Part shown: in pieces, positions 1 through 64,000 of the stretch
Layout of the letters: each line of letters opens with the position of its first letter
Numbering within the stretch: position 1 is the stretch's first letter
DNA from: Solobacterium sp.
GTDB taxonomy: Bacteria; Bacillota_I; Bacilli_A; Erysipelotrichales; Erysipelotrichaceae
NCBI GenBank assembly: GCA_017539385.1
Contig: JAFYHC010000048.1
Location: forward strand, 1 to 64,000
Length of the DNA stretch: 64,000 bases
Direction of reading: 5' to 3'
The notes under the pieces: generated by a model
The model's input: only the letters and a program-made list of their open reading frames with translations
What the model was told of the DNA's origin: nothing
The model's database searches: none
Translations under genes and position numbers: made by a program

Positions 1-48
1 GGTATAGTAGGAACCATCTTCACATTCCAGTATGTAAACGTAGTTCAT
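1..48 (-). CDS. GIY-YIG nuclease family protein, 5' end only (runs off the window)
   Basis: Only the first 16 codons are inside the window. They read M-N-Y-V-Y-I-L-E-C-E-D-G-S-Y-Y-T, matching the N-terminal strand of small UPF0213/YhbQ-type GIY-YIG proteins (YVYIL, then an S-x-Y-T motif). In that family these residues form part of the single-domain nuclease fold; cellular roles are poorly defined. The ATG overlaps the stop of the upstream permease as ATGA, which suggests translational coupling to the exporter operon. The rest of the gene lies outside, so the assignment rests on this short but characteristic start. Confidence 0.7.
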   Translation of the reverse strand, partial: MNYVYILECEDGSYYT

Positions 49-3000
49 TCTACGCTCTTGAGGCTTTCTACCATCTTGATCGCGGACAGTTTCTTTGCCA
101 TGGCATGGTTGACCAGCACACCGAACAGGAATGTCAGACACGCAGCCAGCACATAACTTGGCCATAAGACTTCACGGCCGAACATGATATAGTCCATTTC
201 CACCATGCGCATGATGTAATGATGCAGGATGGTACCGACCGGCAGGCCGGCTGCTGCACCGATCAGCGTCAGGATGTGGTTTTCTTTGTAAATATAGTTT
301 TCGACTTCTTTCTTTCGGAAGCCAAGCACTTTCAGTGTTGCGATCTCCCGCTGCCGTTCGCTGATATTGACATTGATCAGATTGCCCAGCACCACAAATG
401 CCAGTGCCATGGAAGACAGGATCAGCGTCCAGACGATAATATCCAGTCCCTTTACCATGTTGTTGAAATTCTCCAGAATGCCGTCAAAGAATGCGATGGC
501 TTCGACTTCCGGCATCTCCGTGACAGCTTCCTGCATTGTGCGCAATTGTTCCGTATCGCCATTGCCGCCAACCAGCAATGTGATCTGCTCCGGCAAAGCA
601 CCAAAGTAATGTTCATAGCATGCTTCGCTGATCAGCACATAGTGGCGGATATACATTTCCGTAATGCCTGTCACCGGTACGGCATGCGTACGGCCGTCTT
701 CCCCTTCAAATGTGATCGGATCGCCGATCTTGAGTCCAAGATTCTCTGCCAGTTTTTCCGACAGGATCACACCGTCATCCGTCAGGGTGATCGGTTTCTT
801 CCCTTTCCGCGTACGCAGGCGGTATACCTGCTTCACGGCGTCATCATCGGGGAAGATCTGCACCGCAACTGTCTCATCGATCCCGTTTCCGGAGGCAGCT
901 TTGGCGCTGTACATGCGTATGCATTCCGCATGCGAGACATCCTCGCGTGCTGTCAGTTTCTGTAAGAACGCTTCGGCTTCCTGCTTATCGATGTCTTCGT
1001 TCAGCGTGATCGATCCATCATACTGGTTGATATCGTAGAACTGCACATCCACCATGGAATTGATCGAATCGCGGATGCCGAACCCGGTCACCAGCAGTGC
1101 CGTACATCCGGCTACGCCTGCCACCGTCATGATAAAGCGCTGCCGGTAGCGGAAGATATTGCGCATGGTGACTTTCCAGGTAAATGTCAGCCTGTTCCAG
1201 ATCAGCGGAATGCGCTCCAGGAATGTCTTGCGGCCAAGTTTTGGTGCCTTCGGACGCATCAACTGCGCCGGGACTTCCTGGGTATCCCTGCGGCAGGCAA
1301 ACCATGTCGTTAACAGCATTCCTGCCATGAAGCAGGTGCACGAGATCACAATGATATTCCACGGTATCATCAGCCGCATGGCTGGCAGGATGTACATCAT
1401 GCGCCAGGTGTGATAGATGACAGGCGGGAAGACGGCAAGTCCTGCCACGACCCCGATCACTTCACCGGTCAATGTTGCGAGCCCCGCATAGATCAAATAC
1501 TTGCCGGCACACTGCAGACGGGAATAGCCCATCGCCCGCAATACGCCAAGTTCCCCGCGCTGTTCATCGACCATGCGCGTCATTGTTGTCAGACACACCA
1601 ATGCCGCAACCAGTATGAAGAAGACCGGGAACAGTCTGCCGATCGCAGCCATCTGATCAACGGTATTGCGGTATGTCGCAGAAGCGTAATGGGAATTGCG
1701 GTCCAGGATCGTCCAGTTTCCAGGCTTCAGTGCATCGATTTCCTTTTTCGCATCATCCAGTTTCTTTTTCGCATCTTCCAGTTCATCCAGACCCTTTGTT
1801 CTTGCTTCAGAGAGTTCTTTGCGGGCATCACTGAGCTCACCCAGTGATTTCGTGATCAGGTTTTTGGATGCGCGCAGCTGGCTGCGTGCATCTTCCAGTT
1901 GTGCCCGTGCCTTTGCGGTCTCTTCGGCCAGCTGACGCCGTCCTTCATCCAGTTCCTTTTCACCCTGTTCGATCTTGTACAGTGCATCCTGCAATTGTGC
2001 TTCGCCCTCGGCGATGCCATCCAGGATCTGCTTGCGCAATGCAACAAGATCACTGCGCTGTTTCTTCAAAGCAGCGATCTCACCATCGATATTGCCGGCA
2101 TTAAATCCGTTTGCGGCAAGTTCACTCACAACGCCATTCCGGGTATCCTGCAGTTCTTTTTCCTGCTTTTCCAGAGCAGCAATCTGTGCATCCAGCGCCG
2201 CCCGCAGTTCACCGACATTGTTTTCTTCCGTCAGTCCCATGGCACTTACCAGCTCTGCCATAGAGGCATCTGCCTGCACCAGGAGAGACAGCGGTGTTGC
2301 ATCAGTGATCCGTGCCATGGAAAGAAGCGTATCGATCAACGGATAGGTATGTTCCGTCTGGGCAATGTTTTCATCGATATAGCTGACGATGCTGTCGATC
2401 GTCGTTTCTTCGCTCATGCCAAACGCACCAAGCAGCTGCAATAGTGCCGCATATTCCTCTTCGCTCAATACTTCCGCCAAAGAGGCAACCGAAGCATTCC
2501 GGTATTCTTCCGGTATTTCATCAAGACGGCTCTTTGCGTCTTCCCAGACAGCATTCTGCGCATTGATCGCATCCAGCAGCGATGCAATGGTATCGTTTTC
2601 CGTTAATCCCAGTGCTTCTGCAGCGCTCTGCAGCTGCGGTGCATAGCGGTACAGTTTGGATAATGGATCATTCACGGTAAACAATGGTTCCTGCATTGCT
2701 TTTTCAATACCGTTTTTTGCGGCATAGAGCTGCTCTTTGGCTTCCCGGATCTGACGCAGTCCGTCATCGATCTGTGCCAGTCCGTCCTTTGCCTGGTTGA
2801 GCGAAACAATGCCGGTATCGATCTGCTTTATGCCGTTATCGATCTCTGTGACTTTTGCCAGAAGATCTTTTCGGGTCGCTTCGAATTCCTTCTTTCCTTT
2901 TTCGTATTCCGCTCTTCCCTTTTCCAGATCATACGCAGCGTTTTCCAGTTTTTTTAATGCTGCGGCGGTCTCTTCTTCCAGCCGCTTCTCGTTCTTATTG

Positions 3001-3929
3001 ATTTCTTCTTCGCCTTTGCGGATCTCTTCTTCACCCTTATCGATCTCATCCTGACCGTTTTTGATCTCATCTTCCGCATCGGCGATGCCTTCTTCAAATT
3101 CTTTCTTTCCGTCTTCGTATTCTTTCAGTCCGTCCTCATACTCTTCCAGTGCATCTTTCTTGATACGGTCAATGCGGACATCCTTCTGCGTCTTTGCCAG
3201 TTCTTTTAAAGAAGCCGCAGCTTCTTCGGCATACGTTTCATATGCATCGGTAAATGCATTGAGCGGTGCACTGTCTTTGAGCAGGATGTTCATTTCCAGA
3301 TAGTAGTCATGGGAAAAGGCATCTTCCGGCACATACAGATACGTCTCGATATACTGGTTGGACAGCGTGCTGTTTTCCTTTGTCATATTGAGATAGACCG
3401 GTGTATCGATCGTCCCGACAATGGTCACTTTGCGCACCTGAAGCGCACTGCTTCCATCATCATCCGGTATCACCAGTTCTACTTCGGAACCAATGGGAAA
3501 ACCCTGTTCCAGTTCCGTACCTGCTTCCGAGAGCGCTTCGTTTTTCTTTTCCGGCAGCCGTCCCTCGCGCAATACAAACTGATTGATCGCACTGTCTGGA
3601 TTCCATGCATGGACGCGGGTGATCACAGATACCTGTTCATAGACACCCACCGTATCCGCAAAGTATGTCCCTTCTGCTTCAAGAACGTATGGGTTCTTTT
3701 TGACCGCCTCCACATCTTCTGCGTCAAAGCCGTAATCCGAATAGATCGTAATATCTTTGAGACCCCGTTCATCGTCATACTGATCCACACTGTATCCCAT
3801 GATCGGAGAGGATGCCGAAACACCAACAAAAAAAGCAACTCCGATCGTTACGATCGCCGTCAGTGACAAAAACCGTCCGAGCGTCTGCCGGATCAGTCTG
3901 AATATGCTTTTCATGAGGGTTCTGTTCAT
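45..3929 (-). CDS. Large FtsX/MacB-type ABC exporter permease with coiled-coil insert
   Basis: A 1294-residue permease partner of the ABC ATPase immediately upstream. An N-terminal membrane segment (about residues 15-35) is followed by an extracytoplasmic domain. Two long charged coiled-coil stretches follow (roughly 255-345 and 590-745) built on D/E-x-I-x-K-G-E-type heptads. Then come an FtsX domain (membrane segments from about 770) and a second FtsX domain at the C-terminus, including a conserved R-Q-R-E-I-A-T-L-K-V-L-G-F stretch. Such exporters in Bacillota move peptides, lipids or antimicrobials, or act mechanically on wall enzymes; the substrate is unknown here. ATG 3929 is preferred. 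A GTG at 3938, overlapping the ATPase stop, is also in frame. Far longer than typical 650-850 aa permeases. Confidence 0.85.
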   Translation of the reverse strand: MNRTLMKSIFRLIRQTLGRFLSLTAIVTIGVAFFVGVSASSPIMGYSVDQYDDERGLKDITIYSDYGFDAEDVEAVKKNPYVLEAEGTYFADTVGVYEQVSVITRVHAWNPDSAINQFVLREGRLPEKKNEALSEAGTELEQGFPIGSEVELVIPDDDGSSALQVRKVTIVGTIDTPVYLNMTKENSTLSNQYIETYLYVPEDAFSHDYYLEMNILLKDSAPLNAFTDAYETYAEEAAASLKELAKTQKDVRIDRIKKDALEEYEDGLKEYEDGKKEFEEGIADAEDEIKNGQDEIDKGEEEIRKGEEEINKNEKRLEEETAAALKKLENAAYDLEKGRAEYEKGKKEFEATRKDLLAKVTEIDNGIKQIDTGIVSLNQAKDGLAQIDDGLRQIREAKEQLYAAKNGIEKAMQEPLFTVNDPLSKLYRYAPQLQSAAEALGLTENDTIASLLDAINAQNAVWEDAKSRLDEIPEEYRNASVASLAEVLSEEEYAALLQLLGAFGMSEETTIDSIVSYIDENIAQTEHTYPLIDTLLSMARITDATPLSLLVQADASMAELVSAMGLTEENNVGELRAALDAQIAALEKQEKELQDTRNGVVSELAANGFNAGNIDGEIAALKKQRSDLVALRKQILDGIAEGEAQLQDALYKIEQGEKELDEGRRQLAEETAKARAQLEDARSQLRASKNLITKSLGELSDARKELSEARTKGLDELEDAKKKLDDAKKEIDALKPGNWTILDRNSHYASATYRNTVDQMAAIGRLFPVFFILVAALVCLTTMTRMVDEQRGELGVLRAMGYSRLQCAGKYLIYAGLATLTGEVIGVVAGLAVFPPVIYHTWRMMYILPAMRLMIPWNIIVISCTCFMAGMLLTTWFACRRDTQEVPAQLMRPKAPKLGRKTFLERIPLIWNRLTFTWKVTMRNIFRYRQRFIMTVAGVAGCTALLVTGFGIRDSINSMVDVQFYDINQYDGSITLNEDIDKQEAEAFLQKLTAREDVSHAECIRMYSAKAASGNGIDETVAVQIFPDDDAVKQVYRLRTRKGKKPITLTDDGVILSEKLAENLGLKIGDPITFEGEDGRTHAVPVTGITEMYIRHYVLISEACYEHYFGALPEQITLLVGGNGDTEQLRTMQEAVTEMPEVEAIAFFDGILENFNNMVKGLDIIVWTLILSSMALAFVVLGNLINVNISERQREIATLKVLGFRKKEVENYIYKENHILTLIGAAAGLPVGTILHHYIMRMVEMDYIMFGREVLWPSYVLAACLTFLFGVLVNHAMAKKLSAIKMVESLKSVE

Positions 3930-3931
3930 AA

Positions 3932-4633
3932 TTACCACTCGATCTCTTCGATATCCGTTGGATGTTCATTGTATTCCGATGAGATGATGCGGCCGCTCTT
4001 GACGCGGAAGACACGGTCTCCCATCGGACATAAGGCCAGATTATGGGTAATGATAATCACTGTCATGCCATAGATGCGCGACATATCCTGCAGCACCTTG
4101 AGGATCTGCTTGCCGGTCACATAATCCAGTGCACCGGTCGGTTCATCGCATAACAGCAGTTTGGGATTCTTTGCAAGTGCACGGGCAATGGCGACACGCT
4201 GCTGTTCACCGCCGGACAGCTGGCTTGGGAAGTTGTTCATGCGTTCCGCAAGACCTACATCCTTCAGTACATCAGCGGGAACAAGCGGATCCTTGCAGAT
4301 CTCTGTTGCCAGTTCCACATTTTCCAGCGCCGTCAGATTCTGTACAAGGTTATAAAACTGGAAGACGAAGCCGATGTCATACCGCCGGTAGTCGGTCAAT
4401 TGCTTCTCATTCATCTGATCGATGCGTGTACCGTCCACCAGGATCTTTCCATCCGTCGGTGTATCCATTCCGCCCAGGATATTCAGGATCGTGCTTTTGC
4501 CTGCACCGCTTGCGCCGGCAACGATGACGACCTCTCCCTTTTCCACAGAAAAATCCACGCCTGCAAGGGCATGTATATCCACTTCTCCGACATGATAGAC
4601 TTTTGTGACACCTTCAAATTCAATATAGCTCAT
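3932..4633 (-). CDS. ABC transporter ATP-binding protein (MacB/LolD type)
   Basis: A 233-residue ATPase that powers the adjacent FtsX-type permease. Walker A is G-A-S-G-A-G-K-S-T at residues 40-48, the signature L-S-G-G-E-Q-Q-R is at about 143-150, and Walker B L-L-L-C-D-E-P is at about 163-169, followed by the T-G-A-L-D and H-N-L switch regions. Start ATG 4633 has an AAGGA-type ribosome site just upstream. The longer in-frame opening at 4672 lacks family similarity and was not used. The gene ends 3 bp before the permease ATG, so the two are co-translated. Confidence 0.93.
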
Positions 4634-4685
4634 AACCCCGTCCTTCATCTGTAATATAACGCAAACGGTCATTGAAAACTATAAA

Positions 4686-4712
4686 GAAAACCGGATATTT
4701 ATCATATCCGGT
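4686..4712 (-). terminator. Rho-independent terminator of rpsO
   Basis: Perfect 9-bp stem (ACCGGATAT / ATATCCGGT) with a 5-nt loop, followed on the minus strand by a T-rich tract. It lies 9 nt past the rpsO stop. Confidence 0.9.
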
Positions 4713-4720
4713 CAGCAGTC

Positions 4721-4987
4721 TTACTTTCTCAGTCCGAGTTCCTTTACAAGGTCACGGTAACGGTTGACATCTGTTCTCTTCAGGTATTCGAGCATCTTTC
4801 TTCTGCGTCCGACCATCTTTAACAGACCGCGGTTGGAAGAATAGTCATGCTTGTTTGCCTTCAGGTGTTCTGTCAGAGCATTGATCTGCTCTGTCAGCAT
4901 GGCAACCTGTACTTCTACGGAACCGGTGTCACCGGCTGTGCGTCCGAACTTTTCGACGAGTTCTGCTTTTTTCTCTTTGCTTAACAT
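4721..4987 (-). CDS. rpsO: 30S ribosomal protein S15
   Basis: Eighty-eight residues starting [10 protein letters not shown], the usual S15 length, with the conserved G-D-T-G-S-V-E-V-Q and [10 protein letters not shown] blocks that bind 16S rRNA helices in the platform of the small subunit. A strong AAGAGGAG ribosome site precedes ATG 4987; the longer in-frame opening at 5074 is leader RNA. It is a single-gene unit with its own promoter (5070-5099), folded leader and terminator. S15 commonly autoregulates through its leader, and this leader can fold. Confidence 0.97.
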
Positions 4988-5010
4988 TTTTTTCTCCTCT
5001 TTCTTTTTCT

Positions 5011-5063
5011 GTCCTTTCAAACCGAGCTGTCCGCTGAGGATACGGAGTACCCAGCCTGAAAGC
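5011..5063 (-). ncRNA. Candidate autoregulatory leader of rpsO
   Basis: From the predicted start of transcription to the ribosome site, the leader can fold. CTTTCA (plus 5057-5062 read on minus) pairs exactly with TGAAAG (5014-5019). These enclose a stem-loop formed by GCTGGGTAC and GTATCCTCAGC around a TCC loop. The fold ends just upstream of the purine-rich ribosome site. S15 leaders in several phyla bind S15 to repress translation; that this one does is inference. Confidence 0.5.
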
Positions 5064-5069
5064 CTGTAA

Positions 5070-5099
5070 ATCATAGCACATGAACACGCTCATGTGCAA
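5070..5099 (-). promoter_or_regulatory. rpsO promoter with palindromic spacer
   Basis: On the minus strand, TTGCAC (5094-5099) and TATGAT (5070-5075, with an upstream TGC extension) are separated by 18 bp. The spacer is almost entirely an inverted repeat: GCACATGA, six bases, TCATGTGC (5076-5097), overlapping the -35. No T-run follows, so it is unlikely to be a terminator and may be an operator. Confidence 0.65.
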
Positions 5100-5105
5100 G
5101 ATGAA

Positions 5106-5480
5106 TCATGACAGATCAACGGGTGTCAGACCGAATTTTGTGAAGATCAGATTCCATCCCCAGAATGCCATGATCAGTCCGAGAACCGATATGATCACAC
5201 CGGCGACTGCCATCTTCCAGTTTCTGCCTTTTTCTTCTTTATTGCGCCAGATATTGTAGCAGTTGAATGCCAGCGACAGAAAGCCGACGATTCCCATATA
5301 GGTAAAGACAAACGATGCCACAGACATGGCAAGGCCTTCAAATGCAAAGACGAAACTCCAGTTTTTGCGCTTTTCTTCTTTGGCCTTTTCGATCTTCAGC
5401 CGTTCTTCTTCGGCCTGCCGTGCCATTTCCAGAGCCCGTTCGCTCTTTTCTTTTTTCTTGCTTTTCTTCAGTGTTGCCAT
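5106..5480 (-). CDS. Small membrane protein of unknown function
   Basis: A 124-residue protein I do not recognise. Residues 1-40 are strongly charged (a K/E/R-rich helix, probably cytoplasmic or coiled coil). About three hydrophobic segments follow (near 45-63, 66-78 and 89-111), the last two separated by a charged loop. It is the last gene of the fmt-lepA-hemW operon. Its AGGAG ribosome site overlaps the hemW stop, and the ATG lies 9 bp after it. No catalytic motif is visible. Confidence 0.7.
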   Translation of the reverse strand: MATLKKSKKKEKSERALEMARQAEEERLKIEKAKEEKRKNWSFVFAFEGLAMSVASFVFTYMGIVGFLSLAFNCYNIWRNKEEKGRNWKMAVAGVIISVLGLIMAFWGWNLIFTKFGLTPVDLS

Positions 5481-5488
5481 ACGTACTC

Positions 5489-6592
5489 CTATAAAAGTTC
5501 TGTCAGAATACTGTTCAGTATATCATATCCATGTTCAGAACAATACAGCCGTTTGCCGTCTGTGCAAAGACTTCCCTCTTTGAGCAGTGCCTGCAGCTTT
5601 TCGCCGAATGCCGCAAACACGGATACATGAAACATCTCTTCAAAATCCGAAAGAAGCAGTCCTTCCTTCTTGCGTAAGTTCATCATGATGCATTCAAACA
5701 TCGCATCTTCCGGTGTCAGTTCGATCGTTTCTGCAGCCAGAGGATCTTTCAGATATTCGGACAAAGAGCGGGTCTTGTCATAGCGCACATTCCCCTCTTT
5801 CCCGCTTGCACCGCAGGAGAAGCCAAGGAAATCCCGGTAATTCCAATAACAGAGATTGTGGCGGGATTCATAGCCCTTCTTTGCAAAATTGGCGGTCTCA
5901 TAGCGATGATACCCATATGCAGGAAGCGTATCACGCAGATACTCATACATGTCCGCCTCGGTATCTTCATCCAGCGCATGCATGCCCTTTTTGCCGAATA
6001 CCGTATTCTCTTCGATCGTCAAAGAATACACGGAGATATGCTTCGGGGACAGTGCACAGGCTGCCTGCACGCTGTCTTTGAGCATTTCCATGGTCTGCCC
6101 CGGTAAAGAATACAACAGATCCAGTGACAGATTATCGATGCCCGTCTTCTGCAGCAATGATACTGCTTCAATTGTATCCGCGTGGGTGTGATGGCGGCCT
6201 ATGGCTTTCAGCAGACCGTCATCCGCACTCTGCATCCCGATGCTGACCCGGTTGACGCCATGATCCACAAGCATCGCTGCCTTTTCCGCATCGATCGTGC
6301 CGGGATCTGCTTCCACGGTATATTCGTACGGTGACTTCCCGTCCAGCAATGACAGCAGACGATGCAGTTGTGCAGGTGAAAGCGATGTCGGGGTGCCCCC
6401 GCCGATGTAGATCGTATCAAGATGCTTTGGCAGCGTGCGGAGTGCGATCTCCTTTTCCAGTGCATCCAGCCATGCATCGGCGCTTTGTTCGCGGTAGATG
6501 CCATGCACAAAGTCGCAGTAATAGCAGATATGCCGGCAGAACGGCACATGCACATACAGATGCGCCGGACTACTTTTTGCGGCTTTCATCAT
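5489..6592 (-). CDS. hemW: HemW-type radical SAM protein (coproporphyrinogen oxidase-like heme chaperone)
   Basis: Radical SAM enzyme with the cluster motif C-R-H-I-C-Y-Y-C near the N-terminus, followed by G-G-G-T-P-T and the E-A-D-P-G-T block typical of HemW/HemN. The lack of extra HemN-specific N-terminal cysteine context and the position behind lepA favour HemW, a heme-binding insertion factor, over a true oxygen-independent coproporphyrinogen oxidase. Start ATG 6592 (367 aa) overlaps the lepA end by 23 bp; ATG 6589 is equally possible. No clear ribosome site, consistent with coupling to lepA. Confidence 0.9.
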
Positions 6593-8384
6593 CCATGGAC
6601 AATACAGCCATGAAGGCTTCCTGCGGAATCGTGACGGATCCCACATTCTTCATGCGCTTCTTTCCCTCTTTCTGCTTTTCCAGCAGTTTCTTCTTTCGGG
6701 AAATATCGCCGCCATAGCACTTTGCCAGGACGTTCTTGCGCAGGGATTTGATATTGGTGCGGGCAATGACCTTTCCGCCGATCGCCGCCTGCACCGGAAT
6801 CTCAAACTGCTGCTTGGGAATCAATTGCTTCAGACGGATCGTAATGGCAGAACCGCGTGCATATGCTTCACTGCGGTGAATGATGACACTGAGTGCATCG
6901 ACCGTCTCGCCATTGAGCAGAATGTCCATGCGCACCAGATCCTCGCGCCGGTAACCGATCAGTTCATAGTCCAAAGACGCGTATCCCTTGGAACAGGATT
7001 TCAGTTTATCGAAGAAGTCAAAGATGATCTCAGACAGCGGCAGTTCATACGTAATGAGATTTCTGCCGGTATCGATCACTTCCATATTCTGATAGATGCC
7101 GCGCTTATTCTGGCAGAGATCCATGACCGGTCCAATATACGTATCCGGCACCATGATCGATGCCTTGACATACGGTTCTTCAACATGATCGATACGGGAC
7201 GCATCCGGCATTCTTGCCGGGTTATCAATTGCCAGCATCGTTCCGTCTGTCAGATAACAGTGATAAATGACAGATGGTGCTGTAGCGATCAGATCCAGGT
7301 TGTATTCTCTTTCCAGCCGTTCCTGGATGACATCCATATGCAGTAGGCCAAGGAAACCGGCACGGAAGCCGAATCCCAGTGCCTGGGATGTTTCCGGTTC
7401 ATACTGCAGCGATGCATCGTTGAGCTGCAGCTTGTCCAGTGCTTCATGCAGGTCTTCGTACTTTGCCGCATCGGAGGGATACAGGCCGCAGTAAACCATC
7501 GGATTCATGCGCCGGTAGCCGGCCAATGGCTCTGCCGCAGGACGGTCGGTATGCGTTAATGTATCACCGACACGGACATCCTTGATGGATTTGATGCTGG
7601 CAGCGATCCAGCCGACATCCCCGCATTCCAGCGTCTGTACGCGTACTTCCCGCGGTGTGCGGATACCCGCTTCCACGATTTCATACTCTGCACCGGTGGC
7701 CATGAAGCGCACCTTGTCGCCAACCGATACGCTTCCTTCTCTGACCCGGATCAGAGCGATAATGCCGCGGTATGGATCATAGAAGGAATCAAATACCAGT
7801 GCCTGAAGCGGCGCATCCGGGTCACCGGATGGTGCCGGTATCTTTGTGACGATCTGTTCCAGCACTTCTTTTACATTGAGGCCGGTCCGGGCACTGATCA
7901 GCGGTGCTTCCTCACAATCCAGTCCGATAATGTCTTCGATTTCCTTCTTTGTGACATCCGGCTGGGAATTGGCCATGTCGACTTTGTTGATGACCGGGAT
8001 CAGTTCCAGATCATTATCCAGTGCCAGATAGGTATTGGCCAGTGTCTGTGCCTGTACGCCCTGGGTCGAGTCCACGACCAGCACAGCGCCTTCACATGCC
8101 GCAAGCGACCGTGATACTTCATAGGAAAAGTCCACGTGGCCTGGTGTATCAATGAGATTGAACCGGTATTCCTCCCCGTCATCTGCCGTGTATTTGAGCT
8201 GTACGGCATTCAGCTTAATGGTAATGCCGCGTTCCCGCTCCAGATCCATATCGTCCAGAAACTGTGTCTTCATATCCCGCTGGCTGACGGTCTCTGTCAT
8301 TTCCAGGATCCGGTCTGCCAGTGTGGATTTGCCGTGGTCGATATGCGCAATAATGCAAAAATTACGTATATGTTTCTGATCCAT
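6570..8384 (-). CDS. lepA: Elongation factor 4 (LepA), translational GTPase
   Basis: A 604-residue GTPase with G1 A-H-I-D-H-G-K-S-T near residue 12, R-G-I-T-I-K, D-T-P-G-H-V-D and N-K-V-D motifs. Domains II and III and the LepA-specific C-terminal domain follow (G-Y-R-R-E-D-L-V-R and the [14 protein letters not shown] end). It acts on ribosomes, back-translocating or aiding initiation and assembly. ATG 8384 has an AGGAAGGAA ribosome site. It lies 10 bp after fmt and overlaps hemW. Confidence 0.97.
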
Positions 8385-8394
8385 AGTTTCCTTC

Positions 8395-9330
8395 CTATTC
8401 AAAACGCTTTCCGACAAGGCTTCTGCCGGCGCCGTTGGCAAATGCCTGTGCCGGCATCTGCTTCTTGCCCTGCATCTGCAGCGATGTCACATGCAGGATA
8501 CCGCCTCTGCAGGCGATGCGCATGCTTTTCTTATCAAACGGCAGGATGGTTCCTGCTTCTTCCTGAATATCCGCTTCTTCTTTCCACGCCTCGTAGAATT
8601 TGATGCGTGTATTGTCCACGACACCATAGGCGATCGGCTCGTCAAACAGTGCCCGGATATGATCATATGCCTGCTTCACGTCTTCTTCTGCAAAGCGCAC
8701 CTGTTCTTCTTCCGGGGCAATATTGCGTGCGATCACGACCGCATCTTCATCCTGCTCACTGCCCTGCAGTTCTCCGGAAAGCACTTTGGGAAGAGCTTCC
8801 TGTATGAGACGTGCACTGATGGATTCCAGCTTCGTATTCAGAGAAGCCGTTGTATCATCCGGTGCAATATTACATTCGATGCAGGCATACACTTTGCCGG
8901 CATCCATTTTTCTGACCATTTCCATCAGACATACACCTGTCTTCGTATCTCCGTTCATGACGGCACGATGCACCGGTGCACCGCCTCTGTATTTTGGCAG
9001 CAGCGACGGATGGATATTCAGGCAGCCATACTTCGGGATTGAAAGAATGCTTTCCGGAATAAACTGACCATAGGCACATGTCACGATCAGTTCCGGTGCG
9101 AGTGCTTCGATCTCCTCTTTCGCATCTTTCAGTTTTTCCGGTGCCAGCACCGGTATCCCATAGGATTCTGCCATTGCTCTGACCGGTGTCGCCTGGGGAA
9201 TGTGTTTGCGGCCGACAGGCTTATCCGGCTGGGATACTGCCGCGATCAGCGGGTACCCTTCTTCCTGCAATGCTTTCAGTACGGAACACGCAAATACCGG
9301 TGTTCCGAAAAAAATCGTACGAGGTTTCAT
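8395..9330 (-). CDS. fmt: Methionyl-tRNA formyltransferase
   Basis: A 311-residue enzyme that formylates initiator Met-tRNA using 10-formyltetrahydrofolate. The N-terminal formyltransferase domain has [15 protein letters not shown] (Asn/His/Asp catalytic region) and G-V-C-L-M-E-M. A C-terminal OB-like tRNA-binding domain follows. The ATG has a GGAGG site and a divergent promoter shared in space with rpsT. In many Bacillota fmt sits beside priA and rsmB; here it has moved to the head of the lepA-hemW operon. Confidence 0.97.
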
Positions 9331-9352
9331 AGACTGCCTCCTGTGCCGTTAC

Positions 9353-9380
9353 ATTATACTGTTTTTAATTGCATTTTCAA
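9353..9380 (-). promoter_or_regulatory. fmt operon promoter
   Basis: TTGAAA (9375-9380) and TATAAT (9353-9358) on the minus strand with a 16-bp spacer. The spacer contains the -35 box of the divergent rpsT promoter, so the two promoters overlap face to face. Confidence 0.7.
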
Positions 9381-9397
9381 AACCGCTTTGTTATAAT
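9369..9397 (+). promoter_or_regulatory. rpsT promoter
   Basis: TTGCAT (9369-9374), 17-bp spacer, perfect TATAAT (9392-9397). The leader is short and carries the GGAGGAGG ribosome site at 9413-9420. Confidence 0.85.
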
Positions 9398-9427
9398 TCT
9401 TTCGGTTATCGAGGAGGAGGTGTACAA

Positions 9428-9691
9428 ATGGCTAACATTAAGTCCCAGAAAAAGCGCGCTCTGACCAATCTGAAGAGACAGAATGCAAAAAAAGGACAGA
9501 AAAGTGAACTGAAGACTGCCATCAAGCGTGTTCAGGAAGCTGTCAAGGCTAACGACAAGGAAGCTGCTGTCAGCGCTTATAATGAAGCAAACAAGCTTCT
9601 GGACAAAGCAGTCGTTAATCATATCAAAAAAGGCAACTACGCTGCACGTCAGAAATCCAGACTTGCAAAAGCTGTCAATACGATTCAGTAA
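9428..9691 (+). CDS. rpsT: 30S ribosomal protein S20
   Basis: Eighty-seven residues beginning M-A-N-I-K-S-Q-K-K-R, very rich in Lys, Ala and Arg, the classic S20 helical bundle that binds the 5' and 3' minor domains of 16S rRNA. GGAGGAGG lies 7 nt before ATG 9428; in-frame codons upstream overlap the promoter and are not translated. Monocistronic, with a strong promoter upstream and a terminator directly after the stop. Confidence 0.97.
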   Translation: MANIKSQKKRALTNLKRQNAKKGQKSELKTAIKRVQEAVKANDKEAAVSAYNEANKLLDKAVVNHIKKGNYAARQKSRLAKAVNTIQ

Positions 9692-9722
9692 AAAAACATA
9701 TCCATCCGGATATGTTTTTTTA
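9692..9722. terminator. Bidirectional terminator between rpsT and the protease gene
   Basis: An 8-bp stem ACATATCC / GGATATGT with a 4-nt loop, A-run before and T-run after, so it can end transcripts from both sides. The protease stop codon (9720-9722) is in the flank. Confidence 0.9.
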
Positions 9723-10778
9723 TGACTCTGTAAACAGCAGATCCTGTAGGAATTCTCTGCATACATCATATGGCACAAGGTAGGCCATCCCCTCCTGTAC
9801 CGTGCTGACTGCTGTAGCAATACCAATTACATGTCCGGAAAGATCACATACCGGTGAGCCGCTGTTGCCCCGCTTAATGGCAAGATACGCTGCTGTATAG
9901 GCAGCGCCCCCCTGTGCTTCATAGCGTGTTCCTTCATAGACGCCTTTGACAAGTGTCTTGCCGTCATTTTCCGGATAACCGATCACAAAGATCTCACTGT
10001 CCGCTGCCGGTGCTGTTTCGGAAAGATGCAGCACTTCCGGCACCGTTTTATCGATTTTGAGCAGTGCGATGTCTTTCTGACTGTCTCCGGCTATGTATTC
10101 TGCCGGCAGCATCTGTCCTTTGTACAGCACAAGATAGCGGGAAGAAGGATGATCCACCACATGTGCATTGGTCAGGATATAGCCATCTTCCCTAACCAGA
10201 AAGCCGCTTCCCCGATAGTGTTTTGCTTCGAAGGAACCGATCGTATATACCTGCACCACACTGCCGCCATAGCGCTGCAGTATGGTTTCTTCCTGCATGG
10301 GCAGCGACTCCTGCACGCTTGCCGGAGATATGCGGTACAGAAGAAAACCGGCGAACAGACAAAGCAATATTGCAAGTGCTGCAAAGAAACGGTTCATCCG
10401 TTTCTTTTTCTCTGGGTCCGTCTGTTTCTTTACAAACGGATCCAACTTCTGCAGTGCTTCGCGCAGTCCCGGAAAGGACAGCTGTTTTCCATCGAAGCAT
10501 GTGTCATCGTGCCATCCGCTTTTTGCCTCTGCAGAAAGATACGTGCTGTACAGCAGGATGCTGGGTACACCGCGTCTTTTAGCCAGTGCGAGCAGATGCA
10601 TGAATGCTGCATCGCTTTCACAGTCCGCATCACATACGAAAACAACAGCGTCCGCTGCCAGAACGCTGTCATCATCATGTCCTGACAGTATGCGGAAGCC
10701 ATTTGCTGCAAATGCCTGTGCGGTCAATGCTGCGGTGCTTTCTTCTTTGCTGTACTGTATGGAAATGCGGTATCTCAT
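9720..10778 (-). CDS. Membrane-anchored trypsin-like serine protease with TIR-like N-terminal domain
   Basis: A 352-residue protein with three parts. Residues 1-115 look like an alternating alpha/beta domain: a Y-R-I-S-I-Q-Y-S strand, an A-N-G-F-R-I-L strand, then A-D-A-V-V-F-V-C-D and P-S-I-L-L-Y. This resembles a TIR or related flavodoxin-like fold. One membrane segment spans about 131-149. An extracytoplasmic trypsin/HtrA-like domain has His206 (T-N-A-H-V-V), Asp236 (K-D-I-A-L-L-K) and Ser307 (G-N-S-G-S-P). There is no PDZ domain, unlike HtrA. ATG 10778 overlaps the trmK stop as ATGA. The protease call is firm; the TIR-like reading is inference. Confidence 0.85.
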   Translation of the reverse strand: MRYRISIQYSKEESTAALTAQAFAANGFRILSGHDDDSVLAADAVVFVCDADCESDAAFMHLLALAKRRGVPSILLYSTYLSAEAKSGWHDDTCFDGKQLSFPGLREALQKLDPFVKKQTDPEKKKRMNRFFAALAILLCLFAGFLLYRISPASVQESLPMQEETILQRYGGSVVQVYTIGSFEAKHYRGSGFLVREDGYILTNAHVVDHPSSRYLVLYKGQMLPAEYIAGDSQKDIALLKIDKTVPEVLHLSETAPAADSEIFVIGYPENDGKTLVKGVYEGTRYEAQGGAAYTAAYLAIKRGNSGSPVCDLSGHVIGIATAVSTVQEGMAYLVPYDVCREFLQDLLFTES

Positions 10779-11443
10779 ATTGTTTCTGCATGTGCCTGCA
10801 GCCAGGCATCGTAGACGTCGATCTTGTGCTGCAGCGTCTGTGTATTTTCCATCTGGAATGGCAGATGTCTGCGCATGTTGTCCGCAAGGGAAGAAATCTT
10901 CTTCCGGTAGAGCGGAAGATCTTTCTGCATCAGGCACGGTCCCAGCAGGATCTCTTCTTCACTGTAGGGCGCATGCGGTGCCGTACAGAAGACTTCGATC
11001 TCATAGCCATGTCCTGCTTCATGGACATAGGCTTCATCCAGAATGGTATAACCGTGTTCTGCGATCCATCTGCGCATATCATCGGTATGATTGTTTACAG
11101 AGAGAATGATCTGCTTCATGCGGTGCAGATGTTCCATGCCCTCTTCCAGTATATGTACCGCTGTGGTGCATCCCATGCCGGTAATAATGGCACAATCGGC
11201 ATCGTCCGGCACATTGGCAAAACCATCAGAAAGGACCGGAAGCACATATCCTTCCAGTCCTTCCTTTCGTATCGTGTGTTTTGCACTTTCCAGCGGTCCT
11301 TTGGCCACGTCGCATGCATAGACTTTTGTGCAGATCCCCTGCTTTACCAGCATGACCGGAACATAGGCATGATCCGTGCCGATATCTGCCGGTATCGTAC
11401 CAGGCTGCACCAATGCGGCAATGGCTTCCAGACGAAGGCTCAT
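10775..11443 (-). CDS. trmK: tRNA (adenine(22)-N1)-methyltransferase TrmK
   Basis: A 222-residue Rossmann-fold methyltransferase using SAM to make m1A22 in t[13 protein letters not shown] is the SAM-binding motif I with the TrmK-specific T-D-H-A, and I-I-T-G-M-G follows. A C-terminal helical coiled coil completes the fold. It sits directly behind rpoD, its usual place in Bacillota, with ATGA overlaps on both sides, so rpoD, trmK and the protease are translationally coupled. Confidence 0.95.
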
Positions 11444-12852
11444 TTATAGAAATCCTTCAGACGCTTGGAGCGGGTCGGATGCTTGATCTTGCGCAGTGCC
11501 TTTGCTTCGATCTGACGGATCCGCTCACGGGTCACATTGAACTCTCTGCCGACTTCTTCCAGTGTGCGCGTACGTCCGTCATACAGACCAAACCGCAGAC
11601 GCAGCACCTTCTCTTCCCTGTCGGTCAGCGTGCTGAGAACATTGTTGATCTCATCTTTCAGCAGCTGGTTATTGGCATACTGATCCGGGCTCATGGCATC
11701 TTTGTCCTCGATGAAATCACCCAGGTGGGAATCGTCTTCCTCACCAATTGGTGTTTCCAGGGATACCGGTTCCAGTGCGATCTTCTGGATCTCACGCACT
11801 TTCTCCGGCGTAATGCCTTCCATGCGTTCAGCGATCTCTTCTGCACTCGGATCTCTGCCAAGTTCCTGGATGAGCTGTCTCTGTACACGGGTCAGCTTGT
11901 TGATGGTTTCGACCATATGTACCGGAATACGGATCGTTCTTGCCTGGTCGGCAATCGCACGTGTAATGGCCTGACGGATCCACCAGGTCGCATACGTACT
12001 GAACTTGAATCCCTTTGTATAATCGAATTTTTCAACCGCCTTTACCAGACCCATATTACCTTCCTGGATCAGATCCAGGAACAGCATGCCTCTGCCGACA
12101 TATTTCTTTGCGATCGAAACGACCAGACGCAGGTTGGCAGAAATCAGCATGTTCTTTGCTTCTTCGTCGCCTGCTTCGATCCGCTTCGCGATCTCCGGTT
12201 CATCTTCCGGCCGAAGAAGCGGTACACGTCCGATCTCTTTCAGATACATCTTGACCGGGTCGTTCAGCTGCACGCTTGTTGTAGCAGCCATGAAGTTTTC
12301 CGGCATCAGATATCTGCTGTTCAGATCATCGTCTTCATTCACATCGCCGGTGTCATCGCTGACATCGTCATCATCGAGAGAATCCATGTCATCGTCATCT
12401 TTCAGGCCGTCCATATCTTCCAGATCGTCATCTTCTGTGACTTCGATGCCTTCCTCACGGAACCATTCCATGAGTTCATCCATGTCACTGTCATCCAGGG
12501 ACAGATGATCCAGGGAAGCCATGATGTCGCGCTGGCGGACAAAGCCGTCGCGGGCATGGAGCTGACGGTATTCCTCTTTCAGTTCCTCCAGACCCTTGAT
12601 CTCTTTCATGCGGGATGCCGGTGTGAGAGCAGCTGTCTCAGCCGGAGAATCTTCCTTCATTTCTTCTGATGCGTGGGAGGCAGACGCAGAAGCATCTTCC
12701 TTCACAGCGGTCTTTTTTGCGGTCTTCTTGCGTGCAGGTTTCTTTCCGGTCTCATCTGCCGGCGCACTCTCTGCCTTTTTCTTCCGCGTCTTCTTTGCAG
12801 GCTCCGCTGTTTCAGTGAGTGTTTCTGTTTCAGCTGTTTCGTTTTTCTTCAT
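11440..12852 (-). CDS. rpoD: Primary sigma factor (RpoD/SigA)
   Basis: A 470-residue sigma-70, about 100 longer than B. subtilis SigA. The extra length is N-terminal: an Ala/Lys-rich basic tract (about 17-51), then a region 1.1-like segment (about 85-138), then an aspartate-rich stretch (about 139-178). Region 1.2 starts near 197 ([12 protein letters not shown]). Region 2 includes [20 protein letters not shown], and region 4.2 has the [10 protein letters not shown] helix. GGAGG precedes ATG 12852, which overlaps dnaG by 23 bp. Confidence 0.97.
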
Positions 12853-14581
12853 CTATGTACCTCCGTAACTCCTTGACGCACTTTTCGTATTTCTGTTCGA
12901 TCAGCCTGCGGCTCTCATCATTGAGCGTACCGCCGAGCTGTTTCCGGTATTCTTCTTTCCGCCGGCGCAGAACGGTCATTTTTACTTTTCGGATGGCACC
13001 GTTCAGCACGCTTTCGCTGTACGGTTCATCATAGCTGTCCGCTGTCACGATGGAAGCGATACAGTCACGCACCGGCTGGCTGTCGGTCGCAGCCATCAGT
13101 GCCTTGGGATCGCATACCCGCCTTGCATGGACTTCATCCACGATCATCATCGCTGTTTCCTGGAAAACAGGATCCAGCAGATACCCCAGATCGTTTTCAA
13201 AGATACTGACAGCAGAGGGATCCTGGAACATGCTGCGGAGAATCGTTTCCTCGGCAGTCCGTGTTCCATTTGGAACCGTGCGCACCGGTGTGCGCGGTGC
13301 TGCTTTCTCGCGGTAAGACGGCTGCTGTATGTAGCTGCCGGTACGGATACCGGTCAGACGCCATACTTCATCCGCAAAGTAATTGCGTTCCATCTCATCA
13401 CTGAGTGTCTGGATCTCAGCCATCGCCTTTTCCGCGAACTCTTTCTTTTCGGTAAAGTTGGAGAGATTGGTCTCTTTCTGCAGATACTTCAGATAGAATT
13501 CCATCCAGCTGTTTTCCATCTTCAGAAGATTCTGCAGTCCTTCTTTTCCGCTCTTCTTCAGGATCTCATCGGGATCCAGTCCGGTGTCATTGGATACGAC
13601 AGCGATATCGCATCCGGCTGCCCTGGCCATTTTGCCTGCCCGCACGGTTGCGGCCTGTCCGGCTCTGTCACCGTCATAGCAGAATACCACTTTTGCGGCG
13701 ATCCGCTTCAACAGACGGATCTGCTCATCCGTGCATGCCGTGCCCAGTGTGCATACGGCATTCTGTACGCCGGCCCGCCAGAAGGCAATGACATCGGTCA
13801 CACCTTCACATACATACACGCGCCCGGCCCGTCTCGCCGCAAGCCTTGCCCGGTGGTAGTTGTATACGATGTGTCCTTTGGTAAACAGTTCCGTTTCGGT
13901 CGTATTGACATACTTGGCGGGGTTGGATGGATCCAGTGTACGGGCGCTGAAACCGATCGGATCGCCATTGCGGTCATGGATCGGGAACAGGATGCGTCCC
14001 GCAAATACATCGTGGATGCCGCCCTGAGTGATGCGGATCACATTCGCGCGCACCATGTCTTTCTCACTGTATCCCTTGGCCTTCAGGAAAGCATACAGCG
14101 CATCCCCTTCGGGATTGTATCCGATCTCAAACGTCTTCAGGACATCGTCCGAAAGACCGCGGTCGGACAGATAGGTGCGCTGGGCCTGGGCGGATTCGCT
14201 CATCAGTTCATAGGAACAGTAGCGGATCGTCTCCTGCAGTATAGTATGCAGGATCTCGATCTGCGGATCCCGGGGGGCAGATTGTGCAACAGGACTTTCC
14301 TGGAGAGTAAAGCCGGTCAGCTCCGCAACACGCTGGATCGCCTCGGGAAACGCGATCTTTTCATAATTCTGCACAAAGGAGAAGACGTCGCCGCCGTTTC
14401 CGCATACAAAGCATTTGTAGATCTGCCGGTCCGGGCGGATCTGCATGGATGGATCATGGTCATCATGAAACGGACATAATGCCTTGTATACCTTACCCTT
14501 CCGCTGCAGAGGAAGATAATGGCCGATGACGTCCACAATATCCGCATGTGCCCGCAGGGCTTCCAGTTCTTCTCTCTGCAT
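12830..14581 (-). CDS. dnaG: DNA primase
   Basis: A 583-residue primase that makes RNA primers at the replication fork. The zinc-binding domain has Cys36, His39, Cys57 and Cys60 (C-P-F-H ... C-F-V-C). The TOPRIM domain has E-G-V-T-D (usually E-G-Y-M-D) and C-Y-D-G-D-R-A-G with the metal-binding acids. A C-terminal helicase-interaction region follows. It lies 28 bp after glyQS and runs into rpoD, an ancient macromolecular synthesis operon arrangement (here with glyQS in front and trmK behind). Confidence 0.97.
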
Positions 14582-14609
14582 TGACGCAAGGTCTCCTTTC
14601 GCTATTCAA

Positions 14610-15983
14610 TCAGAAGCGGATTTCCTGTGCGATCTTCGCACGGACTTCTTCCACTGTCATTCTCTCCTGTGCCATCGTGTCACGGTAACGGATCGTAACA
14701 GTGCCGTCCTGCTCTGTCTGATCATCTACAGTAATGCAGAACGGTGTGCCGATCTCATCCATGCGGCGGTAGCGCTTGCCGATAGAACCGGCTTCGTCAT
14801 ATGCCACATTGAAGTCGATGGACAGCTCGTGACGGATCTTTTCGGCGATCTCACCATGTTTCTTGCGCAGCGGCAGAACAGCAGCCTTTACCGGTGCAAG
14901 AACCGGGTGGAAATGCATAACAACGCGGACATCGCCGTTTTCCAGTGTTTCTTCATCATATGCATCCGTAAAGAACATGAAGAACAGACGTTCTACACCG
15001 ACTGCCGGTTCAACGACATACGGGATGTACTTTTCATTCGTATACGGATCCAGATATTCCATACTGACGCCGGAGGTGTTCTGATGCTGGGTCAGGTCGT
15101 AGTCCGTACGGTCTGCGATACCCCATAATTCACCCCATCCCCACGGGAACTTGTATTCGATATCGGTCGTTCCCTTGGAGTAGAAGCTCAGTTCTTCCGG
15201 TGTATGATCACGGAAGCGCAGGTTCTCCGGATTGCCGCCGAGCGACAGGATCCAGTCCATGCAGAACTTCCGCCAGTATGGGAACCAGTCATCATCCGTT
15301 CCCGGCTTGCAGAAGAATTCCATTTCCATCTGCTGAAATTCTCTTGTACGGAAGATGAAGTTGCCCGGTGTGATCTCATTGCGGAAGGATTTGCCGATCT
15401 GGCCGATGCCGAACGGCAGCTTCTTCCGGTAAGCACGCTGTACGCTCTTGAAATCAACGAACATGCCCTGTGCCGTTTCCGGACGCAGATAGATCGTGCT
15501 CTTTGCGTCTTCCAGTGTTCCCTGGAATGTCTTGAACATCAGATTGAACTGACGGATCGGTGTAAAGTCATGCTTGCCGCAGTCCGGACACGGGATCTTA
15601 TTCTCTCTGATGTAGTTTTCCATTTCTTCCTTGGACCAGCCTTCACAGGTGACCTTTCCTTCTGTATAGGCTTCGATCAGCTGATCGGCACGATGACGGG
15701 TCTTGCAGTTTCTGCAGTCCATCAGCGGGTCCGAGAAACCCTTCAGGTGACCAGATGCTTCCCATACCTTCGGGTTCATCAGAATGGCAGCCTGGATCTC
15801 CACATTGTTGGGATCTTCCTGAATAAACTTCTTCTGCCATGCGCGTTTGATATTATCTTTTAAAGAAACACCGTAGGGACCAAAATCCCATGTATTCGAC
15901 AGACCGCCGTAGATCTCGGAGCCCTGGAATACGAACCCGGTGTTTTTTGCATGTGATACGATTTTTTCAAATGTCTTTTCCAC
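14610..15983 (-). CDS. glyQS: Glycine--tRNA ligase, single-chain (alpha2) type
   Basis: A 457-residue class II synthetase of the dimeric eukaryote/Gram-positive type. Features are Q-G-S-E-I-Y-G-G at the start, motif 1 in the G-P-Y-G-V region, and a zinc-binding-like insert with C-R-N-C and C-P-D-C pairs. F-R-N-E-I-T-P (motif 2) is followed by an R-x-R-E-F-x-Q-M-E-x-E-F-F block, and the C-terminal anticodon-binding domain closes the protein. The start is GTG at 15983, with GGGAGGA 5 nt upstream. First gene of the dnaG-rpoD-trmK transcript, behind its own promoter. I see no T-box leader. Confidence 0.96.
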   Translation of the reverse strand: MEKTFEKIVSHAKNTGFVFQGSEIYGGLSNTWDFGPYGVSLKDNIKRAWQKKFIQEDPNNVEIQAAILMNPKVWEASGHLKGFSDPLMDCRNCKTRHRADQLIEAYTEGKVTCEGWSKEEMENYIRENKIPCPDCGKHDFTPIRQFNLMFKTFQGTLEDAKSTIYLRPETAQGMFVDFKSVQRAYRKKLPFGIGQIGKSFRNEITPGNFIFRTREFQQMEMEFFCKPGTDDDWFPYWRKFCMDWILSLGGNPENLRFRDHTPEELSFYSKGTTDIEYKFPWGWGELWGIADRTDYDLTQHQNTSGVSMEYLDPYTNEKYIPYVVEPAVGVERLFFMFFTDAYDEETLENGDVRVVMHFHPVLAPVKAAVLPLRKKHGEIAEKIRHELSIDFNVAYDEAGSIGKRYRRMDEIGTPFCITVDDQTEQDGTVTIRYRDTMAQERMTVEEVRAKIAQEIRF

Positions 15984-16007
15984 GTCTTTCCTCCCGTTCC
16001 GGTATAA

Positions 16008-16033
16008 ACCACCTGAAACTTTGTAATTTTAGC
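16008..16033 (-). promoter_or_regulatory. glyQS promoter (extended -10)
   Basis: On the minus strand TGCTAAAAT (TG-n extended -10, TAAAAT) occurs just after the second recO terminator and about 40 nt before the GTG start. No good -35 hexamer is seen, as is usual for extended -10 promoters. Confidence 0.5.
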
Positions 16034-16036
16034 ACG

Positions 16037-16061
16037 CAAAAACAGCTCTGAGAAGTCAGAG
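16037..16061 (-). terminator. Second terminator after recO
   Basis: Perfect 6-bp stem CTCTGA / TCAGAG with a CTTC tetraloop followed by CTGTTTTT on the minus strand. It lies between recO and the glyQS promoter. Confidence 0.75.
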
Positions 16062-16087
16062 TACTTTATTTGCACTGCATTGTGCTG

Positions 16088-16118
16088 AAAAAAAGCTCAC
16101 GCATAGCGATTGAGCTTT
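16088..16118 (-). terminator. recO terminator embedded in the 3' end of the gene
   Basis: AAAGCTCA / TGAGCTTT form an 8-bp stem with an inner CGC-TAT-GCG stem, followed by seven T on the minus strand. The recO stop codon (16097-16099) lies inside the hairpin, so the last codons of recO encode the terminator. Confidence 0.85.
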
Positions 16119-16843
16119 CGATACAGCTGATATGCCCCAATGCGGATGCCGGCATGTCGTACAAGCATCTCATGCAGAAGAAAGGCATCCTGCGGGGATG
16201 GTGTGACAAGCTGGCGCACCTGGCTGTAGTGGGTGATGCCGCCGCGCACAATGCGGCGCATGCGCATCAGTTCTTCTTTTGTCATCGGCTCCTGACTGCC
16301 GGCGCACTCATGACAGAGAAATCCGCCCTCGTCTGACGAAAAGACAACGGCCTCCGGCTTTCCGCAGTGAACGCACGCATCCACTTCTGCACCAACGCCG
16401 AACAATTGCATCATTTCGCTGAGATAGCATGCGATCACAAGATCGCACGGTTCCTTTTCTGCCAAAAGATCCAGTGCCTGTTCCAATAACTGCAGCTTTG
16501 CTTTCGGATCATCGTCTTCTTCCCCGCTCAGCGTCAAAGCGTCCGCCGTACCGATCAGTACCGCTGCAGCAGAGCTCAGGGTGAGATCTTCATGCAGGGG
16601 CCGGTACAGCTTCAATGTACGTGCCCGCTTCAGATGAAACAGTGTCCGGTGTGGCTTATAATCAAATTCAAATTCCGCCTTCGTATATGGCAGTACGGAT
16701 CCCTTATTGCGGCTGGACATCTTTCTTGCCCCGCTCACAGTAAAAGCGATCTTTCCGTATTGTTCACTCAGCACCGTGATCATGACATCATGTTCACGGT
16801 AATCCATCTCTTTCAGGATGATCCCGTCAGCGCGGTCATTCAT
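16097..16843 (-). CDS. recO: DNA repair protein RecO
   Basis: A 248-residue RecO, which loads RecA by annealing and by displacing SSB in recombination repair. An N-terminal OB fold (G-I-I-L-K ... Y-R-E-H-D, then a basic S-G-A-R-K patch) is followed by a helical domain with a four-cysteine zinc site, C-V-H-C and C-H-E-C. ATG 16843 has GGAGGT upstream and overlaps era by 8 bp; the longer reading from 16945 lies inside era. Last gene of the phoH operon. Confidence 0.95.
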   Translation of the reverse strand: MNDRADGIILKEMDYREHDVMITVLSEQYGKIAFTVSGARKMSSRNKGSVLPYTKAEFEFDYKPHRTLFHLKRARTLKLYRPLHEDLTLSSAAAVLIGTADALTLSGEEDDDPKAKLQLLEQALDLLAEKEPCDLVIACYLSEMMQLFGVGAEVDACVHCGKPEAVVFSSDEGGFLCHECAGSQEPMTKEELMRMRRIVRGGITHYSQVRQLVTPSPQDAFLLHEMLVRHAGIRIGAYQLYRKLNRYA

Positions 16844-17729
16844 CCCGGAACGCACCTCCGTAGCCATACTCACTGATGCGGGCATCGCGGGAACGCCATT
16901 CATCTTCCACCCGCACAAACAGTTCCAGATAGACTTTCTTGCCAAGCAGTCCTTCCAGTTCTTCGCGGGCCATGGATCCGATCTTTTTCAGCATGGCGCC
17001 CTGCTTGCCGATCATGATGACTTTCTGGCTCTTTTTTTCTACCAGGATCATGGCCTGGATATAGCAGGATTTCTTCGTGAATTTCTTCGATTCCACCAAT
17101 ACAGCCGTCGCATGGGGAATCTCTTCCTCCGTGCATAACAGCACCTTCTCCCGGATGACTTCGGCGATGCGGAAATTCTCCGAACCATCCACGGTCATTT
17201 CCGGCGGATAGAGATACTCCCCTTCCGGCAGGTATTTTTCCGTTGCCTTGATCAGGTCTTTGAATGTCTTGTCCTTTAATGCCGAAATCGGGAAGTATTC
17301 CGCAAATTCAAAGCGGCTGCTCCAGGACTGCAGGTTGGCAATGATCTTCTCACGGGACATCTTGTCGACCTTGTTCAGGATCAGAAAGACCGGCAGACCG
17401 GTATTCTTTACCATGTTGAGCACATACTTGTCCCCTTCGCCAAACGGCACACTGCCGTCTACGACCAGATAGATCAGGTCCACCCCCATCATGACGTCGG
17501 CTGCCTCTTTGTTCATGCGTGCACCGAGGCGGTATTGCGCCTTGTGGATGCCGGGTGTATCGGTAAAGACGATCTGGCTGTTTTCACTTGTCAGGATGCC
17601 GCGGATCTCGGAGCGTGTCGTCTGCGGCTTGGGTGAAACGATCGCCACCTTCTCTTTCAGAAGCCCGTTCAGCAGCGTGCTCTTGCCGGCATTCGGACGG
17701 CCTGCAAGGGCCACAAAGCCGCTCTTCAT
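16836..17729 (-). CDS. era: GTPase Era
   Basis: A 297-residue GTPase needed for 16S rRNA 3'-end maturation and small-subunit assembly. G1 G-R-P-N-A-G-K-S-T, G3 D-T-P-G-I-H and G4 N-K-V-D are clear. The C-terminal KH domain has the G-K-Q-G-A-M-L-K-K-I-G loop and an L-E-L-F-V-R-V-E strand. ATGA overlap with cdd upstream. Confidence 0.97.
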   Translation of the reverse strand: MKSGFVALAGRPNAGKSTLLNGLLKEKVAIVSPKPQTTRSEIRGILTSENSQIVFTDTPGIHKAQYRLGARMNKEAADVMMGVDLIYLVVDGSVPFGEGDKYVLNMVKNTGLPVFLILNKVDKMSREKIIANLQSWSSRFEFAEYFPISALKDKTFKDLIKATEKYLPEGEYLYPPEMTVDGSENFRIAEVIREKVLLCTEEEIPHATAVLVESKKFTKKSCYIQAMILVEKKSQKVIMIGKQGAMLKKIGSMAREELEGLLGKKVYLELFVRVEDEWRSRDARISEYGYGGAFRDE

Positions 17730-18127
17730 CGATTCACATCCTCTTCGGTAAACTGCATCGGCAGTAATTCCGCGATATTGGTATCTACTTCCTCTTTTCC
17801 ATTGGACAGATAGATCGGTGTCTGCTGCTGCAGCAGTTCACTCAGCACCTGGCGGCAGATCCCGCACGGAGCTGCAATGCGCGGTCCGTCGCTGACGATG
17901 GCAAGCGCTTCGATCGTATCTTTCCGATAGCCGTAGGAATACGCCGCAAACACGGCGCTGCGCTCGGCACAGTTGGTCGCTCCAAACGATGCATTTTCAA
18001 CATTTACGCCCCGGAAAACACGTCCGTCCGTTGTTGCAATCGCTGCACCGACATGATAATTCGAATATGGTGCATAACTGTTTTCCATTGCCTGGAATGC
18101 TTCTTTCAGCAATTCTTCCCGTTTCAT
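17726..18127 (-). CDS. cdd: Cytidine deaminase
   Basis: A 133-residue zinc enzyme turning cytidine or deoxycytidine into uridine or deoxyuridine. The catalytic C-A-E-R zinc motif and P-C-G-I-C-R-Q-V are both present, as are the N-V-E-N and Y-S-N-Y-H-V-G-A substrate blocks. Start ATG 18127 overlaps the dgkA stop (ATGA). Between dgkA and era is its usual Bacillota position. Confidence 0.96.
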   Translation of the reverse strand: MKREELLKEAFQAMENSYAPYSNYHVGAAIATTDGRVFRGVNVENASFGATNCAERSAVFAAYSYGYRKDTIEALAIVSDGPRIAAPCGICRQVLSELLQQQTPIYLSNGKEEVDTNIAELLPMQFTEEDVNR

Positions 18128-18468
18128 GCCATTCCTCCTATATGTCTGATCAGGATCACCAGTGCACACACCAGCGCCGCCAGCGAAGCCAGCAGTACTG
18201 CTGAGGCAGAAAGATCCTTGATATACTGTATTTTTTCGTTGTATTCCGTAGAATACAGATCACATACTTTTTCAATTGCCGTATTGAATGTCTCACTGAC
18301 GATCACCATCGCAATGCATATAATGACGCTCAGCCATTCATACAGATCCAGACGCAGCACGATCGCCGCACATAATGCCATCGCTGCCAGGATCCACTGC
18401 TGGCGTATGCTGGCATCACGAAATCCGAGGCTGACACCCCGGAATGCGTCCTGAAATTTCTTTTTCAT
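18124..18468 (-). CDS. dgkA: Undecaprenol/diacylglycerol kinase family protein (DgkA type)
   Basis: A 114-residue three-helix membrane kinase. The family motif S-E-T-F-N-T-A-I-E-K (metal and ATP-binding Glu and Asn) lies between membrane segments at about 28-40, 46-58 and 90-110. In Gram-positives the family mainly phosphorylates undecaprenol, feeding the wall carrier pool; diacylglycerol is the Gram-negative substrate. Start overlaps ybeY by 4 bp. Confidence 0.92.
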   Translation of the reverse strand: MKKKFQDAFRGVSLGFRDASIRQQWILAAMALCAAIVLRLDLYEWLSVIICIAMVIVSETFNTAIEKVCDLYSTEYNEKIQYIKDLSASAVLLASLAALVCALVILIRHIGGMA

Positions 18469-18914
18469 ACCCGCGGTGCGATCGGATCGAGGATCTCATC
18501 CTGCAGCGCAAACATCTCTTCGGCATCGCTTTCTTCCATATGATCATAGCCGAGGCAATGCAGCAGTCCATGCGTAAAGAGGAAAAGGATCTCCCGTTCC
18601 ACGCTGTGACCGTATTCTTTTGCCTGGCGGCGTGCATAGTCGATGTTGATGAAGATATCGCCAAGATCTGTCTGTGCTTCTTCGGGAATGTCCGGATCAT
18701 CCTGTACGGCAAAGCTGATGACATCGGTCGGCCGGTCGATCTGACGGTAATCACGGTTGATCACATGAATGGTGCGGGAACGAACAAATGAGACGCTGAT
18801 CTCATAGTCCTTCCGCAATTGCAGTCTGTTTTCGGCAGACTCTGCCACTTTGTGCATCTTTTCTTCATACTGTGCAAGATCCGCATTGGTGCGGTTTATG
18901 ATCGTGATCTCCAT
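18465..18914 (-). CDS. ybeY: Endoribonuclease YbeY (rRNA maturation)
   Basis: A 149-residue metalloprotein with the zinc motif H-G-L-L-H-C-L-G-Y-D-H (H-x3-H-x5-H) near residue 115 and the D-V-I-S-F strand. Involved in 16S 3'-end processing and 70S quality control. It lies 9 bp after phoH and overlaps dgkA by 4 bp. Confidence 0.96.
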   Translation of the reverse strand: MEITIINRTNADLAQYEEKMHKVAESAENRLQLRKDYEISVSFVRSRTIHVINRDYRQIDRPTDVISFAVQDDPDIPEEAQTDLGDIFINIDYARRQAKEYGHSVEREILFLFTHGLLHCLGYDHMEESDAEEMFALQDEILDPIAPRV

Positions 18915-18923
18915 GTTTCTTCC

Positions 18924-19883
18924 TCAGCTTTCTTCTGCATAGCGTTCGATGATCTTCTGTACCAGAGGATGACGCACGACATCATCCGGTGTGAATTCCA
19001 GAATGCGTATTTCCTTCATCCCCTTCAGGATCCGTGCGGCCTGTACCAGTCCGCTTTCCTGACGGCGGTCCAGATCGATCTGGGTAATGTCGCCGGTAAT
19101 GACCATGCGGGAATGAAACCCCAGACGCGTTAAGAACATCTTCATCTGCGAAGCGGTCGTATTCTGTGCTTCATCCAGAATGATATAGGCATCATCCAGC
19201 GTTCTTCCGCGCATATAGGCAAGCGGTGCCACTTCGATCGTTCCCTTTTCCATCAGCCGTTCGGTCTGCTCATCCCCAAGCATATCGTGCAAAGCATCGT
19301 ATAAAGGCGTCAGATAGGGATCGACCTTTTCCTTCAGATCTCCCGGCAGAAAGCCGAGATTCTCTCCGGCTTCCACAGCTGGCCGCGTTAATACGATACG
19401 GCGGATATCGCCGCGCTTGAGTGCTGCGACTGCGGCAGTGACAGCCAGGAATGTCTTGCCGGTTCCGGCCGGACCGATGGCAAATGTGATCGCTGCTTCT
19501 TCCATCGCTTCCGCAAACTGCAACTGTCCCAATGTCTTTGGAACGATGGCACGGCCGGACTGGGTGCGTCCGATCAGCTTATGATGCAGCGCTTCCAAAT
19601 CCACCCGCTTTCCCGCCTGGGCCATGCGTGTCACATAGATGACATCCTGCTCACTGATGGAACGTCCGCTCTGTATATACACGGTCAATTGTTCCAGGAT
19701 CATATGCAGAAGTTCTGCTTCATCCTTCGTGCAGTCACGGACGAAAAAACTGGAATCCCGGCAGGAGATCTCTTTCCCGGTGCATTCCTCCAGTATACGA
19801 AGATACCGCTCAGACGGTCCGCACAGGACCATTGCATCCTGATCGGTCAGACCTTCGATGTGTATGATTTCTGTATTGTTCAA
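18924..19883 (-). CDS. phoH: PhoH-family ATPase
   Basis: A 319-residue P-loop ATPase: Walker A G-P-A-G-T-G-K-T, then Walker B I-I-L-D-E-A-Q-N, and a PhoH C-terminal V-I-T-G-D-I-T-Q-I-D block. N-terminal KH-like region. Proposed RNA-handling role with YbeY, unproven. The start is TTG (19883) with GGGAGGA 9 nt upstream; no ATG fits. First gene of the phoH-ybeY-dgkA-cdd-era-recO operon. Despite the name, nothing resembling a Pho box was seen upstream. Confidence 0.93.
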   Translation of the reverse strand: MNNTEIIHIEGLTDQDAMVLCGPSERYLRILEECTGKEISCRDSSFFVRDCTKDEAELLHMILEQLTVYIQSGRSISEQDVIYVTRMAQAGKRVDLEALHHKLIGRTQSGRAIVPKTLGQLQFAEAMEEAAITFAIGPAGTGKTFLAVTAAVAALKRGDIRRIVLTRPAVEAGENLGFLPGDLKEKVDPYLTPLYDALHDMLGDEQTERLMEKGTIEVAPLAYMRGRTLDDAYIILDEAQNTTASQMKMFLTRLGFHSRMVITGDITQIDLDRRQESGLVQAARILKGMKEIRILEFTPDDVVRHPLVQKIIERYAEES

Positions 19884-19924
19884 AAGAACATCCTCCCTAC
19901 GGATATATTATGCCAAATTCCGGC

Positions 19925-19950
19925 AAAAGAAAGAAGCCGGACGGCTTCTT
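19925..19950 (-). terminator. deoC operon terminator
   Basis: AAGAAGCC / GGCTTCTT stem with a 4-nt loop and TCTTTT on the minus strand, just past the deoC stop. Confidence 0.85.
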
Positions 19951-19956
19951 GCGTTC

Positions 19957-20598
19957 TTACCGGTTCACTAAGGCAATGCCGTTGCTTGTGCCGATGCGTT
20001 CTGCGCCGGCTTCGATCATGGCATCCATGTCTTCCGGTGTACGGATTCCTCCGGCCGCCTTGACTTTGCATGCATCTTTGACCGTCTCTTTCATCAGACA
20101 GACATCGTGTACGGTCGCACCGCCTTTGGAGAATCCTGTGCTTGTCTTGACAAAGTCCGCACCTGCTGCGACGCTGTCTCTGCATGCACGCACCTTTTCT
20201 TCATCGCTCAGCAGACATGCTTCGATGATGACCTTGAGGATATGACTGCCGCATGCCTTCTTGATTGCCCGGATCTCTTCGGTAACCGCTGCGTCATCGC
20301 CGTCTTTCAGCCAGCCTACATTGATGACCATGTCGATCTCTTCGGCGCCGTCTTTAACAGCGATCTCTGTTTCTGCCACTTTGCCGGCGGTGCTCATGGC
20401 ACCAAGCGGGAAACCGACAACGGTGCATACTTTGACTGTGCTGCCTTCCAGCAGACTTTTTGCCAGTGATACCCAGCAGCTGTTGACACAGACAGATGCG
20501 AAGTCCTGTTCTTTTGCTTCTCTGCAGATGCGTTCAATATCTTCTTTGCGGGCATCTGCCTTCAGGATCGTGTGGTCAATGTACTTACTCATCTTCAT
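19957..20598 (-). CDS. deoC: Deoxyribose-phosphate aldolase
   Basis: A 213-residue class I aldolase splitting 2-deoxyribose 5-phosphate to glyceraldehyde 3-phosphate and acetaldehyde. D-H-T-I-L-K, K-V-I-I-E, and the Schiff-base lysine in F-V-K-T-S-T-G-F are present, with K-A-A-G-G-I-R-T downstream. ATG 20598 has AAAGGAG 9 nt upstream and overlaps murE by 14 bp; ATG 20592 is an alternative. A salvage enzyme at the end of a wall and tRNA-modification operon. Confidence 0.95.
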
Positions 20599-22057
20599 TT
20601 TCGTCTTCTCCTTTCTCATCGAAATAGTATTTGTGCAGGATCTCTGCCGCGATGGCATCATCCCCTTCGTACGGTTCACGGCCGAATTCACGGTACATGA
20701 ATTTCTCATCTCCCTTGCCCAGGATCAGGATCGTATCCTCGGCATCGGCCAGTTCAATTGCCTGACGGATCGCGTCATAGCGGTTTTCGATAATGATGTA
20801 GTTGGTATGTTTGATGCCGGAAGCGATCTCATGAGCGATCTCGATCGGATCTTCGTTGCGGGGATCGTCTTCGGTCAGAATGATCATGTCGCTGTATTTG
20901 TCAAAGATCTCGCCGAAGATCGGCCGCTTGGCGGTATCGCGCTTGCCGGCACTGCCGCTGACGGTAATGATGCGTCTGCCCTTCGGTGTAATGGCGGAAG
21001 CGTATTGGCATACCTTGTCGATTCCGTCAGGTGTATGGGCAAAGTCAACGATGATATTGAACGGCTGTCCTTCATCGACGCGCTCCATGCGTCCTTCGAT
21101 CTGGGAAAGATCATTGATATACGGCATCATGTCGGCGATCTCGATGCCCTTTTCATGCAGGGCAGCGATGACGGCCAGAAGGTTGTAGATATTGAAGCGG
21201 GCAACCAGATTGGTCTCCAGCTCATATTCCATGTTGTAGACCTTCAGAGTGATGCGCGTGCGGTCTTTGAGCAGCTGATAGCGCACCGCCTGATAGTCTG
21301 CCTTGTTTTCAATGCCATAGGTGACGACGCGGCATGGGCAGTCTTCGACGATCCGCATGCCATACGGATCATCCGCGTTGGTGACTGCTACGGCATCTTC
21401 CTTCATCGTATCAAACAGGCGCTTCTTCGCCAGGAAGTAATTGGACATCGTTCCGTGATAATCCAGATGATCATGGGTCAGGTTTGTAAAGACAGCCACA
21501 TCAAAGTCGATGCTGTCAACACGTCCCTGTTCAATGCCGATGGAAGAAGCTTCCAGGGCACAGCTTTTCATTCCTGCATCCATCATATCACGCAGAATGC
21601 CGTGCAGGTCATCAATATCCGGCGTCGTTAATAACGGCGGCAGTTTGACGCTTCCGTATTCGATCGCAATTGTGCCGATATAGCCGGTCGGCTGGAATTC
21701 ATTCAGGATATCGCGGATGATGCAGGCAATCGAAGATTTTCCGTTTGTGCCGGTCACGCCGAACATTGTCATATGATGGCTCGGATATCCATAGAAGGCA
21801 TCTGCCACTTTATTGAAGACAGAGACGACATCCTTGACACGGATATAGGTAATATCCGAATGCATATTGCGGATTGGTTCACTGTGGATAATGACTCGTG
21901 CTCCGTTTTCAATGGCCTGTTCCACAAACCGGTGACCGTCAAACATCATTCCCTTGACGCAGAAGAAGATGGAATCCGGACGTTTCTTGCGGCTGTCTGC
22001 CATCAGGGAACGGATCTCTATATCCGGTACATTTTCAAATAATTCATTCAGTTTCAT
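20585..22057 (-). CDS. murE: UDP-MurNAc-tripeptide synthetase (MurE)
   Basis: A 490-residue Mur ligase that adds the third amino acid to UDP-MurNAc-L-Ala-D-Glu. P-loop G-T-N-G-K-S (103-108), the central-domain [12 protein letters not shown], a K-K-R-L-F lysine region and H-T-P-D are visible. The specificity motif at 397-400 is D-D-P-R rather than the D-N-P-R of diaminopimelate enzymes, so lysine or another residue is possible. ATGA overlap with mtaB. An acidic C-terminal tail (G-E-D-E-N-E-D-E). Confidence 0.93.
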
Positions 22058-23325
22058 AGAATTTCTCCTTTCATCCGAAGATCATCTGTGACTTCGCTCA
22101 GCCGCACCCGCACGTATTGCGAGGACGGCAGATGTCCGTCAAGGACTACCGGTATGTATTCGGATGTATATCCGGTCGTATGACCGTCTTTTGCTGTTTC
22201 AGTGATGACAGCTGCCTCTTTGCCGATCCATGAGTGCATCATGGAACGCTGCAGTTCATCGCTCAGCTGCAGGCATACCGCTGCCCGCTGTTTTTTGACT
22301 GCTTCGGAAAGATGACCGCTCATCTTTTCTGCTTCGGTGCCGCTGCGCAGGGAGAACGGGAATACATGCAGGAAGGAGAATTCGCATTTCTTCAGGAATT
22401 CCACTGTCTCTGCGAAGTCTTCTTCGCTTTCCTGCGGGAAGCCGGTGATCAGATCGGTCGAGATCGAAATGCCGGGCACCCTCTCGCGTATCTTCTGTAT
22501 GCTCTGCAGATATTGCTGCGTGGTATAGGGACGGTGCATCTTTGCCAGTACACTGTCGCTGCCTGCCTGCAGCGGGATATGCAGATGACGGGCGACCCGC
22601 TCATCGTTTGCGAGCAAGTCCAGCAGTCTGTCATCGACTTCCGTGATCTCGATCGAAGAGATCCTTAAGCGCAGGATATCAGTTTCCTGCAGGATCCTCT
22701 CAGCCAGCTGTGCCAATGTGACGCCGTGTTCTCTGCCATAGCGTCCTGTATGGATGCCAGTCAGCACGATTTCCCGGTGAGTGCGGGCAAGTGCCTTCGC
22801 TGCCGCAATGGCCGCATCCGGTTCCATCGAGCGCTGATGTCCGCGCGTATATGGTATGACGCAATAGCTGCAATACTGGTCACAGCCGTCCTGCACCTTC
22901 AGAAATGCCCTTGTACGGCCGGAAAAATTCTCACTGCGCAGATTATCATACGGAATGGAATCCAGCACTGTGACCGCTTTAATCGGCTTTCTGTCTGTTA
23001 AGAAGCGTTCGATCAGATCCGGTATTTCCTTCTTATGCGATGTGCCGACAAGAATATCCGCATCATCCAGCTTTCCATCATCCACCTGCACATAGCAGCC
23101 AACCAGTACGATGGCACCGTTTGGTGCAGAGCGTCTTGCCCTGTGCAGCATCTTTCTGCTTTTTGCAGCAGCGGTATTGGTTACCGCACAGGTAAACACC
23201 AGTACAGCATCGGCTTCTTCCTCAAACGGAACACGGTGCCATCCGCGCCTATCCATTTCTTCCGCTGTGCTTTCGGCTTCGTACAGATTGACCTTGCAGC
23301 CAAGACAGCAAATTGCATATTTCAT
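22054..23325 (-). CDS. mtaB: tRNA t6A37 methylthiotransferase MtaB
   Basis: A 423-residue radical SAM methylthiotransferase converting t6A37 to ms2t6A37. N-terminal MTTase domain with cysteines in C-C-L-G-C-K-V-N, the T-C-A-V-T region and V-G-C-Y. Radical SAM cluster C-D-Q-Y-C-S-Y-C with I-P-Y-T-R-G. C-terminal TRAM-like end. ATGA overlaps link it to rsmE upstream and murE downstream. Confidence 0.94.
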   Translation of the reverse strand: MKYAICCLGCKVNLYEAESTAEEMDRRGWHRVPFEEEADAVLVFTCAVTNTAAAKSRKMLHRARRSAPNGAIVLVGCYVQVDDGKLDDADILVGTSHKKEIPDLIERFLTDRKPIKAVTVLDSIPYDNLRSENFSGRTRAFLKVQDGCDQYCSYCVIPYTRGHQRSMEPDAAIAAAKALARTHREIVLTGIHTGRYGREHGVTLAQLAERILQETDILRLRISSIEITEVDDRLLDLLANDERVARHLHIPLQAGSDSVLAKMHRPYTTQQYLQSIQKIRERVPGISISTDLITGFPQESEEDFAETVEFLKKCEFSFLHVFPFSLRSGTEAEKMSGHLSEAVKKQRAAVCLQLSDELQRSMMHSWIGKEAAVITETAKDGHTTGYTSEYIPVVLDGHLPSSQYVRVRLSEVTDDLRMKGEIL

Positions 23326-24044
23326 CTCTGCTTCCTTTCTGCTGTATCCGCCATCACAGCCAGTGCCGCAAGCGCAGCCGTCTCCGCCCGCAGGATTCTG
23401 GCGCCAAGCGTTACCGTGCGGTAGCCGCCGGACACAAGCGCCTGTACTTCTTCCTCAGAGAAGCCCCCTTCCGGACCAATCACAAACGCAGCACTCTCAC
23501 CGGTATACACACTGCCAAGCAGCGGACTTTCGCCAAATGCATTCTCATAGGCAAGATACTTTTCTTCTGCCTCAAAACGGCATACGTCCTCAAAGCGCAG
23601 CACATCGTCAATGACCGGTATCTTTTCCCGCTTGGACTGTTCGGCAGCTTCTGTTACGATCTGCATCCAGCGCTCTTTCTGCCGCTCTGCCTTCTCTTTC
23701 CGGTACTGCACAACACAGCGGGATGATTCAAACGGAATGATCCGGCTGACGCCAAGCTCTGTTGCTTTCTGCAGGATCCATTCGAACTTTTCCCTGCGCA
23801 CCAATGCCTGCAGAAGCACCAGTTCCGCATCCAGTTCCCGCTTTACAGGATCTTTTTCCAGCACCAGTGCCGTCATTTTTCTGCCATTGCCTTCACAACG
23901 CGCAAAATACGCCTCACCGTTATGTACAAGGCGTATGATCTTTCCCTGCAGGTGTACGACATTTCCTGCATGATGTGCCTGCTGCGGGGTCATCTCATAG
24001 ACAGCACCCGGCGCAAGCTTCGTATCTGAAAAGTACTGCTGCAT
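23322..24044 (-). CDS. rsmE: 16S rRNA m3U1498 methyltransferase RsmE
   Basis: A 240-residue SPOUT methyltransferase acting on U1498 of 16S rRNA. N-terminal PUA-like domain and C-terminal knot with I-G-P-E-G-G-F-S and L-G-A-R-I-L-R-A-E-T-A. ATG 24044 (M-Q-Q-Y-F) fits the family start. It has no ribosome site but lies 16 bp after the upstream stop, suggesting reinitiation. A GTG at 24089 with overlap is less likely. Confidence 0.94.
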   Translation of the reverse strand: MQQYFSDTKLAPGAVYEMTPQQAHHAGNVVHLQGKIIRLVHNGEAYFARCEGNGRKMTALVLEKDPVKRELDAELVLLQALVRREKFEWILQKATELGVSRIIPFESSRCVVQYRKEKAERQKERWMQIVTEAAEQSKREKIPVIDDVLRFEDVCRFEAEEKYLAYENAFGESPLLGSVYTGESAAFVIGPEGGFSEEEVQALVSGGYRTVTLGARILRAETAALAALAVMADTAERKQR

Positions 24045-24060
24045 ATCTGAAAGGAAGACT

Positions 24061-25329
24061 TTATTCGTCTTCCTTCTCCTTTCCGTCACGGATCTCCACT
24101 TTCACTTCAATGACTTTGCGCTGATCCGCCTTCGTCACTGTCACATGGAGATTCTGATAGTCGAATTCTTCCCCGATCTTCGGAATATGTTCCAGGGCAT
24201 GAATCGCCCAGCCGGAGACTGTGATGAAGTCATCATCTTCATCTTCCCGCCATTCCACATCGAAGCGGTCAAACAGGTCATCCACTTCGCAGGCTGCCTG
24301 CACAAGCCACGTATGATCATCGATCTCGGTATAGAATTCCTTGACTGTATCGTGTTCATCCCAGATCTCACCGACCAGTTCTTCGATGATATCTTCCAGG
24401 GTGATAATGCCTTCCGTGCCGCCGTATTCATCCAGCACGACCGCAAGATGCAGCTTCGCACCCTGCAATTGCCGCAGGATCGTGGAGATCTTGGTATTTC
24501 CGCTGGTATAGATCACCGGCTTGATGATCCTTCTCAGCGGTCCCTTGTTATGGTACATCAGATCATAGAAGTCTTTTTCATGTATGACACCGACAATGTT
24601 GTCGATGGAATTCTCATACACCGGCAGACGCGAGAATGCATTGTAGCGGAATACCTTCTCAATGGCATCCGTCGAAGCGGTCAGATCCACTGCCACGACA
24701 TCCACACGCGGTGTCAGGATATCCGATACATCCAGATCATTGAACTCGATCGCAGCCGAGATCAGATCGGATTCATGTTCGGCAAGATCCCCGTCTTTTT
24801 CTGCTTCATCGACCATGGTGATCAGTTCATCCGCAATATCCGAATCATCGTCATCGTTCTTGACGAGCATATTGACGAGCTTTGTCCATCCGCTGAGGAT
24901 CCATGTAAACGGCGTGAACAGCCAGCGGATCGTCTGTACGAAGCCGGCGGTGGAACAGCTGAATTTCTCCGGCATGTTCTTGGCAAGTGACTTCGGAGCG
25001 ATTTCACCGAAGATCAGCACAACGATCGTAATCACGATCGTCGAAACAGTCGGTCCGGTTTCTTCGCCGAAATACATTGTAAATAACAGTGTGCCGATCG
25101 TTGCCGAAGCAATATTTACTACATTGTTTCCAATCAGCACCGTTGTCAGGAAACGGTCATAGTCTTCCAGTATCGTCAATACATTCTGTGCTTTGGTGCT
25201 GCCGGAATTCGCCATGTTTTTCAGCCGTATGCGGTTGGCTGAAGAATACGCTGTTTCAATCGCGGAAAAAAGTCCTGAGAGAATCACCAGGATGATCAGG
25301 AACAATATATATCTGCCTTCTTTTGTCAT
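24061..25329 (-). CDS. CNNM/HlyC-CorC family membrane protein with CBS pair
   Basis: A 422-residue integral membrane protein. The DUF21/CNNM membrane domain (hydrophobic segments near 8-25, 65-85, 92-112 and 130-150, with G-E-I-A-P-K-S) is followed by two CBS domains (about 200-320; D-E-Y-G-G-T-E-G-I-I-T-L-E-D) and a CorC_HlyC C-terminal domain. The family is linked to Mg2+ or other divalent cation efflux; the exact substrate is not shown. ATG 25329 has GGAG 9 nt upstream and overlaps the stop of a possible leader peptide. First large gene of the rsmE-mtaB-murE-deoC operon. Confidence 0.92.
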   Translation of the reverse strand: MTKEGRYILFLIILVILSGLFSAIETAYSSANRIRLKNMANSGSTKAQNVLTILEDYDRFLTTVLIGNNVVNIASATIGTLLFTMYFGEETGPTVSTIVITIVVLIFGEIAPKSLAKNMPEKFSCSTAGFVQTIRWLFTPFTWILSGWTKLVNMLVKNDDDDSDIADELITMVDEAEKDGDLAEHESDLISAAIEFNDLDVSDILTPRVDVVAVDLTASTDAIEKVFRYNAFSRLPVYENSIDNIVGVIHEKDFYDLMYHNKGPLRRIIKPVIYTSGNTKISTILRQLQGAKLHLAVVLDEYGGTEGIITLEDIIEELVGEIWDEHDTVKEFYTEIDDHTWLVQAACEVDDLFDRFDVEWREDEDDDFITVSGWAIHALEHIPKIGEEFDYQNLHVTVTKADQRKVIEVKVEIRDGKEKEDE

Positions 25330-25376
25330 GCGGCTGTCTCCTTACTGCAGCCGTTCGCATTTTGATAGTCTTCCAA
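25326..25376 (-). CDS. Possible 16-residue leader peptide before the CorC-type gene
   Basis: TTG start at 25376 with AAAGGAG 6 nt upstream; the reading L-E-D-Y-Q-N-A-N-G-C-S-K-E-T-A-A ends at a TGA that overlaps the ATG of the next gene (ATGA). Spacing and coupling are good, but 16 codons can occur by chance and the peptide has no recognisable feature. Confidence 0.35.
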   Translation of the reverse strand: MEDYQNANGCSKETAA

Positions 25377-25392
25377 ATCTTTCTCCTTTATC

Positions 25393-25442
25393 ACTGCATA
25401 ATTACGCAGTCGATTATACCGTATGAAAGAGTGACAATGCAA
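25393..25442 (-). promoter_or_regulatory. Promoter of the CorC-type operon with operator-like palindrome
   Basis: TTGCAT (25437-25442), 18-bp spacer, TATAAT (25413-25418) on the minus strand. Directly downstream, over the predicted start, is an 18-bp near-perfect palindrome (ACTGC, 8 bases, GCAGT; 25393-25410) that could be an operator or a leader hairpin. Confidence 0.65.
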
Positions 25443-25447
25443 TGCAG

Positions 25448-25858
25448 TCAGTTCTTCGTACAGTACTTTTCTATTAACCGGCAGCCAAGACGCACACAGT
25501 CTTCGCATTCGTACAGGACCTTTCCGGTTTCAATGCCCTTCAGATCCCGGCAGCGCACTGTCCCTGCTTCCTGTTCAAAGTCTTTTACCATGTCACGTGT
25601 CACTGCATAAGTCTTCCCCTTGGAATCCCCCTTCTCCAGGGTGGCAGTGCTTTTTACAATGCCTGCCATCATGCACGCTGCACTTAGTGCACCGCAGTGT
25701 CCCTTCGTGCATCCAAGACCCGATCCAAATCCTTCCGCAATGCGGAACAGGTCTTCTTCCTTCATGCCTGCTTCTTCTGCATATGCACAGATCACTGCCT
25801 GACAGCAGTTATACCCATGTTCTCTTCTCAGCATGACTGCTTTATCTTCTTTTGTCAT
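25448..25858 (-). CDS. C_GCAxxG_C_C family redox-type protein
   Basis: A 136-residue protein with the family pattern N-C-C-Q-A-V, then G-F-G-S-G-L-G-C-x4-C-G-A-L, then C-R-D and C-E-D-C with a final cysteine; about eight cysteines in all. The family is often beside redox or metal proteins, and some members bind clusters; no defined reaction is known. GGAGGACAT precedes ATG 25858. A ftsZ terminator lies just upstream, so it needs readthrough or an undetected promoter. Confidence 0.85.
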   Translation of the reverse strand: MTKEDKAVMLRREHGYNCCQAVICAYAEEAGMKEEDLFRIAEGFGSGLGCTKGHCGALSAACMMAGIVKSTATLEKGDSKGKTYAVTRDMVKDFEQEAGTVRCRDLKGIETGKVLYECEDCVRLGCRLIEKYCTKN

Positions 25859-25872
25859 ATGTCCTCCCAAAC

Positions 25873-25895
25873 GAAAAAACCGCCGGTCGGCGGTT
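25873..25895 (-). terminator. ftsAZ terminator
   Basis: AACCGCC / GGCGGTT stem with a 4-nt loop, then TTTTCG on the minus strand, 7 nt after the ftsZ stop. Confidence 0.88.
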
Positions 25896-25901
25896 AATTC
25901 C

Positions 25902-26981
25902 TTAGTTTCTGCTGCCGAAGAAGTTCGGAATCGCTTCGTCGTTATCGAAGTCCAGTTCATCCACATCCGCCGCAACAACGTTTGTAGCTGCAGCGACCGG
26001 GCTCTTCTGGTTAGCCGGAGCCGGTGTATCGATCAGCTCAGCCTTCGGAAGATCGAAGCCTGTAGCGATGACGGATACGATAATGGAATCACCGATCTTA
26101 TCATTGATGGCAACACCGAAGATGATGTCGATATCATTGCCGGCTGCGTCACGGATATAATCGACTGCTCTGCTCGCATCGTATGCGGACATGCTTGCAC
26201 CGCCGGTAACGTTGATGATCGCACTCTTTGCGCCCATGATCTGTGCTTCGAGCAGCGGCGACTGAATTGCTCTTGCGGCCGCTTCTTCTGCCTTGTCTTC
26301 GCCGTCGGACATACCGATGCCGAACAGTGCAGAGCCCTGACCTTCCATAACGCTCTTGATGTCAGCAAAGTCCAGGTTGATCATTGCCGGTACAGCGATC
26401 AGGTCTGTGATCGTCTGTACGCCCTGACGCAGAATGTTGTCTGCTTCCTTAAATGCTTCTACGAACGGAATGTGTCCGATCACTTCCAGAACCTTGTTGT
26501 TGGAGATGATGATCAGAGAGTCAACATATTCCTTCAGCTGTTCCAGACCCTGTTCGGCCTGAACCATTCTTCTTCTGCCTTCAAACGAGAACGGCTTCGT
26601 AACGATACCAACTGTCAGGCATCCAAGCTCTTTCGCGATCTTTGCAAATAACGGGGAAGCACCTGTACCGGTACCGCCGCCGAGACCTGCTGTTAAGAAG
26701 ACCATGTCTGCGCCTTCCATTGCCTTGCGGATCGCATCTTCACTTTCGACTGCAGCCTTGCGTCCGTTATCCGGATTACCGCCTGCACCGAGTCCTTCTT
26801 TTCCGAGCTGGATCTTATTGGCTACAGGAGAAACATCCAGTGCCTGAAGGTCTGTATTTGCTACATAGAATTCAACCCCCTGAACACCTTCCTGTACCAT
26901 GCGGTTGACCGCATTGCTGCCGGCGCCGCCGACGCCGAACACTTTGATCTTCGCTACCTGGTTGTACGTCAAGTCTGCCAT
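25902..26981 (-). CDS. ftsZ: Cell division GTPase FtsZ
   Basis: A 359-residue tubulin homologue that forms the Z ring. GTP-binding G-G-A-G-S-N-A-V near 18-25 and the tubulin signature G-G-G-T-G-T-G at 101-107; the T7 catalytic loop N-L-D-F-A-D follows. The C-terminal linker is short, and the tail [10 protein letters not shown] resembles the conserved peptide that binds FtsA and other partners. It lies 13 bp after ftsA. Confidence 0.98.
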
Positions 26982-26994
26982 TATACTCTACCTC

Positions 26995-28272
26995 TTATTT
27001 CTTTCCTTCAAACAATCCCTTTATCTTGTTTGTCAACGTATCTTCTTTATTCGTCGTTTCTGATTTTCTATCCCTGTAAGAAACCGATGTCTCAAATGCA
27101 TCCATGTCCAGCGAGCAGTCCGTATAACCGGTGATCGCAAGTCTGTCCTTGTATGCATAGAATAAGCCGAGAGCCGCTGTCAGTCCTGCGTTTCTTCCGC
27201 CCAGCGTTTCCGGAATATACGTGTGCACTTCTACTCCCAGACGCTTTGCAAGAAGTTCGTCAAGACCGTCTGTCTCGCCGCCCTCTCCCGTTATGATAAC
27301 AGCAGTTTCCCCTGCTTGCAAGATTGGGATACACGTTTTCTGCAGATAATCAAGCCATATTTCGATATTTTTCTGCACACAGCTGACCAGCTGCTGCTCA
27401 TTGATCGTACGTGTCTCGTTTTCTCCGCTTTCATTTTTTGCCGCCCAGATGTGGACCGGATTGGTCGAACATACTTCCTGATTGAGGCGGGCGCTGTACT
27501 TCAGCAGTTCCACCGACATCTCGCGTTTGATGCCATAGGTTTCCACTAACGGTGCAGCCAGTGAGCCGATGCCGGCGTTGATCACTTTGGCAGCGGTCAG
27601 ATGACCCTGACGCAGAAGTCCGAGCGTTGTGGCACTGCGTTCGACCTTCAGGATGATCTTCTGTTCATCCACTGCCTGTTCGAACAGTGCTGCTTCCTTG
27701 CCGACGGCATAGACATCCAGGAAGATATCCATGATCTCAAGGCCGGCCTTCTCAACGCATCCCACGATGTCATAGGACAGTTTGCGGTCAGCACAGAGCA
27801 GATCGATATCAACCGTCAGCTGTTTGCACCGTTCGCCTAACGGGATCTTTCTGGTGGAGATGCCGTTCACGGTATAGCGTACGCATACGGTCTGGATCAG
27901 TGCCAGATCCTTTCCGATCTCCATCGATTCCGCCTTGTTCATGGCATTGCGGACATCCTGTACCGTAACGGTGCCGTCCATGCCTTCCACATCAACGGTG
28001 GACTTGAAGGAATACTTGCGGAAACGGTACGATGGCATGCCGAGGATGACTTTCTTCACTTCGGCGCCGATGCGCTTTTTCGTATTCTCTTTTGCTTCTT
28101 TGATCGCAGCCACAACAGCGTCTTCGCTGACGATTTCTGTGTATGTCAGCCCGCTGCACGGAATTCGTTCTACTTTTATAATATTGAACCGCGTGTTGAA
28201 GAACTCACCGGTAACCAGGCGCACTTCCTGATCCGAAAGTTCCAACGCCGCGAAAATCTGTTTGTCGTTCAC
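26995..28272 (-). CDS. ftsA: Cell division protein FtsA
   Basis: A 425-residue actin-fold protein anchoring FtsZ at the membrane. The core has ATP-binding blocks (L-E-L-S-D, G-E-G-G-E near residue 340, the G-G-R-N-A-G-L end of the core). The C-terminal peptide L-T-N-K-I-K-G-L-F-E is the amphipathic membrane helix. GTG start (28272) with AAAGGAG 9 nt upstream. Sequence is divergent from rod-cell FtsA. No mur or ftsQ genes are adjacent. Confidence 0.9.
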   Translation of the reverse strand: MNDKQIFAALELSDQEVRLVTGEFFNTRFNIIKVERIPCSGLTYTEIVSEDAVVAAIKEAKENTKKRIGAEVKKVILGMPSYRFRKYSFKSTVDVEGMDGTVTVQDVRNAMNKAESMEIGKDLALIQTVCVRYTVNGISTRKIPLGERCKQLTVDIDLLCADRKLSYDIVGCVEKAGLEIMDIFLDVYAVGKEAALFEQAVDEQKIILKVERSATTLGLLRQGHLTAAKVINAGIGSLAAPLVETYGIKREMSVELLKYSARLNQEVCSTNPVHIWAAKNESGENETRTINEQQLVSCVQKNIEIWLDYLQKTCIPILQAGETAVIITGEGGETDGLDELLAKRLGVEVHTYIPETLGGRNAGLTAALGLFYAYKDRLAITGYTDCSLDMDAFETSVSYRDRKSETTNKEDTLTNKIKGLFEGKK

Positions 28273-28492
28273 GGTAAAAGACTCCTTTCACATTTAAGTG
28301 CATTGTATCACAAGATAGGCTTCTATCGCGAATGAAATGCTGTATTTGCATGCTTTTTACGTTTGCACAGGTATGCGTGAAGGGCAGCCCCATAACCGGA
28401 AATTCCCTTTATTTTCTGCATTCTTTTTTTGTTGCATTCAAAAAAAGAGTATGGTATCTTTTTATAGCGTATGAAGCGAAGGAGGATTTGGT
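28273..28492. promoter_or_regulatory. Divergent ftsA / rpmB intergenic region
   Basis: For rpmB: TTGCAT (28432-28437), 17-bp spacer, TATCTT (28455-28460), then GGAGG at 28481. For ftsA: a GATACAAT -10-like box about 40 nt before the GTG, without a convincing -35. The middle of the region shows nothing further that I can support. Confidence 0.6.
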
Positions 28493-28684
28493 ATGTCTAG
28501 AGTTTGTGCCGTATCCGGTAAGAAACCAATGTCTGGAAATCGTCGTTCCCACTCCCTGCGTGCTACACGCCGCAAGTGGAATGTCAATCTCCAGAAAGCT
28601 CATGTAGTCGTCGATGGTAAGCCGATGACCATCAAGATCTCGGCCCGTGCATTGAAGTCTCTGAAGGCAGGTAAGACAGTATAA
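28493..28684 (+). CDS. rpmB: 50S ribosomal protein L28
   Basis: Sixty-three residues: [15 protein letters not shown], then [11 protein letters not shown], the hallmark of L28. Only one cysteine remains of the zinc-type variant (no C-x2-C pair), so it is the zinc-free form. GGAGG lies 7 nt before the ATG. Monocistronic with its own terminator. Confidence 0.96.
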
Positions 28685-28710
28685 CCGGCCGTATAGGCAA
28701 GCGTAAACGT

Positions 28711-28741
28711 AAAAAAGGATTCCGGTCGGAATCTTTTTTTA
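28711..28741. terminator. Bidirectional terminator between rpmB and thiN
   Basis: GATTCC / GGAATC stem with a 4-nt loop flanked by an A-run and a T-run; serves rpmB (plus) and the thiN end of the priA cluster (minus). Confidence 0.88.
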
Positions 28742-28747
28742 TGTTCT

Positions 28748-29356
28748 TTACTGATCCAGGCATTCCATGACTGTCACGATTCCCTCGTGCACCGTCAGAA
28801 TGCCCTCCTGTGCCGTGATCTCATTGGAAACGGTATAGAGATCATCCGGTTTGATCGTGCGCTTATGAAGCGGGTATTTCATCCCTTCCAGAGAGATCTC
28901 TGCATGAGATGATGTAAAAAATGACATATAGCAGTCCGGGCGGTATGGAAATGCATACCGTCCTTTTGTACATGCATGCACTTTATTGCCTCTGTCCCAG
29001 AGAACCACCTGCCCGGGATACTTTTCCGCCAGGCGCAGATTGATCACAAGATGATCAATGCGTCCGCCCGTTCCCCCGATCAGCCAGATCTCCTCATACC
29101 CTTTTTCCAGGCAGAAGCGGATCGCCGCCTCACTGTCGGTATCATCCTTGATGCGCGGCAGAATGGTAAGCTCTGCCCCGCTGTCCATGATCCGCTGCAT
29201 TTCTTCCGTACTGACAGAATCAAAATCACCGATCGCATGCCGCACTTTGCATCCCTGATCCAGAAGAAACAATGTGCCGCGGTCACAGCCGATATACTCC
29301 CCCTCGACCGGCGGGAATGCATCTGTCAGCTTGAGGGCTACAATTGCTCTATTCAA
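28748..29356 (-). CDS. thiN: Thiamine diphosphokinase
   Basis: About 202 residues. It transfers pyrophosphate from ATP to thiamine. G-C-D-R-G, G-D-F-D-S-V, D-x-T-D-S-E-A-A and G-G-T-G-G-R-I-D-H family motifs are all present. The start is uncertain: a TTG at 29356 giving x-N-R-A-I-V-A-L fits the family N-terminus and overlaps rpe by 8 bp; an in-frame ATG at 29383 is the alternative. No clear ribosome site for either. Last gene of the priA cluster. Confidence 0.92.
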   Translation of the reverse strand: MNRAIVALKLTDAFPPVEGEYIGCDRGTLFLLDQGCKVRHAIGDFDSVSTEEMQRIMDSGAELTILPRIKDDTDSEAAIRFCLEKGYEEIWLIGGTGGRIDHLVINLRLAEKYPGQVVLWDRGNKVHACTKGRYAFPYRPDCYMSFFTSSHAEISLEGMKYPLHKRTIKPDDLYTVSNEITAQEGILTVHEGIVTVMECLDQ

Positions 29357-29990
29357 GGGACTGCACAGCTTTCTTGATATCATTTTTGAAGACATAGGAA
29401 CCAGCTACGAGCACATCGCATCCGGCCATGCGGCACATGGCACCGGTCTCTTCGTTGATGCCGCCGTCCACTTCGATTAGTGCAGCGACTCCTGCTTCAT
29501 CGATCCATTTGCGCAATGTGCGTATCCTTCCGACTGCTTCGGCATGGAACTTCTGTCCGCCGAAGCCCGGTTCCACCGACATGATCAGAAACAGATCAAA
29601 ATCTGCAAGATACGGTTTCAGCACTTCCACCGGCGTCTTCGGCTTGATCGAAAGACCTGCCTTCTTGCCAAGGGAATGAATGCGCTGGGCAAAGGGACGG
29701 ATCTGATCTTCTTCCATTGCCTCATAATGCACAGTCACAAGATCTGCACCGGCTTCCAGAAAAATCGTGCTGTAGGTCAGCGGATCGGACACCATCAGGT
29801 GCACATCCTTGAACAGCGGTGAGATTTTGCAGAATGCTTTCAGGATATCCGGTCCGAAGGAAAGATTCGGCACGAAATGTCCGTCCATGACATCAAAATG
29901 CATCCAGGCAGCGTCCGAGGCATTGAGTTCCTCGATCTGCGTGCGTGTATCGGTAAAGTCCAGCGATAAAACAGATGGTGCAACGATCAT
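29349..29990 (-). CDS. rpe: Ribulose-phosphate 3-epimerase
   Basis: A 213-residue TIM barrel interconverting ribulose 5-phosphate and xylulose 5-phosphate. A-P-S-V-L-S-L-D-F, H-F-D-V-M-D-G-H-F-V-P-N, V-E-P-G-F-G-G-Q-K-F and E-V-D-G-G-I-N are conserved metal and substrate blocks. ATGA overlap with rsgA. Confidence 0.97.
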   Translation of the reverse strand: MIVAPSVLSLDFTDTRTQIEELNASDAAWMHFDVMDGHFVPNLSFGPDILKAFCKISPLFKDVHLMVSDPLTYSTIFLEAGADLVTVHYEAMEEDQIRPFAQRIHSLGKKAGLSIKPKTPVEVLKPYLADFDLFLIMSVEPGFGGQKFHAEAVGRIRTLRKWIDEAGVAALIEVDGGINEETGAMCRMAGCDVLVAGSYVFKNDIKKAVQSLE

Positions 29991-30850
29991 GAATATTTCT
30001 CCTTCCTGTCCTGAATCATTTTCAGAACTGCCAGATAATTCTCATGGCGGATCCTGGGGATCACTCCTTCTTCCACTGCCTGCTTGACGGCGCATCCCGG
30101 TTCATTCTGGTGTACGCAGTCATTGAAATAGCACTGGCCGATATACGGCGTAAAGTCCGGTACGCATTCGGCAAGTTCTTTCTCCTGAATCCGGGAGAAA
30201 TCAATGGAGCTGAAGCCCGGTGTATCCGCTACAAGACCGCCTGCAATGGCATGCAGTTCATTGTGCCGTGTCGTATGCTTTCCCCGTCCCAGTGCCTTGG
30301 AGATCTCCTGGGTAGCCAGATGGAATGAAGGATTCAGTTCATTTAACAGCGTGCTCTTGCCCGCTCCGCTTTGTCCGGTCAGTACGCTGATCTTATCGGT
30401 CAGTATCTCTGCCAATTGCGGATTCAGCGTTCCCATCGCACAGCGGACGACTTTCATCGGTCCCTTTTCATATTCCCGGATGCGTTCTTCGATTTCATCC
30501 GGAATGCCAAGATCGCACTTTGTAACGCAAAGAAGCGGCGTAATGCCGGCATGCTCGATCAGCATCGCCAGCCGGTCCACCAGAGCGGAAGAAAAGTCCG
30601 GGTCCACAACGCTCATGACGATCAGTGCCTGATCGACATTGGCCACATATGGCCGATAGAGCAGATTACGCCGGGGCAGGATCTTCTGCACCGTCCACAT
30701 TCCCTCACTCAGCTTTGCTTCTACCATATCCCCCGCTGCCGGGATATCCTGCCGGCGGATCTTGCCGGTCAGTATGCCCTTATGACGGACGCCTTCTTCA
30801 TCCAGAAGCGTATATTCTCTTGATACGATTTTCACGATTCGTGCGATCAT
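29987..30850 (-). CDS. rsgA: Ribosome small subunit GTPase RsgA
   Basis: A 287-residue circularly permuted GTPase for late 30S maturation. OB fold, then G4 T-K-C-D, then G1 G-Q-S-G-A-G-K-S-T and D-T-P-G-F. The C-terminal zinc finger has cysteines in C-Y-F-N-D-C-V-H and P-G-C. It lies 10 bp after prkC. Confidence 0.97.
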   Translation of the reverse strand: MIARIVKIVSREYTLLDEEGVRHKGILTGKIRRQDIPAAGDMVEAKLSEGMWTVQKILPRRNLLYRPYVANVDQALIVMSVVDPDFSSALVDRLAMLIEHAGITPLLCVTKCDLGIPDEIEERIREYEKGPMKVVRCAMGTLNPQLAEILTDKISVLTGQSGAGKSTLLNELNPSFHLATQEISKALGRGKHTTRHNELHAIAGGLVADTPGFSSIDFSRIQEKELAECVPDFTPYIGQCYFNDCVHQNEPGCAVKQAVEEGVIPRIRHENYLAVLKMIQDRKEKYS

Positions 30851-30860
30851 AGTCTCCTCA

Positions 30861-32567
30861 TCAGTAGTAATACAGAATCACGTAGTTATCTTCTTTCTGG
30901 GTGTATTCACTGCCCGCCTGCGGCGAACATTCCACCACGACGCCGAAGACAAGCGTCTCCCGCTGCTCTTCGCTCATGCCCGATGTATCGTGCACGGATG
31001 CTACAGCGGAAATTCCCATGCTTTCCAGATACTGGATGGCATCTGCCACTTCCATTCCCATGATATCTTCCGGGATGATCACTGTCGGATAACTGGAATA
31101 GACCAGCGTGATCTGGGCCGGGGATGCCGGATCGAATTTCTCTCGCGGCAGCAATTGTTCCTGACGGATGACGGTGCCGCTGGGTGCTTCGCTTTCTTCT
31201 TCTTTGATTTCGATCTGCAATAGCGGATACTGCGAGAGTTCTTCCTGCACATCACGGATATTCTGTCCCGTATAATCCGGCACGGTAATGCCGATGCCGC
31301 TGGAGACAGTTACTTTGATCATCGTGCCTTCTTCAACTTCCGTTCCGGTATCGGGTTCACTGGCGATGATCTTCCCCTTTTCCACGCTGTCCGTCAGGAT
31401 ATAGGTCACTTCCGGATCCACGCTCAGTTCCTGTGCACTGCATGCATCTTTGGCTTCGGTAATGGTCATGCCGATCAGATCCGGCACTTCCACCATCTTC
31501 GGACCAAGATGCACGATGCCCGAAAAGACCAGAGCAAAATAGATGCCTGCCAATACCAGCACCGTCAATGAAATGCCAAGCAGAACATTCATGCGCTGGC
31601 TGTGGATATCGACCTTGACCGGTTTATCGGACTTTGGCTCTTCCTTCTTTTCCGGTTTCTTTTCCGGCACAGCCGTCTTCTTTTCACTCTGGCGGCTGTT
31701 TTTCTTTGCCGGCTCATCCAGCACCAGCGGCTTTTCATCCGCCCGTTCCGGACGCAGGCATGTATCCAGATCCCGCAGCATTTCCTGACAGCTGCGATAG
31801 CGCTTCGCAGGATCTTTGGCGGTTGCCCGGGTGATGATATTGGCGATCGACTGGGGCACGTCCTTGTTCTTTTCCATGATGTCCGGGAATGGTTCCCGCA
31901 TATGCATCAGTGCCACCTGGATCGCTGCATCGGCCTTGAACGGCACTTCTTTCGACAGCATCTCATACAGCACTACACCCAGTGCATAGATGTCGGACTG
32001 GGCACTGGCCGGCTTTCCCTGAGAAAGCTCCGGAGCAAGATAATGGACGGAACCCATGACATTGTTGGTCTGGGTCAGAGCCATGCTGCCTTTGGCAGTT
32101 GCGATGCCGAAGTCCAGGATCTTTACCGTGCCGTCTGCCTTGACGATCACATTCTGCGGTTTGATATCACGGTGGATGATGCCCTTGGAGTGGGCTTCTG
32201 CTACAGCAGATACCAGCTGCCGCATGATGTCGACCGCTTCTTCTTTATAGAGCGGTCCGCGGGAACGGATCACATTCTTCAATGTACGTCCCGGTACATA
32301 TTCCATAACGATGTAATGATGTCCCTTGTAGTCACCGACATCGTAGATCTCCACGATATTGGGATGCGCCAGCGCGGTCGCTGCCTGTGCTTCCCTTTCA
32401 AAGCGCATGAGCGAGACGGTATCGTTGCTGAGATCGGCACGCAGGATCTTGATCGCCACATTGCGTGAGAGAATCGTATCCACTGCCTTGAAGACGTCCG
32501 CCATGCCGCCCTGTCCGATATGTTCGATGACTTCATAGCGGTTTGCGATTACATTCTTTCTCGCCAT
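30861..32567 (-). CDS. prkC: PASTA-domain Ser/Thr protein kinase (PrkC/StkP type)
   Basis: A 568-residue membrane kinase that senses wall muropeptides or lipid II and controls growth and division. Kinase domain 11-270 with Lys40, H-R-D at 132-134, D-F-G at 152-154 and A-P-E. A Lys/Glu-rich juxtamembrane linker (285-320) and a single membrane segment 327-349 follow. Three PASTA repeats lie at about 357-423, 426-492 and 494-567. Start overlaps the phosphatase gene by 19 bp. Confidence 0.97.
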   Translation of the reverse strand: MARKNVIANRYEVIEHIGQGGMADVFKAVDTILSRNVAIKILRADLSNDTVSLMRFEREAQAATALAHPNIVEIYDVGDYKGHHYIVMEYVPGRTLKNVIRSRGPLYKEEAVDIMRQLVSAVAEAHSKGIIHRDIKPQNVIVKADGTVKILDFGIATAKGSMALTQTNNVMGSVHYLAPELSQGKPASAQSDIYALGVVLYEMLSKEVPFKADAAIQVALMHMREPFPDIMEKNKDVPQSIANIITRATAKDPAKRYRSCQEMLRDLDTCLRPERADEKPLVLDEPAKKNSRQSEKKTAVPEKKPEKKEEPKSDKPVKVDIHSQRMNVLLGISLTVLVLAGIYFALVFSGIVHLGPKMVEVPDLIGMTITEAKDACSAQELSVDPEVTYILTDSVEKGKIIASEPDTGTEVEEGTMIKVTVSSGIGITVPDYTGQNIRDVQEELSQYPLLQIEIKEEESEAPSGTVIRQEQLLPREKFDPASPAQITLVYSSYPTVIIPEDIMGMEVADAIQYLESMGISAVASVHDTSGMSEEQRETLVFGVVVECSPQAGSEYTQKEDNYVILYYY

Positions 32568-33313
32568 CCGTACTCATCTCCTTCCATATCGATCAGAATT
32601 GCCGTGACATTATCGTATCCCCCGGCATTCAGCGCTTCCTTGAGAAGACCTCTGACCCGCAAGGAGGGATCACGGTCCTTATCCAGCACAATGCGCCGGA
32701 TCGTCTCTTCTTTCACATAACCATGCAGGCCATCGCTGCATAACAGCACGCCCCGGAAATCCTCCGCATGCAGATCAATGTCTGCACGCACGGTCTCCCA
32801 TACGCCCAGTGCATTGGTCAGTACGTTCTTGCGCGGATAGTTTTCTGCTTCTTCCAGTGTCAGTTCCCCATGCATCAGAAGATCATTGACCAGGGTATGA
32901 TCGCTGGTCAATTGGGAAAAACGGCCGTTCTTCCAGAATGCATAGGCACGGCTGTCTCCGATATTGACGATAAAGTTGCCCACTGCCGATACCAGAAAGC
33001 CGACAAATGTCGTACCCAGTCCCTTGTATTTGGCATGGGTCTCACCATAGGTAAAGATCTCTTTATTGGCTTCCTGCACCGTATTGCGGATCCACTGGCG
33101 TGCTTCTTCGGCACTGGCAAAACCGTCGTTTTCCGAGAAGGCTTTGGAGAAGTAGCCGATCGCCATGCGGCTGGCGATATCACCGCCGCGGTTGCCGCCG
33201 ATTCCGTCGCATACAATTGCAAAAACGTCATCCGCACCGTTGGCTGCGATGACGTAACTGTCCTGATTGGTCTTGCGGACAAGGCCTTTGTTCGTCAATC
33301 CGTAGTATTTCAT
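32549..33313 (-). CDS. stp: PP2C-family protein phosphatase (Stp/PrpC)
   Basis: A 254-residue metal-dependent phosphatase that reverses PrkC phosphorylation. N-Q-D, V-C-D-G-I-G-G, G-D-S-R-A-Y, S-D-G-L and the closing Y-D-N-V-T motif carry the metal ligands. Sits between rlmN (ATGA overlap) and prkC, the standard pair. Confidence 0.97.
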   Translation of the reverse strand: MKYYGLTNKGLVRKTNQDSYVIAANGADDVFAIVCDGIGGNRGGDIASRMAIGYFSKAFSENDGFASAEEARQWIRNTVQEANKEIFTYGETHAKYKGLGTTFVGFLVSAVGNFIVNIGDSRAYAFWKNGRFSQLTSDHTLVNDLLMHGELTLEEAENYPRKNVLTNALGVWETVRADIDLHAEDFRGVLLCSDGLHGYVKEETIRRIVLDKDRDPSLRVRGLLKEALNAGGYDNVTAILIDMEGDEYGWRERM

Positions 33314-34356
33314 TGCGGCTGCTTGTTCCTTTCATGCTTCGCACGCAGCTGTCCGCATGCCGCATCAATATCTTCCCCATGACGGGAGCGCAGTGTCGCC
33401 TTGACACCGTTTTTCATTAATACATCGTAGAAGTGCAGCGCCTGTCTGTCCGTTGCACTTTGATAGCCGTGTTCATCCACGGAGTTATACGGGATCAGAT
33501 TCACATAGGCATTCATGCCCCGGATCAGATCCGCCAGCTGTTTTCCGTCTTCATCGCTGTCATTGACACCATGCAGCAGAATGTATTCAAACGTCAGTCT
33601 GCGGTGATTGTCCTCACTGTAGTCCTTTAAGGCTGCCATCAGTTCATCCAGCGGATATGCCCTGTCAACAGGCATCAGCTTGCGGCGCAGTTCATCATTG
33701 GGTGCGTGCAGGCTGATCGCCAGGTTGTACTGATAATGTCCGGCTGCGAATTCGCGGATCTTCGGAACGATGCCGCAGGTGGAAATCGTGATATGACGCG
33801 CACCGATCGCCAGTCCGTGATCACTGTTGATGATCCGGCAGAAATTCATGACATTGTCATAATTGTCAAACGGCTCACCCGTGCCCATGATGACGATGTT
33901 GTTGATGCGCTTCTCTTCTTTGTCCAGCTCTTTCTGCACATACATCACCTGGGCAGTGATTTCACCTGCTGTCAGATCACGCTGCTTTTTCAGCAGTCCG
34001 GACGCACAGAAAGTACATCCCATATTGCAGCCGACCTGTGAAGATACACACAGGCTCTCGCCGAAATGGAAATGCATGAGCACCGTCTCCACAAAACTTC
34101 CATCCTGCATCCGGAACAGGTATTTCGCTGTCCCGTCACGTGCCGTCTGACGGTCTGCTTCTTCCAGCGGCATGATGCAGTATTCTTCCTGCAATTGCTC
34201 CAGCAAAGAGGCAGGCAGATCGCTCATCTCGGAAAAAGACGATGCATGTTTTCGATATAACCAGGAATACAGCTGCTTTGCGCGGTAGGCTTTCTGCCCC
34301 TTCGCCTTCAGCATCTCTTCTGTTTCCTGCAGGTTCAGATCATAAATCGTACGCAT
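33310..34356 (-). CDS. rlmN: 23S rRNA/tRNA m2A methyltransferase RlmN
   Basis: A 348-residue radical SAM enzyme for m2A2503 of 23S rRNA and A37 of some tRNAs. Cluster motif C-N-M-G-C-T-F-C, G-T-G-E-P, and the Cys near the C-terminus in A-A-C-G-Q-L needed for the methyl-transfer mechanism. It lies 14 bp after rsmB. Confidence 0.97.
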   Translation of the reverse strand: MRTIYDLNLQETEEMLKAKGQKAYRAKQLYSWLYRKHASSFSEMSDLPASLLEQLQEEYCIMPLEEADRQTARDGTAKYLFRMQDGSFVETVLMHFHFGESLCVSSQVGCNMGCTFCASGLLKKQRDLTAGEITAQVMYVQKELDKEEKRINNIVIMGTGEPFDNYDNVMNFCRIINSDHGLAIGARHITISTCGIVPKIREFAAGHYQYNLAISLHAPNDELRRKLMPVDRAYPLDELMAALKDYSEDNHRRLTFEYILLHGVNDSDEDGKQLADLIRGMNAYVNLIPYNSVDEHGYQSATDRQALHFYDVLMKNGVKATLRSRHGEDIDAACGQLRAKHERNKQPQ

Positions 34357-34370
34357 ATGTAGTTATTCTA

Positions 34371-35594
34371 TCATATCTGCAGTGTTTTTCTATGCAATTT
34401 CGCAAGGTAGAATCCATCTGCTTCATTCGCATGCGGAAACAGTGTTTCTTCCGCAAGCAGTTCAAAGTCTTCGTGTCTTGTTAAGAATGCCTGTATCTGT
34501 CTCTCATTTTCCTTGCGGTTGAGCGTACAGGTACTGTATACCAGTATGCCATCCAGCTTTAATGCGTCATGACAGGCTTCCAGTATCCTGGCCTGTGTCT
34601 CAGCAATGGAATCGATATCTTCCGGAGCCAGATGCCAGCGGATCTCCGGCTTATGGGAAAGATCCCCAAGACCTGAGCATGGCACATCGCACAGGATGCG
34701 GTCAAAGTACTGTGTTTCTTCCCGCTTCATGCAGGCATCGCGCGTTTCGGTCCTGACGATCGATACACCGGTCTTTTCCATCAGCTGATCGATCAGTCCG
34801 CAGCGCTGTTCATAGAGATCACAGGCAGTGATCTCTCCCTCATTATGCATCATGCAGGCGGTCTGCTGTGTCTTTGTGCCCGGCGCAGCACATACATCCA
34901 GCACACGCATGCCGCTGCGGGCATCGAGTGCCTGCACGACGCGCTGGGAACTGCGGTCCTGGATCAGTACGTTTCCGTTCTGGAACCATGTGCTGCGGCT
35001 TAAAACGCCCTCATAGCGGAAGCAGTCCCCTTCCACCATGACAATGCGGGGATCTGCCGCAAGGCCGGGATCTTTCTTCAGCGTATTGATGCGTCCGTAT
35101 ACCGGATGTTCTTTCTGATCTGCCTTCAGGATATTCAAAGTTTCTTCTTTCCCATAGTGGGCGATCCATAAGCGCACCAGCCATTCCGGATGGCTGTAGC
35201 GTACCGACCAGTCTGATGGCGTATCCCCATCCGGCACTGCCAGTCCCTTTTCCGCAACGGTGCGCAATACGGCATTCACAAAGCCTTTCTCTGCTTTTCT
35301 TGCCATTGCGGCTGCTTCGCTTACCGCTGCGTAGGCCGGGATGCCGTCCGCAAAAAACATCTGGCATACTGCCAGATCCAGCAAAAGCGCTGTACGGGGA
35401 CGCACGCGGGAATGGACATGGGGACGCCATTGTGCTTCTAACAGCGAATAGTTGCGTATCGTTTCATAGATCAGATGCGCTGCCTGAGCGGTTTCCTTCG
35501 CTTCTAACGGACACTTCCGCAGGATCAAAGAAGCATAGCCATGTTCGTAAAAGACGCGGTACAGCACGTCCAGTGCATATTCTCTTGCGTTCAT
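34371..35594 (-). CDS. rsmB: 16S rRNA m5C967 methyltransferase RsmB
   Basis: A 407-residue enzyme. N-terminal NusB-like domain and C-terminal methyltransferase with V-C-A-A-P-G-T-K-T, D-V-P-C-S-G-L-G (one catalytic cysteine) and S-T-C-T-L (the second). It lies 9 bp after priA and before rlmN as in other Bacillota; fmt, usually between priA and rsmB, is absent here. Confidence 0.96.
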   Translation of the reverse strand: MNAREYALDVLYRVFYEHGYASLILRKCPLEAKETAQAAHLIYETIRNYSLLEAQWRPHVHSRVRPRTALLLDLAVCQMFFADGIPAYAAVSEAAAMARKAEKGFVNAVLRTVAEKGLAVPDGDTPSDWSVRYSHPEWLVRLWIAHYGKEETLNILKADQKEHPVYGRINTLKKDPGLAADPRIVMVEGDCFRYEGVLSRSTWFQNGNVLIQDRSSQRVVQALDARSGMRVLDVCAAPGTKTQQTACMMHNEGEITACDLYEQRCGLIDQLMEKTGVSIVRTETRDACMKREETQYFDRILCDVPCSGLGDLSHKPEIRWHLAPEDIDSIAETQARILEACHDALKLDGILVYSTCTLNRKENERQIQAFLTRHEDFELLAEETLFPHANEADGFYLAKLHRKTLQI

Positions 35595-35603
35595 TGTGCC
35601 TCC

Positions 35604-37766
35604 TTAATCCAGTGTCATCGGATCCACATCGACTTTGACAGATACTTTGCTGTCGATACCCTGATCCAGTACCTTTCTCACGGCTGTGCGCATTTCCTGC
35701 GGGTCTTTTCCCTTTAACAGGATACGGCATCTGCTGCGGTCATTGATGCGCAACAGCTGCAGCACACCGATCACCTTGAAATTCCCGGACAGTGCCCGCT
35801 TGAATTCCATGGCTGCTGCTTCGGTGCGGGAAGGATCCATCCCGCTGAATGTCACAGCGATCATATATGTATACGGCGGATACATTCCGGCATGACGGAA
35901 ATGCATCTCATTCACAAAGAAACTCTCATAATCCTGCTGTGCTGCACAGCTGACCGCATAGTGGTCAGGATGGTATACCTGGAAAACGACTTCGCCATGA
36001 TCCTGTGCCCGGCCGCTTCGTCCGGCTGCCTGCATGAGCAGATCAAATGTCGTCTCACAGCTGCGGAAGTCCGTCCGTGCCAGACCATCATCCCCATTCA
36101 GCACACCCACCAGCGTAACATCGGGATAATCCAGTCCCTTAGCGATCATCTGCGTTCCCAGCAGTATATCTGCTTCATGCCTGCCAAAGGCTTTCAGGAT
36201 CTCCTCATGGCCGTTCTTGCGGGCCGTTGTATCGGCATCCATGCGCAGCACTTTCCTGCCCGGAAAGCGCATCTGCACTTCTTCTTCCAGCTTCTGCGTC
36301 CCGTATCCGTATGCCGTAAAGCCGCTGTCACTGCCGCACTTCGGGCAGATACGCGGCACACGGATCTCCGTTCCGCACGTATGGCATTTCATACTGCGGC
36401 TTTCCCGGTGCCAGCTCATGGCCAGATCGCAATGCGGACAGGTGATCACTTCCTGACATGCCCGGCACGATAATCTTGCATGGTACCCTCTGCGGTTTAA
36501 AAGCAAAATGACCTGACGGCCGTTTGCGAGCACCTCTTCCATCTTTCCCCGCAGGGTTTCCGAAAGAATATACGATTCTCCCCGCTGCACGGCTTCTTTC
36601 ATATTGACCAGCGTCACTTTGGGAAGCGTGTCATTGACTCTGTGGTCCAGCTTCAGCAGATGATAGACACCCCGAATCCCGCGGGCATACGATTCCAGGG
36701 ACGGCGTAGCCGAACCAAGGATCACCCGGGCATGGTGATAGGCACCGCGCCAAATTGCCGCATCCCGGCAGTGGTATGCCGGCTGGCTGTCCTGCTTGTA
36801 GGAAGAATCGTGTTCTTCATCCATCACGATCAGACCAAGATCATGGAACGGCAGAAACACCGCACTGCGCGTACCGACAACGATCTTTGCCTGCCGGGTG
36901 CGCACTTTGCGGTACTGTTCGTATTTTTCCTGCGGATTGAGACCGCTGTGATACACAGCAAGATCTTCTCCGAAGCGGTCATAAACACGCTGGATCATCT
37001 GCGGCGTCAGAGCAATTTCCGGCACCAGTAATAATACCTGCCGTCCTTCATCCAGCACATGCCGGGCAAGATGAAAATAGATCTCCGTCTTGCCGGATCC
37101 CGTCACGCCCCGTAACAGAAAGACCGGATCATCCGACTGTTCGATCTCATCCATGATCTTCTGCTGGTAGGGATTCAGGGTATGGGGCTGCTGGCTTGCC
37201 GTGTGGACGGTGCTTTCAGCTGTCTTTTCCTTCTCATAGGCGATCAGCGCTCCCTTATCCACCAGTGCTTTTGCCTGGCCGGGATACTTGCTGCGCAGGT
37301 CGCTGTATTTTACTTCGTCATGATCCCGCACATAGAGGAAAGCCTCCAGCTGTTTCGGCGTCAGTTTTGTTTCTTCTTCACTCACCTTCACATAGCGCTC
37401 GCGCACTGCTTCACTGCGTCCGGCAGCCGGCTTGACCTTTGCCGGCAGCATCGCCTGGAAGCACGCGATAGCCGTTGATACGGTCTTCTCCCGCATCCAC
37501 AATGCCAGATCACGCAGTTCCGGTGTAATGAGCGGTACTTCATCCAGTACAGCATCTGCTTTGCGTACGGTATAGCCAAGGCGCTTTGAAAGTTCGTCCG
37601 GTGTTTCATCGCTTTCCTGCACGGAGTCAATAAAACCGATGACCGAACGGTTGCGCAGTGTCAGCCGCACGCGGCATCCGCTCTGTGCAGGCTCGTCTGT
37701 CCAGTATGTAAACGTGGTATCCAGTTTGCGGACCGGATGTTCCATCCAGCATTCAATCACATTCAT
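35604..37766 (-). CDS. priA: Primosomal protein N' (PriA helicase)
   Basis: A 720-residue superfamily 2 helicase restarting stalled forks. N-terminal 3'-end-binding domain; Walker A G-V-T-G-S-G-K-T near 225; D-E-E-H. A zinc region holds eight cysteines in four C-x2-C pairs (C-R-A-C, C-P-H-C, C-H-T-C, C-P-K-C). Motifs V and VI contain Q-M-I-A-K-G and Q-A-A-G-R-S-G-R. AAGGG precedes the ATG. First gene of the cluster, divergent from proB. Confidence 0.97.
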   Translation of the reverse strand: MNVIECWMEHPVRKLDTTFTYWTDEPAQSGCRVRLTLRNRSVIGFIDSVQESDETPDELSKRLGYTVRKADAVLDEVPLITPELRDLALWMREKTVSTAIACFQAMLPAKVKPAAGRSEAVRERYVKVSEEETKLTPKQLEAFLYVRDHDEVKYSDLRSKYPGQAKALVDKGALIAYEKEKTAESTVHTASQQPHTLNPYQQKIMDEIEQSDDPVFLLRGVTGSGKTEIYFHLARHVLDEGRQVLLLVPEIALTPQMIQRVYDRFGEDLAVYHSGLNPQEKYEQYRKVRTRQAKIVVGTRSAVFLPFHDLGLIVMDEEHDSSYKQDSQPAYHCRDAAIWRGAYHHARVILGSATPSLESYARGIRGVYHLLKLDHRVNDTLPKVTLVNMKEAVQRGESYILSETLRGKMEEVLANGRQVILLLNRRGYHARLSCRACQEVITCPHCDLAMSWHRESRSMKCHTCGTEIRVPRICPKCGSDSGFTAYGYGTQKLEEEVQMRFPGRKVLRMDADTTARKNGHEEILKAFGRHEADILLGTQMIAKGLDYPDVTLVGVLNGDDGLARTDFRSCETTFDLLMQAAGRSGRAQDHGEVVFQVYHPDHYAVSCAAQQDYESFFVNEMHFRHAGMYPPYTYMIAVTFSGMDPSRTEAAAMEFKRALSGNFKVIGVLQLLRINDRSRCRILLKGKDPQEMRTAVRKVLDQGIDSKVSVKVDVDPMTLD

Positions 37767-37846
37767 TTCCCTTATTCTACAACATCTCCTGTACCTTTCC
37801 CCTTAAAAAATGGCATAATACCTACAAGCATGAAAGGAGCAGTGCA
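37767..37846. promoter_or_regulatory. Divergent priA / proB promoter region
   Basis: Plus strand: a CATAAT -10-like box (37814-37819) and AAAGGAG 7 nt before the proB ATG. Minus strand: TAGAAT near 37774 before priA. Neither has a strong -35, and no T-box or other proline-sensing element fits in 80 bp. Confidence 0.45.
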
Positions 37847-38626
37847 ATGGAATATAAACGTATCGTCGTCAAGGTCGGCACTTCGACCGTCTGTCACAGC
37901 GGAGGAACTCCCAATCTCAGACGGATCGAACGCCTGTCCATGGTCCTGTCTGACATAAAAAACAGCGGTGCAGATGTTGTTCTTGTGACATCGGGCGCCA
38001 TCGGTGCAGGCATTCACAAAGCCGGCTGGACTAAACGACCCGATTCCCTGCCGGCCAAGCAGGCAGCTGCAGCGATCGGCCAGTGTGAGCTTATGAGCAT
38101 CTATGACCGCTTCTTCCGGGAATACGGTTCCATCACCGCTCAGATCCTTCTGACGAAAGACGTTCTGGAAGAAAGCAATGCCCGTCACAACTGCATGGCC
38201 ACATTCGGCGAACTGCTGGCAATGCATATCATCCCGATCGTCAATGAAAACGACTCTGTCGCTACCGAAGAAATCGTCTATGGCGATAACGATACGCTGT
38301 CCGCTGCCGTAGCGGAACTGATCGGAGCCGATCTGCTCATCCTGCTGTCGGATATCGACGGCCTCTATGATGCGGATCCTTCCGAATGTCCCGATGCAAG
38401 ACACCTGGATACTGTTACGGATCTCAATGCCGTGCGCCACCTGGCCAAAGGATCCCACTCCAGCCAGGGAACCGGCGGTATGGTGACCAAGCTCAGGGCT
38501 GCAGACATCGCCATGAACGCACACATTCCCGTGGTCATTGCCAATGGCCGTGACCCCGACATTCTCTATGACATTACCGATGGTAAGAAGATTGGGACGC
38601 TGTTTGTCCCGAAGGAGTCTGTATGA
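37847..38626 (+). CDS. proB: Glutamate 5-kinase
   Basis: A 259-residue amino acid kinase making gamma-glutamyl phosphate, the first step of proline synthesis. K-V-G-T-S-T, V-T-S-G-A-I-G-A-G, N-E-N-D-S-V and D-N-D-T-L-S-A are present. The C-terminal PUA domain of long ProB proteins is absent, as in some Bacillota. Feedback site residues cannot be judged by eye. ATGA overlap with proA. Confidence 0.96.
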   Translation: MEYKRIVVKVGTSTVCHSGGTPNLRRIERLSMVLSDIKNSGADVVLVTSGAIGAGIHKAGWTKRPDSLPAKQAAAAIGQCELMSIYDRFFREYGSITAQILLTKDVLEESNARHNCMATFGELLAMHIIPIVNENDSVATEEIVYGDNDTLSAAVAELIGADLLILLSDIDGLYDADPSECPDARHLDTVTDLNAVRHLAKGSHSSQGTGGMVTKLRAADIAMNAHIPVVIANGRDPDILYDITDGKKIGTLFVPKESV

Positions 38627-39864
38627 ATCTTCATGAACAATCGATCCTGGCTAAAAAAGCCGCACCGCAACTGCGCTCTTTGACCTATGCCCAGCGCCGG
38701 AGCATCCTGCATGATTTTGCCGATCTGCTCTTACGCAATACCGAAGCGATCCTGAAAGCAAATGAAACGGACATTGAAACCGGAGAGAAGTCCGGCATAC
38801 GCCCGTCCATGATCGACCGGCTGCGCCTGAATGAAGCACGCATCGAGGCGGCGGCGGAAGGCATCCGTCAGCTTGCTTCCCTGCCCGATCCCCTCGGCAT
38901 CGTGCTGGATGAAAGAACTCTGACGTCCGGCGTTCATCTCAAAAAGATCACTGTGCCGATCGGCGTCATCGGCATCATCTATGAATCCCGTCCAAATGTC
39001 ACGGCTGACTGCGCCGCATTATGCATCATGAGCGGCAATGCCTGCGTGCTCAAAGGCGGACGCGAAGCATGGCATTCTTCCAGTGCGATCGCCGCATGCA
39101 TGAAGCAGGCACTGCAGAAAAACGGGATCTCACCCGATGCGGTCATGCTGGCAGATCCGGTCAGCCACGAAGAGACCGCTGCCTTCATGAATGACCGTGA
39201 AAACATCGATCTGCTCATTCCGCGGGGAAGCAGCCGCCTGATCCAGGCCGTTGTGCAGCACGCCCGTGTACCGGTGATCGAGACTGGTGCCGGCATCTGC
39301 CATACCTATGTGGAAGCCAGCGCAGATCCCGATATGGCTGAGCGCATTCTCATCAATGCCAAATGCAGCCGTCCCTCCGTATGCAATGCCATGGAAACGA
39401 TGCTGCTGGAAGAAGCATGTGCAGAGTCCTTCCTGCCCCGAATCGTTCGCACGATGAAGGAAAACGGTGTTACGATGTATGGGGATGAACACACATGCCG
39501 GATCTGCAGCGATGTATTGCCGGCACAAGAAGACAGTTTTGATACCGAGTATAATGATCTGATTCTGAATATCGCTGTCGTAAAAGATGTCCATGAGGCC
39601 ATTGCCCATATTGAAAAGCACGGCACCCATCATTCCGATGCGATCCTGACAGAAGATGCAGAACATGCCCTGCTCTTCTTAAACAGCGTGGATTCCGCCT
39701 GTGTGTATCACAATGCTTCTACCCGCTTCACTGACGGCTTTGAGTTCGGACTTGGTGCCGAGATCGGCATCAGCACCCAGAAACTCCATGCCCGCGGTCC
39801 AATGGGCTTACAGGCTTTAACAACATATACCTATCATCTGGAAGGAAAAGGAGAAATACGATGA
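38623..39864 (+). CDS. proA: Glutamate-5-semialdehyde dehydrogenase (gamma-glutamyl phosphate reductase)
   Basis: A 413-residue NADPH-dependent aldehyde dehydrogenase-fold enzyme reducing gamma-glutamyl phosphate. Y-E-S-R-P-N-V-T, L-K-G-G-R-E-A, and I-P-R-G-S are typical. The catalytic cysteine is probably in the N-A-K-C-S-R-P-S-V-C-N block. Overlaps proB and proC by 4 bp each; translational coupling. Confidence 0.96.
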   Translation: MNLHEQSILAKKAAPQLRSLTYAQRRSILHDFADLLLRNTEAILKANETDIETGEKSGIRPSMIDRLRLNEARIEAAAEGIRQLASLPDPLGIVLDERTLTSGVHLKKITVPIGVIGIIYESRPNVTADCAALCIMSGNACVLKGGREAWHSSSAIAACMKQALQKNGISPDAVMLADPVSHEETAAFMNDRENIDLLIPRGSSRLIQAVVQHARVPVIETGAGICHTYVEASADPDMAERILINAKCSRPSVCNAMETMLLEEACAESFLPRIVRTMKENGVTMYGDEHTCRICSDVLPAQEDSFDTEYNDLILNIAVVKDVHEAIAHIEKHGTHHSDAILTEDAEHALLFLNSVDSACVYHNASTRFTDGFEFGLGAEIGISTQKLHARGPMGLQALTTYTYHLEGKGEIR

Positions 39865-40670
39865 GAACAAGAAAACAATTCCCGCTCGGACTGATCGGCT
39901 GCGGCCATATGGGCTTCGCCATTGCCCGCGGTGCTGTCCGCAAAGAATATCTTGAGCGCTATCAGATCGCGGTCTGTGATCCTTCGGAAGAAGTGCAGAA
40001 ACAGTGCCGGATCGAAGGCTATACGGTCATGAACAGTGTCCGTGAGATTGCGGAAGAATGCCACATTGTCCTTTTAGCTGTCAAGCCGCAGGAAATCGGA
40101 CCGGTCCTGGAAGAACTCAAAGGCGCTAAGATCACGACCCTGCTGTCCATCGTTACCGGTGTATCGATTGCCCGCCTGCAGAGCGTGCTTGGCAAAGTAC
40201 CGGTCATCCGTGCCATGCCGAATACACCGCTGCAGCTTTCGGAAGGCTCCACTGCCATGTGCAAATCGGAAGAATGCCGCGCTGACGAATATGATTTCGT
40301 CTTCCAGCTGTTCAATTCCATGGGCGTTACCCGCACCGTTCCGGAAGCGCAGATCAATGCTTCGGTTGCCGTACATGGCTCCACCCCTGCCTATGTCTAC
40401 TACTTTGCGGAATGCCTGATCAACGATGCCGTTGCCCGCGGCATGGATGAGGAAGCTGCCCGTGCCCTCATCGTGCAGACGATCATCGGTGCTGGAAGCC
40501 TGCTGCAGAGCGATTCCCGCCGTCCGATCTCATCCTTCATTGATGAGGTCTGCTCCAAAGGCGGCACGACCATCGAAGCCATCCAGTCCCTCAAGGAGAA
40601 CGGGCTGGCCGACATCCTGCATACCGCCAGCGAAAAGTGCATCCAGCGCGCAGAAGAACTGGGCGACTGA
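39861..40670 (+). CDS. proC: Pyrroline-5-carboxylate reductase
   Basis: A 269-residue NAD(P)H enzyme for the last step of proline synthesis. Rossmann G-C-G-H-M-G-F-A-I-A at the N-terminus, then V-K-P-Q-E-I, R-A-M-P-N-T-P, and the C-terminal S-F-I-D-E-V-C-S-K-G-G-T-T-I-E-A signature. Completes proBAC; a strong terminator follows. Confidence 0.97.
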   Translation: MRTRKQFPLGLIGCGHMGFAIARGAVRKEYLERYQIAVCDPSEEVQKQCRIEGYTVMNSVREIAEECHIVLLAVKPQEIGPVLEELKGAKITTLLSIVTGVSIARLQSVLGKVPVIRAMPNTPLQLSEGSTAMCKSEECRADEYDFVFQLFNSMGVTRTVPEAQINASVAVHGSTPAYVYYFAECLINDAVARGMDEEAARALIVQTIIGAGSLLQSDSRRPISSFIDEVCSKGGTTIEAIQSLKENGLADILHTASEKCIQRAEELGD

Positions 40671-40680
40671 TCCTTTAATA

Positions 40681-40715
40681 AAAGCTTCACACATATGACT
40701 GTGTGAAGCTTTTTT
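40681..40715. terminator. proBAC terminator (bidirectional with the lipoprotein gene)
   Basis: Twelve-bp perfect stem (AAAGCTTCACAC / GTGTGAAGCTTT), 8-nt loop, T-run on the plus strand and TTTTA on the minus. Confidence 0.92.
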
Positions 40716-40720
40716 CGTGC

Positions 40721-41083
40721 TTACTCTTTGATTTTCTTCAGTGAGAGTTCACTGCCGTCTGCCTCAAAGGTGATCACATCATCCTTGAACGTAAAATCCG
40801 TTTTTCCGAATGTTTCAAATGTGATAACCATTTTTTCGGCATCATATGTCAGATCAAACTTCTGTCCCAGCATATCGAATACGCCAGTCCCGTCTTCATA
40901 GAGCGTCAGCTTCATCTGCAGTCCATACTCTTTCAGAAGTGCAAGCTGGTCTGCCATATCCCCGTCTTCCTCACTTTTCAGTGCAGAGATCTCATATTCT
41001 CCCGGCAAGTTCGGCTTGGATGAACAACCGATGATCATTATCAGAAGCAGACATACCGACAGTACTTTCAGCAGTTTTTTCAT
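40721..41083 (-). CDS. Small lipoprotein of unknown function
   Basis: A 120-residue predicted lipoprotein. Signal peptide M-K-K-L-L-K-V-L-S with a hydrophobic core and lipobox M-I-I-G-C at about 16-20. The mature part (about 100 aa) is acidic and rich in beta-type strands (K-L-T-L-Y-E-D-G-T-G-V-F-D; V-I-T-F-E). It resembles small DUF5640-like or lipocalin-like extracellular proteins, but I cannot assign it. GGAGG precedes ATG 41083. Own promoter (TGC-TATAGT at 41115-41120). Confidence 0.8.
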   Translation of the reverse strand: MKKLLKVLSVCLLLIMIIGCSSKPNLPGEYEISALKSEEDGDMADQLALLKEYGLQMKLTLYEDGTGVFDMLGQKFDLTYDAEKMVITFETFGKTDFTFKDDVITFEADGSELSLKKIKE

Positions 41084-41114
41084 TTGTACCTCCATGAGGA
41101 GACTTCCCCATATC

Positions 41115-41123
41115 ACTATAGCA
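41115..41123 (-). promoter_or_regulatory. Lipoprotein gene promoter, extended -10
   Basis: TGCTATAGT on the minus strand, 32 nt before the ATG and just after the Nudix stop; no clear -35. Confidence 0.45.
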
Positions 41124-41144
41124 TGTTTTTCCGCATGCGTTCAT

Positions 41145-41651
41145 TTACAGCCTGAATGCCAGGACATCCTCCAGATAGAACATGTCATTGTTTTCTATGA
41201 AGCGTCCCTGCCGGATCAGTACATGGATCTCATCCGCATCCATCCAGCGTGCCGCAATGACTTCTTCTTCCTGCATGCATACTTCTTCCAGCGGGAATTC
41301 CTGCTCAAAGACATAGATATCAAGAAACCCCGGACACGCCCACTCATCACACCGCTGTGAAGCAATACGCCGACCTCTGGAAGCGTCGAGCGTAATGCCC
41401 ACTTCTTCCTTCACTTCCCGCAAGGCAGCCTGCAGGCTGTCTTCTTTGGCAAGAACACTGCCTGCCGTCGGCTCCCATCGCAGCGGATAGGGCTTTGACG
41501 GTGCCCGCTGGGTGATGAGGAAATGACCGTGTCCGTCGGTGATCCATACCTGTACGACGATGTGATAGCCGCCTTTGGGCATGGGATCGCCTCTTTTCAT
41601 GGTCATCCCGGTAAAGTGACGGTCCCGGTCATAGATATCCCAGTATTCCAT
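41145..41651 (-). CDS. Nudix hydrolase
   Basis: A 168-residue Nudix protein, with the box G-x5-E-x7-R-E-x2-E-E-x-G-I (G-S-V-L-A-K-E ... R-E-V-K-E-E-V-G-I) near 63-85 and an N-terminal Y-W-D-I-Y-D-R-D-R segment. That N-terminus is like the isopentenyl-diphosphate isomerase-type or YfcD-type Nudix subgroup. Substrate unknown. The ATG overlaps the aconitase-like stop by one base (TGATG), so it is co-translated. Confidence 0.88.
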   Translation of the reverse strand: MEYWDIYDRDRHFTGMTMKRGDPMPKGGYHIVVQVWITDGHGHFLITQRAPSKPYPLRWEPTAGSVLAKEDSLQAALREVKEEVGITLDASRGRRIASQRCDEWACPGFLDIYVFEQEFPLEEVCMQEEEVIAARWMDADEIHVLIRQGRFIENNDMFYLEDVLAFRL

Positions 41652-43879
41652 CAGTGATTGCGGTAATAGTTGATCAGGCAGCCATCCTTCAGGATCTGTT
41701 TTTCAGTATCTGTCAGTTCCTGCAGCGACAGTGTGATCTTTGTCACAGTGTCATTGCATACGGCATATGCAGAAACTTCCGCACCGCTGTCAATGGCATC
41801 CGCAACATCCGGGATATATACCCATGTGCCCTTTGCCAGTGCCGCTTTGTCTTCGGTAATAAACGGCAGGATGCCCCAGTTGATGCAGTTGGAACGGTAG
41901 CGCTTTGTTGCATAGCCCTGGGCAAAGTTGGCAATACCGCCCAGCACACGCTGACAGGAAGCAGCCTGTTCACGGGCAGAACCATCGCCCGGACGGTTGG
42001 CATAGACCGCCGATCCGATCGCTGTTTCGATAGGGTTGACTGCGCAGCCGGCTTTGGCAAGTGTTTCGGCAACTGCCTGTACTTCTTCCGCAGCAGTGCC
42101 TTCCTGGCGCATCTTTTCAATCTTCTGCACATCCTTGGCACAGCCGACATATTCCGGATCACGGCGTGACAGCGTGAATTCGGCAAGACGCAGCGGATTG
42201 GAACGGAAGGAAGAAGTTTCTCCGCTTGGAATCAGTTCATCGGTCGTGGTGACCGGATCATCGATAAAGGATACGACTTTGACCAGAATATCTTTCGTCA
42301 GTTCGATCTGTGCCGGCCAGTCCTTGATATTTGGTCCAAAGCGCAGCGGCAGATCCTTCTGTGCATGGCCATAACCGTTATAGACACGGTTGGCATAGAT
42401 GCGTGCATCAAAGACTTCTTCCGGAATGTCAAACGGCGCATCCATGACATCGGTTGCGGCGCACAGCACACCGCCGTTAGCGGCAGTAGCAGCGATGGAG
42501 CGTGCATCCATCAGTGCAACAGCAGCGATCTGTCCTTCATTCGGCTTGGAACCTTCCCGGTTCGGGAAGTTGCGGGTCGTATGACGGATCGAGAATTCAT
42601 TGTTGGCAGGCGTCTCACCGGCACCGAAGCACGGACCGCAGAACGCTTCTCTCCACACAGCACCGGACAATAACAGATCCGACATGACACCCTGATCTGC
42701 CAGTGCCTTATTGGCCGGCATGGAATCCGGATATACGGACAGACGGAATGTGTCATTTCCAGTCTGCTTACCCTGCAGGATCTTTGCGGCAGAGACGATA
42801 TTTTCATACACACCGCCGGAACAGCCGGCAATGATGCCCTGATCAACATGGATCTTCCCGTCTTCTCCAATATGGGACACAAGATCCATTTTTACGCTTC
42901 CCTTCAGCTGTCTGTTGGCATTGTCTTCCGCTTCTTTGAGATAGCGGTAAGGATCGGCATTGAGTTCACGGATCGGCAGTGCATGGCTTGGATGCATAGG
43001 CAGTGCGATCATGCATTCAACGGCCGAAAGATCCAGCTCGATGCAGCCGTCGTAATATGCGCCTTCCTGCACTTTCAGTTCCTTATAGGCATCTTCACGG
43101 CCATGGCGTACAAAGTACTGTCTTGTGACTTCGTCCGTCTCCCAGACGCTGCTCCAGCAGGTCGTCTCAGTCGTCATGACGTCGATGCCGTTGCGGAAGT
43201 CCTGGCTTAATGATGCAATGCCCGGACCGGCAAATTCCATAATGCTGTTTTTCACATAACCGTTGGCATATACAGCAGCGATCAGCGCAAGTGCAACATC
43301 GTGCGGACCGACGCCCGGACGCGGTGCACCGGTGAGCCAGATCAATACATTGCGCGGTTCGGCAATATCATACGTACGGCCTACCAGCTGCTTTGCCAGT
43401 TCTCCGCCGCCTTCGCCGACACCCAGTGTGCCCAATGCGCCATAGCGCGTATGGGAATCTGAGCCAAGGATCATTCTGCCGCAGCCGCTCATCATTTCAC
43501 GGTTGTAGCTGTGAATAACGGCAAGACACGGCGGTACATAGATGCCGCCGTATTTTTTCGCTGCCGACAAGGCAAATGCATGGTCGTCTTCATTGATCGT
43601 TCCGCCGACTGCACATAATGAGTTATGACAGTTGGTCAGTACATACGGCATGGGGAATTCCGTCATGCCTGATGCACGTGCGGTCTGAATAATACCGACA
43701 TAGGTAATATCATGGCTGGTCAGGGAATCAAAACGGATATGCCGGACATTTCCGTCTTTCGAAAGCGTATGCGATTCAAGGATTGCATATGCAATGGTTT
43801 TCTCTTTTCCCTGCACAGAAGGCTGACTGTTCTCGGGTCTTCCGTTACAGATCGTTACACCGGAATCATACAGTTTCAT
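41651..43879 (-). CDS. Aconitase-family hydratase (YbhJ-like)
   Basis: A 742-residue iron-sulfur hydratase. G-S-D-S-H-T-R-Y-G (substrate domain), I-I-A-G-C-S-G-G and F-C-G-P-C-F-G cluster cysteines, and R-N-F-P-N-R-E-G in place of the N-R-N-F-E-G-R block. The length and these variants fit the YbhJ/aconitase-X-like hydratase subgroup often called aconitate hydratase. Divergent from citrate synthase, so citrate to isocitrate is the natural guess. Substrate specificity is inferred. Confidence 0.85.
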   Translation of the reverse strand: MKLYDSGVTICNGRPENSQPSVQGKEKTIAYAILESHTLSKDGNVRHIRFDSLTSHDITYVGIIQTARASGMTEFPMPYVLTNCHNSLCAVGGTINEDDHAFALSAAKKYGGIYVPPCLAVIHSYNREMMSGCGRMILGSDSHTRYGALGTLGVGEGGGELAKQLVGRTYDIAEPRNVLIWLTGAPRPGVGPHDVALALIAAVYANGYVKNSIMEFAGPGIASLSQDFRNGIDVMTTETTCWSSVWETDEVTRQYFVRHGREDAYKELKVQEGAYYDGCIELDLSAVECMIALPMHPSHALPIRELNADPYRYLKEAEDNANRQLKGSVKMDLVSHIGEDGKIHVDQGIIAGCSGGVYENIVSAAKILQGKQTGNDTFRLSVYPDSMPANKALADQGVMSDLLLSGAVWREAFCGPCFGAGETPANNEFSIRHTTRNFPNREGSKPNEGQIAAVALMDARSIAATAANGGVLCAATDVMDAPFDIPEEVFDARIYANRVYNGYGHAQKDLPLRFGPNIKDWPAQIELTKDILVKVVSFIDDPVTTTDELIPSGETSSFRSNPLRLAEFTLSRRDPEYVGCAKDVQKIEKMRQEGTAAEEVQAVAETLAKAGCAVNPIETAIGSAVYANRPGDGSAREQAASCQRVLGGIANFAQGYATKRYRSNCINWGILPFITEDKAALAKGTWVYIPDVADAIDSGAEVSAYAVCNDTVTKITLSLQELTDTEKQILKDGCLINYYRNH

Positions 43880-43903
43880 GGTTTTTCCTCACTTTCCGCA
43901 TAG

Positions 43904-43918
43904 TACTGCTTAGCAGTA
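43904..43918. promoter_or_regulatory. Palindrome over the aconitase-gene start site
   Basis: TACTGC-TTA-GCAGTA, a perfect 6+6 inverted repeat, directly downstream of the aconitase-gene -10 box. Position and symmetry fit an operator; the regulator is unknown. Confidence 0.5.
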
Positions 43919-43962
43919 ATCATACACATAAGTATTGCACAAAAGCAAAGTTTTCTTAAAAT
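43919..43962. promoter_or_regulatory. Divergent promoters for aconitase-like and citrate synthase genes
   Basis: Minus: TTGCTT, 18 bp, TATGAT (43919-43924). Plus: TTGCAC (43935-43940), 16 bp, TAAAAT (43957-43962). The two overlap, allowing joint control of the citrate branch. Confidence 0.6.
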
Positions 43963-43987
43963 GTAACTAATACACGGAGGTATTGCT

Positions 43988-45358
43988 ATGATCTATCCTG
44001 AAGTCGCAAAACTGAACCAGGACGAAATACTGCGTCTTTGCCGGGAATACCGCAGGAACAATTTTATTGATCCCGAAGTCTCGGAAGCACTGGATGTCAA
44101 GCGCGGACTGCGCAATGCGGACGGCTCCGGCGTTCTGGCCGGATTAACCAATATTGCGGATGCACGCGGCTACCGCCGGGGAGAAAACGGTGAACTGATC
44201 CCGACTGAGGGAAAGCTCATCTACCGCGGCATTGATATAGAGACACTGACGGAAGCAGCCCTGAAAGAAGACCGCTTCATGTTTGAAGAGACGGTATGGC
44301 TGTTAATGTTCGGTTCGCTTCCGGACCGGCGCCAATTGGAGCGTTTCTGTCATCTGCTGGAAGAACACCGCGATCTGCCGGATGGATTTGCCGAGACCAT
44401 GATCATGGGTGCGCCTTCTCCCGATATCATGAACAAGATGGCCCGTTCTGTTCTGGCCATGTATTCCTATGATGAGAAAGCCGAAGATACATCGCTTGAA
44501 AATATCATCAACCAGTCGATCAACCTGGTTGCCCAGATCCCGACGATGATGATCTATGCCTATCAGACAAAGCGGCATGTCTATGAGCATAAGACGATGT
44601 ACTTCCACTTCCCTACACCCGGTCAGAGCACGGCTGAGCATATTCTGAGCACATACCGGATCACGCAGGATTTCACGCATGAAGAAGCCAAGCTGCTGGA
44701 TCTTTGCCTGATGGTGCATGCGGACCACGGCGGCGGTAATAACTCTGCCTTTACCGACCGTGTTATTTCTTCGACCGGCACCGATACGTATTCTGCCATT
44801 GCCGGTGCTCTGGTTTCCCTGAAGGGACCAAAGCACGGCGGCGCCAACCGGAAAGTCATGCGGCAGACCGAAGAGATGCTGAGGAATATCGAAAATACCG
44901 ATGATCCGAAACAGGTCAAGGAATATCTGAAGAAGATCCTGTGCCGTGTTGCTGGAGACGGCACCGGGCTGATCTATGGCGTCGGCCATGCGGTCTATAC
45001 CCTTTCCGATCCCCGTGCTGTCCTCTTGCGCAGACATGCGGAAAAACTGGCCTATGCAAAAGGATATGGAAAAGAATACCGGCTGCTGTGCATGATCGCA
45101 GATCTTGCGCCGGAAGCGTTCATGGAAGTCAAGGGCACAAAGAAACCGATCTGTGCCAATGTCGACCTGTTCTCCGGTCTGATTTTCAAGATCCTGGGCA
45201 TCGAAGAAGACCTGTTCACACCGATCTTTGCCATTGCACGCTGTGCCGGCTGGTGCGCACACCGGATGGAAGAAGTCGAATTCTCCAACCGCATCATCCG
45301 TCCTGCCTATAAATACGTCGGCAATGAGTCCGATTATATCCCAATCGACAAGCGCTGA
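43988..45358 (+). CDS. Citrate (Si)-synthase
   Basis: A 456-residue citrate synthase condensing acetyl-CoA and oxaloacetate. Catalytic histidines in K-H-G-G-A-N and G-V-G-H-A-V-Y, and the aspartate in N-V-D-L-F-S-G. The first ~45 residues are an N-terminal extension common in clostridial-type enzymes. A methylcitrate activity cannot be excluded. GGAGG lies 7 nt before the ATG. Divergent from the aconitase-like gene; no isocitrate dehydrogenase is in the window. Confidence 0.93.
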   Translation: MIYPEVAKLNQDEILRLCREYRRNNFIDPEVSEALDVKRGLRNADGSGVLAGLTNIADARGYRRGENGELIPTEGKLIYRGIDIETLTEAALKEDRFMFEETVWLLMFGSLPDRRQLERFCHLLEEHRDLPDGFAETMIMGAPSPDIMNKMARSVLAMYSYDEKAEDTSLENIINQSINLVAQIPTMMIYAYQTKRHVYEHKTMYFHFPTPGQSTAEHILSTYRITQDFTHEEAKLLDLCLMVHADHGGGNNSAFTDRVISSTGTDTYSAIAGALVSLKGPKHGGANRKVMRQTEEMLRNIENTDDPKQVKEYLKKILCRVAGDGTGLIYGVGHAVYTLSDPRAVLLRRHAEKLAYAKGYGKEYRLLCMIADLAPEAFMEVKGTKKPICANVDLFSGLIFKILGIEEDLFTPIFAIARCAGWCAHRMEEVEFSNRIIRPAYKYVGNESDYIPIDKR

Positions 45359-45359
45359 G

Positions 45360-46112
45360 ATGGACGCATTCCTTGCGCGGGCATTTGATGTCCTGAAAGA
45401 CTGGATCCCGCTGGATCTGGATACGTATGAAACGCTTCTGCAGCACAGCGGCGCAGCCGACCGTGCCTGTTATATCTGTAAAAAAGCAGATGCGTATACG
45501 TACTGTCTGTTCTCCTATCCGCTGTATTGCAAAGACGGCATCCCTTTTCACTATGGAACAGATCTGCCTGGCAGTGCGGAGTGCGAACAGTGGATCCTTC
45601 TGGTCTTTGATGAAAACGGCAATGTGATCGCAGATCTTGCGGCACAGGGCATGTCTTTGCATGAGCTGGCAAAAGAAGTCAATCGGAAACGCCTGGAAGA
45701 AGAAAGCGACTGGCTGTACTGGCAAAGCGAGATCCTTCTCGATGTATCGCTGAATGATCCTTCCGACAGCGAAGCCGTCCTGATCACCAATGCCTATACC
45801 TCAAAACGCTATCGGGGACAGCATATCTTCCATACGATGATGGAGATGCTGGAAACAGCGATCCTTTCCCGTTATGCCGGCGGCACGCTGCTGTTATGCA
45901 TATCGCTGGATCCCGATGTGGCCTGCTATGGGGAAGACAAAAGCGATGTCCCCTACATCTACAGCATGAAGGATGAACCGGTGCGTCTGTACAATGCGGA
46001 GATACTGCGCCATATGGGATGGCAGGCATTCAAACTGGAAACGGACGAGCCGGTGGAAGACGGTGCGATCCTGTGGTTTGCCTTTCACCGCGTACAATTG
46101 GTTTCACTATGA
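45360..46112 (+). CDS. GNAT-like acyltransferase candidate
   Basis: A 250-residue protein not recognised with certainty. The C-terminal half has a GNAT-like CoA-binding pattern (K-R-Y-R-G-Q-H-I-F-H-T-M-M-E near 160) and a late N-A-E-I-L-R-H-M-G-W block like the L-Y-x-x-x-G-F motif. The N-terminal ~100 residues are unassigned, with several Cys and Tyr. The ATG is one base past the citrate synthase stop (TGA-G-ATG) with no ribosome site, implying coupled translation. An upstream ATG at 45324 is a weaker option. Confidence 0.6.
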   Translation: MDAFLARAFDVLKDWIPLDLDTYETLLQHSGAADRACYICKKADAYTYCLFSYPLYCKDGIPFHYGTDLPGSAECEQWILLVFDENGNVIADLAAQGMSLHELAKEVNRKRLEEESDWLYWQSEILLDVSLNDPSDSEAVLITNAYTSKRYRGQHIFHTMMEMLETAILSRYAGGTLLLCISLDPDVACYGEDKSDVPYIYSMKDEPVRLYNAEILRHMGWQAFKLETDEPVEDGAILWFAFHRVQLVSL

Positions 46113-46120
46113 ATTCAAAA

Positions 46121-46153
46121 ACGGAGAGTCATCTCAGACTCCCCGTCTTTTTT
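46121..46153. terminator. Bidirectional terminator after the GNAT-like gene
   Basis: ACGGAGAGTC / GACTCCCCGT stem with one mismatch, followed by CTTTTTT on plus and, on minus, CCGTTTTTG for the zinc-ribbon gene. Confidence 0.85.
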
Positions 46154-46319
46154 ATGCCTCTTCTTCCGGAAGCGGTTCGAATTTCTTCCCTTCGCAGCCG
46201 CATAACGGGCAGCGGAATTCTTCATCCGGTGTATGGACTTTGAGAATATAGCCGCATACCGGGCAGATATATTTACCTGTCTTTTCTGCTTTTACCGGTG
46301 CTTTTTCTTCTTCAGCCAT
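46152..46319 (-). CDS. Small rubredoxin-like zinc-ribbon protein
   Basis: A 55-residue gene: M-A-E-E-E-K-A-P-V-K start, then C-P-V-C-G-Y (Cys19, 22) and C-P-L-C-G-C (Cys37, 40, 42), with a K-F-E-P-L end. This C-x2-C-x14-C-x2-C spacing matches rubredoxin-like domains found at the end of rubrerythrins and as stand-alone proteins; zinc or iron binding is inferred. Starts one base after the M18 peptidase stop (TGA-G-ATG), with AAGGA upstream. Last gene of the MATE-hflX operon. Confidence 0.85.
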   Translation of the reverse strand: MAEEEKAPVKAEKTGKYICPVCGYILKVHTPDEEFRCPLCGCEGKKFEPLPEEEA

Positions 46320-46320
46320 C

Positions 46321-47691
46321 TCAGTCCATGTCCTTTAAGAAGGCACGGTAAGCAAGATAGCCTTCATAGACGTCTGCCTTGGAGACCGTCTCCCATGGGG
46401 CATGCATATTCTGTACGCAGATACCGGCATCAATGACATCCATGTTCATATTGGCAAGGATGTATGCGATCGTTCCACCGCCGCCTACATCGACTTTGCC
46501 CAGTTCGCACAGCTGGAAGGAAATGTTGTTGTCATCCATGACACGGCGCACCTTTGCGACATATTCCGCATTGGCATCGTTGGAACCGCCTTTGCCGCGG
46601 GAACCGGTATATTTGTTGAAGCAGATGCCGCCGCCGAAAGACGCGGAATTCTTTGCCTCGGAGACTTCCGGATAATTCGGGTCATAGGCAACGGAAACAT
46701 CGCTCGACAGCATGCGGGAATTGGAAAGTGCATCGTGCAGCTGTGTGAGTGTGCAGCTGCCCTGCTTCTCCAGCATCTTTGCGACTGTCATTTCAAACCA
46801 GCGGCTTTCCATGCCGGTATTGCCGACGGAGCCGATCTCTTCTTTGTCTACAAGGATGCAGCAGGCAGTGCGCTTCACGGATGTCTCTTCCAGGATCGCA
46901 CGCAGCGATGTATATGCACATACCTTGTCATCATGGCCATAGCCGATGATCATCGAAGAATCCAGACCATAGTTTCTTGCTTCGCCAGCCGGGACAACTT
47001 CGATTTCTGCTGAGAGGAAGTCATCTTCTTCAATGTCATATTTTTCTTTCAGCAGGTTCAGGATCTGCTTCTTGACCGGTTCTTTTTCTTCTTCATCCTC
47101 ACATGGGATCGAGCCAGCCAGAAGGTCCAGCTTTTCACCTTCTACAACGGTAGCACCCGGCTTTTTCATCTGTTCTGCAGCCAGGTGGATCAGCAGATCA
47201 CTGACGCCGACGACCGGATCACCCGGTTCATCACCAATGTTGATCTGTACAACGCTGCCGTCTTTTTTGGCAACGACACCGACAAGTGCGAGCGGATGAG
47301 CGACCCACTGGTATTTCTTGATGCCGCCATAGTAATGCGTATCCAGAAGAACCAGTCCGTTTGCTTCATAGAGCGGGACCGGCTTCAGATCCAGACGCGG
47401 GGAATCGATATGTGCGCCGAGGATATTCATGCCGTGAGTCAGCGGTTCTTCGCCGATCACGAACAGGCTGATATTCTTGCCGCGGTTGACCGCATAGACA
47501 CGATCGCCTGCCTGCAGCGTATCAAATGTGCTCAGTTCACGGAAGCCGTGTTCTTCTGCCAGCTGAATGCTGTTTGTAACGAAGGTGCGCTCTGTTTTGG
47601 AAACAGAAAGGAAGCGGCGGTAATCTTCCGCAAATGCAAACAATGCTTTCCTCTCCTCACCTTTTCGTTTTTCCCATACCGTTTTTGTCAT
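46321..47691 (-). CDS. M18-family aminopeptidase
   Basis: A 456-residue metallo-aminopeptidase I (M18), a cytoplasmic enzyme releasing N-terminal residues, often acidic or hydrophobic. A-H-I-D-S-P-R-L-D (metal His/Asp), V-D-K-E-E-I-G-S-V-G (metal and catalytic Glu) and a C-terminal N-M-H-A-P-W-E block fit the family. GGAG lies before ATG 47691, which overlaps hflX by 4 bp. Confidence 0.95.
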   Translation of the reverse strand: MTKTVWEKRKGEERKALFAFAEDYRRFLSVSKTERTFVTNSIQLAEEHGFRELSTFDTLQAGDRVYAVNRGKNISLFVIGEEPLTHGMNILGAHIDSPRLDLKPVPLYEANGLVLLDTHYYGGIKKYQWVAHPLALVGVVAKKDGSVVQINIGDEPGDPVVGVSDLLIHLAAEQMKKPGATVVEGEKLDLLAGSIPCEDEEEKEPVKKQILNLLKEKYDIEEDDFLSAEIEVVPAGEARNYGLDSSMIIGYGHDDKVCAYTSLRAILEETSVKRTACCILVDKEEIGSVGNTGMESRWFEMTVAKMLEKQGSCTLTQLHDALSNSRMLSSDVSVAYDPNYPEVSEAKNSASFGGGICFNKYTGSRGKGGSNDANAEYVAKVRRVMDDNNISFQLCELGKVDVGGGGTIAYILANMNMDVIDAGICVQNMHAPWETVSKADVYEGYLAYRAFLKDMD

Positions 47692-48938
47692 TTTTTTTCT
47701 CCTTTTACCATATACGGGTAGAATTCCCTTATGTACGCTGCCGGTCCGCTGACCATGCAGTGCATTCCTTCTTCCGTGTTTTCGATCAGATCCACATCCA
47801 GAACACTCTTCCATGCATGCACAAGACTGCCCTGGGCATACGGAATGATGCATTCCAGTGACTGTTCCTGCGGATACAGCAATTGCGGGATCTTTTCCGC
47901 CAGTTGCCGTATGCCTTCTTTTGTCCGGCAGGATACACAGATCCCCTGCGGACGGTCTTCTTCTCTGACACGGTCTATCTTATTGTATACCGTCAGAAGC
48001 GGAATATCACGTGCTCCGATCTCAGCCAGTGTATTCCGGGTGATTTCTTCTTTTGCTTCCCGCTGCGGGTCTGATGCATCGCTTACCATAATGAGCAGAT
48101 CGGCATCTTTGGCCGAAGACAATGTGGAATGAAACGCTTCGATCAGCGTATGCGGAAGATGCGATACAAAGCCGACCGTATCGTATAGGAAGAACGTCTT
48201 CCCGCCGATCACGATCGTACGCACACTGGTGTCAAGCGTCGCAAACAGCATATCCTTTTCACCCACGTTCTTCCCGCGGCCGTCCGTTTCTTCCAGCAGT
48301 GCATTCATCAAAGAGGATTTGCCGGCATTGGTATATCCTACCAGAGCAGCGCGCCTGTACAGTGTGCGCTGGCGTCTGTTTTCATCCTGACGGCGTTTCT
48401 TTTCGATCTGTTCCAGTTCTTCCTGCAGTTCTCGGATGCGTGCTTCATAGCGTCCTTTCAGAAGATCCTGACGCCTTTCACCGGCACCGCGGTTGGTGAC
48501 CGAACCGCCCCGCTGACGGCTGCGGTTTTCTTCCGTGATCAAAGCAGCGGAAGGAAGCCGTGCTTTCAGACGTGCGATCTCTGTCTGCAGACGCGCCTGC
48601 CTGGAGCGGGCACGCAGGGAAAAGATATCCAGGATCAGTTCTCTGCGGTCAATGACCTTGACGCCTGCCTCTTTGGCAATGCGTGCTGTCATGGCCGGGG
48701 AAAGATCATTCTGGAAGATGACCATCTCCGCCTGCATTTCCTGCACGTGTGCATGCAGTTCCGCAAGCTTGCCGCTGCGGAATGCCGTGGCAGGATCCAT
48801 GGAACGGGACGTCTGCGTCAGGACCGCACACACTTCCCTCTCACATGCGCGGCACAGTGCTTTTGTTTCTTCCAGCTGTGCTTCGATATCTTCTTTCCTT
48901 TCGGAAAGGATGACACACGCCAGTATTACTCTCTGCAT
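47688..48938 (-). CDS. hflX: Ribosome-associated GTPase HflX
   Basis: A 416-residue GTPase that splits stalled or hibernating ribosomes. N-terminal HflX domain with a glycine-rich region (R-S-R-Q-R-G-G), coiled-coil linker (about 155-190), then G1 G-Y-T-N-A-G-K-S-S, F-A-T-L-D, D-T-V-G-F and N-K-I-D. Overlaps the MATE gene by 13 bp and the M18 gene by 4. Confidence 0.96.
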   Translation of the reverse strand: MQRVILACVILSERKEDIEAQLEETKALCRACEREVCAVLTQTSRSMDPATAFRSGKLAELHAHVQEMQAEMVIFQNDLSPAMTARIAKEAGVKVIDRRELILDIFSLRARSRQARLQTEIARLKARLPSAALITEENRSRQRGGSVTNRGAGERRQDLLKGRYEARIRELQEELEQIEKKRRQDENRRQRTLYRRAALVGYTNAGKSSLMNALLEETDGRGKNVGEKDMLFATLDTSVRTIVIGGKTFFLYDTVGFVSHLPHTLIEAFHSTLSSAKDADLLIMVSDASDPQREAKEEITRNTLAEIGARDIPLLTVYNKIDRVREEDRPQGICVSCRTKEGIRQLAEKIPQLLYPQEQSLECIIPYAQGSLVHAWKSVLDVDLIENTEEGMHCMVSGPAAYIREFYPYMVKGEKK

Positions 48939-50305
48939 GCGTTCTCTCCTGTAAAATCACGGGTCAGACTGCGGATCCATGAGCCTTTGAAATAATGATG
49001 CAGGGCAAACGGAAGCTTGACGAATTCATCTGTGCATGTGAGTGCATATACGATGATCGGCGGCAGTTTCCATACAAATGCCGAAAGCAGTCCCAGCGGC
49101 ACAGCAAAGCCCCACATGCCAAACAGATCCAGACGCAGTCCATACCGCGAATCTCCCCCGCAGCGGAAAAACGACGAGATCAGCAATGTATTAATGACCT
49201 GACCGGACTGATAGAACACACTGATATAAAGCATGATCCGGAGGTATTGACGGGCAGTATCCGAGATGCGCACAAACGATGGGATCAGCGGACTCATCAG
49301 CAATAACAGCGCTCCCTGCACAATACATGCCAGAGAAGCAAGATAAAGGATGTCCGAAGCATCTCTGCGTGCTTCTTCCAAACGTCCCTGGCCGATCTCG
49401 CGTCCCAGCAGGATCGCCGAAGCACTCGATATGCCAAAGCCCACCACACTGATCAGATCACGCACAACAGCAGCCATCGCACTGGCAGCGGTAATATCCG
49501 AGCCCAGATGTCCCATGATCACCGAATTCATATTATAGGCCAGTGCCCAGAGCACATCATTTACAAGCGCCGGCAGAGAGTAGCGGATAAAGTCCCCTGC
49601 CAGTTCTTTCGGGATGGCAAAGATACGCCGCAAAGAGTGCGGAATATACTCCTGGTGCACAAAATCCAAAAGGCACAATACAGCTTCCACCCCGCGGCTG
49701 ATGCTTGTCGCAAGCGCAGCACCGATGATGCCCATGGCCGGAAAGCCCAGCAGCCCAAAGATCAGTATGGCATTCAGGCATACATTCAGAAGAAATGTTA
49801 CGGTGGAGATCGCTGTCGAAAGCTTTACACGCTCACAGCTTTTCATCACGGCAAGATAAGGCTGCGTGATGCCGGCAAACAGATACGACCATGCCGCAAA
49901 GCGCAGATACAAGGCGCCGGCTTCGATCAGCTCAGGCACATTGGTCCAGAAGCGGATCAGCCACTGCGGCGCAAAAAAGGCACCAGCAAATGCAGCAAGT
50001 GAACAGGACAGAGAGATCAGAAGACCGATCCCGAAGATCCGTCCGATCGTCTCCGAGTCCTTCTTGCCCCAGTATTGGGATGCCAGTATGACAATGGCAG
50101 ATGTCAGTCCGAAAAACAGAATATTCAGAAGAAACTGGACCTGTCCGGCAAGAGATGATGCGGACAGGGATGTCTGATCCACCCGTCCCAGCATGACTGT
50201 ATCGGCCAGGGATACGGAAGATGTGATCAGACTCTGTACAACGATCGGCAGTACAAGAGATGCCAGTTCTCTGGTAAAACCTTCACGGAATTTGCGTTTT
50301 CTCAT
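48926..50305 (-). CDS. MATE-family multidrug/metabolite efflux protein
   Basis: A 459-residue, roughly 12-helix transporter with the MATE hallmark P-I-V-V-Q-S-L in helix 1 and a Q-F-L-L-N-I-L-F-F-G helix. Exports drugs or metabolites using Na+ or H+; substrate unknown. ATG 50305 lies just downstream of a promoter; the ribosome site is weak. First gene of the hflX-M18 operon. Confidence 0.9.
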   Translation of the reverse strand: MRKRKFREGFTRELASLVLPIVVQSLITSSVSLADTVMLGRVDQTSLSASSLAGQVQFLLNILFFGLTSAIVILASQYWGKKDSETIGRIFGIGLLISLSCSLAAFAGAFFAPQWLIRFWTNVPELIEAGALYLRFAAWSYLFAGITQPYLAVMKSCERVKLSTAISTVTFLLNVCLNAILIFGLLGFPAMGIIGAALATSISRGVEAVLCLLDFVHQEYIPHSLRRIFAIPKELAGDFIRYSLPALVNDVLWALAYNMNSVIMGHLGSDITAASAMAAVVRDLISVVGFGISSASAILLGREIGQGRLEEARRDASDILYLASLACIVQGALLLLMSPLIPSFVRISDTARQYLRIMLYISVFYQSGQVINTLLISSFFRCGGDSRYGLRLDLFGMWGFAVPLGLLSAFVWKLPPIIVYALTCTDEFVKLPFALHHYFKGSWIRSLTRDFTGENACRE

Positions 50306-50336
50306 AAAATTGACTCTATCGGATTCTCTGGTTGAA
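50306..50336 (-). promoter_or_regulatory. MATE-hflX operon promoter
   Basis: TTGCAT, 17 bp, TAGAGT on the minus strand between the GNAT terminator and the MATE gene. Confidence 0.5.
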
Positions 50337-50342
50337 TGCAAG

Positions 50343-50369
50343 AAAAAAGAATTCCTCAGAAAGGAACTC
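50343..50369 (-). terminator. Terminator overlapping the GNAT gene stop
   Basis: GAGTTCCT / AGGAATTC 8-bp stem (one G-T) with the TGA stop beginning at the stem-loop junction, then six T on the minus strand. Confidence 0.75.
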
Positions 50370-50919
50370 TCTTTCGCTTCTCTGCATAGGGATCGATATT
50401 CCGCGGCAGTGCAGGCACTTCGCCTTCTTTCGGTGTCCGCAGTACTTTCACATAATAGGAAACACCGAGCCATGTGCCGTTTTTATAGCCTACGCCGGGG
50501 AACGTTGCAGCTTTGGCAAAGCCTGCCTTCTCATGCAGTTTTTCACTGGCAGTATTGCCGTCGGTGACCAGCGATACGATCGTATGATAGCCATCCAGTT
50601 CGGCGATCCGCAGGATTTCTTTCATTAATCGGGTGCCATAGCCCATATGCAGTTTATCCGGTGCCAGGTAAATGGCAAGATCTGCGGTATGGATATAGGC
50701 TTCACGGGGATTGAAGGCAGAAAGATAGGCATAGCCTACCGGTACACCCTCATCCAGCATAATGATCCATGGATAGGACTGACGTATTGTTTCAACCCGT
50801 CTGGAATACTCTCTGGAAGAAACGATGGATGTTTCAAAGGTTGCCGTGCTGTGGGTGATATACCAGTTATACCACCACCAGCATGCCATCTCATCTTCCC
50901 GTGTGATCATCCGGAACAT
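50356..50919 (-). CDS. GNAT acetyltransferase, phosphinothricin acetyltransferase-like
   Basis: A 187-residue acetyltransferase. N-Y-x-x-T-x-A-T-F-E near 20-31 is typical of the PAT/YncA group; acetyl-CoA site L-H-M-G-Y-G-T-R-L near 91; N-T-A-S-E-K-L-H-E-K-A-G-F near 131. Likely N-acetylates small amino compounds; not necessarily phosphinothricin. Start at 50919 overlaps the amidohydrolase by 29 bp; ATG 50910 is also possible. The stop lies in the terminator. Confidence 0.85.
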   Translation of the reverse strand: MFRMITREDEMACWWWYNWYITHSTATFETSIVSSREYSRRVETIRQSYPWIIMLDEGVPVGYAYLSAFNPREAYIHTADLAIYLAPDKLHMGYGTRLMKEILRIAELDGYHTIVSLVTDGNTASEKLHEKAGFAKAATFPGVGYKNGTWLGVSYYVKVLRTPKEGEVPALPRNIDPYAEKRKRVPF

Positions 50920-52483
50920 ACTGATATACCCTGTTTCCGTTCATGATCGTCATCAGGACTTTTGCTTCGCAGATGGAATGGACATCACATGACAGGATAT
51001 CCGTATCCAGTACGGCAAAGTCTGCGTAATAGCCCGGTGCAATGCGGCCAAGGCGGTCTTCCATAAACAGTGCTTCGGCTGCCTTTTCCGTATAGGATTC
51101 GATTGCCTGTTCCACGCTCAGTGCCTCCTCTTTGTTCATACTGCAGCCCGCAAAGCGCAGTGATTCCCGCGTAACAGCCAGCTGGATGCCCCGCAGCGGG
51201 TCATTCAGCTCGACCGGTGCATCGGATCCATTGCAGGCAATTGTGCCTTCAAACAGCGTCTTAAACGGATAGCAGGACTGTGCCAGTTTTTTGCCGGCGC
51301 GTGCTTCCAGGATCGAAGCATCGTAGTCGATAAACAGCGACTGGAAGTAGCACACCAGTTTCTTTTCGATGACGCGGCGGATCTGATCCGGACGCATGAT
51401 CTGACAATGCACGATGCCATGGTGCAGCGGATTGCCTTCCAGCACCACATCTTCATACGCTGCCAGTACGCGGTCCACTGCCTCATCCCCGATGCAGTGG
51501 GCGATCGCAGGCATGTTGAAGCGTGCTGCCAGCTTCACATACAGTTCCATCTCTTCATCGCTCATGGCCATATAGCCGCGCTTCGACGGGTCATCGGCAT
51601 ATGGTGCAGACATGGCTGCTGTACGGGCACCAAGCGATCCGTCGGTGATCAGCTTCAGCGGTCCGATCCGGAACAGATCATTGCCGACATCGGTCGTATA
51701 ACCGTCATCCAGGAATTCCGAGAATTCCTTCGGACTGCCGAATTCACACTGTTCATTGATGCGCACTGTCATCTCTTCGCGGTAGGACATCTGTTCAAAC
51801 ACATCCAGCGGCAGACGATAATCTTCACCGGCATTCGGGAAGTCATCGCTTCCGGCACAGGTAACGCCTTTTGAATTGCAGTATTTCATGCCCGCAAGCA
51901 ATGCCTTGCGCACTGATACAGGCGTATCCTTCGGCCATGCCTTATGGATAAGCGGAATCGCATTTTCTTCCAGAACCCCTGTCTCAAATTCGATCCGTCC
52001 GCCGTCCACCGCAGTATCCGCATCGATCCCGGCCAGCTCCATTGCTTTGGAATTCACGGTCATGGCATGTCCGCACGCCCGTGTCAAAGACACCGGTATA
52101 TTGGGGCATACCGCATCCAGCATGGCTTTATCGGGCCGTCTGTGATCCGGGAAGTTATCTTCGTTGTAACCGCGTCCGATGATCCATTCCCCTTCCTTTG
52201 TGACCGCTGCCTTCTGCCGCAGGAGATCGATCACTTCCTGCAGTGACTCACAGTCATCCAGCTGCAGATTGGTCAGAAACTGTCCCAGTCCCAGCAGGTG
52301 CATATGCGTATCAATAAATCCCGGCACTGTATATGTACCGGAAAGATCAATAATACTGTCCTCTTTGTCAAGATCCGCCAGGATCTCTGCATTTGTACCG
52401 GTCTTTGTAATAATCCCTTCTTCCACGACGATCGCTTCGGCGTCACTGTGAAAGAATTTTCCGTTGATATATGCTTCTGCCAT
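50891..52483 (-). CDS. YtcJ-type metal-dependent amidohydrolase
   Basis: A 530-residue amidohydrolase-superfamily enzyme. D-T-H-M-H-L (metal-binding pair) follows a beta-sandwich N-terminus. C-G-H-A-M and A-H-C-I-G-D-E-A-V-D carry further metal histidines, and G-S-D-A-P-V the late aspartate. The YtcJ group hydrolyses N-acyl or amide substrates; substrate unknown. GGAGG lies 7 nt before ATG 52483. Coupled with the GNAT gene, which could use the freed amine; speculative. Confidence 0.92.
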   Translation of the reverse strand: MAEAYINGKFFHSDAEAIVVEEGIITKTGTNAEILADLDKEDSIIDLSGTYTVPGFIDTHMHLLGLGQFLTNLQLDDCESLQEVIDLLRQKAAVTKEGEWIIGRGYNEDNFPDHRRPDKAMLDAVCPNIPVSLTRACGHAMTVNSKAMELAGIDADTAVDGGRIEFETGVLEENAIPLIHKAWPKDTPVSVRKALLAGMKYCNSKGVTCAGSDDFPNAGEDYRLPLDVFEQMSYREEMTVRINEQCEFGSPKEFSEFLDDGYTTDVGNDLFRIGPLKLITDGSLGARTAAMSAPYADDPSKRGYMAMSDEEMELYVKLAARFNMPAIAHCIGDEAVDRVLAAYEDVVLEGNPLHHGIVHCQIMRPDQIRRVIEKKLVCYFQSLFIDYDASILEARAGKKLAQSCYPFKTLFEGTIACNGSDAPVELNDPLRGIQLAVTRESLRFAGCSMNKEEALSVEQAIESYTEKAAEALFMEDRLGRIAPGYYADFAVLDTDILSCDVHSICEAKVLMTIMNGNRVYQYVPDDHTGR

Positions 52484-52511
52484 GACATTTCCTCCGTCAT
52501 ATTTCTGCACC

Positions 52512-52520
52512 AGTATAGCA
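52512..52520 (-). promoter_or_regulatory. Amidohydrolase promoter
   Basis: Extended -10 TGCTATACT on the minus strand immediately after the DUF4956 terminator; no clear -35. Confidence 0.5.
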
Positions 52521-52544
52521 AAAAGCATGTGCGAATGCACATGC
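52520..52544 (-). terminator. Polyphosphate operon terminator
   Basis: GCATGTGC / GCACATGC perfect 8-bp stem, ATTC loop, five T on the minus strand, 7 nt after the DUF4956 stop. Confidence 0.9.
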
Positions 52545-52551
52545 TGTGCGC

Positions 52552-53226
52552 TTACAGTTCCATGGAAAGGTTTGCGGAGTGCGAACTGATCACGGACAGG
52601 TTGCCGTTCCGCACTCTCACACCATCCAGGAATTCCTTTTCTCTGGCGGTATCTTTCAGTTCAATATCATACGTGATCTGATACAGCGTGCCGAGATTGA
52701 CCGTGCGTACGGACTGGATCTCTGCTTTCTTTGTATATTCCGCAAACAGATCATCGAAGACTGTCACATAGTCGAGATCTTCCGGAATCGTCACACGCAG
52801 CTGACGGTATCCCGAATCGGCATCAAAGAGCGATGTCTTCATGCATGCGCACCATACTGCCGCAAACAGTACCGCAGCCGCAAGTGCCAGCCAAACATAG
52901 CCCATGCCTGTGCATAAGCCCAGTGCCATGGCAATGAAGATGATCAGGATATCGCTTGCCTTGCCCGGCATGGAGCGGAAACGCACCAGGGAGAAGCTGC
53001 CTGCTACAGCAACGCCTGCCCCAAGATTGCCGTTGACCAGCAGGATCACCAGCATGACGATTGCCGGTAAGATCGCAACTGTTACGGTAAAGCCTTTGGA
53101 AGGATGTTCTGTCATGCGGTATGCCATTGCAAGCAGTATTCCGGATACGAGGCTGACCGCGATGCAGATCATAACTGCCGTAACAGAAAGTCCGGCAGAT
53201 GTATTTGTTAATATGGAAGTGAACAT
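52552..53226 (-). CDS. DUF4956 membrane protein, partner of the polyphosphate polymerase
   Basis: A 224-residue protein with about four membrane segments in the first 135 residues and a soluble C-terminal domain. G-S-F-S-L-V-R-F-R-S and the K-A-S-D-I block identify DUF4956. The domain is widely found beside VTC-domain proteins in bacteria; function unproven, plausibly a membrane partner for polyphosphate synthesis or translocation. Overlaps the VTC gene by 19 bp. Confidence 0.88.
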   Translation of the reverse strand: MFTSILTNTSAGLSVTAVMICIAVSLVSGILLAMAYRMTEHPSKGFTVTVAILPAIVMLVILLVNGNLGAGVAVAGSFSLVRFRSMPGKASDILIIFIAMALGLCTGMGYVWLALAAAVLFAAVWCACMKTSLFDADSGYRQLRVTIPEDLDYVTVFDDLFAEYTKKAEIQSVRTVNLGTLYQITYDIELKDTAREKEFLDGVRVRNGNLSVISSHSANLSMEL

Positions 53227-53987
53227 AATCTAGTCTCCTTTTGCCATTCAGGCTGTATTGCAGAATACCGGAGTTTTCCGGTAACGCTTAATGCTTCAAA
53301 GTTTTCTCTGTAGATCGTTGTATATTTCGAGAAGGATGTACGCTGCAGGTTCATTTCAGACAGGATGCGCACCAGCCACATCGGGTAGCGGTCCATTGCC
53401 TTGACCTCCAGCATCACCCATCCGTCATTCAGTTTCTTCTCCGTGCCATGATCATTGAGATCATCCAGGTCATCCAGACGGTAGCGGATATTGGTGTCGA
53501 AGGTAATGCGTACATCGCTTTCTTCAATTCCTGCATAGCATTCCCGGTCATAGCTGATCAGGACTTTTGCCTGCAGGTTATCCTTTTTCATCATGTAATC
53601 GATCTCTTTCGCCGTGTTGGATGTATCTTGATGCGGGATGCCGTATTCCATGTAGTCCACCCCGTTTCTGCAGGGCAGTGCAAACCGTTTCTTGTATACG
53701 ATATTGCCGTATTTCTTTTTGGTTTCCAGGAAGACTGGATCACTGTCTTTTACGATGTTGTATCCGCGCATGCGCAGCTTGCATTTGTATTCCGGGTGTT
53801 CCATGGCGGCCACCGCAAGATCACACTGTTCTGTATCGTAATAGATACTGTGGATGGAATAGCGGAAGTAGACATCCGGAACGACATGTTCACGGATCTT
53901 TGTCAGGAATTCTGCGGCCTGCCTGGGTGTCAGGCGGTATTTATCTTCGACTCTCTTGAAGGTGTCGATCGGTTTCATGTTTTCCAT
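53208..53987 (-). CDS. VTC-domain polyphosphate polymerase
   Basis: A 259-residue VTC-domain protein, the tunnel fold that makes polyphosphate from ATP in yeast Vtc4. Basic and acidic tunnel strands are visible: E-D-K-Y-R-L, S-I-Y-Y-D-T, K-L-R-M-R-G-Y, E-T-K-K-K-Y and K-K-R, S-Y-D-R-E, I-T-F-D-T, and V-M-L-E-V-K. It contains a single VTC domain and no SPX domain or membrane segment; the membrane partner is DUF4956. AAGGAGA precedes ATG 53987. Pho-box-like repeats lie upstream. Confidence 0.9.
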   Translation of the reverse strand: MENMKPIDTFKRVEDKYRLTPRQAAEFLTKIREHVVPDVYFRYSIHSIYYDTEQCDLAVAAMEHPEYKCKLRMRGYNIVKDSDPVFLETKKKYGNIVYKKRFALPCRNGVDYMEYGIPHQDTSNTAKEIDYMMKKDNLQAKVLISYDRECYAGIEESDVRITFDTNIRYRLDDLDDLNDHGTEKKLNDGWVMLEVKAMDRYPMWLVRILSEMNLQRTSFSKYTTIYRENFEALSVTGKLRYSAIQPEWQKETRLCSLPY

Positions 53988-54006
53988 CGCTGTTCTCCTT
54001 ACGGCT

Positions 54007-54037
54007 AATACTCTAATGGGTGAATCTGTAGAGTATT
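54007..54037. repeat. Nine-bp inverted repeat in the VTC operon leader
   Basis: AATACTCTA (54007-54015) and TAGAGTATT (54029-54037) are exact reverse complements with a 13-bp spacer. It overlaps the last Pho-like repeat and precedes the ribosome site; operator or leader hairpin. Confidence 0.6.
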
Positions 54038-54063
54038 TGATTGAAATTTGAACTTTATGTGAA
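54036..54063 (-). promoter_or_regulatory. Pho-box-like repeats upstream of the polyphosphate operon
   Basis: On the minus strand TTCACA, TTCAAA and ATCAAA occur at exactly 11-bp spacing (54058-54063, 54047-54052, 54036-54041). This resembles PhoP/PhoB direct-repeat boxes. A TACTCT -10 candidate lies downstream. Confidence 0.55.
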
Positions 54064-54064
54064 C

Positions 54065-54093
54065 AAAAAAAGCATGACCACGAGTGATCATGC
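54065..54093 (-). terminator. Terminator after the GNAT-pyrophosphatase fusion gene
   Basis: GCATGATCAC / GTGGTCATGC 10-bp stem (one G-T), 2-nt loop, seven T on the minus strand. Confidence 0.92.
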
Positions 54094-54104
54094 CGGTAAT
54101 AATG

Positions 54105-54887
54105 TTAGTGTCTCGGCTGATCGTTCAGCCATACAAAGCGGGTATCAAAATACTGTTCCTGAAAGGCAACTGCCTGTATCACATCTTCTTTTGTCCAGGA
54201 TGTCTCTCTGGTGACGACCCATTTGGTCTCGGTATCATCACGGCGGTAGATGATGGCGATCACGGTGCCGGTGTACTGATCAACGGGTTCTTGCGGACCA
54301 TAGATATAGGCATCCTGATATTCCCCATCCCCGCTCAACATTTCTTCCACATAGCCGTAATTCAGCGGATATTCCACATCCGGATACAGCGGATGGAAGG
54401 AACCGTACGGGCGGTCCACAGTGACGGTCACCGTTTTGCCAAGCATATGCTTCTGCAGCAGGTATTCCATCGGTATGACGGTCATTCCGCCTTCACTGAT
54501 CGCTTCGCCTTCTTCCTCAAACCCGGCCGCAAGATAGAGATCTCTGGCAGACGGAGCGGCGTGCACCGTAATGCGCACCGCATGTGCTTCTTCGGCTTTG
54601 CGGATCAGTTCGGCAAACAGGTCTGCCGCAATGCCCCTGCCCTGGTCTTCTTTCCGTACAAATAATAAGGAAAGATGCCAGTGCTCCGGATCATACGCCA
54701 GCATGCCCCGGATATCGCCGTCATAGGCTCCCAGCATGGAAAGATGACCGGTATGCTGATCGAGGAATTCCAGAAAGGACTGCGCCGCTTTACGGTCATA
54801 GCCAAGATTGCCGGAGGAAAAGAAGACCTCTTTTGCCAGATTCAGGGCATCCGGACGTTCTTTCTCCGTTAATGCGCGGACACGCAT
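54105..54887 (-). CDS. GNAT acetyltransferase fused to a family I pyrophosphatase-like domain
   Basis: A 260-residue two-domain protein. Residues 1-145 are a GNAT domain (F-V-R-K-E-D-Q-G-R-G-I-A at 76-87; L-Y-L-A-A-G-F at 117-123). Residues 149-255 match small inorganic pyrophosphatase-like proteins: Y-P-L-N-Y-G-Y-V at 173-180, and S-G-D-G-E-Y-Q-D-A-Y with acids at 187, 189 and 192 in the positions of the metal-binding Asp triad. Domain 2 may hydrolyse a phosphoanhydride; untested. Starts within the sseB stop (TGATG). Confidence 0.88.
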   Translation of the reverse strand: MRVRALTEKERPDALNLAKEVFFSSGNLGYDRKAAQSFLEFLDQHTGHLSMLGAYDGDIRGMLAYDPEHWHLSLLFVRKEDQGRGIAADLFAELIRKAEEAHAVRITVHAAPSARDLYLAAGFEEEGEAISEGGMTVIPMEYLLQKHMLGKTVTVTVDRPYGSFHPLYPDVEYPLNYGYVEEMLSGDGEYQDAYIYGPQEPVDQYTGTVIAIIYRRDDTETKWVVTRETSWTKEDVIQAVAFQEQYFDTRFVWLNDQPRH

Positions 54888-55732
54888 CAGAATTCGATCT
54901 CCCGGTCATACATGGCAAAGGCGCCCTGTACGATCTCCTCTTCTGCCTTGTCATCGTACCAGACAGCTTCCACGATGCCGTCTTTTGCATGCGGCATGGC
55001 AGTCTCAATGATCTCATCCAGATATTTCTGTTCTTTTGCATCGCTTTCCACGACCAGTATGATCGAGTGCATCGGCCGCTTTTCTTTCAGCCATACGCGT
55101 GCGATCTCTTTGTGATCCTGGCAGTACGCATAGACGGCATTGTCCATCCGTGTCGGATAGACAGCCGGTTCCCCATAGCTGACCGGGATGGACGGTGCCG
55201 TCGGTGTCGGCGGAACCATAGCAGGCTGCGGTGCCGGTACTGCAGTACCGGCAAGCACGGAGATGCTTTCTTTCGGGAATACAAGATGTCCCTTTTCGCC
55301 CGGATTCAGGATCATGCCGCCAAAACGGTCGCCTCCCTTGCGCAGGAAGTCATCCGCCCGTTTGAGCGTATAGATCTGCGGCTCTGCCCCATCTTCCGTC
55401 TTGAAGCTCTTTTCCATTTCTTCCAGATCCGTAAATGCCGGCAGGAATGACTTTCCGTCCGGTGTATTCAGCAGGAATACATTGACCCGGCGCACCGGCA
55501 CGGCTTTCATCGTTCCGGCCTGCAGGTTGACCGTTTCCACTTTTGCCGGCACCAGCAGCTTTGCATTACGCAGTGCTGCAGCCAGTTTCATCTGCACTTC
55601 CGGTGTATTGGATGCACCTGCTTCTTTTAATATTTCATTCAGTTCCGGATTCTCGACTGTCTTCGGATCAGTCAGCTGTACTTCCGCACTGCCGGAACTC
55701 TTCTTTTTCTTCTTTTTATCTTTCTTTGCCAT
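54887..55732 (-). CDS. SseB-family protein
   Basis: A 281-residue protein with a Lys-rich N-terminus (K-K-D-K-K-K-K-K-K). The SseB N-terminal domain (about 25-170; K-S-F-L-P-A-F-T-D) and the C-terminal SseB_C domain (about 205-281) are joined by a Pro-rich linker. Named for enhanced serine sensitivity in E. coli; molecular role unknown. Own promoter and a GGAGG site. Co-transcribed with the GNAT-pyrophosphatase fusion. Confidence 0.85.
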   Translation of the reverse strand: MAKKDKKKKKKSSGSAEVQLTDPKTVENPELNEILKEAGASNTPEVQMKLAAALRNAKLLVPAKVETVNLQAGTMKAVPVRRVNVFLLNTPDGKSFLPAFTDLEEMEKSFKTEDGAEPQIYTLKRADDFLRKGGDRFGGMILNPGEKGHLVFPKESISVLAGTAVPAPQPAMVPPTPTAPSIPVSYGEPAVYPTRMDNAVYAYCQDHKEIARVWLKEKRPMHSIILVVESDAKEQKYLDEIIETAMPHAKDGIVEAVWYDDKAEEEIVQGAFAMYDREIEF

Positions 55733-55761
55733 ATAAGCCTCCTGATGTTGCTGCAGACTAC

Positions 55762-55790
55762 AGTATAGCGGTTCAGACGAATTTTCTCAA
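55762..55790 (-). promoter_or_regulatory. sseB promoter
   Basis: TTGAGA (55785-55790), 17 bp, TATACT (55762-55767) on the minus strand. Confidence 0.7.
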
Positions 55791-55812
55791 TTGTCCCGCT
55801 GTCTGGTATAAT
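55784..55812 (+). promoter_or_regulatory. Rhomboid gene promoter
   Basis: TATAAT at 55807-55812 with a weak TTCTCA 17 bp upstream. The -10 box overlaps an in-frame ATG at 55811, ruling that ATG out as start. Confidence 0.6.
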
Positions 55813-55831
55813 GACTGCTGAGGTAAAATAT

Positions 55832-56389
55832 ATGAAAAAAATCACGTGGAATGCCCCGGTCATCCTGTGGTTCACCCTGTTAAGTGCAATTGCACTGCTG
55901 GCAGATTTCCTGACCCACGGCAAGGCCAACCGGCTTCTGTTTTCGGTATACCGCGGATCTCTGAGCGATCCATTATTCTATCTGCGTCTGTTCACCCATG
56001 TGCTTGGCCATGCCTCTTTGTCGCATTATACCGGCAATATGATGCTGTTTCTGTTAGTCGGTCCCCTGCTGGAAGAAAAATACGGCAGCAGGCGTCTGCT
56101 TGGCATCATGGCGCTTGTGGCACTGGTGACCGGCATCGTACATGTCCTGATCAGTGCCAATACCATGTTATTAGGTGCTTCCGGCATTGTCTTTGCCTTC
56201 ATCCTGCTGGCTTCGGTGACCGGCACACGCAAAGGCATCCCGCTTACGATGATCATCGTGGCCGTCATCTATATCTCAGAACAGGTCTATCAGGGCTTTA
56301 CGGCAGCGGATTCCATCTCCCAGCTGACCCATATCATCGGCGGCTGCATCGGTGCGATCTGCGGCCTGTTCCTTAAAAACGAGCGCTAA
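55832..56389 (+). CDS. Rhomboid-family intramembrane serine protease
   Basis: A 185-residue, six-helix rhomboid. H-Y-T-G-N-M (His65, Asn69) in helix 2, G-A-S-G (Ser117) in helix 4 and the partner His167 in helix 6 complete the catalytic dyad and oxyanion set, so it should be active. Minimal bacterial form without extra domains. ATG 55832 has GAGG 8 nt upstream. Confidence 0.92.
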   Translation: MKKITWNAPVILWFTLLSAIALLADFLTHGKANRLLFSVYRGSLSDPLFYLRLFTHVLGHASLSHYTGNMMLFLLVGPLLEEKYGSRRLLGIMALVALVTGIVHVLISANTMLLGASGIVFAFILLASVTGTRKGIPLTMIIVAVIYISEQVYQGFTAADSISQLTHIIGGCIGAICGLFLKNER

Positions 56390-56416
56390 AAAACGGGGAT
56401 CATGGATCTCCGTTTT
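56386..56416. terminator. Bidirectional terminator between rhomboid and SSB-like genes
   Basis: ACGGGGATC / GATCTCCGT 9-bp stem (one G-T), 3-nt loop; TTTT on plus, six T on minus. Confidence 0.82.
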
Positions 56417-56419
56417 CTA

Positions 56420-56908
56420 TCAGTATTCTTCCTGCGGCAGAAGTGTATTGGCCGGACGGCGGCGGTGTCCCAAGAGGAACTGACCGGTGACAGTCACTGT
56501 CATCTCCGGCTTGTATTCCGACATCGGTGCAGCTGCCCGCAGATAGGCACGGCCTTCGATCAGGACTCTGTCCCCTTCATTGTATTTATATACTTCATCC
56601 GCCCGCCAGTCTTTTGCGGCAAAGCTGATGATATCATAAGCGCCTTCTTCTTCCGTATAGGAATGATAATAGACACGGCTTCCTGTCTCTTTCAGCAATA
56701 CCTGGATCTTCCGGTCGCATCCATGCACCGTCAGACGGCCGAATGCCATCTTCTTATCCTGTTCGGTCCCGAGATCGGTGCGGATGCGCGCAAGACCGTC
56801 GCGCTCAATTGTTCCGATCATCGTGATATGGTAGCAGATCACTTCCCCATCCTTATCCCGGATGGACTCAAATGAGAAATAATCTCTGTACCTGTTTCGT
56901 GGTTCCAT
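56420..56908 (-). CDS. SSB-like OB-fold protein
   Basis: A 162-residue protein with an SSB-type OB-fold pattern: H-I-T-M-I-G-T-I-E-R-D, then F-G-R-L-T-V-H, then Y-D-I-I-S-F-A-A-K-D-W and G-D-R-V-L-I-E-G-R-A-Y-L-R. The usual acidic SSB tail (D-D-D-I-P-F) is missing; it ends Q-E-E-Y. It is likely a paralogue or divergent SSB rather than the main replicative one. ATG 56908, with GGGAGGG 12 nt upstream. Preceded by a long leader. Confidence 0.7.
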   Translation of the reverse strand: MEPRNRYRDYFSFESIRDKDGEVICYHITMIGTIERDGLARIRTDLGTEQDKKMAFGRLTVHGCDRKIQVLLKETGSRVYYHSYTEEEGAYDIISFAAKDWRADEVYKYNEGDRVLIEGRAYLRAAAPMSEYKPEMTVTVTGQFLLGHRRRPANTLLPQEEY

Positions 56909-57086
56909 GATTCTGTTAATCCCTCCCAAATTTGAATCAGCGGTCCAACATATACGGACACATGCTTCCCCCTTTATGCATCCTCCGCACCACTGTAAAC
57001 CGTTATTAAAAGATACAAAAAAACAGTACGGACCCTGTTTCTGATTGTCTCGATCATCTGTCTTGTATCTCTGTATGTTCAGTATA
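56909..57086 (-). promoter_or_regulatory. Promoter and structured leader of the SSB-like gene
   Basis: TATACT (57081-57086) starts a leader of about 165 nt. It contains an AAACAG / CTGTTT hairpin (57021-57040) followed on the minus strand by seven T, as in a terminator. A GGTCC inside that hairpin can instead pair with a later GGACC (near 56941-56945), and a short ORF lies at 56937-56963. This suggests attenuation, unproven. Confidence 0.45.
56937..56963 (-). CDS. Possible 8-residue leader peptide
   Basis: ATG at 56963 preceded by AAAGGGGGA reads M-C-P-Y-M-L-D-R then TGA. It sits between the terminator-like hairpin and the SSB-like gene. Confidence 0.25.
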   Translation of the reverse strand: MCPYMLDR

Positions 57087-57145
57087 CCATTGAATTTGTA
57101 CTTACAGGCACTATTTGCGTGTTTCTGATTTGTCACCTGCATTTG

Positions 57146-57206
57146 TTGACATGAATTTCAATCATAATTCACCCAAAGTTCACATTTTGGAAGTACACTA
57201 TTCACG
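57146..57206 (+). promoter_or_regulatory. Pho-box-like repeat array and promoter of htrA
   Basis: TTGACA (57146), TTCAAT (57157), TTCACC (57168), TTCACA (57179) and TTCACG (57201) all lie on one 11-bp register (57190 is degenerate). A TACACT -10 candidate is at 57194-57199, downstream of the three best repeats. Same pattern as upstream of the VTC operon. Confidence 0.6.
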
Positions 57207-57229
57207 GTTAAAGAAAGAAGGCGTTAACT

Positions 57230-58372
57230 ATGAGTGAGTATGAATATGATTACAAACCGGAAAGAAAAAACCGGAATCATCCGGTGCTGACCGCAGTACT
57301 GGCCGGCACTCTTGGACTTGGCGGCGGATTTGCCGGAGGCTATGTTGCAAGCCGCACAGCCGCAAAAACACCGGCCGTTGTCTATACAGCATCAGAAAGC
57401 GGCACCAGTCCCACCGCAACAGCAAGCGGAACCGCTACAGGCATGACCATCAGCCAGGTAGCCGCAAAAGCAACACCGAGCATCGTAGAGATCGTAACAG
57501 AAGTCACCGGACAGACCTATGGCATCTGGGGCGGCACCTATACATCCAATGCGGCCGGATCCGGCGTCATCCTGACAGCCGACGGATATATCATCACCAA
57601 CAACCACGTGATCAAAGATGCAACGACCATCAACATTACCACGTATGACGGCAAGCAGTATCCTGCGACAGTAGTCGGTGCCGATGCAAAATCCGATATT
57701 GCCGTATTGAAGATCGAAGCTTCGAATCTGACACCGGCAGTCATCGGTGATTCCTCCAAGGTACAGGTCGGTGATACCGCAGTCGTTATCGGCAATCCGC
57801 TCGGCACACTGGGCGGTTCGGTCACCAACGGCATTATTTCTTCTGCCAACCGTCTGGTTACGATCGACAATGAATCCATGAATCTGATCCAGACCGACGC
57901 AGCCATCAACAACGGCAACTCCGGCGGCGGAATGTTCGACGGCAGCGGCAATCTGATCGGCATCGTCAATGCGAAAGACTCCGGAACGACCAGCTCCGGT
58001 GCGATCATTGAAGGTCTTGGATTTGCTATTCCGATCAATACCGCAATGGACGTTGCCGGACAGCTGATGGAATACGGCAAAGTTACCAACCGTCCGACGA
58101 TCGGTGTCTACCTCTCTCAGGTCTATCAGTCCCAGGGCCAATACACAGCCGGACTGTATATTACCGATATCATCGCGGGCAGCGCTGCCGAAGAAGCAGG
58201 ACTGCAGGCATATGACCGCATCGTCAAGGCAGACGGACAGGATATCGAAAGCTATTCCGATCTTTCCGCAATCATGCTGAATAAGAAGATCGGTGATACG
58301 ATGGATCTGCTGATCGACCGTGAAGGTCAGGAAATGACGATCACGGTAACACTGACCGGCACAGTCGAATGA
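57230..58372 (+). CDS. htrA: HtrA/DegP-type serine protease
   Basis: A 380-residue surface protease. Cytoplasmic N-terminus, membrane anchor at 19-40, low-complexity Ser/Thr/Ala linker (50-72), then a trypsin domain with His126 (N-N-H-V-I), Asp156 (S-D-I-A-V-L-K-I) and Ser231 (G-N-S-G-G). A single C-terminal PDZ domain (about 290-378). Degrades or refolds damaged exported proteins. Promoter region carries Pho-box-like repeats; ribosome site weak (AAGG). Confidence 0.96.
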   Translation: MSEYEYDYKPERKNRNHPVLTAVLAGTLGLGGGFAGGYVASRTAAKTPAVVYTASESGTSPTATASGTATGMTISQVAAKATPSIVEIVTEVTGQTYGIWGGTYTSNAAGSGVILTADGYIITNNHVIKDATTINITTYDGKQYPATVVGADAKSDIAVLKIEASNLTPAVIGDSSKVQVGDTAVVIGNPLGTLGGSVTNGIISSANRLVTIDNESMNLIQTDAAINNGNSGGGMFDGSGNLIGIVNAKDSGTTSSGAIIEGLGFAIPINTAMDVAGQLMEYGKVTNRPTIGVYLSQVYQSQGQYTAGLYITDIIAGSAAEEAGLQAYDRIVKADGQDIESYSDLSAIMLNKKIGDTMDLLIDREGQEMTITVTLTGTVE

Positions 58373-58385
58373 TCGATCATTCAGG

Positions 58386-58412
58386 CCATGCACCTATGTG
58401 CATGGTTTTTTT
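58386..58412 (+). terminator. htrA terminator
   Basis: CCATGCAC / GTGCATGG stem, 4-nt loop, seven T. Confidence 0.92.
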
Positions 58413-58425
58413 CTGCTTCGGCAAA

Positions 58426-58447
58426 ATAAAAACCGGCAGCTGCCGGT
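58426..58447 (-). terminator. murI terminator
   Basis: ACCGGC / GCCGGT stem with AGCT loop, then TTTTATTTT on the minus strand; overlaps the stop codon by one base. Confidence 0.88.
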
Positions 58448-59250
58448 CAGATCTGTGCAAGTTCTGCAGTTGCTTTCATATCTTCACCAAGGAAGACACG
58501 TGCATTTTCTTCAAAGTGTTCCGCATCATCCGATACATAGTAATGCTGGATGCCGTCCCCTTCTGTTTCGCAAAGGCCGAGTTCCTTCATGCCGCGCTTT
58601 AATGCATCGGCAGCGGCTTCGGAGGAACTGATCACGGTCAGTTCCGGAACAATGGACTGTACGGCTTCGCTCAGAAGCGGATAGTGCGTACATCCAAGCA
58701 CCAGTGTATCGATGCCGTTTGCTGTCAATTCGTCCAGATATTCCTTCAGAACGATCTGCACGACCGGATCATCCTTGCGGTAACGTCCGTTTTCCACTAA
58801 CGGAACAAGCAGCGGGCATGCCTTCTGGAATACCTGTGCGTTCTCATTGTAGCGGTGAATGGCTTTCTCATAGGCGCCGGAGCGGACAGTGGCACTGGTT
58901 GCCATGATGCCGATCCGGTTGTTTCTGGTAGTTCTTGCGGCTTTATGGGAGGCCGGTTCAATGACGCCGAAGATCGGCAGATCAAACTGTTCCTGCAGCG
59001 TGCCCATGGCGACTGAGTCCGCTGTGTTGCAGGCGACGACGACAGCCTTGAGCGGAAAACGGCTCAGGAAGCGGACATCGTTGACCGCCAGTTCGCGGAT
59101 CTGCTTGTGCGACTTCGTACCATATGGCACATGGGCTGTATCACCGAAGTACAGGATGTTTTCTTCCGGCATCGTATGAATGATGCTTTTGGCAACGGTC
59201 AGTCCGCCCAGTCCCGAATCAAAGATCCCAATATACTGTGTATCACTCAT
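58447..59250 (-). CDS. murI: Glutamate racemase
   Basis: A 267-residue cofactor-independent racemase supplying D-glutamate for peptidoglycan. F-D-S-G-L-G-G-L-T, V-V-A-C-N-T-A (first catalytic Cys) and V-L-G-C-T-H-Y-P (second Cys) are intact. ATGA overlap with murD, the enzyme that uses its product. Confidence 0.97.
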   Translation of the reverse strand: MSDTQYIGIFDSGLGGLTVAKSIIHTMPEENILYFGDTAHVPYGTKSHKQIRELAVNDVRFLSRFPLKAVVVACNTADSVAMGTLQEQFDLPIFGVIEPASHKAARTTRNNRIGIMATSATVRSGAYEKAIHRYNENAQVFQKACPLLVPLVENGRYRKDDPVVQIVLKEYLDELTANGIDTLVLGCTHYPLLSEAVQSIVPELTVISSSEAAADALKRGMKELGLCETEGDGIQHYYVSDDAEHFEENARVFLGEDMKATAELAQI

Positions 59251-60587
59251 AGTGCATTCACCAGCTGCTTGAAGTGGCGTCCGCGCTCTTCGAAACCGGA
59301 ATACTGATCAAAGGAAGACGTTGCCGGAGAAAGAAGAACGATATCCCCTTCCACGGCTGCCTTTCGTGCCGCATCCACCGCTTCTTTCATATCTTTGACA
59401 ACAACAGCCGCATCACCGACAAGGTCCGTTGCAAGACGCTTTCCGCTGACGCCAAGACCGATCACCATCTTCACGCATCCCATATACGGCAGAAGACTGT
59501 CCATTGCCAGTCCCTTCTCAAAGCCGCCTACCAGCAGGATGACGCCTTTGTCGAATGATTTAAGAGCGGTAATGACGGCATCCGGATTGGTTGCCTTGGA
59601 ATCGTTGTAATAGCGGACACCATCCAGTTCCCGCACGAATTCAATACGGTGTTCCACGCCCTGGAATGCATAGACAGTGGATTTGATATCTTCATCCGAT
59701 ACACCCAGTTTCTCTGCGCACATGGCTGCGATCATGATATTCTGCAGGTTATGCTTTCCCGGCAGAGAGACTTTTGCCGTATCAATGAACGGTGTGCCGT
59801 TTTTCACGATCCATCCGTCCTTCAGGCAGATATCCGCATCATGTTCAAGAGAGAACGTCTTCACATCGCAATGCACCGGATACTTCTCGGTATACTCCGC
59901 TACTACCGGATCATCGGTATTCTTCAGAAACAGATCCCCGGCCTGGGCATTTTCATAGACGCGTGTCTTGGAGAAGTAGTACTTATCCAGTCCGCCCATT
60001 GTATCTACATGGTCCGGTGTCATATTGACAATGACACTGACTTCCGGACGGAATGTATCGATATCGACCAATTGGGCATTGGAGATCTCGAGGGAGATAT
60101 AATGTCCTTCTTCTTCCAGAAGATTATGATCCAGAACCGTCTCACACAACGGCGTACCGATATTGCCGGACACATGCGCCTTGTCTTTATAGGCAGTCTT
60201 AAGGATCTCATAGGTCAGAGTGGTTGTCGTTGTCTTTCCGTTTGTACCGGTAATTGCGGCATAGTGCTGCGGCTTTGCATTGCGGAAAGCAAGCTCCACT
60301 TCAGTAATGATATCGATCCCGCGTGCCTTCATCTTCTGAATGAACGGGGAGACCGGCGGTACACCCGGATTCTTGATGACAAGATCCCAGTCCTCTTCAA
60401 ACAGTGCATCTTCCTGGGGAACGACCCGTACACCGTACGATTCCAGTTCTTCCCGGTTCTTCACTTCTTTTCTTTCTGTCAGCGTAATCGTATCCGCTCC
60501 CAGTTTACGAAGCAGGCGGATTGCAGCCATACCGCTGCGTGCCTGTCCGATCACCAGTATTTTCTTTCCCTGATAATTCATATCCAT
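59247..60587 (-). CDS. murD: UDP-MurNAc-L-Ala--D-Glu ligase
   Basis: A 446-residue Mur ligase adding D-glutamate. N-terminal Rossmann domain (V-I-G-Q-A-R-S-G), P-loop G-T-N-G-K-T-T-T, N-M-T-P-D-H-V-D, a Y-Y-N-D-S-K-A-T-N-P block and the C-terminal L-L-S-P-A-T-S-S-F-D-Q-Y. Between an SGNH hydrolase and murI; supply and use of D-Glu are coupled. Confidence 0.97.
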   Translation of the reverse strand: MDMNYQGKKILVIGQARSGMAAIRLLRKLGADTITLTERKEVKNREELESYGVRVVPQEDALFEEDWDLVIKNPGVPPVSPFIQKMKARGIDIITEVELAFRNAKPQHYAAITGTNGKTTTTTLTYEILKTAYKDKAHVSGNIGTPLCETVLDHNLLEEEGHYISLEISNAQLVDIDTFRPEVSVIVNMTPDHVDTMGGLDKYYFSKTRVYENAQAGDLFLKNTDDPVVAEYTEKYPVHCDVKTFSLEHDADICLKDGWIVKNGTPFIDTAKVSLPGKHNLQNIMIAAMCAEKLGVSDEDIKSTVYAFQGVEHRIEFVRELDGVRYYNDSKATNPDAVITALKSFDKGVILLVGGFEKGLAMDSLLPYMGCVKMVIGLGVSGKRLATDLVGDAAVVVKDMKEAVDAARKAAVEGDIVLLSPATSSFDQYSGFEERGRHFKQLVNAL

Positions 60588-60601
60588 GTCCTCTTTTCTT
60601 T

Positions 60602-61690
60602 TTATTGCTGTGCACCTTCACCGCCGGATGGATCCGGGGTCGGCTCAGGCTGCGGCTCGGGGTCCGGTTCCGGTGCTGGTTCCGGGGTTGGTTCCGGTAC
60701 CGGCTCTGGCGTGACTTCGGGAACCGGCGTGGGTTCCGGCGTCGGCTCTGGGGTTGGCTCCGGCATAGGAGCAGGTGTCGGCGTACGCATCTGGTCCTGC
60801 AGCATCTCATAGAGCGGCCCGTAAATATACGGGATCCCTGCCAGCGGCTGCGGCCGGCGGTCTTCTGTGATATAGGCATGGGTGCGGATATATTCCATCA
60901 GTGTCCGTACCCCTGTCTCATTGAGATGCAGGCCATCCCCGTCCATATATCCCTGCCGGGCAAAGCCGGTCATATCATCTTTCAGCACTTCGATCGAATT
61001 CAGCAGACGCCATCCATTGTCCCTGCACATGCCGTACAGCGCTTCATTGAACGAATCGATCTGCACCTGTGTGCATTCCCGGTATTGGCAGTATTCCGCT
61101 ACCGGCGGCAGTGTGTTGATGATAATATCCGCATATGGCCAGGAATTCTGCACATTGCGGATCTGCGCCGCATACTCCTGAATGAATGCATCGGTCAATG
61201 TCGTATACGGTCCGGACAGATTGTTCGTTCCAAAGGTCATAATGATCCGCTGCGGCTGCAGGATCTGCACTGCCTGCACCATCGTGAATGTACCGGTGGA
61301 CAGCTGTTCGCAATAGAGATCCGAGATGCCTCCGGTCCCCATGCCGACAACCGCGATCGTATTCTCTTTCGAGGTATAGGTCTGTCCGTTTTCATCGGTA
61401 TACATCATGAAGCGCACGGTATTGGAATCTCCCAGGAACAATGTGCCGTCAATATATTCCTTCCCTGCATCTGCACTCAGCGGGATCAGCACCCCGTCGT
61501 CCGAGTCCTCTGCTTTCGGCGTCGGTGTCGGCGTTGTATCCGCTTTGGGCTTTGGCACACTTTCTTCTGTAACAAAAAAAGAAAGAACAAAACAGCACAG
61601 CGACCCTGCCAGCAGCAGGATCAGTATAATTTTCTGCAGGATATTCATCCGGCGTTCTCCCCGGGCACTCTGTACACGCTGTCTTCTCAT
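60602..61690 (-). CDS. Membrane-anchored SGNH/GDSL hydrolase with Pro-Glu-Thr tail
   Basis: A 362-residue protein. Membrane segment at about 17-40, T-P-T-P linker, then an SGNH domain: F-L-G-D-S-N (Ser at about 89), G-T-N-N-L-S-G, and D-G-L-H-L-N near the domain end. From about residue 300, a repetitive tail of P-E-P-T-P-E-type units (about 55 residues) probably crosses or binds the wall. Likely an esterase or acetyl-transferring enzyme on wall polymers; inferred. Ribosome site GAAGGA. Co-transcribed with murD and murI. Confidence 0.87.
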   Translation of the reverse strand: MRRQRVQSARGERRMNILQKIILILLLAGSLCCFVLSFFVTEESVPKPKADTTPTPTPKAEDSDDGVLIPLSADAGKEYIDGTLFLGDSNTVRFMMYTDENGQTYTSKENTIAVVGMGTGGISDLYCEQLSTGTFTMVQAVQILQPQRIIMTFGTNNLSGPYTTLTDAFIQEYAAQIRNVQNSWPYADIIINTLPPVAEYCQYRECTQVQIDSFNEALYGMCRDNGWRLLNSIEVLKDDMTGFARQGYMDGDGLHLNETGVRTLMEYIRTHAYITEDRRPQPLAGIPYIYGPLYEMLQDQMRTPTPAPMPEPTPEPTPEPTPVPEVTPEPVPEPTPEPAPEPDPEPQPEPTPDPSGGEGAQQ

Positions 61691-61803
61691 AGTTCCTTCT
61701 TCCGTATCTTCCTGATTGTATCATCATTTCTGTGTAAATACGCGGAAAACTGCTTTTTTTCGTATCCTGTATTTTTTTCGCTTCCTTTTTCAGAAATATG
61801 TGA

Positions 61804-61809
61804 TATTAT
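61804..61809 (+). promoter_or_regulatory. -10 box of the tRNA-Ser gene
   Basis: TATTAT 16 bp before the tRNA; no convincing -35. Confidence 0.4.
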
Positions 61810-61825
61810 ACATAAGCATTCAGTT

Positions 61826-61916
61826 GCAGGAATACCCAAGCGGTTGAAGGGGCAGGCTTGGAAAGCTTGTAGATCGGTAACACGGTGCCAGGGTTCAAAT
61901 CCCTGTTCCTGCGCCA
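61826..61916 (+). tRNA. tRNA-Ser (anticodon GGA)
   Basis: Ninety-one nt with a 7-bp acceptor stem (GCAGGAA / TTCCTGC), discriminator G and encoded CCA. Anticodon stem CAGGC / GCTTG around loop TTGGAAA gives GGA, reading UCC and UCU. Long variable arm as in all tRNA-Ser, T arm with GGTTCAAAT. Confidence 0.97.
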
Positions 61917-61919
61917 TGC

Positions 61920-61950
61920 AAAAAGCATCTCGTATACGGGATGCTTTTTC
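61920..61950 (+). terminator. Terminator after tRNA-Ser
   Basis: AGCATCTCGT / ACGGGATGCT 10-bp stem (one G-T) with T-run. Confidence 0.9.
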
Positions 61951-61977
61951 TTATATACTGGAGAAAAAGGAGGTCCC

Positions 61978-63825
61978 ATGCCTGGATATACCATTACACC
62001 TGCTGTACTTGATGAAGACGCTTCCTGGCAGGCATGCGTATCTTTTCCGGACTGGTGCGGCTTTGTGCAGAAATCCCTGGCAGTGAATTCCGTCTATGGA
62101 TATATTGGCTGCAGGAATCAGGGAGAACTGTATCTCTGCGTACATCCGGATGTACTGTCTTTTGATCTGTTTATTAATAATGTGCGTATTCCAAGTGAAG
62201 CGATGCATTCAGGCACATGGAGGATCGATACCTCTTCTGTATCTGTAAACGGCATCAATACCCTGCAGATCAGCAATATTGAACCATGGGATCTGAATGA
62301 TGCTGTTATTGCATATATCCCCTTCCCTGTACCCATCATGGGAATAAAGGAAAATGAACCGGGGATGGAATTGCTGGATGAGATCATTGCGCAGGATATT
62401 CAGCATGGTTTTCCGTCTGCGTCCATCTGTATGATCCGCCATGGTGAGATCGTCTATGAAAAAGCATGGGGACGCTGCTGCAGCACCGATCCCGCATCGC
62501 GTGCTGTAAGTACAGATACGTTGTATGATCTTGCCTCTGTGACAAAGGTATTTGCGGTCAACTATCCATTGCAGAAATATGTGTCAGACGGTGTGCTCGA
62601 TATCGATACACCGGTGCATGCCATCCTTGGCAGTGCATTCTATGAAGATGTGATCATGATCCCGTATACAGACGGTGCGGGCAATGATCTTCCGACACAG
62701 AAGGCATGGAAGAAACAGATTACCCTGCGCCATCTGTTAACGCATTCTGCCGGATTCCCGCCGGATGCACGCTATTATTACCGCCACTATGATGCGGCGG
62801 CCATGCGTCCGGATGAAACAGCGGAAAACATCCTGTATACCGGTTGTGACGGCAGCCGGGAAACACGTTTAAAGACCATAGAAGCACTTAACCGCACGCC
62901 CCTTCTCTATGAACCAGGCACGCGTACGATTTACTCCGATACGGACTATATGATCCTTGGCGCTGTCCTGGAAAAGGTCAGCGGAAAGGATCTCGATACC
63001 CTGTTAAAAAATATGTTTCTCAAGCCCATGGGACTAACACATATGACATTCCGGCCTTTGGACCATGGCTTTGTGAAAGCGGATTGTGCCGCAACGGAAC
63101 TGCATGGCAATACCCGTGACGGCGCAAGAAAAGATCCTTCCTTACGCAATGGCGTCCTGCAGGGCGAAGTTCATGATGAAAAGGCATGGTATTCCATGGC
63201 CGGGATCAGCGGTCATGCCGGTTTATTCGCTTCGGCACGGGATGCGGCGGTACTTGGCATGGCGATGCTGTATGGGGGTCATGGAACGCATCAATTCTTT
63301 ACAAAAGCAGTCATGGACACCTTTGTTTCCCCTTCCTCATTCACACACGAAGACTGGGGACTGGGATGGTTCCGCAATGGCGATCATGCCCGTCCATGGC
63401 ATTTTTCCGGCATCCGCTCTGCCTCTGTTTTCGGACATCAGGGATGGACCGGAACACTGCTGATGATCGATCCGGCTGAAGATACGGTTCTCGCGGTATT
63501 GACCAATGCAAAAAATACACCGGTCAGCGATCCGGACACCGACAGCAATCTTTTTGACGGTGACTGGTATTCCGCTTCCGGTGTGGCATTGGCACCCCAA
63601 TTGCTCGCGTATAAAGGCAGCCGGGAATCCCTGAACAGTCTGGCTGCAGATATGGCCAATGAAGCAATCAAACGCATTCTCAAAGATGCATCTCCCGATC
63701 ACCCTTCCGTCCGCAATGCCCAAAGCAAGCTCGCGGTATTAAAGTACCGCATGCAGGATGATGAACAGCTGAAGCAGCGCTATGAACAGCTGTCAGAGCG
63801 CCTGCACGCTGTCCTTTCCGACTGA
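61978..63825 (+). CDS. Beta-lactamase-fold serine hydrolase (PBP4B/YfeW-like)
   Basis: A 615-residue hydrolase. Residues 1-125 form a beta-rich domain unlike the rest; from about 130 a class C beta-lactamase/DD-peptidase fold. S-V-T-K (Ser187, Lys190), Y-S-D (319-321) and H-Q-G in place of K-T-G. No signal peptide is seen, so a cytoplasmic esterase or peptidase is likely rather than a wall enzyme. AAAGGAGG precedes ATG 61978; a TATACT lies 19 nt upstream. Confidence 0.88.
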   Translation: MPGYTITPAVLDEDASWQACVSFPDWCGFVQKSLAVNSVYGYIGCRNQGELYLCVHPDVLSFDLFINNVRIPSEAMHSGTWRIDTSSVSVNGINTLQISNIEPWDLNDAVIAYIPFPVPIMGIKENEPGMELLDEIIAQDIQHGFPSASICMIRHGEIVYEKAWGRCCSTDPASRAVSTDTLYDLASVTKVFAVNYPLQKYVSDGVLDIDTPVHAILGSAFYEDVIMIPYTDGAGNDLPTQKAWKKQITLRHLLTHSAGFPPDARYYYRHYDAAAMRPDETAENILYTGCDGSRETRLKTIEALNRTPLLYEPGTRTIYSDTDYMILGAVLEKVSGKDLDTLLKNMFLKPMGLTHMTFRPLDHGFVKADCAATELHGNTRDGARKDPSLRNGVLQGEVHDEKAWYSMAGISGHAGLFASARDAAVLGMAMLYGGHGTHQFFTKAVMDTFVSPSSFTHEDWGLGWFRNGDHARPWHFSGIRSASVFGHQGWTGTLLMIDPAEDTVLAVLTNAKNTPVSDPDTDSNLFDGDWYSASGVALAPQLLAYKGSRESLNSLAADMANEAIKRILKDASPDHPSVRNAQSKLAVLKYRMQDDEQLKQRYEQLSERLHAVLSD

Positions 63826-63855
63826 AAACACCCAGGTCATGCCTGAGTGTTTTTT
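63826..63855 (+). terminator. Terminator after the serine hydrolase
   Basis: ACACCCAGG / CCTGAGTGT stem (one mismatch), 5-nt loop, T-run. Confidence 0.85.
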
Positions 63856-63861
63856 CGAAGA

Positions 63862-63999
63862 TCATTCTTCGTCTTTCTTCATGAATGCATTCATTTCCTT
63901 TTCGAAGTCCGACCATGCATCCTCCGCAGCGGAAGATTCCGGCAGCGGCTTCTTCGGCTCTGCACCGGTCAGGACGATCTCATCGGGTTCTTTATGACC
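63862..63999 (-). CDS. C-terminal end of an unknown gene (runs off the window)
   Basis: The last 45 residues of a minus-strand gene, ending K-K-D-E-E then TGA. The stretch is acidic and Pro-rich (A-E-P-K-K-P-L-P-E) with a terminal helix (S-D-F-E-K-E-M-N-A-F-M-K-K). Too little is visible to assign a family. Confidence 0.65.
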   Translation of the reverse strand, partial: GHKEPDEIVLTGAEPKKPLPESSAAEDAWSDFEKEMNAFMKKDEE

Positions 64000-64000
64000 A

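Follow-up and report, generated by a model that had tools for sequence, protein, structure and literature searches.

An 11-bp direct-repeat element upstream of htrA points to a probable CiaRH-like envelope-stress regulon with a candidate thiol-bearing two-component system

Introduction

HtrA is usually controlled by envelope or secretion stress. In streptococci, htrA belongs to the regulon of the CiaRH system, whose OmpR-family regulator recognizes a TTTAAG-N5-TTTAAG repeat with 11-bp periodicity, about 10 bp before the -10 element, and whose targets are htrA and a set of small RNAs (csRNAs) with anti-Shine-Dalgarno cores (PMC3091779, PMC8186281). In S. gordonii, a failure to form disulfides switches CiaRH on (PMC5112981). 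In Streptomyces, two extracytoplasmic cysteines of the sensor kinase CutS control htrA3, and their exchange for serine locks the system on; kinases with two or more extracellular cysteines are encoded in most bacterial genomes (PMC12802291), so that a cysteine pair is not by itself diagnostic. Here we describe a repeat element upstream of an htrA gene in a 64-kb stretch of Solobacterium DNA (the window), the promoters elsewhere that share its architecture, and the two-component pair that may act on it.

Results

A helically phased array in the htrA promoter

The window encodes a 380-residue trypsin-like protease with a PDZ domain (57230..58372, plus strand; Pfam Trypsin_2 and PDZ_2), the product of htrA; its match to the NCBIfam model degP_htrA_DO falls below that model's cut-off. 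A Shine-Dalgarno sequence, GAAGG, precedes it at 57217..57221 (plus strand). The sequence-only reading had reported five hexamers in exact 11-bp register before this gene, and all five are indeed there, TTGACA at 57146, TTCAAT at 57157, TTCACC at 57168, TTCACA at 57179 and TTCACG at 57201. The register itself holds for four of them, which form an unbroken run from 57146 to 57184; the next slot, at 57190, reads GAAGTA, and the fifth hexamer stands two units off. Written as four TTSAH words, the 11-bp run occurs once in the window, both strands counted. Periods between 8 and 20 bp other than 11 give no such run there, and it did not arise in any of 200 Markov-resampled windows.

The four boxes are not equivalent. 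Boxes 3 (TTCACC, 57168..57173) and 4 (TTCACA, 57179..57184), both on the plus strand, form the core, and box 4 occupies the place of a -35 element, 9 bp upstream of a -10 element, TACACT (57194..57199, plus strand). From the latter we predict a start point near 57206. The fifth hexamer (57201..57206, plus strand) lies past the -10 element and overlaps this predicted start; because no genome but the nearest relative (locus L089) has it too and it is absent from the conservation logo, it probably falls outside the regulatory element.

HtrA orthologues were collected across the family (145 genomes) and the genus (60 genomes), start codons were picked without reference to the motif, and the core was compared among the promoters. 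Within the genus, TTCAC-N6-TTCAC is perfect in 30 of 32 htrA promoters (resampled mean 0.03), essentially at a spacing of 6 only, and a TANNNT follows the second core box at exactly 9 bp in all 30. Weaker logo columns appear in these 30 promoters one helical turn upstream of the core (TT.A, 11 bp, over box 2, 57157..57162, plus strand) and two turns upstream (TTCNC, 22 bp, over the distal box 1, 57146..57151, plus strand), and boxes 1 and 2 therefore belong to the array as degenerate half-sites. Beyond the genus, the core pair is kept in a few genera, and many htrA promoters are without it. The composite site, core pair plus -10 element, matches 122 times in the 60 genomes, against 8 matches for the reversed control. 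Direct repeats, a spacing of about 11 bp and a fixed, short distance to the -10 element are the layout of OmpR/PhoB-family activator sites, and the sequence pattern makes us almost certain that the htrA element is a site for a response regulator of this family. The sequence-only reading, which had called the array a PhoP/PhoB-type repeat, is supported as to the class of direct repeat, one helical turn apart; the phosphate control that it attached to the array is not supported.

Similar promoters upstream of a small RNA and a VTC operon

Composite matches that could not be assigned to a gene share a second promoter class, after which come ATTTCTTTCCCTCCC and a terminator hairpin and not, directly, a gene. 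In this genome it belongs to a small RNA at G000:C17:26673-26750 (L123:2179-2245, minus strand) with a four-box site, an UUUCUUUCCCUCCC anti-Shine-Dalgarno core and a terminator. The RNA has a predicted length of about 70-85 nt, its core is complementary to Shine-Dalgarno sequences, and the promoter, terminator and conservation together suggest that it is transcribed. RNAalifold returned no consensus helix, the terminator aligning poorly, and the search model was therefore built on sequence only, from the RNA without its promoter boxes. At E 0.01 this model has a match in 52 of the 60 genomes, and in 38 of these the match reaches 1e-5 or better. Among 20 fetched matches outside the training set, 19 have a distal pair of TTCAC boxes with an 11-bp period and a TANNNT at fixed distance, and one weak match (L285) could not be anchored; 17 of the 20 show the whole array, TTCAC. 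/ TTCACA / nnCATn-like /.ACACA-like in 11-bp register with TANNNT 9 bp later. Since the -10 element was sought within a short range, the 9-bp spacing has less independent weight at the small RNA than at htrA. Rfam holds no family that reaches its gathering score for this RNA, and below that score the matches are at chance level. Thus htrA and small RNAs with anti-Shine-Dalgarno cores, the target set familiar from CiaRH, are found under the same kind of site. In the window, the gene divergent from htrA (56420-56908, minus strand) has no Pfam match, and its unusually strong Shine-Dalgarno sequence, GGGAGGG, is complementary to the core of the small RNA.

The window holds a second site of this kind, TTCACA-TTCAAA-ATCAAA-TACAGA (54010..54063, minus strand), in 11-bp register and 9 bp from its -10 element, TAGAGT. 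Under it lie genes for a VTC-domain protein of polyphosphate-polymerase type (53208..53987, minus strand; Pfam VTC, 137 bits) and a DUF4956 protein (52552..53226, minus strand; Pfam DUF4956), the next in the VTC operon. The promoter layout is alike in three genomes, counting the window and the orthologues in G182 and G179 (loci L287 and L288). Elsewhere in this genome, on L125 (G000:C64), TTCACT-N5-TTCACA at 224-239 is followed 8 bp later by TATAAT, before a gene for a VanY-type D,D-carboxypeptidase (ORF from about 259), which is possibly a further target.

A candidate regulator with two invariant sensor cysteines

Searches of this genome for Trans_reg_C and HisKA domains gave nine and six matches, respectively. 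One response regulator, on L001 (G000:C31), scores as a member of the VanR-ABDEGLN family, above the cut-off of NCBIfam, and adjoins a sensor kinase. An exact scan of the genome for TTCAC-N6-TTCAC found seven places, where the reversed control found four. One of the seven lies 36 bp upstream of a response-regulator gene on contig C88 (L004:1054-1731), paired with a sensor-kinase gene (L004:1715-3154). Among C88-type operons of the genus, 24 of 29 carry the core pair, with the 9-bp spacing to the -10 element in 21 of the 24, and a matrix built from the relatives' sites scores 32 at htrA and 27 at the C88 operon. Because the same site precedes the pair's own operon, we consider the C88 pair the probable main regulator of htrA. 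Every NCBIfam match of the C88 regulator is below cut-off, giving it no family name, and a literature search for a regulator of TTCACA direct repeats found none. A C88-type regulator was not found in G167, G176, G187 and G191, and the composite htrA site is kept in the last three of these; at a mean genome completeness of 88.8%, however, any one gene should go undetected in about 6.7 of the 60 genomes through incompleteness, and regulators missing from single genomes therefore do not decide the matter.

The C88 kinase has two extracytoplasmic cysteines, C82 and C103, that are present in all 29 orthologues within an otherwise variable sensor domain, and thus has the pair of invariant residues that marks a CutRS-type thiol sensor. 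Given the CutS cysteines and the response of CiaRH to disulfide failure, a thiol or misfolding signal for this kinase is a reasonable expectation by analogy. A paralogous kinase on L003 (G000:C22) has both sensor cysteines as well.

Other readings of the htrA site

The alternative that survives best, although we think it unlikely, is that the CssR orthologue of this genome, encoded by a pair on contig C117, reads the htrA site as in Bacillus, and that the C88 operon is merely another CssR target. Bacillus CssR finds its best match in the C117 regulator (50% identity, against 35% for the C88 regulator), and Bacillus CssS matches the C117 kinase. The recognition helices of the C117 regulator and Bacillus CssR are nearly identical (DRVVDD..RRLRRKMP) and the Bacillus CssR box is TTTTCACA (PMC6749698), so that the C117 regulator could read TTCAC too; moreover, in G176, where the htrA site is kept, the C117 pair is the only one detected of the three candidates. 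Bacillus CssR autoregulates, and here the evidence turns against this reading, for a TTCAC pair was found upstream of the C117-type operon, within 1500 bp, in none of 30 genomes. In addition, G159 and G197 keep the htrA site where a C117-type regulator was not found, and the boxes at Bacillus htrB and cssR lack a strict 11-bp register (the Bacillus cssR loci were fetched with a query sequence confirmed by a 99% database match). The same comparisons led us to drop the idea that the C88 pair is itself the CssRS orthologue, since Bacillus CssR and CssS point to C117 and the C88 regulator reaches 35% identity.

It is more doubtful still that the paralogous pair on contig C22 reads the site, alone or together with the C88 regulator. 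The C22 regulator is 58% identical to its C88 counterpart, the recognition helices are similar (DDRTVDTHIKMLR for C22 and DDRTLDTHIKLLR for C88), the kinases share their cysteine pair, and G187 and G191, two of the genomes in which C88 is missing, do have C22. On the other hand, no TTCAC pair stands before the C22 operon in this genome, and C22, like C88, was not found in G176.

Phosphate control of htrA by a PhoP/PhoB-type regulator, the proposal of the sequence-only reading, we regard as very improbable. The regulator class and promoter layout are alike, a VTC gene, from a domain family known in polyphosphate polymerases, follows the second site of the window, and a PhoPR-like pair does exist in the genome, as that reading required; it lies on contig C38, adjoins a Na/Pi-cotransporter/PhoU gene, and has PhoB as its best NCBIfam match, below cut-off. 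Yet the promoters of the PhoPR-like pair (TTTACA-N5-TTTACA-N9-TAGTAT) and of the Na/Pi-cotransporter (TTTACA-TTTACA-ATCCCA-TTGACA-N9-TATCAT), at L120:11026-11057 and about L120:8896-8949 on the minus strand, carry TTTACA repeats in the same 11-bp/9-bp layout and no TTCAC pair; these boxes led us to reject the phosphate reading. The htrA motif was absent from the PhoPR-like pair and the Na/Pi-cotransporter gene, the phosphate genes that this search covered, and no score comparable to those of htrA and the C88 operon was found in the matrix scan at the phosphate genes examined. At these phosphate genes, therefore, the layout is unchanged and the third base of the box is another, and TTTACA, although kept as a pair at phosphate genes in some relatives and not in others, is the likely Pho box of the genus. 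Finally, a chance run of T-rich hexamers, to which the AT-rich intergenic spacer might lend itself, is refuted to near certainty by conservation and fixed geometry in more than 30 genomes.

Discussion

Overall, the reading that best fits these observations is a secretion or envelope-stress regulon that works like CiaRH, under the control of a thiol-bearing two-component system that is not related to CiaRH and is putatively the C88 pair. In such a regulon, failure of the kinase's own disulfide or a misfolded exported protein would switch the C88 kinase on, and the phosphorylated OmpR/PhoB-family regulator would act as an activator, its tandem DNA-binding domains occupying four half-sites that, at a spacing of 11 bp, all face the same side of the helix. 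Only 9 bp separate the proximal box from the -10 element, and the bound regulator may therefore stand in for the missing -35 element and contact RNA polymerase, as the bound regulators at PhoB and CiaR promoters likewise take the place of the -35. Since the same site, at the same -10 spacing, precedes its own operon, the C88 pair would also activate itself, and the response would raise HtrA and in addition make the anti-Shine-Dalgarno small RNA and the products of the VTC/DUF4956 operon. Binding, activation, the signal and a single regulator for all these promoters are what we infer from sequence. On the last point, the strong boxes are distal in the small-RNA/VTC class and proximal in the htrA class, so two regulators are possible, and we hold the chances evenly balanced that one regulator serves htrA, the small RNA and VTC. 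The fuller picture, in which a two-component system without kinship to CiaRH has arrived at the same plan by convergence, with a thiol-bearing kinase and an autoactivated regulator driving HtrA, the small RNA and VTC/DUF4956 in a genus-wide envelope protein-folding response, is offered tentatively, at a little under even chances.

The sites, the -10 element, a candidate regulator and candidate signal residues make up a testable regulon through which a genus that has been little studied may control the quality of its envelope proteins. A family of small RNAs without an Rfam entry is tied by its promoter to the envelope response.

The htrA system works like CiaRH, CssRS and CutRS, yet for each of them a defining feature is lacking. 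From PhoB/PhoP boxes it takes direct repeats in place of the -35 element, with a different sequence and different target genes. The likeness to Bacillus CssRS lies in an htrA-type protease target and in the resemblance of the TTTTCACA box to TTCACA (PMC6749698); unlike there, the site does not go with the CssRS orthologue, a separate pair on C117 whose operon carries the site in none of the 30 genomes, the C88 regulator is not a CssR orthologue, and the Bacillus CssS examined has no cysteine, in contrast to the C88 kinase. With Streptomyces CutRS the system shares a target of the htrA family and a sensor with two invariant cysteines (PMC12802291), whereas the CutR motif, TAWATAAA, is not the motif found here and the cutRS promoter, for its part, showed no CutR site. 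The differences from CiaRH are that the box is TTCAC rather than TTTAAG-N5-TTTAAG, that the recognition helix is unlike CiaR's VVEVYVSKVRKKL, that each genome usually has one clear small RNA, in which the conserved csRNA nonamer is not evident, and that the VTC operon is added. What it has in common with CiaRH is the OmpR-type 11-bp repeat, the spacing to the -10 element, and htrA and an anti-Shine-Dalgarno small RNA as targets. If this reading is true, htrA and anti-Shine-Dalgarno small RNAs under one two-component system are a recurring design that is not confined to streptococci, and the sensing of secretion stress through thiols, as proposed for Streptomyces CutS, reaches another lineage.
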